Below are positions 1 to 64,000 of a stretch of 64,000 nt of DNA, piece by piece. Under the pieces are notes generated by a model. It was not told where the DNA came from. It saw nothing but the letters and a program-made list of their open reading frames with translations, and did not search any database. Location: contig CM049320.1 in NCBI GenBank assembly GCA_026874595.1, forward strand, positions 5,399,464 to 5,463,463, given 5' to 3'. The first letter of the stretch is position 1; every line of letters starts with the position of its first letter. The translations under genes and the position numbers were made by a program. Source of the stretch: Sipunculus nudus (lineage: Eukaryota > Annelida > Sipuncula > Golfingiida > Sipunculidae).

Positions 1-640
1 TTACGGAAACCTAGTTATTTCCGATACAATGCTTTCATAGAAATATGTTGATATTTGTTTTTCAGCTGTTCCTCAAGGAAGGAACCTAAAAAAATAAATA
101 GTTATTTAATTAATAAAACCTATTTGGTACGTATAAACATTAATCCCCCCTTAAAGAATGTTATACTAACATTTCATTAAGATCTATACAAATATTATAT
201 GAAATGTCTCAGACTAAAAAGTGAACAAAATACAAAACCAGCTGTGATGCAATGATTTAGGCAATATAATTAAAGTTAAAAAGATAAAAGAACTGTCATC
301 TACGTAGCCGGCTTCACGTTACCTTTTTGTGTTTTATACATACCACTCATGAATGATCATAAACATTTAACCTGAAGAAAGTATTGTTGATGTAGACACT
401 AGTTTGCGCTTTTGGGCTAACACGGAGGTAAGACCGGCTCCTCCTCTTTATTATTTTTTATGAGGTGTGAGAATATTTCGTTGAATTTATATGCTCCACA
501 TGCTTTCTAGGTAATAAATATTGCACCTGTATTACTTTAACCTTAAAACAGTATTTACAGAAGCATAATTTTTAGTTTATTTGATACATGTCTTTAACAG
601 TCAGTTTAGAAATAGGTCTAGGTCGTACAGACCCGCCTAC
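1..640. other. AT-rich non-coding flank
   Basis: I see no coding frame, RNA gene or clear repeat here. Its 3' part may include the 5' UTR of the LINE that follows, but no boundary or target-site duplication could be recognised. Confidence 0.5.
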
Positions 641-724
641 CAGGGGTAGAAATTGAAGTGAATTTGGTGAGACTCACCAACAATAACGAAAAAATATCTG
701 TCAAGAGAGAAAACGAAGTAAAAA

Positions 725-1557
725 ATGAGTAGTATGGAGGAATCCTCTGAGGAGTGGTCATTGTCAAGTTTGAATTTAAAATCTAAAGATTCTGGTGGTC
801 AGTCTGTTGTGACGATCGAGGACTCTGAAAGATTCCCTCAGTACCTGATAGCAGCCCTGAATTCCGAAACAGTTAAATCTTCATTAATACATATCATTGA
901 CGCTGCAGGAGAAAATAAGCTCAAAGAATATGAAACACAGGTTGAGAATTTAACATTGCGTGTATCAGAACTTGAAAACACTGTGAGCGATTTAAGTGAG
1001 GAACTGGATAACCAACAAAAATATTCACGGGGAAACAGTGTTAGAATAACAAACCCGTGGCAGGAAAACAGCGGTGAGGACACTGATGAACTAGTGATAG
1101 ATATGGCACAGAAAATTATGCAGATAGACATTAGCAGAGGAGATATTGAGCGGTCCCACAGAGTAGGTAGGGCCCTGGCCGGTAAACCGAGACAAATACT
1201 GGTCAAGGTTTTGTCTCACAGAACAAAGACCGCGTTTATGAAAGGCAAACCACGACTAAAAATGGCCGGGGATCGGACAAAAGGTGTTTATGTCAATGAA
1301 GATCTGACAAAGAACAGACTAAACATGTTTCAATCCGCGCTGAGGGCAAAGAAAGAAAACTTAATAACAGATTGTTGGACAATATATTGTGTTTTTTTGT
1401 GGGGCCCCGTTTTGGCAAGGTGCAAGGCTTTGCACACAGAAAGAAAATCTATTTATGGCTGAACACACTCATACAAAACACGCCTAGAATGTTTTCAGAG
1501 GCGGCGAGTGGCCTTCAAATGACCTCGACTCCAATTCACGAAGGAGAGTCTAGTTAA
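725..1557 (+). pseudogene. LINE ORF1p-like protein, frameshifted near the C-terminus
   Basis: ORF1 proteins of L1-like LINEs are trimeric RNA-binding chaperones that package the element RNA. The open frame begins at an ATG at 725. Residues about 60-100 form heptads typical of a coiled coil (KLKEYETQVENLTLRVSELE), followed by an RRM-like stretch starting NSVRI and a basic C-terminal part containing IERSHRVGR and VNEDLTKNRLNMFQSALR. Around 1370-1400 the sense frame changes: the first frame ends at 1462, while FGKVQG, expected near the end of this domain, lies in another frame that closes at 1557. A single frameshift in the C-terminal domain is the simplest reading. The minus-strand frame over the same bases is a shadow. 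Confidence 0.75.
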
Positions 1558-2269
1558 TTTGTTTGATTTTGGTTTTTCTTAAGCTGTATGTTTTTCTCCC
1601 TATCACATAGCCGGTTGAAATAATATATATTTAATTATTTGTGAACAATTTGTTTTCAACCATACTATTCAAGTATGAAGTATATGTTTTTCTCAGTTAC
1701 GATTGTGACATTCAATGACTAGTAGAAAATTGTGCCAATTTTGAACCGATCTTACCCATACTACCCATATGATTATAGTTTTTCAAATTTATTCACAATT
1801 TCTATTTTCCATATGCATATAGTCATTCTGAGGTAAAATATCATAACTATTTTTTTTTGCTTTGGATATACTAGCCCTTACATCAAAAAGTCATCAACTT
1901 ACTTAGTCTGAAGGTGCCATAATGCTATTTTTCATTTTCTGCAATGCTTGTTTGATGTTTGAAATCGTTTCAAAGTTTATGTTTAAAATCATTTCACAGT
2001 TCACAACATATTCCATATCTTGTTGTTCCATGATAAATATCGCTTTTTAATACACAGAAAGTTCCAAACAAAAGCAGATTTGTATTAATATTATAATGAC
2101 GAAGAATGTATTTTCCTTTCACATAAAGTATGAACAGAGGCTTTATAGAACATTAAAATGCCCATATATGCAATTTGCACGAGAAAAAAAAAACTATGGA
2201 AATATATACAACATGCTTCGTTTTATGTCTAACATTACTTTACACAATATTCATGACGAAATTTTTGAT

Positions 2270-4745
2270 TATCATATTAAATGTTAGAGGTATGCATCAG
2301 ATGACTAAAAGGAGAGAAATCTATTACTGGTTACTTAGTAAAAAAGGAGCTGAAAGTATTATTTTTTTACAAGAAGCTCATTACACCGAAGATAATCAAA
2401 AAGAATTTAGACGAGACTGGCCTTGGATATCATATTTTTCCACGGAACAAATCTTGCACGAGGTGTAATTTCATTAATTGGGAATAACCTCGAATTTTGA
2501 GGAAATAAGTTGCAAGATAGACATTTACGGACGATTCATAATTTTAAAAGCTGAAGTGCAAGGCTCAAGATTAATCCTAATAAACACTTATGCCCAAAAT
2601 ACGGAAAAGCTACAGATAGAACACTTCAACAGAATAAAATGATGTAATTTCAGACATCGACCCCGAGGCAGAATTTTGTAAGATATGGGGTGGGGACTTT
2701 ACTATATGTCAAACAAATGCTGATGCTGATTCAAACTTTAAGCTAAAGTCGAATCAACTAATTAATTATATATAATCTCGATATGATCTTATAGACCTTC
2801 GGAGAATAAGGAATCCCGATCGTCGTCAATACACTTGGAGATCCATTGATCCTCTACGGCAAAGTACGTTAGATTACATTTTTATTTCATCTGATTTAAA
2901 TGCAGCTGTACACGATGTTGAAATCATACCTGCAATTTTGACTGACCATTCGGCAGTGATAGCTTTGTTAAATACAGAACCCAATCATCCACATGGCCCT
3001 TTTTATTGGAAGTTAAATACATCGCTGTTACAGGATGCAGACTATATTGAACTTCTGAAAAGTTTTATCACAGACTTGAGAGAAAATATAAGGAAAAAAT
3101 TGGATGAGCAGTTATGGTGGAATCACGTTAAATATAATATAAGAGTATTTACGATCAAGTATTCAAAGGCTAAAATTAAAAAAGAGAGAGCTAAAATTAA
3201 TTTATTAGAAAAAAAGTTAAAACATGCTGAGATACGCTTAAGTACAAACCCTGATGATCAAATAAACTATAATTTAATCAAACAAGAATTAGAAGATTAT
3301 CATCATAAAATCTCACCCGAGGCTTAATAATAAGATTAAGGGTTAAGTGGTTTGAGGAGGGAGAACGAAGTACAAAATATGTTTTGAAGCTTGAGAGAAG
3401 AAATAAACGAAAATCCACAATCAGAAAATTGGTTGTGAATGATAAAGTAATCACTGATCCAGCTTCATTTTGAATGAAATAAAATTATTAAAAAAAATAC
3501 AAACGAGCGAACTATATTCAAGAGAATGAACAACCAAAAATACTTGCCGATATTAATGTTCCGACACTTCCAGCAGACGAAGCAGAGTTTTGTAAGGGAC
3601 TTGTAAGCAAATAGGAAGTTTTAGCAGCCTTAAAAGAAATGAACAATAATAAAACCCCAGGTAACGATGGATTGCTTAAAGAATTTTACATAGAGATTTT
3701 TGACGCACTAGGAGATGATTTTGTTAACTGTTTAAATAAATGTTATATGAAAGTGTCACTTACAAATAGCCAGCGGAAAGCAGTGGTCACACTCGTGGAA
3801 AAAACAGGTAAAGATATCAGATATATATCCTCATGGAGGCCAATAAGTTTAGTAAATGTTGATGTTAAAGTCCTTCGTAAAATTTTAGTTAAACGTATTC
3901 AGTCGGTTCTGCCAAAAATAAAAGGTGATGATCAAACGGCCTTTATTAAAGGTCGGAAAATATCAGACACAACCCGTCTTATAAGCGATGTGATTGATTA
4001 CTGCTTATCAGGAACAAACAGGCAATTCTGTTCGCAATAGATTTTGTAGCAGCATTTGATTCTTCAGATTATAGTTTTCCATTTAGAGTCCTACATAAAT
4101 TTGGTTTGGAAAAAAAACTTTATTCTTTGGGTCAAGCTATAGCATAAAGGTTTGAAAAGTTGCGTAATTAATAACGGTTACTCGACAGGATATTTCGATC
4201 TAGAAAGGGGAACCCGACAGGGAGACCCATTGGCTCCATATTTATTTTTAATGGTTATTGAAGTTTTGGCAATACTGATAATAGAATCCCATGCTGTTAA
4301 AAGCATCCATATTGGTAACTTTGAAATAAAACAGTTCTTATTTGCCGATGATACAACATTTTTTTCTTAAGGATATCGATTCAATGGGAGTGGTTTGTTC
4401 AATTTTAGAAAGATTTAAAGTATGTTCCTCTGTAGAAAATAATTACCATAAATGTGAGGCGGCATGGCGGGGGGGGGGACAAATTGTTTACCGTATAATA
4501 GCCGTTTTAAATGGGTAAATCTACATACAGACGCAATAAAAAATCTTGGGATATATTTTTCATATAGACAGGATCTCTGCAACATGTATAATTTTGAAAA
4601 GGTTTATGATAAGATCAGATTATTATTCAATTAATAGAAACCAAGACCCTTGACAATTTTCGGCAGAAATGAAATTGTGAAAACTTTCGGAACGTCTAAG
4701 TTACTATATATTATGTACACGATGGATATTAAAAAAATGCATGGT
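2270..4745 (+). pseudogene. LINE ORF2 (endonuclease plus reverse transcriptase), multiply broken
   Basis: ORF2 normally nicks target DNA with an APE-type endonuclease and primes reverse transcription there. Visible pieces, in order: endonuclease N-terminus (LNVRGM, then FLQEAHYTED) near 2275-2400; the late endonuclease block YTWRSIDP..STLDYIFISSDL and TDHSAV near 2840-2960; RT block NNNKTPGNDGLLKEFY at 3640; WRPISLVNVDVKVL near 3840; motif A FAIDFVAAFDS near 4030-4060, reached only by changing frame; motif B GTRQGDPLAPYLF near 4210; motif C FADDTTFF at 4343; and a thumb-side stretch including NLGIYFSY near 4540 and a segment like TIFGRNEIVKT near 4650. At least four frame breaks or stops separate these blocks. 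The usual tail past the RT is not recognisable. Confidence 0.8.
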
Positions 4746-4774
4746 TTTCTCATTTATAGATATGAGACAACATT

Positions 4775-5390
4775 CGAGTGGACAACTCATTGACTGACAC
4801 ACCAGGAGGGGCCCTTTCAAGCATGGGCCAAAATGCTTGAATAGATGTGATAATAAATAATCTGACTTCGTGTAGCGACAGAGGGATCTGACTCTAAATA
4901 GAATTTTAAATAACTGAAAAAAATAAAGTGTGAATCAGTGACAGTCATGTGTGTGGATAGAGGACGGGTGCATCCAGAAAAAAGAGGCATAATTACCTCG
5001 GATATATTATACTGTAAGCCTTGTCAGCATGTTAATCAGTAGGATGGTTCTGTGATCTAAACCTTGGCCGTTATGTCGAAACCAACATGGTTTATTCCCT
5101 ATAATTAAATGGGCCATAAGTCAAAGATAAAAGGCTTGAGATGAAAATTTTCAAATGAGTCCAAATTCTCCTCTTGCTGCCAGGGAAGCCATACATAAAG
5201 GACAGAAGTTCTTTTGGAGATATATTTGCTTTTAATGTGAGGACAAGTTCTTTTTTAGTTGGTCTGTTTACCTTGACCTTTAACTTTAGACCTAAACTCT
5301 AGAGAGTTTTTCCCTTATTGGCAGGTTGGACCATTGTTAAAGATGTAAGGTTTGGGATAAAAAGTTTGGCTCAAAGTTAAAGACTAGCTT
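4775..5390. repeat. diverged dispersed repeat, copy 1 (partner at 13040-14030)
   Basis: The order of short matches (gggccctttcaagca, gactctaaatag, taattacctcgg, ttatact.taagcc, cagtaggatggt, ccttgacctttaac) recurs in the same order and spacing at 13040-14030. Divergence is large, so this is an old dispersed repeat or duplication. It begins immediately after the last recognisable LINE sequence. Confidence 0.55.
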
Positions 5391-5538
5391 CAGAACAGCA
5401 AACGGGCATCATTAGCCTTCAACAATACTTGTTATACATAGTAAAACGACATGTGTACGCGATATATAATGATAATCAAAGAATTAGCAAGCTGCATGCC
5501 CAGCCCGTCTGCGACATGTTTCTTAAACCACGAACGGC

Positions 5539-5558
5539 TGACCTTTGACCTTTGACGT
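5539..5558. promoter_or_regulatory. direct-repeat nuclear-receptor half-sites (DR1-like) in a repeat
   Basis: TGACCT occurs twice separated by one T, followed after another T by TGACGT. In reverse this reads AGGTCA-N-AGGTCA, the DR1 consensus bound by RXR, HNF4 and COUP-TF type receptors. It lies in repeat-derived DNA, so binding is only a possibility. Confidence 0.35.
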
Positions 5559-7090
5559 TAAAAGGGGAACCGCGTCCGGTGTAAACGATGTGAGGCAAAG
5601 CACCTCACCTCAAAGCATGGCTCACAACTCTGTGGACGATTCGGTGGAAAAATCAGGATTCTGGATTCAGAAGGTTTTCATGACAATGACACTGATTCCA
5701 GCTGTGACCGAAGAAATCTACGGATGTACGATTCAGACGACCAAGGAATAAACTGAATTATTGGACATAAAACGGCAGCCGTACGTGTTTAAACCGAACA
5801 GAATTGACTGTCAGCCTGAGCCTGGTCACGCTCGGATGATGAAGGATTACCCTGGTCTGGTCTTTATCATGTTCACAAACACCGATTGATGAGTTAAACC
5901 TTTTTTAATACCATTTAGGTATTTAAAAAAGGTTAATAAGTTAATTTTTGAAGGTTAAAAATCAAAGATTATATCAGTTGAACATGGGAGGTAATGTGAT
6001 GATTTGATCGTTAGGTGGTTATCTGATACATTAAGTTGCGTTCGGCTGATTTGTCAGACTCGGACATGTCGGTGCTTTCATCACAACTGTTGAGACACCT
6101 CACAATCATTGATCTATATACAGTAATGTAGATTCCCAATATATTACAGGAGCGTTAATACAGGGGGGATTCGGGTGTATACTACCCCCCGCCCTTTTTT
6201 TCAAGGGGGGGGGGGGGAGGAGGAGTCCGCGTAATTATAGAAGAATATTTATATATTGAATTCGAAATGTAGTAAATATTAGAATTATAGACTTTGGTTC
6301 CAATTCTAACTTTACTATGTAATTTATACCTCATATATAAGCCTGGTTCAGAATTAAGCCATAGTAGAAATATAATACCGTCTATTATACACACCCATTT
6401 CAACAAATACTGTTTCGTTTTCAGTACTGATATAAAATACCTTATTTCAGCATCTTTTATGATGTTCACTTTTATTATTAAATCATAATTGATTGACAAC
6501 ATGTTCATAAAACTATTTATATGAACTCTTATTGTACAAAATATACATATAGCAACTGTTGATCTAGGTTTTTGCATCATAGCCATTATCTGACCAGCCA
6601 ATTTTACCTCAGCCTATCTACCTGGCACCAAATGGTATTTAAGTACAGTTTTGTACTTTATATTGTTGTACGTTATAAATCATTATATTTATATATTATA
6701 GGTCAGTCATGTCAGTGTTTTAAATACATAACATTAGAAATGTATATATATAATTAGACAACAATGTTGGCTGCGCAAATCGAGAATGTGAAAAGTCTAG
6801 GCAGGTGGCATTGATGACTATTATGATCCGTAGGCTACGATGTGGGACACTTCTTATGTTTTACACCGCCCTGCAGTACAATGTACAGTTTCTTTTGCAC
6901 CCCCTACCAAAATAAATCCTTGAACTATGCCTGCATACCTTTTATAAAAAGGTTACTTTTCAAGTTGCTTCAATTCTTTTCACTTCTCAAAGTGACATTA
7001 TGTACCCTATTTTAATTTTATGAATAAAGAATTGATGAAAGTCATTAGAAATTGAGAAAATGTGAAATAGGTACTGTTTTACCTGCTATG
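5559..7090. other. non-coding stretch with a short possible coding remnant
   Basis: A frame at 5770-5889 reads KRQPYVFKPNRIDC...FIMFTNTD then stop, preceded by an acidic DSDD-rich frame. The composition looks protein-like, but I recognise no family and the pieces are not in one frame. A G-run of about 15 at 6205-6220 and AT-rich sequence fill the rest. Confidence 0.35.
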
Positions 7091-7093
7091 TAG

Positions 7094-7327
7094 GTGCCAT
7101 TGTGGCTTCGGCCCAGTGCTTACCATTTGAGGGTCCAGAGGAATGCTAATGCTGCCATGAAATTCAGGAGATGGTGGGAGAAATGCAAGCCACGCCATGG
7201 AATCCAGTGCATCACGCAATACCCAGGCTTCGGACAAGTGACACTAAACAAAACAGCCTATTATAGGCACAGGCAACATTTTGGGCCCCTAGATATCAGC
7301 AAAAATGTGCAAGTAGGTATAACATAG
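7094..7327 (+). pseudogene. fragment resembling the P2X7-receptor C-terminal-like domain
   Basis: The frame contains CITQYPGFGQVTLNKTAYYRHRQHFG. This resembles the segment C-I-T-E-H-P-G-F....L......TAYY.YRQ.YG that I remember from the P2X7 intracellular-domain-like family, which is widely dispersed in invertebrate genomes, often in transposon-derived genes. The expected following block (a tyrosine-rich AYRQF.RW region) is not present downstream, and the upstream Cys cluster is not recognisable. It is probably an isolated exon or relic. The ATG at 7094 need not be a true start. The family call is from memory of the motif and is tentative. Confidence 0.4.
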
Positions 7328-8200
7328 ATACAACCTTATTGTGTAGTGTGGTGCACTGAGATTAAATAAATAACACAAAACTTCAAATATACAAACATTT
7401 ATTTATCTATCAGTAAACTACTATTGTTCATATCTGTAAACAGGTTAAATCTTATGTAATGAAGTCATGTAGTTATATCTATATGACACAGAACTGCAAT
7501 AGGTTTGGTCATTGTGATGTTAGTTTTAAATAATAAATAATGACCAATAAATGCTCACATGTAATTATGAATTGGTTGGCCAGTGCGCTGGAATATAAGG
7601 TATATGGTGTTAAGATAATCACTATATCTGGTACTTTACTCTCAGGATACATTTATATTTTTGCCAGGACAATTAAAATAGCGATTTATAATTTTCATCG
7701 GACCAGAACACAATTCTAGGTTGAGCAAGTACATGTAATTAAGATTAATTTTGCTTTTTGAGGCAGTTCAAAGATAGCGTTGGGGATGGCTTGGCAAAAT
7801 CTTAAAACTGGTTCTGCCTGCACTTTCGGTTCTCAAGATTCAGTAAAATTCCTTCTTGGTCTTAGTGAAGAGAGAACTGTATACTCTTCGTTTGCCACCT
7901 GTGGTAGTTAGATTGGGATATGAACAATTTTAATAAGGCACCTTATATCTAGAAATAAAGAGGTGGACTAATGGATACTGTTACGGTCATCTAACCTTAA
8001 AATAAAGGCAAAATTAACCTTTAAAAACAAAACTAAACCTCCTGCTTTACAGGACATTTTTCGACGTTTGAAAATGATCTTTTCTATTTACTCTAAACAT
8101 AGCACATTGCTTTTGTGCTGGTAGTGAAAGTTTCTAAATCCTGTAAAACAACATGAAAATGTTTTTCATTTTTAATCAACTGTTTTCATGTATGTGGCAC
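7328..8200. other. non-coding, nothing recognised
   Basis: AT-rich sequence without a convincing exon or repeat. It could hold the 3' UTR of the possible minus-strand gene ending at 8201. Confidence 0.4.
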
Positions 8201-8693
8201 TTACTCCATACGTTCTGTGGATTCTGTTTCTGTTTCCTGCAAAGATATGTCGGGTTGAAGGCGATCCGGGTCTTCCTCAGTATCTCTGTAATTGTTGACA
8301 GGACAAGGCGTAGGACCATCAGGAATGTGGGACTCAACTGGCTTTAAGAGTAGAATGATGAGCTTGTTTGATCATGGCCATGACAACATGTCACTCAGGC
8401 CTTCTAAAGTAACTGATAGGGGCCCGTGAGTCATGGTGCAAGTCATAATAGAACACCCATTCTAAGGATAGGATCAAAATACTTGCTGTGTGGTAGTATT
8501 TGGCATCAGAGGCTTATATGGCTGTGTTATATTTGCTAAATTAAAAGGAAAAAAAAATTGTTACATTCAAAATTAATTACATTAGTTACCTCCTTTCTTC
8601 CCTGTGGCACTGATTCACACAAAGCTGTCAAACCATCATTACGGACGCAGAGACAAACTTTCCGAGCACAACCAGCCTCGTTATTAATAACTG
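8201..8693 (-). CDS. possible two 3'-terminal exons of an unknown gene
   Basis: On the minus strand an exon at 8693-8590 reads VINNEAGCARKVCLCVRNDG and continues to GRKE before a good donor (GAG|GTAACT). A second exon at 8341-8201 starts after a weak acceptor (CTTAAAG|) with PVESHIPDGPTPCPVNNYRD and ends ERME-stop. Both junctions are phase 0, so the frame is kept across the intron. The first exon has closely spaced cysteines (C-x4-C-x-C), reminiscent of CXC/tesmin-type zinc clusters found at the end of some transposon-derived proteins. No upstream exon could be tied to it. I do not recognise the protein; expression is unknown. Confidence 0.33.
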
Positions 8694-8699
8694 CTGCAT

Positions 8700-10870
8700 A
8701 AATATACGTAAGTCAACCGTAAATGTACTATTAATTTTTTTTTCTCAACAGAATAACATGCTTGATGTCTTTATTTGGAAAAATGACAGTTCAACAAGCA
8801 GATGAAAATGAAAAAGTACTTTTAAAAATAGCGTGCACATCTGCATGAAAATTGATGTTAACCCAATAGCTTTTACTGCCACCCCAACGTCTTGAGATAA
8901 TTTGATTTTGATGTTTAGGTGGCATGCTTCCGCTAGTCTGGTCACTAATGATGGTTAAGGGAAGATGACAGTTCCCCCTCGTTCTGTCCAAAAAGTCTAT
9001 GTTGACAGCACAGTGTGTATTAAAGCAACATAATAAAACAAAACAAAAATATATAAAAAGTGAAATTTATGAAATCAGATAAGCAAAAAAGCTAAAAGAC
9101 TGTGCCACTGAGGTCAAAATTAAGTGATGTTAGAATATTGTGAATATTGGTATATTATAAGACTTTTATAGTTGTCATTTTGACTTATATGCATTAGAGC
9201 TACTCTTTAGCCAACATATTCCAAATTAATTTAAAGTGTCCAATTCTTGTTTCAAAATGTATAGTATTAATCATCACAATTGTAATAAAGTGACGGATTG
9301 CATTCATTAGGAACTTTTCATACTTGAATAAGTGTTTTTAATTGAATTTATATTTTTATATTAAATTACTAATGCAAGCCTACCTTTATTTCTCATGGAT
9401 TTCTTCAGCTGACGTTGAGTTGAAACCCCTGCAGCAGTGAAAACATTTGCCTGCAGATGACTGAGCAGGCAACAGTGTCAGGTGCTGTTTGTGGTGGTAA
9501 TATTTGTGAGCTGTGAATAGCATTATCTGTTCCCCAAATCACTTAGTAAACAAATATTTTATAATAAAGAAATATTTTAGAAGACTATTATGAAAACATT
9601 AAACACAATTGCAGTGATTGGAGTGCATGAAACTTTAAGGACTAAACTTTATAATAAAGACACCATTGCTACAATGGGTACCATTATGTATTAGATTCAT
9701 TTATCACCCAATCCCATTCTTCGTAATTTGCCTGATTATATTATCACTAACAATCCTGCTCAAGATGGCCCCATTCCAAAACAACAATAATATAGGGTTA
9801 TAAGTTAATATATTTTTTAGTCGGGATCATTTGTACAAACGGGGTGGTCAAAATTTAATTATTAAAATATCTACTGTTGTAATTATTACTAATAAATTAT
9901 ATATTTTAGGAAAAATCCAACAATTATTCAGATTTAAATTGAATTTATATCAAAATAATAGTCCTTAATTTGAAAAAAAATGGACAATAATGATGAAACA
10001 TTTATAAAAAAAATTACTGCCACATAGATCGGATCCTCCCGAACAAGGGTCTGCTTATCTTTATATATTTATTATTTAATTTTACTGAGCCATGTGTCAA
10101 TCAAGAATACTACTGAACAATGGAAATAACTACATATATGATAATTGCCCAGCTGTGCAAGTGGGGGAATATATCGGAAATGTCAACTGGTACCGTCAGG
10201 TGCGACAGCTCTTAAGACATACAAAGGAGTGTTAAGGACACTTTTATTCATGCTGGGATGGAGTGAAATATAACGTGAAATTCAAATATCGCTGACTTGC
10301 GTTGTCAGGGTTGTTGCATGCGGGACGCGGTTGAAAAAATGAGCGATAATCATTGATAAAACCCTCATGAGGGTTTTGCAGTTTCATTGGCTTAAGTTCA
10401 TATAATAGCTTAATGTTGTACAATAACAAGATAAATTTGATATAATATTACTTCTTTGAGAGAGTTTTTACTCCAAATGTACAACAAACTTGAGGAAAAT
10501 ACTAGACACTTACCTGATGAGGTGACAGCTTCGTCACATAAGCAAATCTTAGTTCATCGCGCCGTTTCGCCTAAGGTCGAGCATTCAAGGTATGGCCTCG
10601 TCCATCAAATTTTGTAAAAATGAAGTACACTCTGAAAGTCAGTACACAAAAACAAATAGGACGAACCCGTCAAGTCTGCTCGCTTTACCAGCTTTACCAA
10701 TTGCAAGATGTCACCAGTCTAACAGATGCCATTACAACAAACATGCGAGTCAGAAAACGAAATGACCCTGCCGGAGTACCACTTGCTACGTCAAAACGGC
10801 GAAAACACCCGAGGTTTGCCGAACGGACGCAGAGACCAGGGTTAACCCAGGGCCAACTCAATATATGTCA
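8700..10870. other. long AT-rich non-coding stretch
   Basis: Short open frames on both strands lack family motifs and splice support. The frame beginning at 10620 runs into a gacgga-rich repeat and is treated as non-genic. Confidence 0.45.
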
Positions 10871-10879
10871 GAAATTATC

Positions 10880-11740
10880 ATTAGGAAACCACTTTATGTA
10901 CGGCAGAGGGACCGACGAACTCGTGGACATACAGGGCGATTACTATGGGGCAACCGCTTATTCAAGCGCCACCTTAGTAAAGACCTAATAGAAACGTCTT
11001 ATAAATAATCAATAAGATTAATATTTGTTTTTCTGGTGAGTGGATAAAATTATATCCTTTATTGATATTTATGACGAAAGTGCTGGAAGTATAGGTAAAT
11101 CAAGCAATATGTCCATGTTTATTGACAGGAAAACACAGTGATATTTATGAGTCAGGAAACTTATTTAGTTATTTATAGTAGGCGGGGTACACCTGCAAAA
11201 ACTTGACGTATCAACGAATGCTAGTAACAGCTCAATGAGCACGCTTCTGATTTACAACTTGGTACTTCAAAACTACCATGTTTCATGGAATCTGATTTTC
11301 GAGTTGAATAAGTGGAAGATTTTGAGTAGTATCAAGCTGTCATGATGTTGGAACATTACATGTTATCCAAAGGTTCCTTCTAGTAACTTTTGATCATTGA
11401 ATGAGTAAAGGATTATTGGTAGGTCCCTTATTTACTGATAAAGTTCTTCCCAATTTGAGCCCTACAACTTCTATTCATAATTGCAACTGTATCTTCGGCT
11501 TATATATCGTGTAATGTTCTGTTTATTTTTCCAATGGTATTAAATAAAGATCTCCCGACACTGTGTTGGATTAGAACATGTATTTCATCCGATATATACA
11601 AATTCGTAATTGGTTATTCTAGCATCGGCAATAAATCAAAGATAGGTCAAACGTCAGAGAGCAAACCTCCACGAAGGAGTAAACAATTCTACCGGCTTCG
11701 CTCTATTGTTCCGATACGCACCAAAAATTGATTAAGCTGA
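10880..11740. repeat. duplicated non-coding block X, copy 1
   Basis: It begins with gggcgattactatggggcaa and the phrase cttattcaag, continues through tgagcacgctt, aactaccatgtttca and attcataattgcaact, and ends with ccggcttcgctct and gatacgcacca. The same ordered landmarks occur at 14140-15030 and 19640-20140. It is therefore part of the segmental duplication that also multiplied the FReD genes. Confidence 0.65.
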
Positions 11741-12455
11741 TGTTCGCCTAGATGTTGATATATCCACTATACCGGCGTGAAACTCATAGTAATGAGAAAT
11801 GCCCCAACGTGCATAGCTCACAGACACATACACACACACATATATATAGAGAGAGTATCACGAAGATTTCCCACGTAAATCAAAACTGTTGAACGGTATT
11901 TCTCACAACTTCGATTTCAGTACACCTTTAATTAAGTATAAATTGAATAAATTGTCTTGTGACCTGACATGTCCGTGAACAACATTCGTAGAATTCGGTG
12001 GTTAAATGTTTTGTGTGAGAACTTTTTATCGTATATTGTATATGTAAACAGAGTGAAACATTAAGTAACAGAAAAGGGTAATTCCCCAAGACTCCCCAAG
12101 TGATATAGTGTCGTATAATTCATCACAAGGTTTTGAACGGGCGAATGAATAAAGATTATTTTTCAACATGTATTTGACGTCTTGAACACAACAGGTCCTT
12201 GTTGAACGTGTGCTCTGCTTAGCATGTTTTCAAGTTACACCTAGCTCTGTCCCCTTTTTGTGAACCGCAAATTTATCCGTTCAGTTGCAGGTTTGTTTAA
12301 ATTCAAAAATTATTTTGGAAGAAGGACCCATTGATTGACAGTTATAACTGTTTTAACTAGTTTTCCTTTTTGTCAAATTATCGGATGAACACTGGATGTT
12401 GACTTCGTTTCATCACAGAAAATGGAACGGGCTTCGATAGGTAACAGAAATAATC

Positions 12456-12590
12456 AGAATGTTGACACATGTTTCCCTGTTTTTTTTTACTTGTTGACTA
12501 AGAGTCTGGCACCTGTAAGCTCTGGTCGGTGTCACGCGATTAACATTGACCGATTAATGTTTCGGAATTTGTTTTCTTGTTTATGAATTT
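12456..12590 (+). pseudogene. relic of FReD exon 1 (third family copy)
   Basis: The stretch from tcagaatgttgacacatg through ttgttgactaagagtctggc and tctggtcggtgtcacg to aacattgacc lines up with exon 1 of the two larger FReD loci (16995 and 22488). It preserves the end of the signal peptide and the Cys-containing DQCHVTC region in mutated form. A run of T has shifted the frame inside the signal peptide, and a stop follows. No fibrinogen exon is found downstream before 14 kb, so this copy is dead and incomplete. Confidence 0.6.
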
Positions 12591-12599
12591 TCCAGGAGT

Positions 12600-13039
12600 A
12601 TATGCCACAATTTTGAATGCCCCACCGGCTTGTGAAAAGCGTCCTGTGGAGGAAATGATATTAAATATGGTTAAATAAGTATATATTTAGTTATACATAT
12701 TTATATATCCAGTTATAAGTATGGGATAACAGGATGTATATTCCTGATTTTTTAGAACGGTCTTTGAGGAATAGGGTTACCGTTTGCCGTCGCAACATTC
12801 TAAAACATAATATGATATACTATTACGGGTACAATTTCAAATTTGAGCTAAACTGATTGAAAGAATAAACCTTTGTTAGGCAGAACATTTGTCATTGTAT
12901 TTTAAGAGTTACGTAAAAGTATTTTTCAGTGAAGAAAAGTAACCACCAACAGTGCCCCGGGTTGGTACTTTAGGGCAATTTATCTGTACGTGTGTATTTA
13001 TGCTTGTGTGCAATTGTTGTTTAACCATCTCAAGTGAAC
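12600..13039. other. non-coding, nothing recognised
   Basis: AT-rich sequence following the FReD relic. A short frame from 12952 starts with a hydrophobic stretch like a signal peptide, but it overlaps the dispersed repeat that starts near 13040 and has no partner exon. Confidence 0.4.
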
Positions 13040-14030
13040 AACCCATTCGAGTGTACAACGGGAAAGTGACTGGTCATGAAGAGCCCTTTCAAGCACGGCT
13101 TCCTTGCCAAAAATCATACATTTTATTCATCCTTCACATCTTCCTGACATCAATCTATCCCTTATAGGTGTAAACAAAATAATTATATATGTATCATGTC
13201 AAAGATCTTCAAATATTTGATGCCCCCAACTCCCATTCTGGTTCGCAAATGTAAACATCACCACTAACCAGATCTTTAAGGTTAAAAACCGATGTATGAA
13301 TTTCATGCTACGGGCAAAAGGCCACAAAATAAATGTAAAGACATTTGTACATATCTTATCGAGACAGTATCTCACTTAAAATCTATATTTTCTTTTAAGA
13401 TTAAGATAAAAAAAAATTCCTTATCTAATTTATTGCATTTCCCCAACCCCGGTAAAAAATCTGTATACTGTTCTTTTCCAGCTAGTATATATAATAAGGG
13501 TCCTGATTATATATAGAGAAAGAGGGAACTGACTCTAAATAGTATTTAAATAATTGAAAAAAAAAATAATGTTTGAATCATTTACAGTCATGTATGAATA
13601 TATAGGGATAGTGCCTTTATTACAAAAGAGGTATAATTACCTCGGAGGTATTATACTTTAAGCCTGGTCAGCATATTAAACAGTAGGATGGTACTTTGAC
13701 GTTGACCTTTGACCTTTGCATGCCAAAATCATCATGTTTTGTACTCAGTTGTTAGGTGAGACATAAGCGAGAGAAGGAAGGTTTTGAATGTAACTTTGAT
13801 AAAATGCATCCATATGCTTTTTGAAGGTGTTGGTTGAGTGACCTTGACCTTTGACTTTGCGGTCAAATAAATCTGCTTTAAATGTACCAACAAACACTTT
13901 CTTAAAAGATGTGGGCCTATCAACCTTGACCTTGGACTTGATGAACTCAAAATCTACAGAGTTCTTTCCTTTTTGGTAGGTTAGCGATATACGAAAAAAT
14001 GGAAGGTCTGGGTTGGAAATTTTATCTTAA
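13040..14030. repeat. diverged dispersed repeat, copy 2 (partner at 4775-5390)
   Basis: Shares ordered landmarks with the first copy: a gagccctttcaagca phrase, gactctaaatag, ataattacctcgg, attatactttaagcc, cagtaggatggt, and several gaccttgacctt motifs ending with a tttttggtaggttag phrase. The copies differ in length and by many substitutions. Confidence 0.55.
13703..13715. promoter_or_regulatory. perfect DR1 nuclear-receptor half-site pair in a repeat
   Basis: TGACCT-T-TGACCT, which in reverse is AGGTCA-A-AGGTCA. This is the exact DR1 layout. It sits inside the dispersed repeat and is shared in spirit with 5539 and 40284; function is not shown. Confidence 0.35.
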
Positions 14031-14139
14031 AATGAATCCTAAACGTGTTACCTCATGAACCCAAACTCAATAGCGTCTTTTCTAGCATGTGGGCCACAAA
14101 TAAATCCAGTTTAATACTAGTATGTTATTATAAAATGAA

Positions 14140-15150
14140 ACTCTCACCCGAAAACGAATGTAAAAGCAGAGAGAGGGAGAGACGGACACAGGGACGGAGT
14201 GGGTGATTAATATGGAGCACCTGCTTATTCAAGTGAAGTTTTAATAAAGGACACTATGTAAACTCCATAAATCGTTTAGTGGGGATTTAGATTTGCTTAT
14301 CTTGTGAGGGGATAGGTTATATCCTTTTATATTATATCCTTTTTTGACATGACGATGGTAGTAGGTAAAATGAGCGAATAAAAAGTACTTCCGTGTTTAC
14401 TGACTTTGAGAGACGGCGACATTTATGATTCAGTAAGGTTTTCAGGGTATTTAAATGTAAGTGACAGAAAAACTGATAGAATTTGAAGAATCAATATCAA
14501 GTTGTAGAACTTAATGAGCACGCTTATGATTGACAGCTTGGCTCCATTGGGTAGTAGCGAAGTACTTCTAAACTACCATGTTTCAGGGAATCAGATTTAG
14601 AACTGAATTAAAGGAAGATTTCGAGTTGTATGCACCTGTCATATTTTTTTTTATAAATGAAATGCTAACCAAGGGTCATCTTCTAACTGATGACTATTAA
14701 TGAGTAATGGATTATTAATGTCATCTTACCTACTTATATAATTCATCAGAAATTGAGTCATTGCCTATTCATGATTACAACTCCATCTTCGTTTACTATA
14801 TCCTTTGACCATTTAATGGTTTGACAAAGAACAGGTGTATAAATGATCGGAAATATACAAATATTCGTATTTGCCAGGTCATTCTAGCTTCCGCAATAAA
14901 TTATAAATTGGTGGAATGACACCAAAAAAAGTGTGCCCTTGCCTATGCCCTTCCCCCATTTTTAATGTTAGAATCAGGTGGCAAAAAATAACTTACTTGT
15001 GAACAGAACAAGACAATTATCTACATCCAAAAAAAGCGTCCCATTTTGCTCTCAGTCGTATTCACACTGTGATACGAAACAAGAAGGAAAAGTGTCAAAA
15101 TAGAAATTTGACAGAAGGATATAAGGGATAAAACTAACAATGCACCTGGA
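14140..15150. repeat. duplicated non-coding block X, copy 2
   Basis: Landmarks match the block at 10880: gattaatatggagcacctgc, cttattcaagtg, tgagcacgcttatgattgac, aactaccatgtttcag, attcatgattacaact, and a tttttaatgttagaatcagg phrase shared with the third copy near 20040. It begins with a gagacggacacagggacgg tract of the gacgga type. Confidence 0.65.
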
Positions 15151-15207
15151 TCTCACTATCTAGTTGTAAGTAGGTATGTCTCATAATAGTACAATACATA
15201 TTATGTC

Positions 15208-15267
<60 letters not shown>

Positions 15268-15274
15268 TATATAG
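15208..15274. repeat. (TA)n microsatellite
   Basis: Nearly pure TA dinucleotide tract, interrupted by TT and AATT steps. Confidence 0.95.
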
Positions 15275-15939
15275 TTCTGTGTAGGTTTCAGTGCTTGCAG
15301 CATAGTGCTCGATACAGCTAAGGTAGAGCAGGTTAGCTAAACGTTACGTACTTTGGAGCATCGAGTTTTTACTCCGACGTTCACGCCGTTGCCGGTCTTG
15401 GTACTCGGGCGATCATCAGATAACTGTATAATATCGAAATTAAACGAGATATTGATTTTCGATTGAGTTCCATCAGCATTCTTTTTATTCTTGGTAAGTT
15501 AACGCAGTGACACCAGAAAGAAGACCAGTAGTCTCTGACCTCTTAAATATGCTCGAATTTGTCTACAATCGAGTGCGCCTTTCGGGGTTCCTCGGTGGTA
15601 TGACCTAGCAACGGGGACGATTACGCACCCATGGCCCGCAGTTGCAGTAGTCATCGGGCCTGCGGATGTACATGCACGTAGTTAAGTTAGCATTTAACTT
15701 ACCAACACCAAAAATAAAAAATAAAAAAGGTAACCGAGGATTACATTGACCAAAGGTACACCATGATTCGTCCAGTACAAGAGGGGCGCATACAAATCAT
15801 AGCATACAAATAAAGCCATATCAGCGGCCAGCAGTTCTAAAATAATCTTACACAGAACACTTCTGTTACATCGGTAATACTGCGGACAAATAAACATACC
15901 TGTACTAACTGGCCAGAGGTTAAACACTTGTCAGTCACT

Positions 15940-16400
15940 TGTCAGCAAAGTGCCACACTTAAAGGTCAGGTCCAGATAACAAGCAGATGTCCTAAAAGAT
16001 TTTCTTACTAGCACAAGGTGTGACACATTAATAAATATTTGCGCCCTACCTAGCTGATTCATGTTTGCCTCTAAACGGAGTTAGATTCAACGAGAATTGC
16101 AACTATGTCATATATACAGTGTTAAGTCTTAAATGTTAACCACAACAAAAGTGTCCTCGGTATAAGCATTTGCTTGAAATATATCTCATTCTTATTTGGC
16201 AAATATAGTGAGATTTCATGAGACTTAATATGATGCCACACAGAGAATATGGAATGGTAGGTAATGCAGGAAACCAATTAGACTTCTCCAGCATTCACAA
16301 TTTTCAAAGTATGAAAATATGGAGCTCAATATTACGACATTTCAGAAACAATGTCCTAAACGTGTAACCATAGCGTCTGGCTTTTAGAGACAAGTGATTA
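15940..16400. repeat. duplicated non-coding block Y, copy 1
   Basis: Ordered matches with 24945-25290 include ggtccagataacaagcagatg against the ccaggtcattggcagatg phrase, caaaggtgtg-like text, gcaaatatagtgagattt, acttctccag, tatgaaaatatggagctc, acatttcagaa, and cctaaacgtgtaacc. The block lies upstream of FReD locus A, while its partner lies downstream of locus B. Confidence 0.55.
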
Positions 16401-16836
16401 AGAGATAAAACGTATACTTTACATTACTTTATAATTTCTTTATAATTTATTAATCTCAACAGACGTCACAGCTATTATGACTTAATCTAATTTTAAACTA
16501 ATATTAAATTATAGCTTCATGTGTTTGTTTTATGGATATATTTCAGTCGATCGTACACGAAACAATTATTGCCTATGCATCCTCATGTGAAGTTAGAAAA
16601 ACGGATATATTGATATATACGATATATGAATTTATAATCTAACATAAACAGTTTTCTATTCTCTATCTAAAAAATATACTCCCCAATCTGAGATGTTGTA
16701 AGGTCAAATACGGTAGGCTGTTTAAGTGCAAATTCCTTATGTTTTAAACACATTTGTGATACATAGAACGGCTCATGTGCCTGTTGCACTATAATCTGAT
16801 TATCATATCGTTGAGTTTCTTTTGTGAACGATTCTT

Positions 16837-16896
16837 ATTGGCCAAAGGTTTCGTTGACTGGCAGATCAAAGCTTTTCAACACAGGATTCTTATTGG
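16837..16896 (+). promoter_or_regulatory. duplicated inverted CCAAT boxes upstream of FReD locus A
   Basis: GATTCTTATTGG occurs twice, 55 bp apart (ATTGG at 16837 and 16892), each followed by a cgttgattg/cgttgactg phrase, so the promoter contains a small tandem duplication. One of the two is conserved at the same distance upstream of FReD locus B. ATTGG is the reverse of the CCAAT box. Conservation through a duplication with otherwise heavy drift suggests a real promoter element, but this is inference. Confidence 0.45.
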
Positions 16897-16994
16897 TCAC
16901 ATTTCCCGTTGATTGTCAACTTATTCTTCTTAAAGCAGTCATTGCCGACTCCGCTCATCACAGACGACCGAGAAGGCATCAGGTGGAACCAGAT

Positions 16995-17391
16995 ATGGTC
17001 AGAATGCTGGCACACATGTGCGTCCTTATATTGTTGACTAAAAGTGTAGCAGCTTCTAGCCCTGACCAGTGTCACGTGACCTGCTGGGACATTGACGCAC
17101 TCAAAGGAGAGTTTGGCCAGCTGCAGGACAGAGTAAAAGCTCTGGAAGGAGAACATAATGACGCAGTGTGTGACGTGAGGGACATCAAGCGGCCCGATGG
17201 AACGCCACCAAGAGGTAAGTAACGCCCTTTATAATAGATGATGAATAAAACTGCTTCTTAAAATACTCGTTTTTACATACATGTAGTCAGCAAAACCTGT
17301 GCACGGTTAATCAAAGCCGTTACCGGCGATGCCCATTGAAAGCAGTCTGTTATTTAGAAAATGAACTTTTATTAACAAACGTCTGCCACTG

Positions 17392-17457
<66 letters not shown>

Positions 17458-18571
17458 CTTTGAATTGAATCATCTTATTTGCCAAACCTTTTGAAAAAGC
17501 AAAGTTACGAACAAAAGGAAAGAGAATGGGATAACAAAATCGTAAAGGGTGGTGGTGTTAGATTTAACCATCAATATTTCGGTATTTTGTAACTCTTGTT
17601 AATGAAAGATCCAACAATATGTTCACAAAGCAGATTATTCCTTAATATTACTTTTTTCCTATTTAAACTGTTTTAACAATTGAAGGGCTGTCGTAAAAAT
17701 AACAGAGTATAAAAACTGTTCAATTTTTTTTAGCAAATAATGACTTAGAAATTTGGATTTTCTTTCTTAACAATATTGATTGAGACTTGTACATTTTGGT
17801 AATATTTGTACTGAAATTTTTTTTTTAGTTTTCTATACATCTATATTTATATTACAGGTATTAATTTAATAATTTGCACCCAGTCACATATTGAATGTCT
17901 TCATATGTCATCTTCTTCACCGAAACATTTAAGCTTTATATCTCATTTCAGATTGTTCAGAAATTTACGGCCTCGGGGGTCGAGCTGACGGAATTTACGT
18001 CATCAAACCCCGTGACGCTCCTTCGCCTTTCCGCGTCCTCTGCGAACTCAGTCTGGACGGAGGATGGACGGTCATCATGAGGAGATTTAACGGTTCCGTC
18101 GATTTCTACCGGAAGTGGACGGATTACAAAAGAGGGTTTGGGTCCCTGGCAGGTGAACACTGGTTGGGAAATGATAACATCCATTGGCTAACGTCACAGA
18201 AGAACTACAGGCTTCAGCTGGAAATGAGGTACTGGGCCAGTAAGATCTCGTAATATGCGCTATATAACCGCTTCTCTGTCGATAGTGAGGCTAAAAAGTA
18301 CAAGTTGAATATACACGGTTACCGTGGTAACGTTGGCCATGATGGTCTGTCACCTTACAACGGTAAAGTCTTCAGCACTTGGGACAGAGATAACGATGCG
18401 TCGTCAGCTCACTGTGCTCAAGTCTGTAAGGGAGCCTTTTGGTACTACACCTGTCATAATTATGCAAATCCTACCGGCATGTACAAGGCGTCCTGTGGGG
18501 GGCACGACTGCATAGAATGGAAATCGCTCCAAGCCCTTGATCAAATCCTAATGAAAGTCAAACATGACTGA
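16995..18571 (+). pseudogene. secreted fibrinogen-related protein (FReD), locus A, one in-frame stop
   Basis: Invertebrate FReD proteins are secreted lectin-like molecules that bind carbohydrate or acetylated ligands in innate immunity. Exon 1 (16995-17214) gives a signal peptide (LAHMCVLILLTKSVAASS), a Cys pair (DQCHVTC) and a short coiled coil (DIDALKGEFGQLQDRVKALE), ending at AGAG|GTAAGT in phase 1. Exon 2 (17952-18571) follows TTTCAG| and encodes the fibrinogen domain: C-S-E-I-Y-G-L near its start, LDGGWTVIMRRFNGSVDFYR, calcium-site DRDND near residue 218, and ending MKVKHD. The spliced frame would be 279 residues, but codon 174 is TAA (18251-18253) where locus B has TAT. Everything after it stays in frame, so this is a recent or polymorphic null, or a sequencing error. 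The C-terminal end is atypical, with extra cysteines (SCGGHDCIEW). An alternative start is the ATG at 17004. Confidence 0.82.
17393..17454. repeat. (TA)n microsatellite in the FReD A intron
   Basis: About 30 TA units within the intron between the two FReD exons. Confidence 0.95.
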
Positions 18572-18767
18572 ACAAGAATGGTAAATATAAACTATGTGCT
18601 CTCTGTTTTTTTTTTAATCTGAGGTTGAAACACAATATTCTAGATTTCAAATTTTATTCAAACACAGTATGAGAACTAATTTTGGCTAGTGAAGGTACCA
18701 CTATGATATCATATCACTCTGAAAGATGTGAGGACATATTCTCATGTCACAGGAATTCTTTGAGTGA

Positions 18768-18773
18768 AATAAA
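18768..18773 (+). promoter_or_regulatory. polyadenylation signal of FReD locus A
   Basis: AATAAA in the context gaaataaaacgctgtaa, about 197 bp after the stop. The context is conserved in locus B at 23972. Confidence 0.6.
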
Positions 18774-18955
18774 ACGCTGTAACCTACTATTGTTTTCATT
18801 GTTGTTTATTCAAGTTTGCCAATGGGAAGTTCTACGTAAAAATTTGAATTCATATAAGTATACATATTGTCATGGGGAAAAAGAATAGCCACAAAGATAT
18901 AACAAGTTATAAAGTTATAACAAAAATTTATTACAACATAAAAAAATACATATTT

Positions 18956-18956
<1 letters not shown>

Positions 18957-19013
<57 letters not shown>
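18957..19013. repeat. (TA)n microsatellite
   Basis: Pure TA tract downstream of FReD locus A. Confidence 0.95.
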
Positions 19014-19015
<2 letters not shown>

Positions 19016-19639
19016 CCTTTAGATTCTCCTCATAGCACCAGTTAAGTCAAGTTTATGAAATTATGTGAGCTTATAGCAACACTAAAGTCCAGTTAATAAA
19101 ACTATGTGACCGGTCCACACACACATCCTGAATAGTCTGCATGAGCCTCTCACGACCCTAATGACACAGCTGACTCTATGGTATCTCCTTGGATGGCAAC
19201 AACAATTTTCCTTATAGCGGTCGAAACCAGTGCTGGTAACGATCCCTGTAGACAATTAAAGAATCCAATGTTTTGGATACTAATTCACCCTGACGGCGAG
19301 CGTCTTAAATCTTAACTATCTGGTACGAGAACCTGTACGTTCCATCAATGATATAATGTACGAGTCGTCATACACGATATACGATATATATTTACGTATC
19401 TACACAATTATAGCATTTCCTTTGTGACATTCATAACTCACTACTGGTCTGAACAATACAACATTATCGTTACTGAACAGACATATATATATGGCTCATG
19501 TTCTGGTTATACTTTCCAGGAACATCAGTAATATTCATTGAATAATTTCATTGGTCAACATAATGTACGCATGTAGTACAATTTACTAAAACATCAGCAT
19601 TGACATACATACTGACCAGGTAATATTTACATCACTGAG
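19014..19639. other. non-coding, nothing recognised
   Basis: No coding frame, structured RNA or repeat boundary was seen between the microsatellite and duplicated block X. Confidence 0.4.
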
Positions 19640-20140
19640 AGCTATGCACCTGTCTAAGTTTTGGCATATTATATGCTATCAAAATTACTCTTCTTCAATC
19701 TGTTGATCATTGAATTAGTAATGGATTATATAAAGGGCGTTCTGACTTATTGATGTTATTCTTCACCAATAGGAACACAGAGCATCTATTCATAATTACA
19801 ACTGAATCTTCGTTTAATATTTCGTGTGATTTTCTGTATTATTGTAAAATAGTATTAAGTAAAATTAAGATAATGGTTTGACTGGTCCGGCACTGAATCA
19901 TAGATAGGTGGTATGACACCCATCAAAGCGCAGACCTCCAGCATGAGCAAAACAATTCTGCCGGCTTCTCTCTTGTATTCGGATACGCACCAAATATTGA
20001 TAAAGCATTCCCTTTTCTATGTTTCTCCCAACAATTCTTAATGTTAGAATTAGTAGAGATATGGCAGCATTTGACAGTCTGCAATAATAATTTACTTGTT
20101 AACAGGACAAACCAATCCGCCTATTATCCATAGTATAATT
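19640..20140. repeat. duplicated non-coding block X, copy 3
   Basis: Contains gatcattgaat, gtaatggattat, attcataattacaact, gataggtggtatgacaccca, attctgccggcttctctct, gatacgcaccaa, and cttaatgttagaatta, in the order seen in the blocks at 10880 and 14140. Only the 3' half of the block is present. Confidence 0.6.
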
Positions 20141-20370
20141 AAACACGATCTTCTTTGTTTCATGTTTTAACTGTCATAGACACGGACTTAAGGCTTCCGG
20201 TGTTACCCTCGATCGTATTCACACTGCAATAAACTTAAATGTACACGGTAAGCAACAGGCTGATGGTACTATAAATAAAATTCAATACAGAAATTGGACA
20301 TAAGTAAACAATTGATTAAAATCGGAAAGTAACTGGATCTCTCTTTTAGATAAATATATCTAAAATACAC

Positions 20371-20404
20371 ACACACGCACACACACACACACACACACAT
20401 ATAT
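20371..20404. repeat. (CA)n/(TA)n microsatellite
   Basis: CA repeats with one G interruption followed by TA repeats, directly before an imperfect hairpin. Confidence 0.9.
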
Positions 20405-20418
20405 ATAGCTATTAATAT

Positions 20419-20503
20419 ATAAAGATAGAAATGGTATGCGCAGAAACGTCGGTTTACTGCCGGTGGGAACCGACTTTTCTGTGTATGCCATTTCCATCTT
20501 TAT
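20419..20503. repeat. long imperfect hairpin, 36-bp arms and 13-nt loop
   Basis: The left arm (20419-20454, including aatggtatgcgcagaaacg) pairs with the right arm (20468-20503, including cttttctgtgtatgccatt). Most mismatches are G:U-type wobbles on one strand, and the loop is tactgccggtggg. Size and shape fit a tiny foldback element or a pre-miRNA-like stem. It sits between microsatellites. Confidence 0.6.
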
Positions 20504-20538
20504 ACAATGAACCAACATGGCTATTCACATATATATAT

Positions 20539-20540
20539 TT

Positions 20541-20588
<48 letters not shown>

Positions 20589-20590
20589 AA
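20539..20590. repeat. perfect 52-bp palindrome of CA/TA/TG repeats
   Basis: The sequence runs TTC(AC)n(AT)n(GT)nGAA with the centre between 20564 and 20565. The two 26-nt halves are exact reverse complements, so it can form a cruciform. Confidence 0.9.
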
Positions 20591-20611
20591 TGTGTGTGTG
20601 TGTATGTGTGT

Positions 20612-22320
20612 GGTTAAGTTTCACCTAGTGCAATGATCGTATTTTTATCATTTGCAATTTTATCTACTTAAGTTTCGGATAAACAGTAGGTTTAAACGTC
20701 ATAGTATCAACCTGATATCTCTGAAAATTTTGACAGAGTATAGTTTCGGTAATTTAATAGTCTCCTCATTAAAAACTCTATTCATTGTATGAACAGATTT
20801 CTGCCACACAAAGTTCTCTCTCATTAATTCCTCTCCATACACGATTCTCAAACATAGGTATATCATGAAGCAGCAGAGGGTCCGAACAAGTAAAATAAAC
20901 TACCTGTAATAACGAACTGAGCTGTTTTAGAAAACAATATAATGAATAAATTCAGCAAGAATAATCAACAAGTTAACATTACGCCATAAAGAAACAAAAG
21001 TACCGCAAGGGTGTGTAATTCGCTTACCATATGTCTTGTGACGTGTAAATATATTAGTTTGCACATATTTTGCATACGGAATGTCAGCCAACTCTGGATG
21101 TGGGAGATCGTGAATTTCAGCTCATTAGCATAAAATGGCATATTCAGTACTTATGACTTTGTAACGGTTGACGGATTGCACCCAGTACAAACCTTTTTTT
21201 TCTTAAATGTTAGAACCTTTAATATAGATATTATTAGAGCTGTGACATTTCAGCGAATAATCCAGGCATTGGATCGAAGCTAGTAATTAATCGATAATTT
21301 AATCGTACTTGAAATAATCGATTGATTTCATCCATTGCATTTGCGTTCATATTTTCGGTCTCTAGCTCTTACCTAGGGACAGATAAACAGCATACATCAT
21401 GGAGTAGAACTGTTCATTAGATGATAGCACAAAAATGGATGAGAAGATTTATATATTACCTTAGGTGGGATGAAAAGTGTTCAGTAGTCTCTGACAGAAT
21501 ATTGTGACCGTATACAAATATCGAATCGAGATTCGATAACCGATAATAACCGATAATAAAAATGAATCAGCGACCCCATAGGAATACCAGGGCCTAGGTA
21601 TTATACTTTAATTTACATTAAAAATATATATTTTTATATATGACTCACCCCAATTTATTAAATGACATTAAATTCCTGTTTTTTTTAAGGAAGGCTTGTT
21701 TAATAGAAAGACGCATATTTAGTATAAAAATCGGATAAAAAAATTAATATTGCCCCAATATATATTATTGATCTATATTTCATAATAAAATGAAAATCAG
21801 TAAATAGATATGTAGGTATCCACATTTGTATTTCTATTATATTATATTTCTATTATATTTCTATATAAATATACATATATACATAAATACATATATCGAG
21901 AAAGAGAGAGAGAGATAGAGAGAAAATGCAATCCATATGGCGCAGTGCGCTTATTCACAAAAATAAATCGCTTAAATCTTAAAATTTTAACGTATTATAA
22001 TTACTGTCGGAAGGGTATTTTACACAAGGTTGCTGTTTCAGTACGCCTTCAGTCAACCAAAATTTGTCTTGCTCCTGGAAGTCATGTGAACAAAATGTAC
22101 AAACTTTAGTGTTGATCTTTCAGTCAAAATCTATATATCGTGTTTATATTTGTTAACGTGCTGCCGTTTGTGAGAGAAGATTATCAGGCCAGATGCCATG
22201 TGAGTAAACAAAAATTAGGCAAACTATAAAGTGTTCATAATGTTTAAACACGTATATCTGGAAAAATGTGGTCCTTGCGGAAATATAATCTGATTTTAAA
22301 TTTCTTGTGTGTTTCAACAG
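20612..22320. other. AT-rich non-coding, upstream of FReD locus B
   Basis: No coding exon seen. Around 21960-22090 there is weak similarity (ttcagtacgccttcagt, aatttgtcttg) to 11880-11990, consistent with the segmental duplication extending upstream of the FReD exons. A GA-rich microsatellite lies at 21898-21925. Confidence 0.4.
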
Positions 22321-22385
22321 AAAATTCGCTTTGGCCAGAAGTTTCGTTGTTTGACAGATCAAAGCTTTTTAAACACGCGATTCTT

Positions 22386-22390
22386 ATTGG
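22386..22390 (+). promoter_or_regulatory. conserved inverted CCAAT box upstream of FReD locus B
   Basis: ATTGG in the context gattcttattggtcaaac. It matches the downstream one of the two boxes of locus A, and the flanking gatcaaagctttt and cgttgattgacaact phrases are conserved too. Confidence 0.4.
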
Positions 22391-22487
22391 TCAAACATAC
22401 GTTGATTGACAACTCATTCTTCTTAAAAAGGCTCTGCTGACTTCGCTGATAAAAAATTATTGAAGGGTCTATGGTGGGGTGATCAGA

Positions 22488-23860
22488 ATGATGAGAATGC
22501 CGCCACAGGTGTGCCTTTTCGTTTTGCTGTCTAAGGGTCTAGAAGCTCTAAGTTCTGACCAGTGTCATGTGACATGCCGGGACATCGACGCACTGGAAGG
22601 AAAGCTTGGCCGGTTTCAGGACAGAATAGACGCTCTGGAGGGAGGACATAAGGGCATAGTGTGTGATGTGAGAGACATCAAGCGACTAGATGGCTCACTA
22701 CCAAGAGGTAAGGAACAATTTTGTAATAAATGATGAACACAACTTTAAAATGGATACAAAGAAAAACACAAAAGGGATATGTAAAAAACCGAACTGTTTT
22801 AAATAAATTTAATTCGATAAAACTCATATCAACATAAAAAATTGTTTAATACTTCAAAATGAATTATCAGCAAAGTCACAAGCACACGTTGAATAATGTA
22901 ATGTTTGGTAAAATATCTACTGTAGAGGTTAATCTCAATACATTTATCATAAAATAATTTTATCATATTTCGTTGTTTTGTTAATCCTGAATTTTAAATA
23001 TACACCTGCCTATGCAAAATATATAAAACTGAAAATCGTATGAAAATCTAGAAAGAAACTGAAATTCTCGATAAAAATTTTGCCATGAATAACTTATGAT
23101 TTTTTTTTTTAATTTCAGAACAACATGACATATGATGATTTTGGTGTTTATTCTTTCTACCCAATCAATTATATGAATTATTATTATTATTATTTATATG
23201 GCTAAATCACACAAAATATATGGTACCAAGATAATGGTTAATTTTCTCTTTCAGATGGTTCAGAGATCTACGCCCTAGAGGCTCGTGCTGATTGGATTTA
23301 CGTCATCAAACCACTTGACGCTCCCTCTCCTTTTCGGGTGCTCTGTGAACTCAGTCTGGACGGAGGATGGACCGTTATCATGAAGAGATTTAACGGTTCT
23401 GGAAATGGGCTGATTATAAGAGAGGGTTTGGTTCCCTGGCAGGGTAGCACTGGTTGGGAAATGACAAATCCACTGGCTGACGTCACAGAAGAACTACAGG
23501 CTGCTGCTTGACATGAGGTACTGGGGCAATAAGATCTCTTATTATGCATCATATGACCGCTTCTCTGTCGACAGCGAGGGTTTAAAGTACAAGTTAAACA
23601 TACACGGTTACCGTGGTAACTTTGGTCACGACGGTATGTCGAGGTTAAACAGCAGACCCTTTAGCACATGGGACAGAGATAACGATATTTGGTCGGGCCA
23701 CTGTGCCCAGTACTACAAAGGGGCTTACTGGAACAACAACTGTCAAACTTATGCATGCGTCACCGGCCTTTACAAGGCGTCCTGTAGGGCACACAACTGA
23801 ATGGAATGGAATAGAGGTCAAGCTCTCGACCGAGTCCTGATGAAGGTCAAACATGACTAA
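22488..23860 (+). pseudogene. secreted fibrinogen-related protein (FReD), locus B, frameshifted
   Basis: Paralogue of locus A with the same two-exon layout and phase 1 junction. Exon 1 (22488-22707) encodes a signal peptide (PPQVCLFVLLSKGLEALSS), DQCHVTC and a coiled coil with VCDVRDIKR. The position homologous to the locus A start is GTG at 22479, so the first ATG is 22488. Exon 2 opens at 23255 after TTTCAG|. Compared with locus A it lacks 13 nt after AACGGTTC near 23400 and one more base near 23468, so the frame is lost in the middle of the domain. A TGC-to-TGA change near the end (23798-23800) adds a stop. Calcium-site DRDND and the C-terminal MKVKHD are still readable. Taken as sequenced it is a pseudogene; the lesions differ from those of locus A. 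Confidence 0.8.
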
Positions 23861-23971
23861 ACAGAGTTTGGCATTATACATTTTCTCGCTTTTTTTTCAT
23901 TCATTGAATAAAGTTTATTTTTTTTATCAAAGTAGTGATAATTATCCTTATACAAAAATCTGATTGAAAGC

Positions 23972-23977
23972 AATAAA
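23972..23977 (+). promoter_or_regulatory. polyadenylation signal of FReD locus B
   Basis: AATAAA in the context gcaataaaacactgtaatg, homologous in context and distance to 18768. Confidence 0.55.
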
Positions 23978-24944
23978 ACACTGTAATGCATCACACTTTC
24001 TTTGTATTTCTTTCTAGAATGTTAACATTTTTATGTGAAAATTTGTATTCAGTGAATGAAATGGAATTGGAAACCTTATTCTCCGATGCGATTTGTTGAG
24101 TACTGCTAAAATTATATATGTATGTGTGTATTTACATCTGTCCGTATGAACATCTGTCCACGCGTATGTATGCATATATGTATAGGTATGTATATACGTT
24201 ACTCCAAAACGTTACTCTAAACGATACTCCAGAACTTATTACATACTATTTCGTAGTGATTAAGGACATGTTGGGGTACTGCTAAACCTGAGACGCAATA
24301 AATGATGCCTTGAATGACCACATTGTGGGTAGACATGACACTCGAAGAAATATGTAATCTTGGAAACCTTAGATTCTAACTATTGAACGCCACCATATGA
24401 GTTATGCAAAGTGATATAACCAGTTGTTCAATCTACGTAATAATAAAGGTAGAGGGTTCTTTCTCATAAGAAAGCTCCAGCGATGTAAGCATCAACAATG
24501 AGTTCAGTGAGTGTGAGTCTTGCTTAAAACCTTTCAGTGTTCAGAGTCAAAACAAACGTTCCTAACTATATCCCAATGTCCATGATCAGATAAGGGAAAT
24601 TGATTTGGACACTGGATTTACCGTTTCATAGCCGGAGCAAATATATTTGCCAAGTAGTAACAGATTTCAAATAGAAGACTTGCCTTGGAACAGGAGCCAT
24701 CTGTCCATCTGGCATCGTAAATGCTCATGAAAAATATGAACAAAAATGCTGACCTAGCTATGATTGAATTTAAATTGAATGTGACATATAGAAGATATAA
24801 AGATGCCATATATGGAAAATATGTCCAAAAACTGACAAAACTTTCCAAAGATTTACCGGAAAACTTTGCAACTAACTATTTAACTAGTACACTATCTTAC
24901 CAACCATCCGGGTAGTCTGCCAGCCAGCCAACAAACCAGGCAGC
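23978..24944. other. non-coding, downstream of FReD locus B
   Basis: Microsatellite-like tgtatgtatg text near 24115-24200 and short unsupported frames. Nothing recognised as a gene. Confidence 0.4.
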
Positions 24945-25290
24945 CAAACAAGTGACATAATTTAAGATCATATCCAGGTCATTGGCAGATGTGGTAGAGG
25001 ATGGAGAGGCGCATAACGTTTTACTGGCAAAAGGTGTGTCAGATTTGTAGACATTTACCTGACAAATGACAAATAGGCAAATGTAGCGAGATTTACCGAG
25101 ATTAGCAACGGCATCACAAAAAAAAATGAAATGGTATCTATCGCAGGAATCTTTACTTCTCCAGTATTTAAGATTCTCAAATTATGAAAATATAGAGCTC
25201 TCTGTTTCTACATTTCAGAATCTTAGTCCCTAAACCTGTAACCTTGATTGCTGCTGCAAGAGACACGTTTGACCTGACTTGTTGGATACG
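24945..25290. repeat. duplicated non-coding block Y, copy 2
   Basis: Matches 15940-16400 in order: catatccaggtcattggcag, aaaggtgtgtcag, gcaaatgtagcgagattt, acttctccag, tatgaaaatatagagctc, acatttcagaa, and cctaaacctgtaacc. Confidence 0.55.
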
Positions 25291-28200
25291 TTTCCAAGAA
25301 TCACTTTGAGGTCACTATCTATATATATAACCATATTTTTTCTCGTTATAAAGAAAACATTAATTTTGAGGTTCTTATATTTAAATTAAAAAAATTAGGC
25401 TTTGATGGCCAGTGGGTTGATAGTTTGTGATGGTTTGAGAATACTTGCTCCGGAGTATTGCCTGCACAGCTCGGATATATAAATATCAAACGTACCAAAC
25501 AAACAGCCAGACAGGCCGACGATCAGATAGACAGACATATGAAATGGGATAAAAATAGAACACCTCTGGAGTGAGCAATAGCGCACAAAGGTAGACTGAC
25601 CAGGAAGACGGTTATGCTAAGTTAAGGTGAAATTAGCCCCGGGGTGGGAATTCGTGATATTGAGTACATAAGAAAGATATGCCACGTCCAGGTACGTTTC
25701 TTAATTCTACACTGGAACCAAATTGTCGAAGATATTATTTCTAAAATTATGTCACAGATATGATTCATCTTCATGTTAAACTCACATTAAATTCATGGAT
25801 GGTTAAAAATGTGTGTTGATTATGGAAGGACAAATTTTACGTCGAAGATTATTTAAGTAAATATATTCCATGGATCCTTATAGTAAAGTAAATATATCTT
25901 TCTTAACTAAAGCTGGACAATATACAAGATTTAATTTAATTTATTGTGCGTAAATAATGACAATCAGCAAAGATGTATGTAGGCATATATATATATTTAT
26001 ATATATATATATATATACACCTATACATATATTTGCTGATACATATAAATATATACATGAGATAAGCGCTTTTTTACATATTTTGTTTCAAGACCTTACC
26101 TTTATGTAATACCTCTGGGACAAAGGAATGGGCCCTATTATGTTAGAGGCATTTTTTGTTATTATAGTAACTTACGTTATATACCGAATTTAATGGTAGT
26201 AGTTTATAATGTCTTGTGGTTTCGAGCTAATGTGATAGATATTCATTTTAATTTTAAAAAATGTTCATAAGGTAAAACTATATTTATGTTGTCTCCTATA
26301 AACTTAATCAAGGTATTACTTTACTACAATACTATTAGAAGTTACTTTTGAGCAATACTAACTTATCGAGATACATGTAGAATTCTTTTTTGGAAGCTAA
26401 AAGGAAGATAGTGACATAAATGGTGACAGTTTTATCAAATTAGTTTAATACATTTAGATAAATAATTAAATGGGATGAATTAAACATAATTGCACCCTGA
26501 AACCCGTTGGAGTTTCCGAGACATGGGTCTTAGTAAGGACTGCCTAAGCTAATCTACGGGTGCGTCATTAAATAAGTTTTTGGGGCTTTTTTTGGTGCGT
26601 CATATGTGCTTGAGCCAGTAACTACATGAATGAGTACGCATTTATATTAGATTGATAGGGCCTGGATAAATTCATCGATATGATTCGTAGTAAAAGGGCT
26701 TTCGTATTTCACAGGTATTCAAAATGAATTCGAATCATAATCAAAGGTGTTTTTCTTTATTGCAACCTACCAAAAACATGTCTAATCAAAGTTTCTTTGG
26801 TATTTTTTACATGTCGTGTTAGCGGTCTTTTGTATGATATATTAATCAACCGGAAGTTATGTCGTTACCAAATATTCATGTTATCTTATTTTGTTAAAAC
26901 GTTTACCATACCTGATTTTTAACGGTATCTTGTGGTGTTCATGCAAGTATAAAGCGGCCCCCAGTACATACCAAGCGTAAATATGTAATAATGCGGTATA
27001 AAGTTTAAAATATACCGAGCAAGACATTTTGGTCACTACTACAAACAGATAGAGTAAAATTATTTCGAAAAGAATCACTAAATACGATGTGTTAGAAAAG
27101 TTGTTCGAAAAGCTCCTGTCGAAATTTCCAGTTGATCTTCAAACTTCACTCATAAGGTTGACAAGCTTGTTATTATATTACAATGTGTGTACGACAGAAC
27201 TATAGCAGTTATGGTCATTTTTGATATACCGATATTACGTTATTAACTGTCTGTTTACAAAATTTGCTTTTAATACAAAGTTTTCAAACTATGTTAAAAG
27301 AATTGTATGTTACAAACACTCCTTAATTCAATGGAATACAAAGGCTTATAATACCAAGTCAATAAAATCACTTTTAACAGTGTTGAACTCAACACGTAAA
27401 GAGAATTCCATAGATTACATTATGAGTGCAATCAGAAACGACTTCTTCAGTCGCAGCGCATCTACAGGGAGTTGACATTTTATCTAAGTGCCAAATCCGA
27501 GTATGTTTCTTACTCTTCTCGTTACGACTTTGCCAGGACTACCATGGTCCCATAATACATTAACTTGACGTACAACGTTCCTGTACCAGGAGGTATTTTT
27601 TGGGGGAGTAGGGTAACAACCAAGGGACGTTTCATTAACATCTAGATATAACCTAGTTCAACATTATATGTTTATTTTGATTCCTTACCTTCAGACTTAA
27701 TATTAATTTAGGAATTAGTTAAGTCAGCACTTAAAACGGAGGCGGTTAGCTCAACCAAAAAATACCCTCAGCATTATGACCATCCGTATATAATTCGTGT
27801 AACTTCTTGATCAGAAGCTAGACGGCGTTCCGCATTTATTTATATATATTTATATATATTTATATATATATATTACTGGATGGTCCTTTATGGGTTTCGA
27901 CATGTTGAAGAGGACTAAGTGCATAACAAAAAATGTTTACAATATAAGAATATATGTAGGTAATTGTTATTAATATATGTCCGAATCAAAAAGAAAAAGA
28001 AGTAACAGGCCATGAGGTTCTTATTTCCGATGTCAAGTTAATACATATTTACTGAATGTATTATGTATTCATGTTTCACAAATACCATAGGAGATGTTAA
28101 ATAAACTGTCCGTTTTAGTATGACAAAATTTAAGTTGTTATAGAATAACTCTCCGAATCAGTGCGCGTTATAGGCACATATCTGATTATTCCAGTAGCAT

Positions 28201-31000
28201 TTTATCAGTTATTTTGGCATCACGTACATATTTTTTATGCCTGCATGCTTTTGTTGACACGGACTCATGGTCTACAGAAATAATTTATTTCGCGCCTATT
28301 GGTCTTCAAATTTATTTTTCTCCTCCATGAGTAACCTGGCCCAAATTGAATGCCGAAAATTGGAAGCGACAAAAATAGATCGAGGACGTGGGAAGACCTC
28401 ATATACACACTGACTTCAAACTTTCTCAAACGCATGTGAGCATTGTTTATTTTTTTTTCAGTCTGAGCTGCTTGACAAATACATAAAGTGAGAGCAGAAA
28501 ATCTGCGTTACATTACAGTAAGCAAATACTTTATATTTTTATACTGATTGCAATATCTGGATTTTAATTTATTCACGATACAAACCACCTACAACATCAG
28601 TAGAAGTTGTATTTAATGAGATTCAAATTTCAGAATTATTGTTATGTGGTATAAAAATTTGAAACGCAGATGGGTGAATATTAAATCTCAACTAAGGTAC
28701 ACAACAATTTTGGAATGGAATTCTTATCCTGCGAATTATTGGTAGCAGTTACACGGAAGTCCGAATGTATTAACATTGGTCAGATAACTAAGACCTGTTG
28801 TATTTCTCGAAGTAATTTGTTATAAATTGGATGAGTTAGTTAGGCTAAAAGTATAAACACAAGGAAGGTATGGTTTATTCAAATTCATGAAAACTGAATA
28901 TATCCATCTGAACATAGAATGTTTTATGAATTAAAAAAAAAACTGTGTTTGAACAATGCAAGGCATAGTTAGTCTTACCATCAACTGCATATCAACCCGC
29001 CATGACACCCATGATCAAGCTTTAATGTATTTTTTTTTTATTTTTAAAAACTTTTTGGTAACACAAGTTCATCTGCTCAAATTTTTGACTAACAGCATTG
29101 AATTGAGCGGTATTTCTGTCGGCCTATGTAAAAATGATATATAATCCAACGTATTAAAATGTATGTTTGTGATCCATGTTATATCTAGAAATTAAAGGAT
29201 TGTTTCTTTAGTTGTTTCTCTTTCCTAATCTTTCTGCGATGTGCTGATGACAGACACAGTACCAGTAATCCAGAAAAACGCATAATGCCTCCCTGGCGAT
29301 GGTATAATCAGTTGTTACAAGATTATTCGCCATTTGCACCTGCTTACATTTGAGATGAAAATAAATGTCGGAAAGTTAATTGTTCATTCGATTTTATTCT
29401 CTGTTTTAATAAGCTCATCTGTAAAATGGAGTGTAACGACCATTGTAAGGTAAATCATCATGTAGAATGAATGGAACCTGACAAAGAAGGTTCAGTGTTT
29501 CTGACCTCAGGTCGAGAAATCATGTGACGCACACTTTAAAAGAACGTTTTGAGTAAGACTCTAAGTAAAATGGCAGGTATAAATATGTCCAAATGCTGTA
29601 TGAGTGACTATCAGACCATCCGTAAAATAATACAGTATTGTGCGGATACAATATGGGCAGTTTGCCTTATATGTATAAATAAAGGCCTTTATTGCTAGCA
29701 TGTATTTATTTCCATTTCAATGTGCCCTAATTACCCAATCAATCGAACCTGTCATCAAAGGGCCCCCAACTTTGACATTTTGTACTTCTGCACATTTGTG
29801 AACCCATTGTTCATCTTATATTTATTTCCTGAATATCAGTTTTCAGTGATGATAACATGACATATAATTAATCAAATCGAAATAATAAAAATCCAGCATT
29901 CGACAAATATATTTCCTTATTTATAAAATTTGTCTTAAGTACATTAACTGTAAACATTCATTTCATGAACATCAGTTATTAGAGAGGAAACCACTTCTTA
30001 TAATAATATATCGAAACAATAAACATCTAGCACTCGTATTCCACACATATTTTATTTTATTCATAACATTTGGCCTAGTAGATTAACTGTAAAATTATAA
30101 AAAACACACTGTATCCATTACTACAAAACCCCTTTAAATCCATGTGTTGTGCTTTGGCCGATTCCTCTCCATCCAGATGAAGGACAATATTTGTCCTGTA
30201 CACCGGTACTCACTCTTTTTGGATGTTTGACCAATGTTCAAACAAAATCGAAAATCAATAAGTGATAATGCCCACGCACATTAAACACTGTACAGCATTT
30301 CTGGATGAACTATTTTGTTTCCCTCCTTTACTAAGACCTCGATCCCTGACCAAATGTTTACGAATTTTACCAGGTTGTTTTATTGATGGGTAGCTGATTT
30401 GAAATCATCTGTAAAATTCGTCAGTGGAAAAGAACAATCGTAAATGGCCACGCGAGAAAGAGGAAAGGATGAATAAAAAAATCAGAGTTAAAATTAAAGT
30501 AAACGAAATGTTTAAACGAATTCTAGGGTTCAAGGGATTCCATTATCAGTATCCCTTAATCTCATAACGGCACGGAATGTTTGGAAATAAGACCACTTTT
30601 TCCATGTTTTATAAATTCAGAATTATGTGACTGAAGGTCCTGTATTGGAGCTGCGCAGAACAAGAAACGCAAAACTCTTGTACTTAAGATCGTTCATTAG
30701 TTACTAGGGTAGGATTTATAGTGAGCACTATATGCATAGTTAAAATAAGTGCTTGACGCAATAAATTGTTCTAAATTCTTTACAAGCTAACACACTAGGT
30801 TATATAAATAACACGATATTGCACAATGAGGTACAATACTGGACTCGTGAGATAATCAGCTTGTAACGTCATGTATAAATCTTTTTCTTAAACTTGATTT
30901 AACACGAAAAAAACTATTGTTTAAAGTTTATATGTACTAACCATATATTGGGTATCATACCACCATATACACAAGTTTAACTGTTTGCCCTGTTCATAAA
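25291..31000. other. 5.7-kb AT-rich non-coding stretch
   Basis: All open frames are short and none shows domain motifs or paired splice sites. TA-rich microsatellites lie at 25986-26016 and 27836-27874. It separates the FReD cluster from the lectin gene; regulatory content cannot be judged by eye. Confidence 0.5.
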
Positions 31001-32531
31001 TTAAGTGGCAGATGCTTCACAAATGTAGTAGTAATCCCCGGTATTGCAACTCGCGTCCTCCCATGTAAGGTTTCCGCCCGCCAGGTGAAGTACCATGCAG
31101 TCAAGGTCGTTATCGATATCGTGGCTTCCACCACTCCAGGCGGTGAAGCTGAACTGATCACCGGTCGAATTCCAGAACCAGTCACCCTCCTGATCTGCAT
31201 CAGTACCAGACGTTATCCAGTCTGCTGTAAAGGGGTTGCAAATCACGTCATTTAATTATCAGCGTTGAACGTTCACGTGTTCATTTATTTACACATTAAT
31301 GATAAACAATACTCACTATGTGAACAAATGTATTCAAATGTGGAAGAGCAGCTTGCAATAATAATAAATGTGTTTAACTTCGTATCCAATCGTAAAGCAG
31401 AAAAATGAAGACAGAGAAATATATTGAAAAGCTTTATTCAGCTATACGAAATGTAATATATGTTCATAAATATGTTCATAGACCATATAAACGTTAAATT
31501 GGCTGTAAAAATGGAGATACCGTGATACATATTTTATTCATGTAACTATTTATCATTCATATATATCATGAGACGTAATAAAATGACATATTTACAGGTG
31601 GTTTCCAATTCCGGAATTATTGAATTAATATGGTTGTGCTCTGCTTCCGTTTCTACGCTGACCAAGTCTCCCTTGATATATGCACAACGGTTGCGAGCCT
31701 CAAGCCATCTGTACCTACTCTTGACGAACTTGTACCAGGAGGGCACCAACCATTGGCTCATATAGGGTGTACCCCCCTCGAAGAAATAGCCATATCCTGG
31801 AGGACGACCTAGGGTTAAAAAATTTTATTTAAAGGTGTATGATACAAATTATTATGTTATTATTAATCGATTAACATAGAATGAGTACCTATTCACGAAC
31901 GTTTAAAAAAGAATGCTGTGAAATTGTCCAGGATTATTCACTATGACATGAAATGCACACAAACGTATTTAAAGCAAGAACATATGGTAATTAAACATAT
32001 TATTTCGGCGGTGTCTTGGTTAATACTCTTAATGTAACAAAACGTCAAATGTCATAGGCATATTAATTGGTCGTTGTTAGGTAGCATCTAGAGAAAAGTC
32101 CAGTATGCAGAATAGATTGGCTTGTTTTATTTATGGTGTATTATAAAAAGGAATTCATCATTAATTTAAGACTGTTTTACTGGTAATTGTATCAATGCAG
32201 GAACAGGAACCATGTCATTAAATACAGAAACAAGGTAATCAGTCTATTCCGACTTATTTTCGACATTTTTTCCTACCATACTTCCTGGTATACAGGGTAA
32301 TCCCCGTAACATTCGTAGTGTTAAGGACCGGCGACAAGATGACCTCGCAGGTGCCATTGTTGAATACATTGGCAGCTCTGCATGCTGGGTGTTCATTACA
32401 TATCAAAAGACATGAGAAACTGGCCATGTCATCATCTACATCAAGATGGTAGATGGTGGTCTCGAGAGCTGCAGCACGGGTTGTTATGCCTTCTGTATAG
32501 TACACCCCTGTTGCAGCCAGCATGGTATCTT
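31001..32531 (-). CDS. PAN/Apple plus C-type lectin domain protein, 3' three exons
   Basis: Three exons join in frame on the minus strand. Exon a (32531-32277) encodes a PAN/Apple-like module with four cysteines (SCLLICNEHPACRAANV, NNGTCEV) and N-glycosylation sequons, ending TATG|GTAGGA. Exon b (31808-31596) reads GRPPGYGYFFEGG, then the first half of a C-type lectin fold (RNRCAYIKGDLVSVETEAE), ending ACCT|GTAAAT. Exon c (31224-31001) follows TTTACAG| and completes it: DWITSGTDADQEGDWFW, DLDCMVL, TWEDASC, YYYICEASAT-stop. Phases agree (1, 1). The usual EPN or QPD sugar-specificity tripeptide is replaced by HDID, so sugar binding cannot be assumed. WED before the third conserved Cys is retained in WND-like form. 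Secretion is expected, but the signal-peptide exon upstream was not found, so the 5' end is missing. Confidence 0.8.
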
Positions 32532-35500
32532 CTGAAGTCATACAATAATACCATTTGTCTATTATAAAATTACATAAATGTTGCCGTGTTATAACCTTAT
32601 ACCCTTTCAGCTTCTCATAGATTGGTTTATCATGGTAAAATATTTTATACATTTCCCATACATACATATTTTTGTTTGTTTACTTTTTATCCTGGTATGA
32701 GTTTGACGTGTGGAAGAGATACATAGATCTGTAATATATCTGGATCCTCTCAACAATGCCACTTTCTTAGATTCACAAGCATGGGGTTTTACACCGGCTG
32801 AATCAATATGCTGGCGAGTCCAGTTATATTGTGTAGGCTTTTTCGTGACTGTAATGCATCTTTTATGAAAGCGAAGAATAATTTTAACCAACTGTCTACA
32901 GAATACAGTGTCAAAACGGAGGACAGAATAGCAGCCACCAGAATATCGATGGGGCAAGAAAAAGATGAATGGTGGTCCCAGCACATATCAAGATATATAT
33001 ATCAAGACAAAAATCACCCAAAAACACAGGTACCATGTATGTATTTATATGGACTGGTCCTCCACTGTAATAAATCTCTACTAGATAAACACAAATACGG
33101 GGGTATAGGTGCCTGAAGCGACACTAATCAGCGAACGTTCAACCGAAAAAAAACTGTTGACTGAAAAAAGCAGCTATCGAAAGTTAAAAAGAATGAGTAC
33201 GTAACTATTTTCAAATAATGTGCGTTTATGACGAAGCATGATTACAAAACTATTGTGACCACAGATATACCTCCTGGAAAAATCAGGTAAGTGGAAAGAC
33301 CGAGGTTTATTTATACTCCTCAACTGCCATTCATGAATGATGAAACATGCACTTGAAAATCTTGCCATTATTCTTTACGCATTTACGTTTAAAACTAATC
33401 TTTTTTTTATTATTAAATAGTTAACCCAATTCATATTTTAACTTTTCTTAATTTAATTTCATTTTTTAGAATAATTTGCTTACTTGTGAAGTAGAATAAC
33501 ATAAATATTTTCAGCTGAATCATATTGTCCAATGACAGGAATCAAGGCATGGGGGGCAACTCGATGTTGCCTCTTCCACAAATAAGGTGCTTAATGGTTT
33601 TATTCTCTCTGTTGCCCCCTCTATTGTAGGCAACGCCACAGTAGCAGACAAACGTATCCAAGAAACAGAGACGCTTCATGAATAAATCATCATTCTTGAG
33701 ACCGAGCTCGGTTGCATACAATAGAAATTCGGAAAAGCGCAGAACCTGTTGTGCTCATAACTATAATAACGATATTATCAAGTGAGGTTCCAATGTCCAA
33801 AGGCTTCTTTCGGGCATAAGCTTTCGATACATATAAATATTCACCATGGCTAATTGACCAATATTGTATAGACGGACGAACCGCAGTGGATCCACGTCTC
33901 CATTCGGAAGCAGATAAGGATGAGGGAGCTTTTAAAAACCGGTTACCTTTGGACACAAACACAATGGGCGGCGGTCATGTTAAACAAGTGCCTTTTTCCA
34001 AAGTAACCGTTCTGGCACAGTAGCGCCATGTTTAACTGCGGGCGCATTATATGTATATACAATATAAGCCGTTTTCAGTAATATGTAAAGTGATATGTCA
34101 ATCGTGTCTCTAACAAAAGAGCCTTTAGTTTCCCTGCCATAGCACCTTTATGATCTATTCAGTTTATCCCTTCGACACCATGCCGCGGGATTATTGATAT
34201 TTGTTAGTTTGTTTCCTCGTCCTTCTATTTATGTATGATCACGCATGAGTCCCGACTATAGAGGCCTTGAGTTGACTCCATTATGGGCAGCGACAATCGA
34301 TACTTTAGCCAAAACAATATGGAAATCATTCTTAGGATTAGGACCATGTTTGTAATTGTTCCCAAATATAATACAAGACACACACTTTTCGCTTATTGTA
34401 GTTTTCATCTTTTAATATTTCTTTCAGACTTTATCTTCAAAGGAACACATTCTGAAGTTATATGAATAGTTAGTTTTAGTTCCATAATTAAACGTAAGTA
34501 TACCCTCAGGCAATAGTGTATACAATTTTACATGTTTTGTAATGTAAATATTTGATTAGGATGATAGAAAAATGGATTGGCAGCAAATGAATTCTACAAA
34601 TATAAATAGTTTAATTTAAGACCAAATGTATAATCGCGACTACCAAAACCACAAGATTCCGAACTAAATCTGGTATTTAATCATGAAAATGCAATAAACA
34701 TCATGAAATCGAATTTAGCAGAAACATCAGGGAAAAGTATTAAATATATATATATATATATATATATAAATTAAATTATACATATATATATATATATATA
34801 TTATGTAGTTTATTCAATATGCTGAATTTAAATCAAGTTATGTTATATCGTTACGTAAGTTAATAGTACATATTTGAATTAAACGAAGTATTAATTAGGT
34901 GACAAAAATGTAGGACATGGTTATTAAGTACGTAAGGTTAATGATTCCACCACAACAAGAACTGACAAAGTCAGTGCCAATGCGTGGCAGATGCATTTAC
35001 ACTCGAAGAAAATATCTGACTAAATGACGTTTTGAATAGTGGTTGGCCGATCATCAAATTTTATCGAAAGTTAGTTGCTTTGCTGTCACTTTCTAGCGCT
35101 CGATATCCAAAGGCAACTATTGATTACATCATATTCATGACTGTTTGACCAGAATGCCTTTATGTTATATGAAAAACTATTCTCTAAAAATTAACGAGTC
35201 TGTGTTTCCAAATAGCTTCCATATGTAACCGAGCAAGACACGGTAGATGCGAGAACGGACAAATTAACTTTTGTTGGACGTGTCTGCAAATTATTTATTT
35301 GTATGAACTGCCGCAAGCACACCTGGGCCCGTAAAAAAACTGCCTTCGTTTGCTAGAAAAACAGCCCCTTTGTAGGCCTAGCATCCTTAGATGCTTTTAA
35401 TTTCCATAATGAAAAATATTACTCGACGTGGCCGATCGTTAAATTTGAGCCTAAAAATGAGTGATTTTACAAATATACGTGGAAGGATCGGTACAATCAA

Positions 35501-36892
35501 GCGCGGGAGGAGAATAAATTCCGGTTAAACACTACCCAGTTTCCTTACTTGGGGGAACAGCCTGAAAAAAATATTGAGCGATTAGAAATTATTCCATTTG
35601 ATTACAAATAACGCGGAAGTTCGTCGCTGTCGCATTAAATGAAAGTTATCCCGACATTCATGCTGTCAACTGACCGATATGAATAAACATCTGCCTCGTC
35701 AACGCAAACGTTCTTGTGATTTGTGGAGCGGTCACGTGTCATAGACAAAGAGCCAATAAGAGGTTTGTAGTAAAAATTCGCTCCATGTGACTTCATTCAT
35801 GACTAATTTGACGGGAAAATGTTGACTGTCATCGTGTCGCTAGCCTACGGTGGTTATAATTTTGCCACCGAGAGAATATAAAGCAAATCACGCCGGCCTA
35901 TTTAATGGAACCTGCAACTGACGATGTCTAACGCACAATGTCCACAAACAGATGTTTGGCCCTGCAAGAACTGCGTGATTTCAACAGTGCTGTGGCGATC
36001 AAAATAGGGTTTTGCGAGAAGACCGATTTCTACCGAATCCTTTCTACCGGCCGCAGCTGATCAGAACACGCATAGAAACGTGTTTTTGGTTGTGTTTCTT
36101 TTTTACTTTCTTTTAAAATTTATTTCATTTTATTAATAGCCTTTAAAATAAACTGATATTTCCTTAACGTAAGGCGTTCCTAGTTTGGATGTTACAAGAT
36201 AGCGACCAACATTGCTCGCTCAGTCATTAATTACAGAAAAATAAGATGTTCAGCATTATAGGCAACAGGTCTGTCGTTGATTTTTTTCTAGTGCATTTTG
36301 ATGGAACGTTATTTACATGAGCTTTAAAAAAAAAGAAAAAAAGTGACTATATACTTTGAGAAAATAATGAGAAATAAGCCTTAATGTCCATGGGTAAAAA
36401 TACAAACATTAATATGGTCTTAAATTACACACAACTGCTGGTATTTATATCAGAGTATGACCAGTCAGATGCAAACAGTCGATTTCTGTAACATTTTTGT
36501 TATAATGATCAAGCTGATAACTGGCACTGAAAATCAAACAAAACTGATTAGTTTTTCAAACCATAAACAAATAGAAATAATTATTCCCAAGCCTTTGGGC
36601 AGTTTAAGTTATACAAATATATTATACGTGATTAATTATATGTAAAGCTTTCAATTACTTTTTTTTAATTTTAACATAAAAAATATATGAGCCTGTAATT
36701 TTTCTGGCGTTCCTGTGAAACCAGGCGTCTTCAGGCATGGCCGACGAGGTTATCTGGTCAAGTCAGGCGGAGATATTATCTTCAGATGACAACGTCTGGG
36801 ACACCGTGAAAGAACTATAAAGTGGCAAATTTACATCTGTAGATGTGATGGCATCTTCGAATTCAGTCTAATGTAGTTTTGAGCCGCGTGCG
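32532..36892. other. non-coding, possible 5' region of the lectin gene
   Basis: No exon could be joined to the phase 2 acceptor at 32533/32532. A TATA-like word (minus strand tataaata, at 33315-33308) is the only promoter-like hint and is weak. Inverted gggggcaac/gttgccccc words occur at 33549-33618. TA palindromic text lies at 34742-34801. No other feature was recognised. Confidence 0.4.
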
Positions 36893-36975
36893 AGAAAGAA
36901 AGCGGTAGGGTTGGTGAGAGCGGCCGCTACAACCGCAAGCCAGCATGGCAACAGGTTTGAATCCAGAGACGAAGC
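36893..36975 (+). mobile_element. tRNA-derived SINE head
   Basis: The text ggttggtgagagcggccgct resembles a pol III A box plus D-arm, followed by an anticodon-arm-like ccgctacaaccgcaagcc. The B box ggtttgaatcc at 36954-36964 has one change from GGTTCGAATCC. The A-to-B spacing of about 40 nt fits. Imperfect stems and lack of a CCA-end acceptor make it a SINE head rather than a functional tRNA. The body and tail were not delimited. Confidence 0.45.
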
Positions 36976-39900
36976 GGTAGGCTGTTAAAAATCAAGAATC
37001 ATGGATGAAATCTGCTGGAGTTTAAGGGGTATACTGATGATTATTCTCAACACTGCGGGATTATTCAGGAAATTAACATTTAAAGTATTAAAATGTAGAG
37101 TTATAAAATATATCAATACAATTCAATTGGCTCCTAATTTGGTCAAGATTGCTTAATATCGCTCGCGACGCTTTCCAACAAAGTTTGATGTTATTATGAC
37201 TGGCGCTGTGGTGGCATGTTTTGACTCGGCAAAATCGATTTATAATCAGCTTGGTTTACCATAAGCATATATATCGCTGGTCCTTTCCTTTTTCACCATC
37301 ATGGAAAAATGAAAATAAATTTACTAAATTTAAATATGTGCTTAATAATCAGAAAAACAAAATCGAACCTAAAGTTGGTCCGACATTGAAAAGCCCGTTT
37401 GGTTCGGTTTAGTGACAGTAGTATTACTATATAATAATCGTAAGGTATATATTTCTATGTTTACCTTAGTACCACACACGAGACTGGTCTTAACTGAAGC
37501 TTTATACGTACTACACTTATGCAAAGTTCGATTGGTACCACCTCCAATCTATATATCCCCGCCCGGGCCGAAGCATGGACAATGAAATATTTATATCTGG
37601 GCAACAAAGATATCAGCTACCTCTCTGAGCACAGGTATTATAGAATTAGGAGGATAATGGACAATGATGATTCTTTCATATCGGCGGGCAACCTTATTCT
37701 AATCACAAACACAATGGCATGCGCTGAATATCGGTGGCGAATGTAACGGGGCCTATCGTTGGATGCGCACTAACCTGACCGCCAAGGACTACTAATATGG
37801 GCTCGGCTCTCCAATATTAAGTGACACAAATGTACGATGCAATGGCATCAATATATCTTTGAGATGGGTAGGCGATTACTCACAGGGGTAGGTTGGGGCA
37901 TTTTTTTGGTGCTGTAAACTTATATTATTATATATGCGTGTGAATCCTAGCATATATATGAGATATTACGACCAGGTATACGAATTAAAAAGAATAGTCA
38001 GGCAAAAAGGCAGAAATGTAACTAAAGTCTCGCATTATAATCATTTATAATTTTTATTTCCAGTATAAAAATGTTACTCCCTGAATAGCGGGGGGGGGGG
38101 GGGGGGTGATGATTACATTTATCATTCCCTCTTGCCAAAATGTGAGGGATATAAGCCCCCCCCCCTTTTATTGACGCCCTTGGTACTATTTAAATAAATG
38201 CAAAACTCACCAACAGCTAACACTTTCTAAGTAAAATATAATCAGCTAAAACAAAACGGCTTCTCATGCAGGGACATATCATATCTGCCAGATCACTGTG
38301 AAGATTTTTAAAAAGTTGCAAAATATAAACTGGGGATTTATTGTTAAATTCTTAATTGTCAATTAGGTTGTCACTTTAACAAGTAATTTTCCAATAAATT
38401 ATTAAAAAATATATAAGAAAATTTTCTACAAAAAAACAGGTGGACAGCAGCTGGTGGAACGGACTATAGTTTACTAAACATTCTAGGGAGATTATGGTAG
38501 TGGGATCCAACTAAACGATTACCGAAATACCTGTCAATCACTGACAGTTATGATGTTTTTTAAATAGTTTATTTTATGCAGGTTTCGGCAAAGATCAATG
38601 GACACCCCTTGGTTTAACAGTTTACAGGAATCAATATTGATATATCTCGTCTTCCAGAACCACCGGAATTGGTATCATGATTGGCTTGTCGACGTTCGGG
38701 TACGCAGTAAGTCCAGCATTGTCACTCCTTTTGGTAAGAAGGATTCTTTGTCGACCATATTTAATGGGGCCCGAATCCCCTATAAAGCATGTTATATTAA
38801 CATGAAAAATAGCTTCTAACCTTCAAAATAAATCTGTACCTACCAAAATATTGCCTTGAAACCGTTTGCTTACTCTTGTAAACGAGTGTTAAAGACGGTG
38901 GACCAGGCGCGTTCACAGGTATCAACATAAACAGCGCATGCGGCCGTGTGCATCGCGAAGCCACAACACGTGTCTTTCAGGAGATACCCTGACTGACTTG
39001 GCCAAAAAAATGCAATACATGTACATATTCCCGATAGCTGGCTCACAAATCAGACCTTAGGTCACGCGGCCTTGTTATGGTAAACAGACACACGTGGACT
39101 GTGTTTACTGGCATGCAGAGCCATAACAAGATGTTATACAGCCGTATGTGAGGTACTGAGACTATGTGCTTGGATAGTTTTGCTGGGAACACTTGTATAA
39201 AGCAAAACTGAACTGATAATGTTAAAGAATAGGGACAATATTGCCCCTGATTATGTCCCTTAATGTCTTTTACCTAAAACTGAAAAATTATAAAACTCAT
39301 ATTTATATAGTTTGCCTTTTCTAACTTTATATTGATATTACATTCTTGACTGTTCCCGTGTTCTCTAGACCAGAAACGCTTGAATCCCTGGAAACTGGAC
39401 TTACCGTAGTGTAGAGTATCACGACAATAACTGGGCAAGAACACGACGCCAGAGGAGCAAGTTATTCTCCCATTAAGATGTATAGGTGGTATGATAACCG
39501 GTTTTTAGCTCAGCTGACTGAAAGTCAATTGAAGAATAGGAATGGCGCTTTTTCCGTCATCTACCCGGCCGTCTATCAGTCCGTTAGCAAGGCACAAATC
39601 TTAACCGCTGGCCTTTAAAGTAAAAATACAGGGAGATCAATAAAAACAAACCTCCTTGGAACCCTGAAATCAGGTCACTGTGACCTATATTCTCTGTGCT
39701 ATGGGACTTGTAAATTCCCCAAAAAATAAATAAAATTTTGATACAAAACCTGCAGTATCTTGAAAATTAATGCATGAATTGCCATGAATATTGCTTTGAA
39801 TATTGACCGTGGCTATTATTTTTCAGTTCCCGAAACCTGGTTGCGCCATCTGTTTCTTTTTTCTTATTTTTACGATTCTTTTTTCTGTTTTTAGACATTT

Positions 39901-40123
39901 AAATGACAGCAATTATGTCAGTTTCTCAGCTGTGGTTTTATCCAGTGTCTTGAAGCCACTGTGTTAACTGATTATGACTGATTTCTCCAGTTTCTGACGT
40001 CTGGTGGCGCCACTTGTATTTTTTCTATTTTTATGAACTTTTTCCTTTTTTTTAAAACTGCCAAATTATATTGATACTATCAGATTGGCAATTGTGGCAC
40101 ACCTTTAACGCAGAAACATGATT
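36976..40123. other. non-coding, one weak exon candidate
   Basis: A 49-nt stretch at 38660-38708 has a strong acceptor (cgtcttccag|) and donor (GCA|GTAAGT) and one frame reads TTGIGIMIGLSTFGYA. No neighbouring exon was found, so it is not annotated as a gene. A G17 run near 38090 and a C12 run near 38157 can pair with each other. Confidence 0.35.
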
Positions 40124-40620
40124 GATTTTCGAATCATGAGGCCAAGGGTCAATGTCAGAGGACCCACTAATTTGGAAAGATTGTGGATATATTTTAAACA
40201 AAACTTTTCATCCGCAATCTTTCATCTTGCACATACAGCTGACCTGCTAAAAGGGGAAGAACCTGATTGATTTTGGGGTCACAAGGTCAAAGGTCAAGGT
40301 CACAGGGGCAATCTTTCCACATATCATTTTCAGAGTGATAGCTCCAGTTTGGATTGAAATATTGGTTTCAAACTTGACTCATATATAGACCACCAATAAA
40401 GTTAAAACTCTTGATTTTGGGGTCATGATATCGAAGGTCAAGGTAAAGGGACCTAATTCTTCACAGGACCCATTTTAAGCTAAACTTATCATCCGGACCT
40501 TCCGTCTTCCACGTGTGGCGTACCTGCCAATAGAGGAAGGTTCCTTTTGTTTTTGGGATCACTAGGTCGAAGGTCAAGGTCACATGGCCTATCCATTCAC
40601 AAATTAGTTTATGGATGATA
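40124..40620. repeat. tandem repeat, about 140-145 bp period, four diverged copies
   Basis: Each unit has a gattttggggtca-type start (40124, 40269, 40413, 40549), then a ggtcaaaggtcaaggtcac-type core, then a hydropathy-free AT-rich remainder with a cttcacaggaccca phrase. Spacing is 145, 144 and 136 bp. It belongs to the same gaccttgacctt repeat class as 5539 and 13703. Confidence 0.7.
40284..40302. promoter_or_regulatory. three AGGTCA half-sites, DR1 plus DR0
   Basis: AGGTCA-A-AGGTCA-AGGTCA, three exact nuclear-receptor half-sites in 19 nt within the second unit of the tandem repeat. The other units carry partial versions. Confidence 0.4.
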
Positions 40621-41629
40621 ACTACAGTTTGGGAAGACAGGTTTGCTTTAAACGGATCACAGGACCCATATTTTGGAAAAGCTCATAAACATATCCTTAA
40701 AGACAAATTCAGCTGAGCCTCGAGACGCATGGGTACCTAGTTACTACAACCGTTCAATGTATGCTGAAAAAAAAAAGATTAGACTGGGATCCTGCACTAT
40801 TACTGATCATGCGTAGAGTTTCTCAGGCAGGCATAAATGCACAGAGGCGTCAAAATAGTGGCTATAAAACTTTTCTCTTGCAACACTATCCTCCTTTGTT
40901 GTCCGCCGGTCAGTCCATGGTTCGGTTGCAGTTCAACTTCAGATACAACTGCCAGTATGTCATTGTGTTTATTGACGAATACAATTGATGTCAATACGAA
41001 TAAAGGACAGGCTGTAAAGCGCAGCTATATGAAACGAAATCGGAGATTTCCCACAAGCAAAAAGGACAAATGTATTAGGACGGAAATGTAGATCGAAAAG
41101 GTAGACAAAATAGGTGGAAATATACCAGCTTGCTTAGAAAATATGAAAACTGCTGCAGTTTTTGATTATTTTCCATACCATTAAGAATTCTGCATTACTA
41201 AGGGTCTGGTCTTCATTGGAAAACAAAATATGATCCTCAGAAAATGAATCCCTAGGAAATTTTTATTGGTATGGCCTTATTTTGTAGAATCATCCTCAAC
41301 GCGTTGGTTTTCCTGTTAATGGTTACACTCTTCTATAACACCTTTATTAAACACTTTTCAAACATAATCAGCTAAACCGATCGTAAACTACTGACATTGA
41401 GTATTCGGGTTGGGTATATTGATTATTCAAATGGTTTAGGAAACAGGAATACTTCCCCTATAACAGCGATGTTTCTGTTTCCACTTTCACATAAACTGAA
41501 TTTTATGGCTGATTTAACCCAAACACCACAGGCGACTATCACGCACAGTGCGCATGCTCACAAGCACGATGCATTAGCCTACGATTTACATGTTTCAGAA
41601 TCGAAGATATTAACTGACAGTCGCACTCG
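40621..41629. other. non-coding, nothing recognised
   Basis: Several overlapping short frames on both strands without motifs. Confidence 0.4.
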
Positions 41630-41938
41630 GTGTCATGTCTTCTTGGAGCTTTTTGTACCGTACCCCTACCTGAATTACTGGGGCGACTTCTGCCGGAGAC
41701 AATACAGGAAGTCCTGGACTGGCCACGCACATTAAACAAAGAAGACAGGGGAAGTATAAGTCAAGATCAGAAAGAACTTTGGAGGCAGATCAAGAAAGGT
41801 CTCATACAAAATAGGTCACGTGACAACCCTCGTCGTAGACCACATGATAGACCTTTTGACCCAGCGGCAGCTGACAATCCGGGGTTTGAAATATTCAGTC
41901 AGAAACCTGCAAACGAGACCTCTTTCTCGCGGCTTTAA
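41630..41938 (+). CDS. hypothetical 102-residue frame
   Basis: The frame has an amphipathic, protein-like middle (LLPETIQEVLDWPRTLNKED), a basic patch (NRSRDNPRRRPHDRPFDP) and ends PANETSFSRL-stop. It is not low complexity and not obviously a repeat. No domain is recognised, no upstream exon is apparent, and a longer minus-strand frame overlaps the start. It could be a last exon of an unseen gene or chance. Confidence 0.25.
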   Translation: MSCLLGAFCTVPLPELLGRLLPETIQEVLDWPRTLNKEDRGSISQDQKELWRQIKKGLIQNRSRDNPRRRPHDRPFDPAAADNPGFEIFSQKPANETSFSRL

Positions 41939-42550
41939 AAATAAGATAAATTCGCGGTTTTTGCCCTATCATTGAGTTATCCGAAACGAATTTATACAGA
42001 AATACAAAATTTAAATACAACAACTTGTGCCCGGTTTGCCGCCGCTGCCTATTTTATTCCATACACCAAATGATTCAATATAGACGTAAAGAAACACATT
42101 TATTCATGTTCCTTATACATGGAGGCATCACATCTTGCTGTGACCTCTTGTTTCATTAAATTTCCTGAGATTAAATTCCTAAAATATCCTTCTAGGAGCT
42201 AATTTTTTCCATATTTATCTACCCCATATTTATCGAAGTTCTGCTTCGTAATAAAAACCGTATATCAAATCAAAGTAAAAATAAAAGCGTTGAATAAATG
42301 GGCACTCGCTTTTTGAGTGAATTAACTTGTAGCAAACGAAATTTTCGTCATTGAAGTTTCTGATAACGAATATTACTATTACTATACGTGCTTTTATCAT
42401 TTAACCCTTCTTGGTTGATTTTTCCATTGTTTTATGATTTCCATTACATCGTAACGTGTTTACGATAACGAACCGCTACTGGTACGGTCACGTGATCAAT
42501 TTGCGTTTGAAGCTGGCAGTTTAACGCACCTTTGTATTTTTACTCTAAAG
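41939..42550. other. non-coding, nothing recognised
   Basis: AT-rich spacer between the hypothetical frame and the TIR element. Confidence 0.4.
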
Positions 42551-42981
42551 CAGGGTTTGCACGCGGCACGCGATCGGTTCGCGAAGGAAGCGAATATCGA
42601 AAAAAAGGGCAAAGTACAACGTTCATATTCTAGGGTCCAAAATTTCGCTGTATGTGTAGGAATGTCGTATAAATGTCACAGAATGTGCGTTATTCGCGAA
42701 ATACGCGCGAACAGTTTGCATGTGTCGCGAAATGTCCGCACGAATGATTCGTGCATATTCGTGTTGTTCGTATTTTTACCCATGTTCTTCGTGTATATGG
42801 ACTGCAACGCCACACACGACATCCACATATACGTTATGACAACTACGCACACACTGCGCAAGAATGGTTAAAGGCTCTCTGTCGCCACACATTCGGAGAA
42901 AACTTCTCCAAATGTTGGACTTCACCATTTTTTCGATATTCGCCTCCTGCGCGAATCGTTCGCGTGCCCCGTGAAACACTG
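42551..42981. mobile_element. 431-bp non-autonomous TIR element (MITE)
   Basis: The arms 42551-42606 and 42928-42981 are inverted repeats of about 55 bp: the left arm opens cagggtttgcacgcggcacg and the reversed right arm opens cagtgtttcacggggcacg; both end gcgaatatcgaaaaaa. The interior has no credible ORF but is rich in cgaa/ttcg words. The CAGGG/CAGTG ends suggest hAT, but no 8-bp target duplication is evident (flanks actctaaag and cctagatat), so superfamily is open. Confidence 0.65.
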
Positions 42982-43756
42982 CCTAGATATGGACTGTTTA
43001 GAGCTCTCAAAATAGAATTGTAGGAGTCGACTTTAAAAAGGCAATCCTATTTTAGAGCAAAATAATTATTATAAACATTTTTAATGATATGAGATGTCTG
43101 GTTGATTTCGAGGTAGCCTTACTAACTGGAAAAGTAGTCCTATAAATTAGGTCTAAACATCATATGAATGAATAGCAGCAGCTACTCATATGACGGGGCT
43201 CCTAATTATTTTGGTGCTCAATCCTACATGTAAAAAATATTTTTAAACAGATAATAAATATCAGATGCACGGAAATAAAAAGTTATGCAAAACTTTAGAG
43301 TCGTGATTGCAAATTGAGAATTATAAAAAACTTAGAAATTCCCTGTGTATGCTTGGCTAAAATACTATTATCAAATACTAAAATAGACGGATTTTACAAT
43401 AATAACAGCTTCACAAAAGATATTATTCAATAATCGATTCTAGTACGGTTCCACCACCCTAGTTGAATCTGTATCTTTACAGACAACTCTCCAGATACTA
43501 AAACCTTCCAGGGTTTTGCATCATTTGCTACACTTTTCCATCAGATTAATTAGGTTTGATTTGAAAGGAAATATAAACAATTGTAAACCAGATTGATTGT
43601 CTCGTAGTATAATGTGATAGACTTATAAACGTTAACGACCTATTCATCTTAAAACTGTTTATCCAGTGTCATCAGCTGTTAGTCTTGTGCCCCTTATCTT
43701 CAACAAAGACTACATCGTTACATCAGAGACTGATGTTACGTCACAGATGTCAAAGG
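42982..43756. other. non-coding, 3' flank of the transporter gene
   Basis: AT-rich; it would include the 3' UTR of the minus-strand transporter. No unambiguous AATAAA was assigned. Confidence 0.4.
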
Positions 43757-46700
43757 TCAATTAACCGGCATGTATTGCCTGGTCCGTAACAGATGTTCTT
43801 CCTCCTTTCTGGCAAAGTAAGTGTACATAATGACAGACGGGAGCATAATGGCCAGACCAGCCAAGCTGAAGGCCGTTGTCATGTTGAACTCTGGAAACCA
43901 TCTCAGCCTGGGATCTGCCTTGAATAACGTCCAGAAGATGGCGCCAGCAGGTGTGACAAGCGTTTGTACAATTGCAGCGTACACAGCGCCATCTGCATAC
44001 CGAAGCAGAAGTATTGTCGACACATTTACCGTGGCTGAACCTATCAGGAAACACCAGCCTGGTGCAATGACGTAACTGCATGTGTTGTCCACTCCGAAAT
44101 GACATCTCAGGCTCCGCACAAAGTTTTTCAAGAACAGCTGCATGGGGTTTAGCTGCAGTATAGAAATGCGCATAACATATTTTTTTAGGTCGTGGGAAAA
44201 TGATAGTGATAAATACAGATTATTTGTAACGTTAATATCCATTATTGAAATCGTGGAAAGTGAGATCCCTTTTTCCCAATTGGGCAAGAGCAACGGAATG
44301 GGGGATGCGACAAACCAGTGCAGTATATTATAATTGGATGTTTTGTTGGGAGAAAATAACGAGGCTCAAAGTGTTCTTGTTTAACATGCAACAGTCCTGG
44401 TGATTTCCAGAATAGTATATGGGTAATTCAGTTCAAGCTTTATTAGACATTACCATATGAAGTGCTAAATCGCCCAATTCAATATATAGTTCAAGATGAA
44501 ATTATAATTTTACTGTATTTATACATTAGACATTATGATTTCAATAGAGTAGGTCCCTCACGTGGTGTCCTGTGTGGTGAGGGATCCTTGCTACTCCAGG
44601 TATGACGTCAGTCCAGAACAGAGCCGCAGTCCACACGAAGATGTACACAGAACACCAGAAGTAAAGTCGTATAGCCACCACCTGGAAACAGAGATATTCA
44701 GTGAAACGGTTAATATTTACCGAGCACGAAACATCGAGGTCATACTGAATAAAGTATTAAAAAGTTCCCGGACGTGCACATTTCTGTGTCATTTCTTGTG
44801 AACATGATGACTTTTGAATCACTAAATATTTTTCCATGAAAATTGACATTTAAATTGTTTCTGCAAATGTTTCGGGGGAGTATGAAAAGCGGCGACTTTA
44901 TCGTAACATGCAATATCAAATAAGCCAAAATAAACAAAAAAGTGTTAAACCGATCACATTTGAAGCATTGCACGTTTCCTCAGTTGGCACTCAAGTTGTT
45001 TCAACCAAGTTCTAAAAAAGGAGAATAACCGGTGACCCTGACCTTCATCTTCAAGATCAAATCAGATTTTTTATCGCTATAACTTTTGAAACACTCAATT
45101 TTTTTCTCGAGAAATATGATAATTGTTTCTTCAACAATCTCGGATGGGTTTGAAAACTGGTAACATTGGCCTCCATGTACAAGGTCAAATAAGCCGATAT
45201 AAAAAACAATTGTAAACCACATTAAGTAGTTCAACAAAGCCTTGAGCGAGTAAGAAAACTGGTGACCTTGGTCTGGTGACCTTGGTCTGGCTCATCCAAT
45301 TGAGTCTGCCAGACAATACAGCATCGTCTCTAAGATATCTTGTCAACATAAAAAACTTTTGCAGCATCGCATATTTTTTTTTCACAGATTTAACACACAA
45401 ATTGTTTCAGTAAAGATCTCTGTTGAGTTTGAAGACTTGTGACCTTAACATTGAACTGCATAGCCAAATTTGCGAAAATTATGATATTTGTGAACCTGAT
45501 AACTTCTGAAGTACTGCAATCCCCCTCATATATGGTACAACAAATGTTTCTGGCTACTTTGAAAACTGATGAACTTGACCTTCATCTTCCAAGCCAAACC
45601 GTCATGAATCGTGAAAATCTGTGGGAAAATATTTCATTTTTGTGTAAACCACAATTTTTGAAGAAGTGCATATTTTTATCTCATATTGGGGATTGGGGTC
45701 CATTGGGAGGGCAGACATATATCTGTTTTTTTTTTTTGCGACTGCAATACCATTCTAGTATTATACCATTCGAACCCCACCGGTGCCTCAATGGCATAAT
45801 GGTGAAATCTCGAGAGAACCTCAGAGGTTGGCTTAATGTCTTGACGACAAGTTATGACTTCAGGATTATTCCTCACCCCATGCATATTAAACCTTAAATC
45901 CAGATGGCTTAATGATAACATATCATCCTAATCGCATGGACACCTTCATCCTCATTCAATAGACAGTGCCACCAACAGGCCATGGACCTTTCCTTATACA
46001 TAAATATTTGACACACGTCCACCCACCATTACATACACACACGTCACTAACCGCGTCGTCTCTTACTGCTTTCTCCCAAAGCACCGTCCCAACACAATAT
46101 GGTATAAAACTCAACGCGTAGACCAGTGGCCAGATCAGACGTTCTGCAGTGCTTGGCATCGAGGCACCCGAGTTCTCAGCCTGTTGTCTGTCCATTCCCC
46201 AAATCTGCGGCTCCAAACAGATGAAAAGACCGACCATTAACGTCCCTGTACACACGAGCCGAGCTAACGTTAACCCTGCAAGAAGAACATAACTGAGAAT
46301 CACCTAACTACTCTGGTTTAGTTTTATATTTTGTTTCCTTGTAATCTTTATAAGGGGTTGTATGCTTGCATCAATCTGTACTGTTTCGAAAATCATATAA
46401 TTACATTGTAAATAGATTAAGGTATATAGATCTGATGTTCAGGAAGCGGGAAAGTCATTCTATTTAATATTAACCTTGTCAACCTTGTTAATTATCTACT
46501 ACGACAGAACGCTTTGACATCAGTTGTAATTACTATGCCTCTAGGGGTCTTTTGCGTCGTATTCCATAATTCATGCTTTAAGGATTAGAATTTCTACTTT
46601 CTGTCATCATTATTTTTTCAAACTTTAGGCTTTGAAAGGACAAAACATTTCCTTGGAAGATCCTAATTTCATTTAATACTCAAATTCCGGTTAGCAGTAA

Positions 46701-47945
46701 CTAAATCTGGTGTTATCTTTATAGTTATCACCTGATTTCGATTATTTCCATTTTAATGACAACAAATGATACAGTATAATTGGAGGCATTAATTTCCGCT
46801 TCGCCACCTAGCGGCCATATCCCAAAAAATATTTATACTGTTTTTAATTATACGTCTATCTCTCGCTCGCAATCTATTTCAGCCACGTTATTATTTTTTT
46901 TAAAGTGAAGCTGTAGCTGTAATGTTTTCTAGAGCAGTTAGGATACGTTAAGGTGATACCAATGAACACGCGACAGCAAAACTATAAACATATAATAAAC
47001 TCAAACGCACAATTTAACCACAATAGGATGTGGTTTTACACCCAAGAATATACACGGTCTATTATGGTATTTTCGCATACCACGGAATATAACTTATCAA
47101 GGTTCGTGATTCGCCCTTAAATGCAACTCGACCGCCCGCTTTGTAAAATAAGCCTCAGAAGCTAGAACTGCGTCGAGTTTTCTCGGATATTCGAGACATT
47201 TAATGGTGTATTTTGCCCATTTTGGATGCTCTCTCGCTTGGTTAAACCTACTTTAATCAAACTTTACTTTTAAAATCCCCTGTGATTTCTTTGCTTGCAA
47301 ACAAAGTACATAATTTGAAGAGAACTAAGACATCCCATAATAATACATGCCATAACAAAAGTATAGATATAAAAAAAAATAAAAATAAAAAAGCTTACCT
47401 TTTCGCAGCATTACGTAACTGCATATCATCATAAATGGAACCGATACAGGAAACATAATAGACTGTAATACCGGCGGTGTCCGCAAGGGATCGCTGGCGT
47501 ATCCCAACATGATTGCATTAAGAGTAAGGAGAAATCCAACAAGTACACAGAATCCCATCGTGTTATGCGGTAAAAGAGACATCTCTCGGTCAAACACGAA
47601 TTTGTAGAATAAAAATAACACTAGTATTACCCATATTTGCATGAATGTGGCGTAAAGCACCCCATGGTAAATACTGATTTCCAAGTTATCAAGATAATCA
47701 GCATATAAGGCAATTGAGATTATAGCAACAGTTAGACCGATGACGCCAGTCGCGACGAGAAATGCGCAGAAGAGATTTCTAGACACAGCGAATCCGAGGA
47801 CTAAAATGCGTTGAGCGGCCTCTGGCGGCGGAGGACCGGGGCTCTGGCTGCCTCCAGCCTCTCCGTCTATGGTGTACAGACTGTTGCTGTCCTGAACCAG
47901 CTGCCGACGGTCCATGTCCATCGTGAGGGTGTACCCTACTGTTAT
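43757..47945 (-). CDS. CRT-like multipass transporter (drug/metabolite transporter superfamily), 420 aa
   Basis: Four coding exons splice in frame on the minus strand: 47945-47399 (ATG at 47921, donor AAAAG|GTAAGC), 46275-46052 (TTGCAG| to GACGCG|GTTAGT), 44681-44562 (TTTCCAG| to CACCAC|GTGAGG) and 44152-43757 (ACTGCAG| to stop). Codon phases match at every junction and give 420 residues. The product has about ten hydrophobic spans. The wording SDPLRTPPVLQSIMFPVSVP with FMMICSYVMLRKG recalls the chloroquine-resistance-transporter-like branch, whose Plasmodium member has nearly the same length, as does GWCFLIGSATVNVSTI with a late small-residue-rich span. An acidic/basic cytosolic tail (ARKEEEHLLRTRQYMP) follows. 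Such proteins export amino acids, peptides or drugs from acidic compartments; substrate and compartment are unknown here. An acceptor (tttttttcag|) 24 nt before the ATG implies a 5'-UTR intron. Family call is by motif memory. Confidence 0.72.
44811..45600. repeat. intronic diverged repeat with gaccttgacctt words
   Basis: Phrases of the form aaattgtttc...gggtttgaaaactggtgac recur near 44850, 45120, 45398 and 45540, each followed by a gaccttcatcttcaag or caaataagccgat-like phrase. They lie in the intron between the second and third coding exons of the transporter. Spacing is irregular, so units have suffered indels. Confidence 0.55.
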
Positions 47946-48030
47946 CTGAAAAAAAAATAAGTGATTGCCGCATTAACGCAACTGGAGACCCTGGGCCAGG
48001 ATATATACCTATATTGTGGTAACAATTTCA

Positions 48031-48074
48031 GCCATGACTTCGATGCGGTCTGCTAGGTTAAGGGAACCGGCTAT
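48031..48074 (-). repeat. 44-bp inverted piece of the element at the array 5' junction
   Basis: These 44 bases are the exact reverse complement of 48316-48359 within copy 1. They are followed at once by the forward element sequence starting ctacgaaatggtccgg. The junction shares the three bases tat with both partners. Such 5' inversions are a known feature of PLE insertions. Confidence 0.92.
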
Positions 48075-49949
48075 CTACGAAATGGTCCGGAACATTGAAT
48101 TTCAGCACTCACACAATGCATTCCAGAAACAAATGGCCAATGACATCAAAACAATCAGACAATCTGACAATCTCCTAGTACAGGCAGATAAGACAACCAA
48201 CCTGTACAGTATGCCGAAAGAACACTACAATTAACTTCTTACAGAAAACATCACTAAGAAATACAAAAAAGCAGACAGAAATATCTGTAAAAATATCAAT
48301 ACAGAAGCCAAAGATATAGCCGGTTCCCTTAACCTAGCAGACCGCATCGAAGTCATGGCCGAGCGCAATGCTTACATTACTTTTAAAGACCACAAGGATA
48401 ATTTTGAACAAAACCCCAAGTGCAGATTGATTAATCCAGCAAAATCTGAAATAGGTATCATTAGCAAAAAGCACTTGGAAAAAATTAATAGCCAACTGAG
48501 ACTGAAAACCAAACTCAACCAGTGGCAAAATACCGCACAGGTAATATCTTGGTTCAAGAAATTGAAGCTGAAACAAAAATCTAAGTTCATAAAGTTTGAT
48601 ATTGTTGACTTTTACCCCTCGATCACAGAAGATCTTCTCATGAAAGCCCTCAAATTTGCCAAAACCATGGTCTCCATTCCAGAGGATGTTATCAAAACCA
48701 TCCTGCACAGCAGGAAAAGCTTACTGTTTAGCAACGGTAACACCTGGGTGAAAAAAGATCACACTAGTTTTGACGTCACCATGGGCAGTTTTGATGGCGC
48801 TGAAGTATGCGAAATTGTTGGTTTATACATCCTAGATATGTTGAAAAAGGAATTTGGTGTAAATGCTCTAGGCCTGTATCGTGATGACGGTTTAGGTTGT
48901 TTCCCCAACATGTCTGGACCCAAAGTAGACAGCACCCGTAAGAAAATGATCAAACTCTTTTCCAATGTTGGGTTAAAGATAACCATTGAAACTAACCTGA
49001 CCTGCACAGATTTCTTAGACGTAACATTTGACCTCCAAAATGACATCTTCTACCCTTACAGAAAACCGAACAATGACCCTCTCTATATCCACGCACAATC
49101 CAATCACCCCCCAGCTATCATTAGGCAGATACCTATGATGATCAGTAAACGTGTTTCTGACAACTCCTGCAATAAAGAGCTATTTATGAAAGCCAAACCC
49201 ATGTATGATGAAGCTTTAGCGAAAAGCGGGTTCTCAGAAAGCTTAAAATATGTTGAACCAACAGTGAAAAGCAAGAGAAACAGGAAAAGGAAAATAATAT
49301 GGTTTAATCCACCCTAGAGCCGTCATGTAAAAACCAACATTGGCAGAAAATTCATGAAACTAGTTGAAAAACACTTCCCTCAACATCACAGGTACCACAG
49401 GTTATTCAACAGGAACAATTTGAAAATTAGCTACAGCTGTCTACCCAACATGTCTAACCTGATCAGCAAACATAATATGAAGGTTCTAAATTCTGACAAT
49501 GCTGTGAATGCACCCCAAAAACAATGTAACTGCCGTAAAAAAGACGAATGTCCTATGAATGGTCAATGTCAGCTGAAATGCATTGTCTATAAAGCAACAG
49601 TTAGAACAGACAATGACGTGAAACACTACATAGGGTGTACTGAAGGTGATTTCAAGACAAGATATAATAACCACAAGCAATCCTTTCGGAACAGATCCCA
49701 CGCTAAAAACACTGAACTGTCTAAACACATTTGGTCACTAAAAGACAACAATATCAATTAAAAGCTCTCCTGGGAAATATCTGCCAAGGCAGCACCTTAC
49801 TTCTGTGGGACTAGGAAGTGTGATCTCTGCTTGTCTGAAAAGCTACTTATAGCTACTGCCCCCCTGGATCATTGTTGAACTCAAGAGCTGAAATTCTCTC
49901 CAAGTGCCGCCATCAAAACAAATTCACCCTGAAATATTTTAAAACCTAG
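48061..49949 (+). pseudogene. PLE copy 1, 5'-truncated RT/GIY-YIG ORF with four lesions
   Basis: The copy begins at the residue equivalent to IYEMVRN in intact copies and keeps the RT and nuclease regions. Lesions: TAA at 48232-48234 (AAA in other copies), TAG at 49315-49317 (shared with copy 2), TAA at 49759-49761 (TAC elsewhere) and loss of one C in the run near 49862, shifting the frame at the C-terminus. It also has private substitutions, such as GTA for GCA in the SGPK-V-DST stretch. The inverted piece upstream happens to supply an in-frame ATG at 48034, but the frame closes after 67 codons. Confidence 0.9.
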
Positions 49950-49981
49950 CATTCGTACTAATATTCAGCGTGCCCCCTTAA

Positions 49982-50004
49982 CCCCCCCCCCCCCCCCCCC
50001 CCCC
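49982..50004 (+). repeat. C23 homopolymer after PLE copy 1 ORF
   Basis: The equivalent tracts are C15 (52911-52925), C13 (55831-55843) and C14 (58752-58765). A second tract per unit is C13 (50460), C12 (53381), C15 (56299) and C11 (59221). On the opposite strand these are G-runs. Confidence 0.9.
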
Positions 50005-50555
50005 AACGAGGATCCGCTGGGCAGACTCATTTGTTCAGGTAGTTGTTCTCTCACTGCTGGCTCGTGGAGTCCATTGGATGAGAGGGAAGTTCTACTTTAT
50101 CCTGGTCTAATGGGCTTTACGACCTCCAGCTAGGAGACTTGCACCACTTGGTATGGGTATAGTATATTTGCCTTTTATATTGTATATTTGCCTTGTATAT
50201 TGTGTATTTTCACAGTATATGTGTATTTTTATCATATCATATGTATACTACTGATATGTTCACTGCTTCCAAGGCCCTATTAGAAATCATTTCAATATGC
50301 TGATTGAGCATCCTGGTTATATCTTTGTATTATATTTACTATTTACTACATTATATAACCTCTTTGCCCTGCCCTGTTATGTTCCAGTATCGCACGTGTA
50401 CCCCGACCAATCCTATTGTGCACCCGAGAACAATAGGATCAGTGTCAGTCTTTCACATGCCCCCCCCCCCCCGACCCGAATCGCACAAAGCATAATCTCG
50501 TAATCTCGTAAAGTCTCGGCTTTTCAAACCACGACCTTAGCTTCATTCTAACCAC

Positions 50556-50603
50556 ATTCACCTGATGATCGGGTCGCATCCCGTGAAACAGTCTGTTGTG
50601 AAT
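50556..50603 (+). ncRNA. type I hammerhead ribozyme, PLE copy 1/2 boundary
   Basis: Stem I pairs ATTCAC (50556-50561) with GTGAAT (50598-50603). The core CTGATGA (50562-50568) is followed by stem II CGGG/CCCG (570-573 with 580-583, loop TCGCAT) closed by a T-T pair. GAAA (50585-50588) leads into stem III ACA/TGT with loop GTC. The predicted cleavage is after T50597 (GUU triplet). A TAACA bulge beyond stem I could contact loop II. Such minimal-stem-III hammerheads are established in PLE pseudo-LTRs. Confidence 0.88.
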
Positions 50604-50766
50604 TAACAGTGTTGTTTTTCTTCAGAGTTATACCGCTCTGGCCTAGCTTGTAGGCCATAGAGCACTTTACATCGGAGGGTAACACTACCTTCTACTCCAG
50701 CTCCAGCGACAGGTACGTTGTCGAGCACTTTTGTTAACCCACCCTGTCCAGAAATTCAACTTGTAA

Positions 50767-52878
50767 CTCTACAGAATCAACAAAGCTAACTTCAACTACT
50801 CTTTGAAAAACATTCCCATCCCTAGTAATCTGTCCTATACCAAATCCCTGATAAGTAAAGTTGAAAGCCTACTTCGGAGAATGCGATGGAAGGCATTCCA
50901 TTTCGAAAACCCTGGTCAAACTTCAGATAAACAAAACTATGGATTCAAAACCACATATTCACCCCCTCATAGCGAACACCTCAGGGCATTTGAAAGTGAT
51001 ATCTACGAAATGGTCCGGAACATTGAATTTCAGCACTCACACAATGCATTCCAGAAACAAATGGCCAATGACATCAAAACAATCAGACAATCTGACAATC
51101 TCCTAGTACAGGCAGATAAGACAACCAACCTGTACAGTATGCCGAAAGAACACTACAATAAACTTCTTACAGAAAACATCACTAAGACATACAAAAAAGC
51201 AGACAGAAATATCTGTAAAAATATCAATACAGAAGCCAAAGAAATAGCCGGTTCCCTTAACCTAGCAGACCGCATCGAAGTCATGGCCGAGCGCAATGCT
51301 TACATTACTTTGAAAGACCACAAGGATAATTTTGAACAAAACCCCAAGTGCAGATTGATTAATCCAGCAAAATCTGAAATAGGTATCATTAGCAAAAAGC
51401 ACTTGGAAAAAATTAATAGCCTACTGAGACTGAAAACCAAACTCAACCAGTGGCAAAATACCGCACAGGTAATATCTTGGTTCAAGAAATTGAAGCTGAA
51501 ACAAAAATCTAAGTTCATAAAGTTTGATATTGTTGACTTTTACCCCTCGATCACAGAAGATCTTCTCATGAAAGCCCTCAAATTTGCCAAAACCATGGTC
51601 TCCATTCCAGAGGATGTTATCAAAACCATCCTGCACAGCAGGAAAAGCTTACTGTTTAGCAACGGTAACACCTGGGTGAAAAAAGATCACACTAGTTTTG
51701 ACGTCACCATGGGCAGTTTTGATGGCGCTGAAGTATGCGAAATTGTTGGTTTATACATCCTAGATATGTTGAAAAAGGAATTTGGTGTAAATGCTCTAGG
51801 CCTGTATCGTGATGACGGTTTAGGTTGTTTCCCCAACATGTCTGGACCCAAAGCAGACAGCACCCGTAAGAAAATGATCAAACTCTTTTCCAATGTTGGG
51901 TTAAAGATAACCATTGAAACTAACCTGACCTGCACAGATTTCTTAGACGTAACATTTGACCTCCAAAATGACATCTTCTACCCTTACAGAAAACCGAACA
52001 ATGACCCTCTCTATATCCACGCACAATCCAATCACCCCCCAGCTATCATTAGGCAGATACCTATGATGATCAGTAAACGTGTTTCTGACAACTCCTGCAA
52101 TAAAGAGCTATTTATGAAAGCCAAACCCATGTATGATGAAGCTTTAGCGAAAAGCGGGTTCTCAGAAAGCTTAAAATATGTTGAACCAACAGTGAAAAGC
52201 AAGAGAAACAGGAAAAGGAAAATAATATGGTTTAATCCACCCTAGAGCCGTCATGTAAAAACCAACATTGGCAGAAAATTCATGAAACTAGTTGAAAAAC
52301 ACTTCCCTCAACATCACAGGTACCACAGGTTATTCAACAGGAACAATTTGAAAATTAGCTACAGCTGTCTACCCAACATGTCTAACCTGATCAGCAAACA
52401 TAATATGAAGGTTCTAAATTCTGACAATGCTGTGAATGCACCCCAAAAACAATGTAACTGCCGTAAAAAAGACGAATGTCCTATGAATGGTCAATGTCAG
52501 CTGAAATGCATTGTCTATAAAGCAACAGTTAGAACAGACAATGACGTGAAACACTACATAGGGTGTACTGAAGGTGATTTCAAGACAAGATATAATAACC
52601 ACAAGCAATCCTTTCGGAACAGATCCCACGCTAAAAACACTGAACTGTCTAAACACATTTGGTCACTAAAAGACAACAATATCAATTACAAGCTCTCCTG
52701 GGAAATATCTGCCAAGGCAGCACCTTACTTCTGTGGGACTAGGAAGTGTGATCTCTGCTTGTCTGAAAAGCTACTTATAGCTACTGCCCCCCATGGATCA
52801 TTGTTGAACTCAAGAGCTGAAATTCTCTCCAAGTGCCGCCATCAAAACAAATTCACCCTGAAATATTTTAAAACCTAG
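50767..52878 (+). pseudogene. PLE copy 2, full-length ORF with one amber codon
   Basis: Identical in layout to the intact copies. The only coding lesion I see is TAG at 52243-52245, where copies 3 and 4 have TAC, in the linker after the RT (FNPP-stop-SRHVKTN). The rest of the linker and the GIY-YIG nuclease remain open to 52878. As it stands it would make an RT without nuclease unless the stop is read through. The open frame starts after the TAA at 50764-50766 and has no ATG for its first 38 codons or so; see copy 3. Confidence 0.9.
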
Positions 52879-53475
52879 CATTCGTACTAATATTCAGCGT
52901 GCCCCCTTAACCCCCCCCCCCCCCCAACGAGGATCCGCTGGGCAGACTCATTTGTTCAGGTAGTTGTTCTCTCACTGCTGGCTCGTGGAGTCCATTGGAT
53001 GAGAGGGAAGTTCTACTTTATCCTGGTCTAATGGGCTTTACGACCTCCAGCTAGGAGACTTGCACCACTTGGTATGGGTATAGTATATTTGCCTTTTATA
53101 TTGTATATTTGCCTTGTATATTGTGTATTTTCACAGTATATGTGTATTTTTATCATATCATATGTATACTACTGATATGTTCACTGCTTCCAAGGCCCTA
53201 TTAGAAATCATTTCAATATGCTGATTGAGCATCCTGGTTATATCTTTGTATTATATTTACTATTTACTACATTATATAACCTCTTTGCCCTGCCCTGTTA
53301 TGTTCCAGTATCGCACGTGTACCCCGACCAATCCTATTGTGCACCCGAGAACAATAGGATCAGTGTCAGTCTTTCACATGCCCCCCCCCCCCGACCCGAA
53401 TCGCACAAAGCATAATCTCGTAATCTCGTAAAGTCTCGGCTTTTCAAACCACGACCTTAGCTTCATTCTAACCAC

Positions 53476-53523
53476 ATTCACCTGATGATCGGGTCGCATC
53501 CCGTGAAACAGTCTGTTGTGAAT
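53476..53523 (+). ncRNA. type I hammerhead ribozyme, PLE copy 2/3 boundary
   Basis: Sequence identical to the ribozyme at 50556. Predicted cleavage is after 53517, which sets a 2920-nt unit from the first site. Confidence 0.88.
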
Positions 53524-53686
53524 TAACAGTGTTGTTTTTCTTCAGAGTTATACCGCTCTGGCCTAGCTTGTAGGCCATAGAGCACTTTACATCGGAGGGT
53601 AACACTACCTTCTACTCCAGCTCCAGCGACAGGTACGTTGTCGAGCACTTTTGTTAACCCACCCTGTCCAGAAATTCAACTTGTAA

Positions 53687-55798
53687 CTCTACAGAATCAA
53701 CAAAGCTAACTTCAACTACTCTTTGAAAAACATTCCCATCCCTAGTAATCTGTCCTATACCAAATCCCTGATAAGTAAAGTTGAAAGCCTACTTCGGAGA
53801 ATGCGATGGAAGGCATTCCATTTCGAAAACCCTGGTCAAACTTCAGATAAACAAAACTATGGATTCAAAACCACATATTCACCCCCTCATAGCGAACACC
53901 TCAGGGCATTTGAAAGTGATATCTACGAAATGGTCCGGAACATTGAATTTCAGCACTCACACAATGCATTCCAGAAACAAATGGCCAATGACATCAAAAC
54001 AATCAGACAATCTGACAATCTCCTAGTACAGGCAGATAAGACAACCAACCTGTACAGTATGCCGAAAGAACACTACAATAAACTTCTTACAGAAAACATC
54101 ACTAAGACATACAAAAAAGCAGACAGAAATATCTGTAAAAATATCAATACAGAAGCCAAAGAAATAGCCGGTTCCCTTAACCTAGCAGACCGCATCGAAG
54201 TCATGGCCGAGCGCAATGCTTACATTACTTTGAAAGACCACAAGGATAATTTTGAACAAAACCCCAAGTGCAGATTGATTAATCCAGCAAAATCTGAAAT
54301 AGGTATCATTAGCAAAAAGCACTTGGAAAAAATTAATAGCCTACTGAGACTGAAAACCAAACTCAACCAGTGGCAAAATACCGCACAGGTAATATCTTGG
54401 TTCAAGAAATTGAAGCTGAAACAAAAATCTAAGTTCATAAAGTTTGATATTGTTGACTTTTACCCCTCGATCACAGAAGATCTTCTCATGAAAGCCCTCA
54501 AATTTGCCAAAACCATGGTCTCCATTCCAGAGGATGTTATCAAAACCATCCTGCACAGCAGGAAAAGCTTACTGTTTAGCAACGGTAACACCTGGGTGAA
54601 AAAAGATCACACTAGTTTTGACGTCACCATGGGCAGTTTTGATGGCGCTGAAGTATGCGAAATTGTTGGTTTATACATCCTAGATATGTTGAAAAAGGAA
54701 TTTGGTGTAAATGCTCTAGGCCTGTATCGTGATGACGGTTTAGGTTGTTTCCCCAACATGTCTGGACCCAAAGCAGACAGCACCCGTAAGAAAATGATCA
54801 AACTCTTTTCCAATGTTGGGTTAAAGATAACCATTGAAACTAACCTGACCTGCACAGATTTCTTAGACGTAACATTTGACCTCCAAAATGACATCTTCTA
54901 CCCTTACAGAAAACCGAACAATGACCCTCTCTATATCCACGCACAATCCAATCACCCCCCAGCTATCATTAGGCAGATACCTATGATGATCAGTAAACGT
55001 GTTTCTGACAACTCCTGCAATAAAGAGCTATTTATGAAAGCCAAACCCATGTATGATGAAGCTTTAGCGAAAAGCGGGTTCTCAGAAAGCTTAAAATATG
55101 TTGAACCAACAGTGAAAAGCAAGAGAAACAGGAAAAGGAAAATAATATGGTTTAATCCACCCTACAGCCGTCATGTAAAAACCAACATTGGCAGAAAATT
55201 CATGAAACTAGTTGAAAAACACTTCCCTCAACATCACAGGTACCACAGGTTATTCAACAGGAACAATTTGAAAATTAGCTACAGCTGTCTACCCAACATG
55301 TCTAACCTGATCAGCAAACATAATATGAAGGTTCTAAATTCTGACAATGCTGTGAATGCACCCCAAAAACAATGTAACTGCCGTAAAAAAGACGAATGTC
55401 CTATGAATGGTCAATGTCAGCTGAAATGCATTGTCTATAAAGCAACAGTTAGAACAGACAATGACGTGAAACACTACATAGGGTGTACTGAAGGTGATTT
55501 CAAGACAAGATATAATAACCACAAGCAATCCTTTCGGAACAGATCCCACGCTAAAAACACTGAACTGTCTAAACACATTTGGTCACTAAAAGACAACAAT
55601 ATCAATTACAAGCTCTCCTGGGAAATATCTGCCAAGGCAGCACCTTACTTCTGTGGGACTAGGAAGTGTGATCTCTGCTTGTCTGAAAAGCTACTTATAG
55701 CTACTGCCCCCCATGGATCATTGTTGAACTCAAGAGCTGAAATTCTCTCCAAGTGCCGCCATCAAAACAAATTCACCCTGAAATATTTTAAAACCTAG
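53687..55798 (+). CDS. PLE copy 3, intact reverse transcriptase/GIY-YIG endonuclease
   Basis: The product copies RNA into DNA and nicks target DNA with its own nuclease. Numbering from the TTG at 53723 (691 codons): conserved PLE N-terminus (NIPIPSNLSYTKSLISKVES, RRMRWKAF), RT block ITLKDHKDNFEQNPKCRLIN near 170-190, motif A FDIVDFYPS with Asp242, motif B TMGSFDGAEV, motif C YRDDG with Asp337/338, and thumb-side DFLDVTFDL and YIHAQSNHPP. A Cys-rich linker (C-x-C-x5-C-x5-C-x3-C) precedes the GIY-YIG domain: IVYKATV, HYIGCTEG (Tyr585-Gly587), Arg596, His600 and the probable catalytic Glu614. A second Cys group (CGTRKCDLC) follows. No ATG opens the frame: it runs from the codon after TAA (53684-53686), and residues LYRINKANFNYS before the TTG look like conserved coding sequence. 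Start may be non-AUG or lie in a spliced upstream exon; ctctacag just upstream resembles an acceptor. Confidence 0.92.
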   Translation, partial: LYRINKANFNYSLKNIPIPSNLSYTKSLISKVESLLRRMRWKAFHFENPGQTSDKQNYGFKTTYSPPHSEHLRAFESDIYEMVRNIEFQHSHNAFQKQMANDIKTIRQSDNLLVQADKTTNLYSMPKEHYNKLLTENITKTYKKADRNICKNINTEAKEIAGSLNLADRIEVMAERNAYITLKDHKDNFEQNPKCRLINPAKSEIGIISKKHLEKINSLLRLKTKLNQWQNTAQVISWFKKLKLKQKSKFIKFDIVDFYPSITEDLLMKALKFAKTMVSIPEDVIKTILHSRKSLLFSNGNTWVKKDHTSFDVTMGSFDGAEVCEIVGLYILDMLKKEFGVNALGLYRDDGLGCFPNMSGPKADSTRKKMIKLFSNVGLKITIETNLTCTDFLDVTFDLQNDIFYPYRKPNNDPLYIHAQSNHPPAIIRQIPMMISKRVSDNSCNKELFMKAKPMYDEALAKSGFSESLKYVEPTVKSKRNRKRKIIWFNPPYSRHVKTNIGRKFMKLVEKHFPQHHRYHRLFNRNNLKISYSCLPNMSNLISKHNMKVLNSDNAVNAPQKQCNCRKKDECPMNGQCQLKCIVYKATVRTDNDVKHYIGCTEGDFKTRYNNHKQSFRNRSHAKNTELSKHIWSLKDNNINYKLSWEISAKAAPYFCGTRKCDLCLSEKLLIATAPHGSLLNSRAEILSKCRHQNKFTLKYFKT

Positions 55799-56396
55799 CA
55801 TTCGTACTAATATTCAGCGTGCCCCCTTAACCCCCCCCCCCCCAACGAGGATCCGCTGGGCAGACTCATTTGTTCAGGTAGTTGTTCTCTCACTGCTGGC
55901 TCGTGGAGTCCATTGGATGAGAGGGAAGTTCTACTTTATCCTGGTCTAATGGGCTTTACGACCTCCAGCTAGGAGACTTGCACCACTTGGTATGGGTATA
56001 GTATATTTGCCTTTTATATTGTATATTTGCCTTGTATATTGTGTATTTTCACAGTATATGTGTATTTTTATCATATCATATGTATACTACTGATATGTTC
56101 ACTGCTTCCAAGGCCCTATTAGAAATCATTTCAATATGCTGATTGAGCATCCTGGTTATATCTTTGTATTATATTTACTATTTACTACATTATATAACCT
56201 CTTTGCCCTGCCCTGTTATGTTCCAGTATCGCACGTGTACCCCGACCAATCCTATTGTGCACCCGAGAACAATAGGATCAGTGTCAGTCTTTCACATGCC
56301 CCCCCCCCCCCCCGACCCGAATCGCACAAAGCATAATCTCGTAATCTCGTAAAGTCTCGGCTTTTCAAACCACGACCTTAGCTTCATTCTAACCAC

Positions 56397-56444
56397 ATTC
56401 ACCTGATGATCGGGTCGCATCCCGTGAAACAGTCTGTTGTGAAT
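56397..56444 (+). ncRNA. type I hammerhead ribozyme, PLE copy 3/4 boundary
   Basis: Identical core and stems. Predicted cleavage is after 56438, giving a 2921-nt unit from the second site. Confidence 0.88.
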
Positions 56445-56607
56445 TAACAGTGTTGTTTTTCTTCAGAGTTATACCGCTCTGGCCTAGCTTGTAGGCCATA
56501 GAGCACTTTACATCGGAGGGTAACACTACCTTCTACTCCAGCTCCAGCGACAGGTACGTTGTCGAGCACTTTTGTTAACCCACCCTGTCCAGAAATTCAA
56601 CTTGTAA

Positions 56608-58719
56608 CTCTACAGAATCAACAAAGCTAACTTCAACTACTCTTTGAAAAACATTCCCATCCCTAGTAATCTGTCCTATACCAAATCCCTGATAAGTAAA
56701 GTTGAAAGCCTACTTCGGAGAATGCGATGGAAGGCATTCCATTTCGAAAACCCTGGTCAAACTTCAGATAAACAAAACTATGGATTCAAAACCACATATT
56801 CACCCCCTCATAGCGAACACCTCAGGGCATTTGAAAGTGATATCTACGAAATGGTCCGGAACATTGAATTTCAGCACTCACACAATGCATTCCAGAAACA
56901 AATGGCCAATGACATCAAAACAATCAGACAATCTGACAATCTCCTAGTACAGGCAGATAAGACAACCAACCTGTACAGTATGCCGAAAGAACACTACAAT
57001 AAACTTCTTACAGAAAACATCACTAAGACATACAAAAAAGCAGACAGAAATATCTGTAAAAATATCAATACAGAAGCCAAAGAAATAGCCGGTTCCCTTA
57101 ACCTAGCAGACCGCATCGAAGTCATGGCCGAGCGCAATGCTTACATTACTTTGAAAGACCACAAGGATAATTTTGAACAAAACCCCAAGTGCAGATTGAT
57201 TAATCCAGCAAAATCTGAAATAGGTATCATTAGCAAAAAGCACTTGGAAAAAATTAATAGCCTACTGAGACTGAAAACCAAACTCAACCAGTGGCAAAAT
57301 ACCGCACAGGTAATATCTTGGTTCAAGAAATTGAAGCTGAAACAAAAATCTAAGTTCATAAAGTTTGATATTGTTGACTTTTACCCCTCGATCACAGAAG
57401 ATCTTCTCATGAAAGCCCTCAAATTTGCCAAAACCATGGTCTCCATTCCAGAGGATGTTATCAAAACCATCCTGCACAGCAGGAAAAGCTTACTGTTTAG
57501 CAACGGTAACACCTGGGTGAAAAAAGATCACACTAGTTTTGACGTCACCATGGGCAGTTTTGATGGCGCTGAAGTATGCGAAATTGTTGGTTTATACATC
57601 CTAGATATGTTGAAAAAGGAATTTGGTGTAAATGCTCTAGGCCTGTATCGTGATGACGGTTTAGGTTGTTTCCCCAACATGTCTGGACCCAAAGCAGACA
57701 GCACCCGTAAGAAAATGATCAAACTCTTTTCCAATGTTGGGTTAAAGATAACCATTGAAACTAACCTGACCTGCACAGATTTCTTAGACGTAACATTTGA
57801 CCTCCAAAATGACATCTTCTACCCTTACAGAAAACCGAACAATGACCCTCTCTATATCCACGCACAATCCAATCACCCCCCAGCTATCATTAGGCAGATA
57901 CCTATGATGATCAGTAAACGTGTTTCTGACAACTCCTGCAATAAAGAGCTATTTATGAAAGCCAAACCCATGTATGATGAAGCTTTAGCGAAAAGCGGGT
58001 TCTCAGAAAGCTTAAAATATGTTGAACCAACAGTGAAAAGCAAGAGAAACAGGAAAAGGAAAATAATATGGTTTAATCCACCCTACAGCCGTCATGTAAA
58101 AACCAACATTGGCAGAAAATTCATGAAACTAGTTGAAAAACACTTCCCTCAACATCACAGGTACCACAGGTTATTCAACAGGAACAATTTGAAAATTAGC
58201 TACAGCTGTCTACCCAACATGTCTAACCTGATCAGCAAACATAATATGAAGGTTCTAAATTCTGACAATGCTGTGAATGCACCCCAAAAACAATGTAACT
58301 GCCGTAAAAAAGACGAATGTCCTATGAATGGTCAATGTCAGCTGAAATGCATTGTCTATAAAGCAACAGTTAGAACAGACAATGACGTGAAACACTACAT
58401 AGGGTGTACTGAAGGTGATTTCAAGACAAGATATAATAACCACAAGCAATCCTTTCGGAACAGATCCCACGCTAAAAACACTGAACTGTCTAAACACATT
58501 TGGTCACTAAAAGACAACAATATCAATTACAAGCTCTCCTGGGAAATATCTGCCAAGGCAGCACCTTACTTCTGTGGGACTAGGAAGTGTGATCTCTGCT
58601 TGTCTGAAAAGCTACTTATAGCTACTGCCCCCCCTGGATCATTGTTGAACTCAAGAGCTGAAATTCTCTCCAAGTGCCGCCATCAAAACAAATTCACCCT
58701 GAAATATTTTAAAACCTAG
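56608..58719 (+). CDS. PLE copy 4, intact reverse transcriptase/GIY-YIG endonuclease
   Basis: Same protein as copy 3 apart from ATAPPGSLL in place of ATAPHGSLL close to the C-terminus. All RT and nuclease residues listed for copy 3 are kept, and there is no stop in the linker. The open frame again begins right after a TAA without ATG; the equivalent TTG is at 56644. The downstream leader has private changes relative to copies 1-3: gcacctcttgg, tatcttatcat, ataatctcataat and cgacgttagc. This suits its place as the terminal copy. Confidence 0.92.
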   Translation, partial: LYRINKANFNYSLKNIPIPSNLSYTKSLISKVESLLRRMRWKAFHFENPGQTSDKQNYGFKTTYSPPHSEHLRAFESDIYEMVRNIEFQHSHNAFQKQMANDIKTIRQSDNLLVQADKTTNLYSMPKEHYNKLLTENITKTYKKADRNICKNINTEAKEIAGSLNLADRIEVMAERNAYITLKDHKDNFEQNPKCRLINPAKSEIGIISKKHLEKINSLLRLKTKLNQWQNTAQVISWFKKLKLKQKSKFIKFDIVDFYPSITEDLLMKALKFAKTMVSIPEDVIKTILHSRKSLLFSNGNTWVKKDHTSFDVTMGSFDGAEVCEIVGLYILDMLKKEFGVNALGLYRDDGLGCFPNMSGPKADSTRKKMIKLFSNVGLKITIETNLTCTDFLDVTFDLQNDIFYPYRKPNNDPLYIHAQSNHPPAIIRQIPMMISKRVSDNSCNKELFMKAKPMYDEALAKSGFSESLKYVEPTVKSKRNRKRKIIWFNPPYSRHVKTNIGRKFMKLVEKHFPQHHRYHRLFNRNNLKISYSCLPNMSNLISKHNMKVLNSDNAVNAPQKQCNCRKKDECPMNGQCQLKCIVYKATVRTDNDVKHYIGCTEGDFKTRYNNHKQSFRNRSHAKNTELSKHIWSLKDNNINYKLSWEISAKAAPYFCGTRKCDLCLSEKLLIATAPPGSLLNSRAEILSKCRHQNKFTLKYFKT

Positions 58720-59314
58720 CATTCGTACTAATATTCAGCGTGCCCCCTTAACCCCCCCCCCCCCCAACGAGGATCCGCTGGGCAGACTCATTTGTTCAGG
58801 TAGTTGTTCTCTCACTGCTGGCTCGTGGAGTCCATTGGATGAGAGGGAAGTTCTACTTTATCCTGGTCTAATGGGCTTTACGACCTCCAGCTAGGAGACT
58901 TGCACCTCTTGGTATGGGTATAGTATATTTGCCTTTTATATTGTATATTTGCCTTGTATATTGTGTATTTTCACAGTATATGTGTATTTTTATCTTATCA
59001 TATGTATACTACTGATATGTTCACTGCTTCCAAGGCCCTATTAGAAATCATTTCAATATGCTGATTGAGCATCCTGGTTATATCTTTGTATTATATTTAC
59101 TATTTACTACATTATATAACCTCTTTGCCCTGCCCTGTTATGTTCCAGTATCGCACGTGTACCCCGACCAATCCTATTGTGCACCCGAGAACAATAGGAT
59201 CAGTGTCAGTCTTTCACATGCCCCCCCCCCCGACCCGAATCGCACAAAGCATAATCTCATAATCTCGTAAAGTCTCGGCTTTTCAAACCACGACGTTAGC
59301 TTCATTCTAACCAC

Positions 59315-59362
59315 ATTCACCTGATGATCGGGTCGCATCCCGTGAAACAGTCTGTTGTGAAT
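59315..59362 (+). ncRNA. type I hammerhead ribozyme, 3' end of PLE array
   Basis: Identical core and stems although its flanks carry private changes. Predicted cleavage is after 59356, releasing a 2918-nt unit; the array ends 96 nt later. Confidence 0.88.
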
Positions 59363-59472
59363 TAACAGTGTTGTTTTTCTTCAGAGTTATACCGCTCTGG
59401 CCTAGCTTGTAGGCCATAGAGCACTTTACATCGGAGGGTAACACTACCTTCTATATATATATATATATATAT

Positions 59473-60492
59473 GTTACAGTCAATGTGTAAAATCAGTCAC
59501 TTTGTAAATTGCCTAAAACTTTAAGTCAATTTAAAAATTGCCTGATTCACTCAGGCACTTTATATAATAACTCAAATTTTCAAGCATTTTACAAACTGAC
59601 TGAAAAATCAGTCTATTTATTTGACACATTGACTGAAATGTAAAAAGAAGGAAATATTTTGTTTTAAGGTTGCAAATGCTAAAATGATATATCATTTATT
59701 TCATATACCTTACTCTTACAAAACATAAATGCATCTTACATCATATTATTGAACAATTTTATAATGTATTTAATCAGAAGAATCCTTCTGGCTTAATTCT
59801 ATAGTTCTTAAAGAAATAATTATATAATCATATGAGATGTACATAATTACATATTTCAGGGGCACAATTTCCTTTTGCACTTTGGGGAGCAATGTAGGTG
59901 GGATGACCCCCTCCCTTTCTATCAAAATTACAGCAATATTGAAGCACATTTGGTGTAAAATAAAGCTTTATAAACCAGCAACACATTAAATTGTTTGACC
60001 AAAAAAATACTTAGGAGAGCAAACATCCCCTGAGAAACCCCCCAACCCTTGGTTCCGCCGCTGGTTATTTCACAATAAAACTTTGAAATCTGCATGGATC
60101 ATTTAATTTGTACCATACACAATGTCACGGAAAAAAGTGAATTATGGCATATTATCAGTCATTGCGTTAAGTTAGTTTTTAAGTATTTCTGAAAGATAAC
60201 ACTCTTTTAATATTTGAAGAAAAAGTTACACATTTGTGTAAATAAATCTATTTTTTTTTGACAAAATGACATTCTGTTATTTGTCAATTTTCTTTTTTTT
60301 GGGGGGGGGGGGGGGCGTTAATATAGTATGTCCACTGAGGTCCCCCTCCCCCCCCCCCCCCCCCGTTCCCCTACAAATCGCACTTCTGTACTGCTTTACT
60401 AACAGTTGACTACTCAACACTACCAGCCATCACAGTTAACAAATACAGTTGATATAATTCTGGTTAAACTCTATCCCTTGTAACTCACCTAA

Positions 60493-60557
<65 letters not shown>

Positions 60558-61103
60558 TCGTATATTTGATATTAATAACCATGTAACATTCTACAATCTA
60601 CATCATTCATTTCACCTAGTATTGCACATAAAAATTTTAATTTTTGTAATGTGTTATTTTACCAAAAGCTTCCATTTGACTTTATTCTCGTTCTTACACT
60701 AGCTAAGATGTAGCTGATGAGATATAGTATGCAAATTTCATTATGTTGTAATAGTCTGCATATTTTAACTATATGAATCTGTATACCCCTCAACATCCTG
60801 TGTATTACGTGATCAGTATTCATCATAAATAGCCTAGAAGGATAAAAAAGGCACAAAATTTACTTAAAAGTAGCTGGTTACACTAATTGGCACTTTCTGT
60901 TTCACAATAATGAGATTAATGAAACAACAGACTATCCCATATCTATTCAGTCAATGTGTTAAATAAACTGATTTTTCAGTCAATTTGTAAAATGCCTGAA
61001 TTTCAGTCATTTTATAAGGTGCCTGAGTGAATCAGGCAATATATAAATTGACTAAAAATTTCAGGCAATAACAAATTGACTGATTTTACACATTGACTGT
61101 AAC
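59473..61103. mobile_element. 1.63-kb non-autonomous DNA transposon with about 160-bp TIRs
   Basis: The left repeat (59473-59637, starting gttacagtcaatgtgtaaaa) and the right repeat (60946-61103, reverse starting gttacagtcaatgtgtaaaa) align over their whole length with roughly nine in ten bases equal. Both sides are bordered by TA repeats, compatible with TA-targeted insertion. The interior has no transposase frame, only AT-rich sequence, G15 and C18 runs at 60301-60364 and a (TA)n tract. Each repeat also contains inverted cagtcaatgtgt/acacattgactg at its own ends. Confidence 0.8.
60494..60554. repeat. (TA)n microsatellite inside the TIR element
   Basis: Pure TA dinucleotides, about 30 units. 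Confidence 0.95.
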
Positions 61104-61537
61104 AAATATATATATATATATATAATAATTATAGATATCATCTGTGAAATACTGGTGTTATTGTATTTAAAAATTTTCGGGATCTGCGCATGTCCAGCGG
61201 GGTCACCGTGTACGGACTGCGATTAATGGCCATCAGCGAAGATCTGGACCTTAAATTGACCTGCATTAGTCCAGACCTACTTTCACAACATTGGTAATCA
61301 ACATCGATAAGATAGAGGTATGAGAAATAAGAATGACCGCTGGGTGAATTGGATTCTTCGCGGATGATAAGATAATGTCGACATGTATTTAAATACTTCC
61401 TCAGGAAGCTCTAACTGACCTTGTCTGATCCCTTGCTGCCGATCCTGTCAATACTGAGCTTATAAATAGTCTGATGTGTTGTGAACGTAATGTATATATT
61501 TCCCTTTCCCTCACAGTTTTTTTTTCACTTATTTATG

Positions 61538-61576
<39 letters not shown>

Positions 61577-63334
61577 GTTATTATTAGTTTTACAGGGAAA
61601 TGGGATTCGCTTTACAGGTTAATGATTTCTAGGAATATATTTATATACATATATATATATATACACACATATATATATATATATATACACATATATATAT
61701 ATAAATATGCACATGTGCGTGTGCAATATTAAGCACGTGTATTTGCATGATTGTATAGCTTTGTAGATGTCTTGTTTCCATCAGTACCCGCTTGTTCTTA
61801 AGTTTCAATGTTTCTTTAGACAGAAAAAAGAAAAGAAGATTCAGAAGACAAGGTGATTACCGGTCTCTTCATTTACTGACTTGTAGGATCCTTCAATATA
61901 CAGTAAATATCAACTTATTCATCAGCAGCAACCATTTTTGTAGGGCGAGGAAGCATTACGTACACAAGTAAGGAAACATCAGCTGCCAAAAATAACACAT
62001 TATCGTTACATACATTATACACATGCAGAGATGTGTATGCTTTCCTGCTAGTTATATCTTAACAATAGTATCCGCGTGATATGGTTATGCAATTAGGTCA
62101 GTGGGTGCTGCGGTATTATTTTTAGCCACTATATATTTATATAGTTGGCGCGACTTTCGTTTCCGAGGTAATTTCGTCATGCATTTACCATTAATTAACT
62201 TATCATGATGTAAGAAACCATATCTGAACTAAATTGTATTTTCTATTTTGCTTTAAAGTGAAAATCATTGGTTACTACAAGTAAATCAAAAGCAAGTCGA
62301 AATTAAAAATGGAATTTGCTGACGGGAGACACCTGATATTACTGAGTTAAAAAATGCAATGAAAGTATACATTTAATAATATCATTAAACCTTCATATTA
62401 TACAATCAATCGGCAACATCGGTCGGCTGGATACAAATTATGAAACCACACCCACGGCTGTTAGATATATATTCAGTTGTAGAGGGTCGTCAATCTGACG
62501 ATTGAAATAGATCAAGAAGATGTGTCTACTGTCGATTGCTCCTGAAAAAACACGAAGTATAAATATGCGTCTGCTGTATATACATGCATTTACCAGATAT
62601 GGTAAATATAAATGTAATCTAGTGTATTCTGCCTAAAATTTTATGGTATCTGCCAATATATCGTTCTTAACTGATTGGTTACTCCTGCCTACGAGTGGAA
62701 AGAAGCTTGCATCGGGCGCGTTTAGTGGCGAGCGATAATTCGGGACTGGCTATGGTATGTGCGACATTGGAAATTAGGTCAACGTCAAAAATAAATATCA
62801 GGTGCAAATCTGTCACCTTTGATTAATGGGATAATAAAGGTCAGTTCTTAAACAATGAGAGAAAAAATGTTTTGCACTCGGGTGGGGGGGGGGGGGGGGG
62901 CGCTAGGAAAGTCCACGGAGAAAAACGCTAACCCACATATCGGAATAGAAATTAAACTCATCAAGTATTATAATCGATAATCACCGTCACTGGTTTTACA
63001 CTCCAAGGAACCTAAACAAATTCCACAAATACAAATGAGGACCCAAATATCAATATAAAAATAAATTCATTAACCGCTACCATGCAGCCTCACCTCCCTT
63101 TTCCCGGGGCTAGGGGGTTTAATTAGCGACCGACAAAAAAAAGGAATTTGTTGAATTAGCATTATTATCATTATTAACATTATTATCTCAATATATATAT
63201 ATTATCGTTGAGAGCGGGATATCTTCATGGTTACGTCTTAACGGTTACCCACAGTAACACGTCCATGTGTCATTAACGGGACCTGGTTATTTTGTGCAAT
63301 CATTTAAGAATACTGCTGGTATAAAGCTTATATG
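61104..63334. other. non-coding, microsatellites only
   Basis: No exon or RNA gene recognised. A G18 run lies at 62883-62900. Confidence 0.4.
61537..61575. repeat. (ATT)n microsatellite
   Basis: About 13 ATT trinucleotides, followed by TA/CA dinucleotide tracts at 61643-61701. Confidence 0.9.
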
Positions 63335-63535
63335 ACAAAAAAAAAGGATAAAATGCAGCAGCGGATCCGGGATTTAGGAAAAAATAAGGGGGGGGGGGAT
63401 AGCACCCAGGCGATATATATTGTTATATAGTCAAAAATGGTTTCTGAATCACTTAAGAATAGGTGGAAACTGCTGAAAAGAGGGGCATGGGTTCGCTCCC
63501 CCCCCCCCTCCGGTTCCGCTTCTACAATATTAACA
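63335..63535. mobile_element. possible small MITE with G/C-run ends
   Basis: Left end gcagcggatccgggattta with a following G-run, and reversed right end gaagcggaaccggagggg with its own G-run, look like short inverted repeats. Partial relatives (gccgctgg at 60057, gatccggagcgga at 63665) occur in the window. The boundaries and family are not certain. Confidence 0.35.
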
Positions 63536-64000
63536 AACACCTTTCATTAATTATCATTGTATCATACTTTTCTAGTGCCTACAAATAATTAACCTTGATG
63601 TGCTTTTATTGATAATGTACTCCAACTCAGAGGACTAATGACAAAACCTAATAAATAGTCACCAGATCCGGAGCGGAGGGGGGGGGGGGTGGGGGTGGGG
63701 GGTCAAGGCCGCTTAAATGGGTATAAACCCTGAAAAGAGTTGCAACCGCTGAAAAAGATACGGGAACAAAAGGGAAATTGTTTCGTTTGTTTTGGAGCTG
63801 GTGATGATAAATTTTCAGACAGACACTCAAAAACCAATGTAAAACAAGGTATGCACGAGAGCAATCAGTGAACCAAATTTGAATGAAATCATATAATATT
63901 TAGGAAAGTTATCTCACGGAAACGAAAACCTGACGGATGTACAGACAAAGGGACAGACGGACAGCTATACAAACCCAAATCTGTGCCCCGTTCCGCAGAA
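63536..64000. other. non-coding repeat-rich end of window
   Basis: Another G-run (63677-63702) and, at the very end, a gacggatgtacagacaaagg / gacagacggacag stretch of the gacgga repeat class noted at 10840 and 14180. Confidence 0.4.

Follow-up and report, generated by a model that had tools for sequence, protein, structure and literature searches.

The window analyzed here is a stretch of 64,000 nucleotides from Sipunculus nudus (assembly GCA_026874595.1, contig CM049320.1, positions 5,399,464 to 5,463,463), and its positions 48031 to 59453 are occupied by a tandem array of a protein-coding element. The first-pass annotation had placed the array at 50556..59362; the tandem repeats are indeed present there, but the array is longer. 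From 5' to 3', it opens with an inverted piece of 44 nt, continues with one 5'-truncated and three full units, and closes with a stub of 97 nt. Units were phased by the predicted cut of a hammerhead ribozyme (HHR)-like motif, and unit position 1 is the first base past this cut. U2 (53518..56438, with position 1 at 53518) served as the reference. It is preceded by U0 (48072..50597), which starts at unit position 403 and has an interrupted open reading frame (ORF), and by U1 (50598..53517), in which one in-frame TAG interrupts the ORF; it is followed by U3 (56439..59356) and by the stub (59357..59453), all on the plus strand. Identity to U2 was 99.80% for U1, 99.66% for U3, and 99.17% for U0 over its 2.5 kb. 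The stub consists of the end of the pseudo-long terminal repeat (pLTR) plus a “tail” and runs into (TA)n; it represents the actual 3' end of the insertion. The pLTR across the U2/U3 junction (56164..56473, plus strand; unit 2647-2921 plus 1-35, with the bounds taken from locus L013) contains the HHR-like motif and a TATATAA box at unit 2674. The inverted piece at the 5' edge (48031..48074, minus strand; unit 690-647, 100% identical over 44 nt) resembles the head-to-head inverted pieces described for insertions of Penelope-like elements (PLEs) (PMC3846280). A pair of inverted repeats (59452-59523 and 61053-61124, 86% complementary over 72 nt) begins directly at the 3' border of the array; these are perhaps the ends of another element.

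U2 and U3 each carry an open frame of 703 amino acids from stop to stop (53687..55798 and 56608..58719, plus strand). In U2, a reverse transcriptase (RT) core from FDIVDFYPSI to YRDDG (54443..54739) is followed by a cysteine-rich stretch, QCNCRKKDECPMNGQCQLKC (amino acids 562-581; 55370..55429), located between RT and endonuclease, and by GIY-YIG-like motifs (IVYKATV ... YIGCTEG; 55430..55534), all on the plus strand and read by eye. FYPSI and YRDDG are taken by us as RT motifs and IVYKATV and YIGCTEG as GIY-YIG-like ones. The Pfam model RVT_1 matched the RT segment with an E value of 0.0026 and 18.0 bits, which is under the cut-off of 29.6, and Pfam GIY-YIG gave no match in the ORF; searches of Pfam, NCBIfam, and PDB with the ORF returned nothing above the cut-offs and no PDB relative. 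The earlier statement that the array encodes an RT and a nuclease agrees with this outcome, for the nuclease by virtue of the motifs read by eye.

PLEs are described as having direct and inverted pLTRs and an optional “tail” (PMC3846280). The family shows pLTRs, tandem and partial tandem copies, an inverted pLTR, an optional 3' tail, and, by descriptor and with the pLTR bounds of L013, a hammerhead motif within the pLTR. The element of the array is a Penelope-like retroelement with one ORF. With Neptune-type PLEs it shares the single ORF leading from RT through a cysteine-rich stretch to a GIY-YIG-like C terminus, and also the structure of tandem and inverted pLTRs; unlike in those elements, the GIY-YIG domain is below Pfam detection. 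It is probably of the Neptune type, as suggested by one feature, the cysteine-rich stretch recognized by eye.

The first AUG of a cleaved monomer, counted from position 1, is at unit 284, in frame and 38 codons into the frame that is open from 170. A strong-looking splice donor, CAGGTACGT, is present at unit 113 (CAG|GTACGT, e.g., window position 53630), and CTACAG, near unit 177, resembles an acceptor; by eye, unit 113 to about 177 may be a short intron where the open frame begins. Another, pyrimidine-rich acceptor-like site, TTTTTCTTCAG, lies at unit 18-28, just beyond the predicted HHR cut.

When both strands of the whole window were scanned with a descriptor, exactly four HHR-like motifs emerged, all on the plus strand and with an identical sequence of 48 nt, as had been claimed. 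They are located at 50556..50603, 53476..53523, 56397..56444, and 59315..59362, with cores beginning at 50562, 53482, 56403, and 59321 and predicted cuts after 50597, 53517, 56438, and 59356. The first bases past the cut had been correctly given as 50598, 53518, 56439, and 59357, and the distances of 2920, 2921, and 2918 nt between the cuts are also right; these distances are, however, no independent evidence. Units as similar as these (identity to U2 of 99.80% for U1 and 99.66% for U3) make near-equal spacing automatic, and for the same reason the four matches count as one finding.

The descriptor found the features of a type I hammerhead: a conserved core, three stems, an NUH cleavage site, and a molecule open at stem I. 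Stem I has 6 bp, stem II has 4 bp above an unpaired U-U at positions 10.1/11.1, and stem III has 3 bp (ACA/UGU, loop GUC); the cleavage site is GUU^G. A register with the cut after GAAACAGUC was rejected because stem I would then need four unpaired bases, and the GUU^G register gives 6+4+3 bp. The U-U was absent from the first description of the motif. The hammerhead consensus has a G-C pair at the base of stem II. U10.1-U11.1 nevertheless occurs in natural HHRs and is reported to be the best tolerated mispair, allowing more cleavage than any other (PMC3088659), and the axolotl HHR_Amex2, whose helix II has a U-U at its base, cleaved to 22% in 1 h as a monomer and far better as a dimer (PMC7229834).

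The whole window was shuffled 150 times with dinucleotides preserved, and both strands were searched; 3 loose matches and 0 matches as strong as the motif appeared, with a descriptor that allowed a mispair at 10.1/11.1 and was composed after the motif had been seen, and with shuffles that represent the composition of one window. Rfam 15 gave zero matches in the entire window at the gathering threshold and no hammerhead at E values up to 10 in 47000-61000 and 50530-50640; low-scoring Rfam rows (miRNA, snoRNA, and others) were taken as chance. As a monomer, the hammerhead fold of the motif (−7.5 kcal/mol) lies 5.3 kcal/mol above the minimum-energy fold of the same 64 nt (−12.8 kcal/mol), and the z value of minimum-energy folding, about −0.75, is uninformative for the motif. 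Stem III plus its loop, ACAGUCUGU, is self-complementary except for the middle U, as read from the sequence; a dimer could therefore form 8 pairs there. A search for relatives in viral contigs produced 5 pattern matches, 0 of which were confirmed.

The genome of 1.43 Gb in 153 contigs contains many more copies. In the protein search, 63 places were scored among 4241 first-look candidates; each of the 63 matched across 702 or 703 residues with 99 to 100% identity and an E value of 0. These figures mark the family as young and abundant, and we infer that it has been recently active. Two neighborhoods deserve mention. On contig C17 (42720332-42862826), the matches listed include 26 of the same element across 142 kb, and eight pairs of listed matches are 38,028 to 38,029 bp apart (about 13 units); this spacing may be read as a segmental duplication or higher-order repeat, or as an assembly effect. 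On contig C1 (55954211-55966903; L044, L045, and L049), two arrays with two listed ORF matches each are arranged head-to-head, and the outer ends of this pair are at unit 35 and 97, as described for PLEs with a one-ended tail.

Because the family is young, numerous, and near-identical, each end of an insertion can be compared with the predicted cut. A total of 71 loci of the same genome (L009-L079) were mapped on the unit; several of these cover the window itself, and L001-L008, which were other RVT_1 matches, were left out. The loci were the best protein matches, the best leader matches, or adjoining stretches and thus constitute a non-random sample, in which the boundaries at head-to-head junctions were counted on both sides. 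Three of the ten stretches fetched to find ends (L046-L048) lay within arrays. Twenty-four distinct 3' boundaries resulted: 14 at unit 35, 1 at 36, 4 at 97, and 5 elsewhere (593, 1690, 2287, 2293, and 2789), the latter read as rearrangements or fragments. All 19 boundaries at 35, 36, or 97 enter TA-rich microsatellite DNA, and the inverted pLTRs of two loci, L013 and L016, end at 35. The unit itself reads TATA at 32-35 and TA at 96-97, which places the point of transition into the target within 31-35 and 95-97. In U2, these two sites correspond to 53548..53552, with the TATA common to unit and target, and to 53612..53614 (both plus strand). None of the 24 mapped 3' boundaries was at the HHR cut, and none of the 21 mapped 5' boundaries was at unit position 1, the nearest being at 30, 32, and 32; one 5' boundary (101) adjoins an N gap, and the array in the window has its own 5' edge at 403. 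All motifs printed for L009-L038 cross the cut without added bases. With 3' ends at two fixed points beyond the cut and none at the cut, a vague question becomes a set of testable alternatives.

An RNA cut at the HHR cannot alone yield a full-length copy whose end lies 35 or 97 nt beyond the cut; the copied RNA was therefore uncut, religated, or bridged by the RT. These ends report the RNAs that became DNA and not the fate of most transcripts, and they suggest that the RNA copied into the genome was not simply cut at the HHR.

The likely explanation is that a recently active PLE, autonomous and probably Neptune-like, inserted here in tandem, and that the minimal type I HHR-like motif in its pLTR does not dice the transposing units. 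The anatomy in this reading is taken directly from the copies, and clade and activity are deduced. Transcription would start in the pLTR, upstream of the HHR, and the RT-endonuclease protein from the single ORF would cut TA-rich DNA. Reverse transcription would then begin at an internal site of the template, past the HHR cut: either unit 31-35, with a 4-nt match between the RNA and the (TA)n target, or unit 95-97, with a 2-nt match. Most simply, the copied RNA would span an uncut HHR, and tandem insertions would need the internal HHRs to be uncut too. The motif is probably a weak ribozyme needing a partner motif, via ACAGUCUGU, or a bound protein; it may act on some transcripts, or late, and would not dice the array into transposing units. 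Large arrays would grow additionally at the DNA level. A point against this explanation is that a circular template would produce identical 3' ends, and so would template jumping from one cut end to another.

A comparison is offered by Poseidon_Ac (PAc) of Anolis carolinensis (PMC11167929). In that report, the HHR cut only with the protein present, HHR mutants inserted normally in vitro so that the HHR was dispensable, no RNA-seq ends were at the HHR site, and reverse transcription started from two internal sites coinciding with the tail ends, at AT-rich targets. Shared with the element from S. nudus are an HHR near the pLTR/ORF junction, two 3' sites downstream of the HHR cut, AT-rich targets, and tandem units. 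Poseidon_Ac differs in belonging to the Penelope/Poseidon clade and in having an ORF that starts inside the HHR, and, unlike in the anole element, the two end sites here have 4 or 2 nt in common with the (TA)n target. By analogy, the two 3' ends look like the same feature as the anole start sites, in another clade. The Penelope elements of Adineta vaga likewise have direct and head-to-head inverted pLTRs and an optional tail, which is 31 bp there and 62 nt here; they differ by a low copy number, and target-site duplications have been described for them (PMC3846280). HHRs in PLE terminal repeats have already been published (PMC7761336), for “all available PLE sequences” in the words of one report (PMC6155905). 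New are the family in S. nudus and, within a limited literature search, its (TA)n targeting and the position of insertion ends versus the HHR cut.

Alternatively, the HHR motif may be vestigial or barely active and have no present role, which we regard as unlikely. The U-U at 10.1/11.1, the weak stem III, the hammerhead fold that is not the minimum-energy fold, and the absence of an Rfam match agree with such a decay, and so does the variant count. Three types of variants were seen in the 48 nt. The ORF rate (151 in 2112) would predict about 3.4, and the rate in the remaining noncoding sequence (87 in 689) would predict 6.1. These counts show no clear constraint and give no usable signal of selection on the HHR, in a sample biased by how the loci were fetched. 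On the other hand, the 48 nt are unchanged in 61 of the 63 units covered, one of the others having two changes in stem II and one a change in loop II, and the U-U is a natural and well tolerated mispair (PMC3088659) with which HHR_Amex2 cleaves (PMC7229834).

About as improbable is an origin of the array purely by DNA duplication, i.e., unequal crossing-over of one insertion, in which case both the array and the phasing of its HHRs would be uninformative on RNA. Some variants in the array of the window are common to only some of the units and appear in spatial order (unit 825, 1648, 2196, and 2860); together with the 38-kb repeat on C17 they point to exchange at the DNA level, unless the C17 repeat is an assembly effect. 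An exclusive role of duplication is opposed by copies with several units or a partial extra unit that are seen at numerous locations and have these two 3' ends in common, and such recurrent tandem copies are reported for PLEs generally (PMC11167929).

In a third, still less probable scenario, the monomer RNA is cut and religated, and the RT of the autonomous element runs from unit 35 or 97 around this circle for several turns, leaving a tandem array in (TA)n. A circle would explain why the 3' end is past the cut while the array reads through the cut, and also the fair homogeneity of most arrays. Among 69 units of at least 1,000 nt from 16 arrays or single insertions, units differed by 2.15/kb within arrays (392 pairs) versus 7.06/kb between arrays (1792 pairs), so most arrays look descended from one unit type. 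In six of the seven groups with at least two long units the means were 0.35 to 3.12/kb, with 0.35/kb in two arrays of two long units each. However, the seventh group, on contig C15 (about 63.36 Mb, 4 units), is with 7.21/kb as diverse within as arrays are between each other, and single pairs in the group at 49.4-49.5 Mb of contig C12 reach 9.37/kb. Rolling-circle reverse transcription, a source array that was itself homogeneous, or DNA exchange at a later time, such as unequal crossing-over, would each account for the homogeneity, and the variants shared by subsets of units would need DNA-level exchange or a multimeric template in addition. Moreover, anole PLE RNA with a dead HHR inserts in vitro (PMC11167929). 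If a circle were nevertheless used, the PLE ribozyme would gain the role that it lacks, and rolling-circle reverse transcription would account for the tandem structure of PLEs.

The interpretation originally attached to the motifs, that the HHRs efficiently cut read-through transcripts into linear unit-length RNAs serving as functional messages and templates, is equally doubtful. One HHR-like motif per unit of a coding tandem array stands; that dicing defines the RNA that matters is not supported. In favor are the four intact and identical motifs in a single orientation. PLE-associated HHR variants reportedly cleave “as dimers,” as the title of Lunse et al. 2017 has it. For metazoan retrozymes, processing of the repeats by type I HHRs in vivo has moreover been reported (PMC7229834), and copies ending past the cut could still arise if the RT, on reaching the 5' end of a monomer, jumped to the 3' end of the following one. 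Such end-to-end jumps might leave some added bases, which were not seen at the crossings in L009-L038. Several observations speak against this interpretation: 19 of 24 3' boundaries are 35, 36, or 97 nt beyond the cut and none coincides with it, the monomer start is not used by any of 21 5' boundaries, and tandem insertions read through the internal sites. The lack of an AUG before unit 284, the U-U mismatch, the monomer hammerhead fold well above the energy optimum, and the results with the anole element (PMC11167929) point the same way. The term “retrozyme-like” was not upheld either. Metazoan non-LTR retrozymes also carry type I HHRs in tandem repeats, with the U-U at the base of helix II in HHR_Amex2, but are about 170 to 400 nt in size and non-autonomous (PMC7229834), whereas the unit here has 2.9 kb and is protein coding, with the 703-amino-acid open frame in U2 and U3.

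Some other features of the window and the genome were recorded. Elsewhere in the window, a segment is duplicated about 5.3 kb apart (17946-18478 and 23249-23800), and its second copy has a fibrinogen C-terminal domain (Fibrinogen_C, E value of 1.1e-22); LINE-like pieces are located at 2776-4040 (weak Exo_endo_phos; RVT_1, E value of 2.3e-8). Of the 12 GIY-YIG matches in the genome, 11 are on contigs C61 to C138, and 9 of these 11 are in frames of 621 to 637 amino acids. This is the size of UvrC, and C61-C89 and C138 are perhaps bacterial contigs within the assembly.
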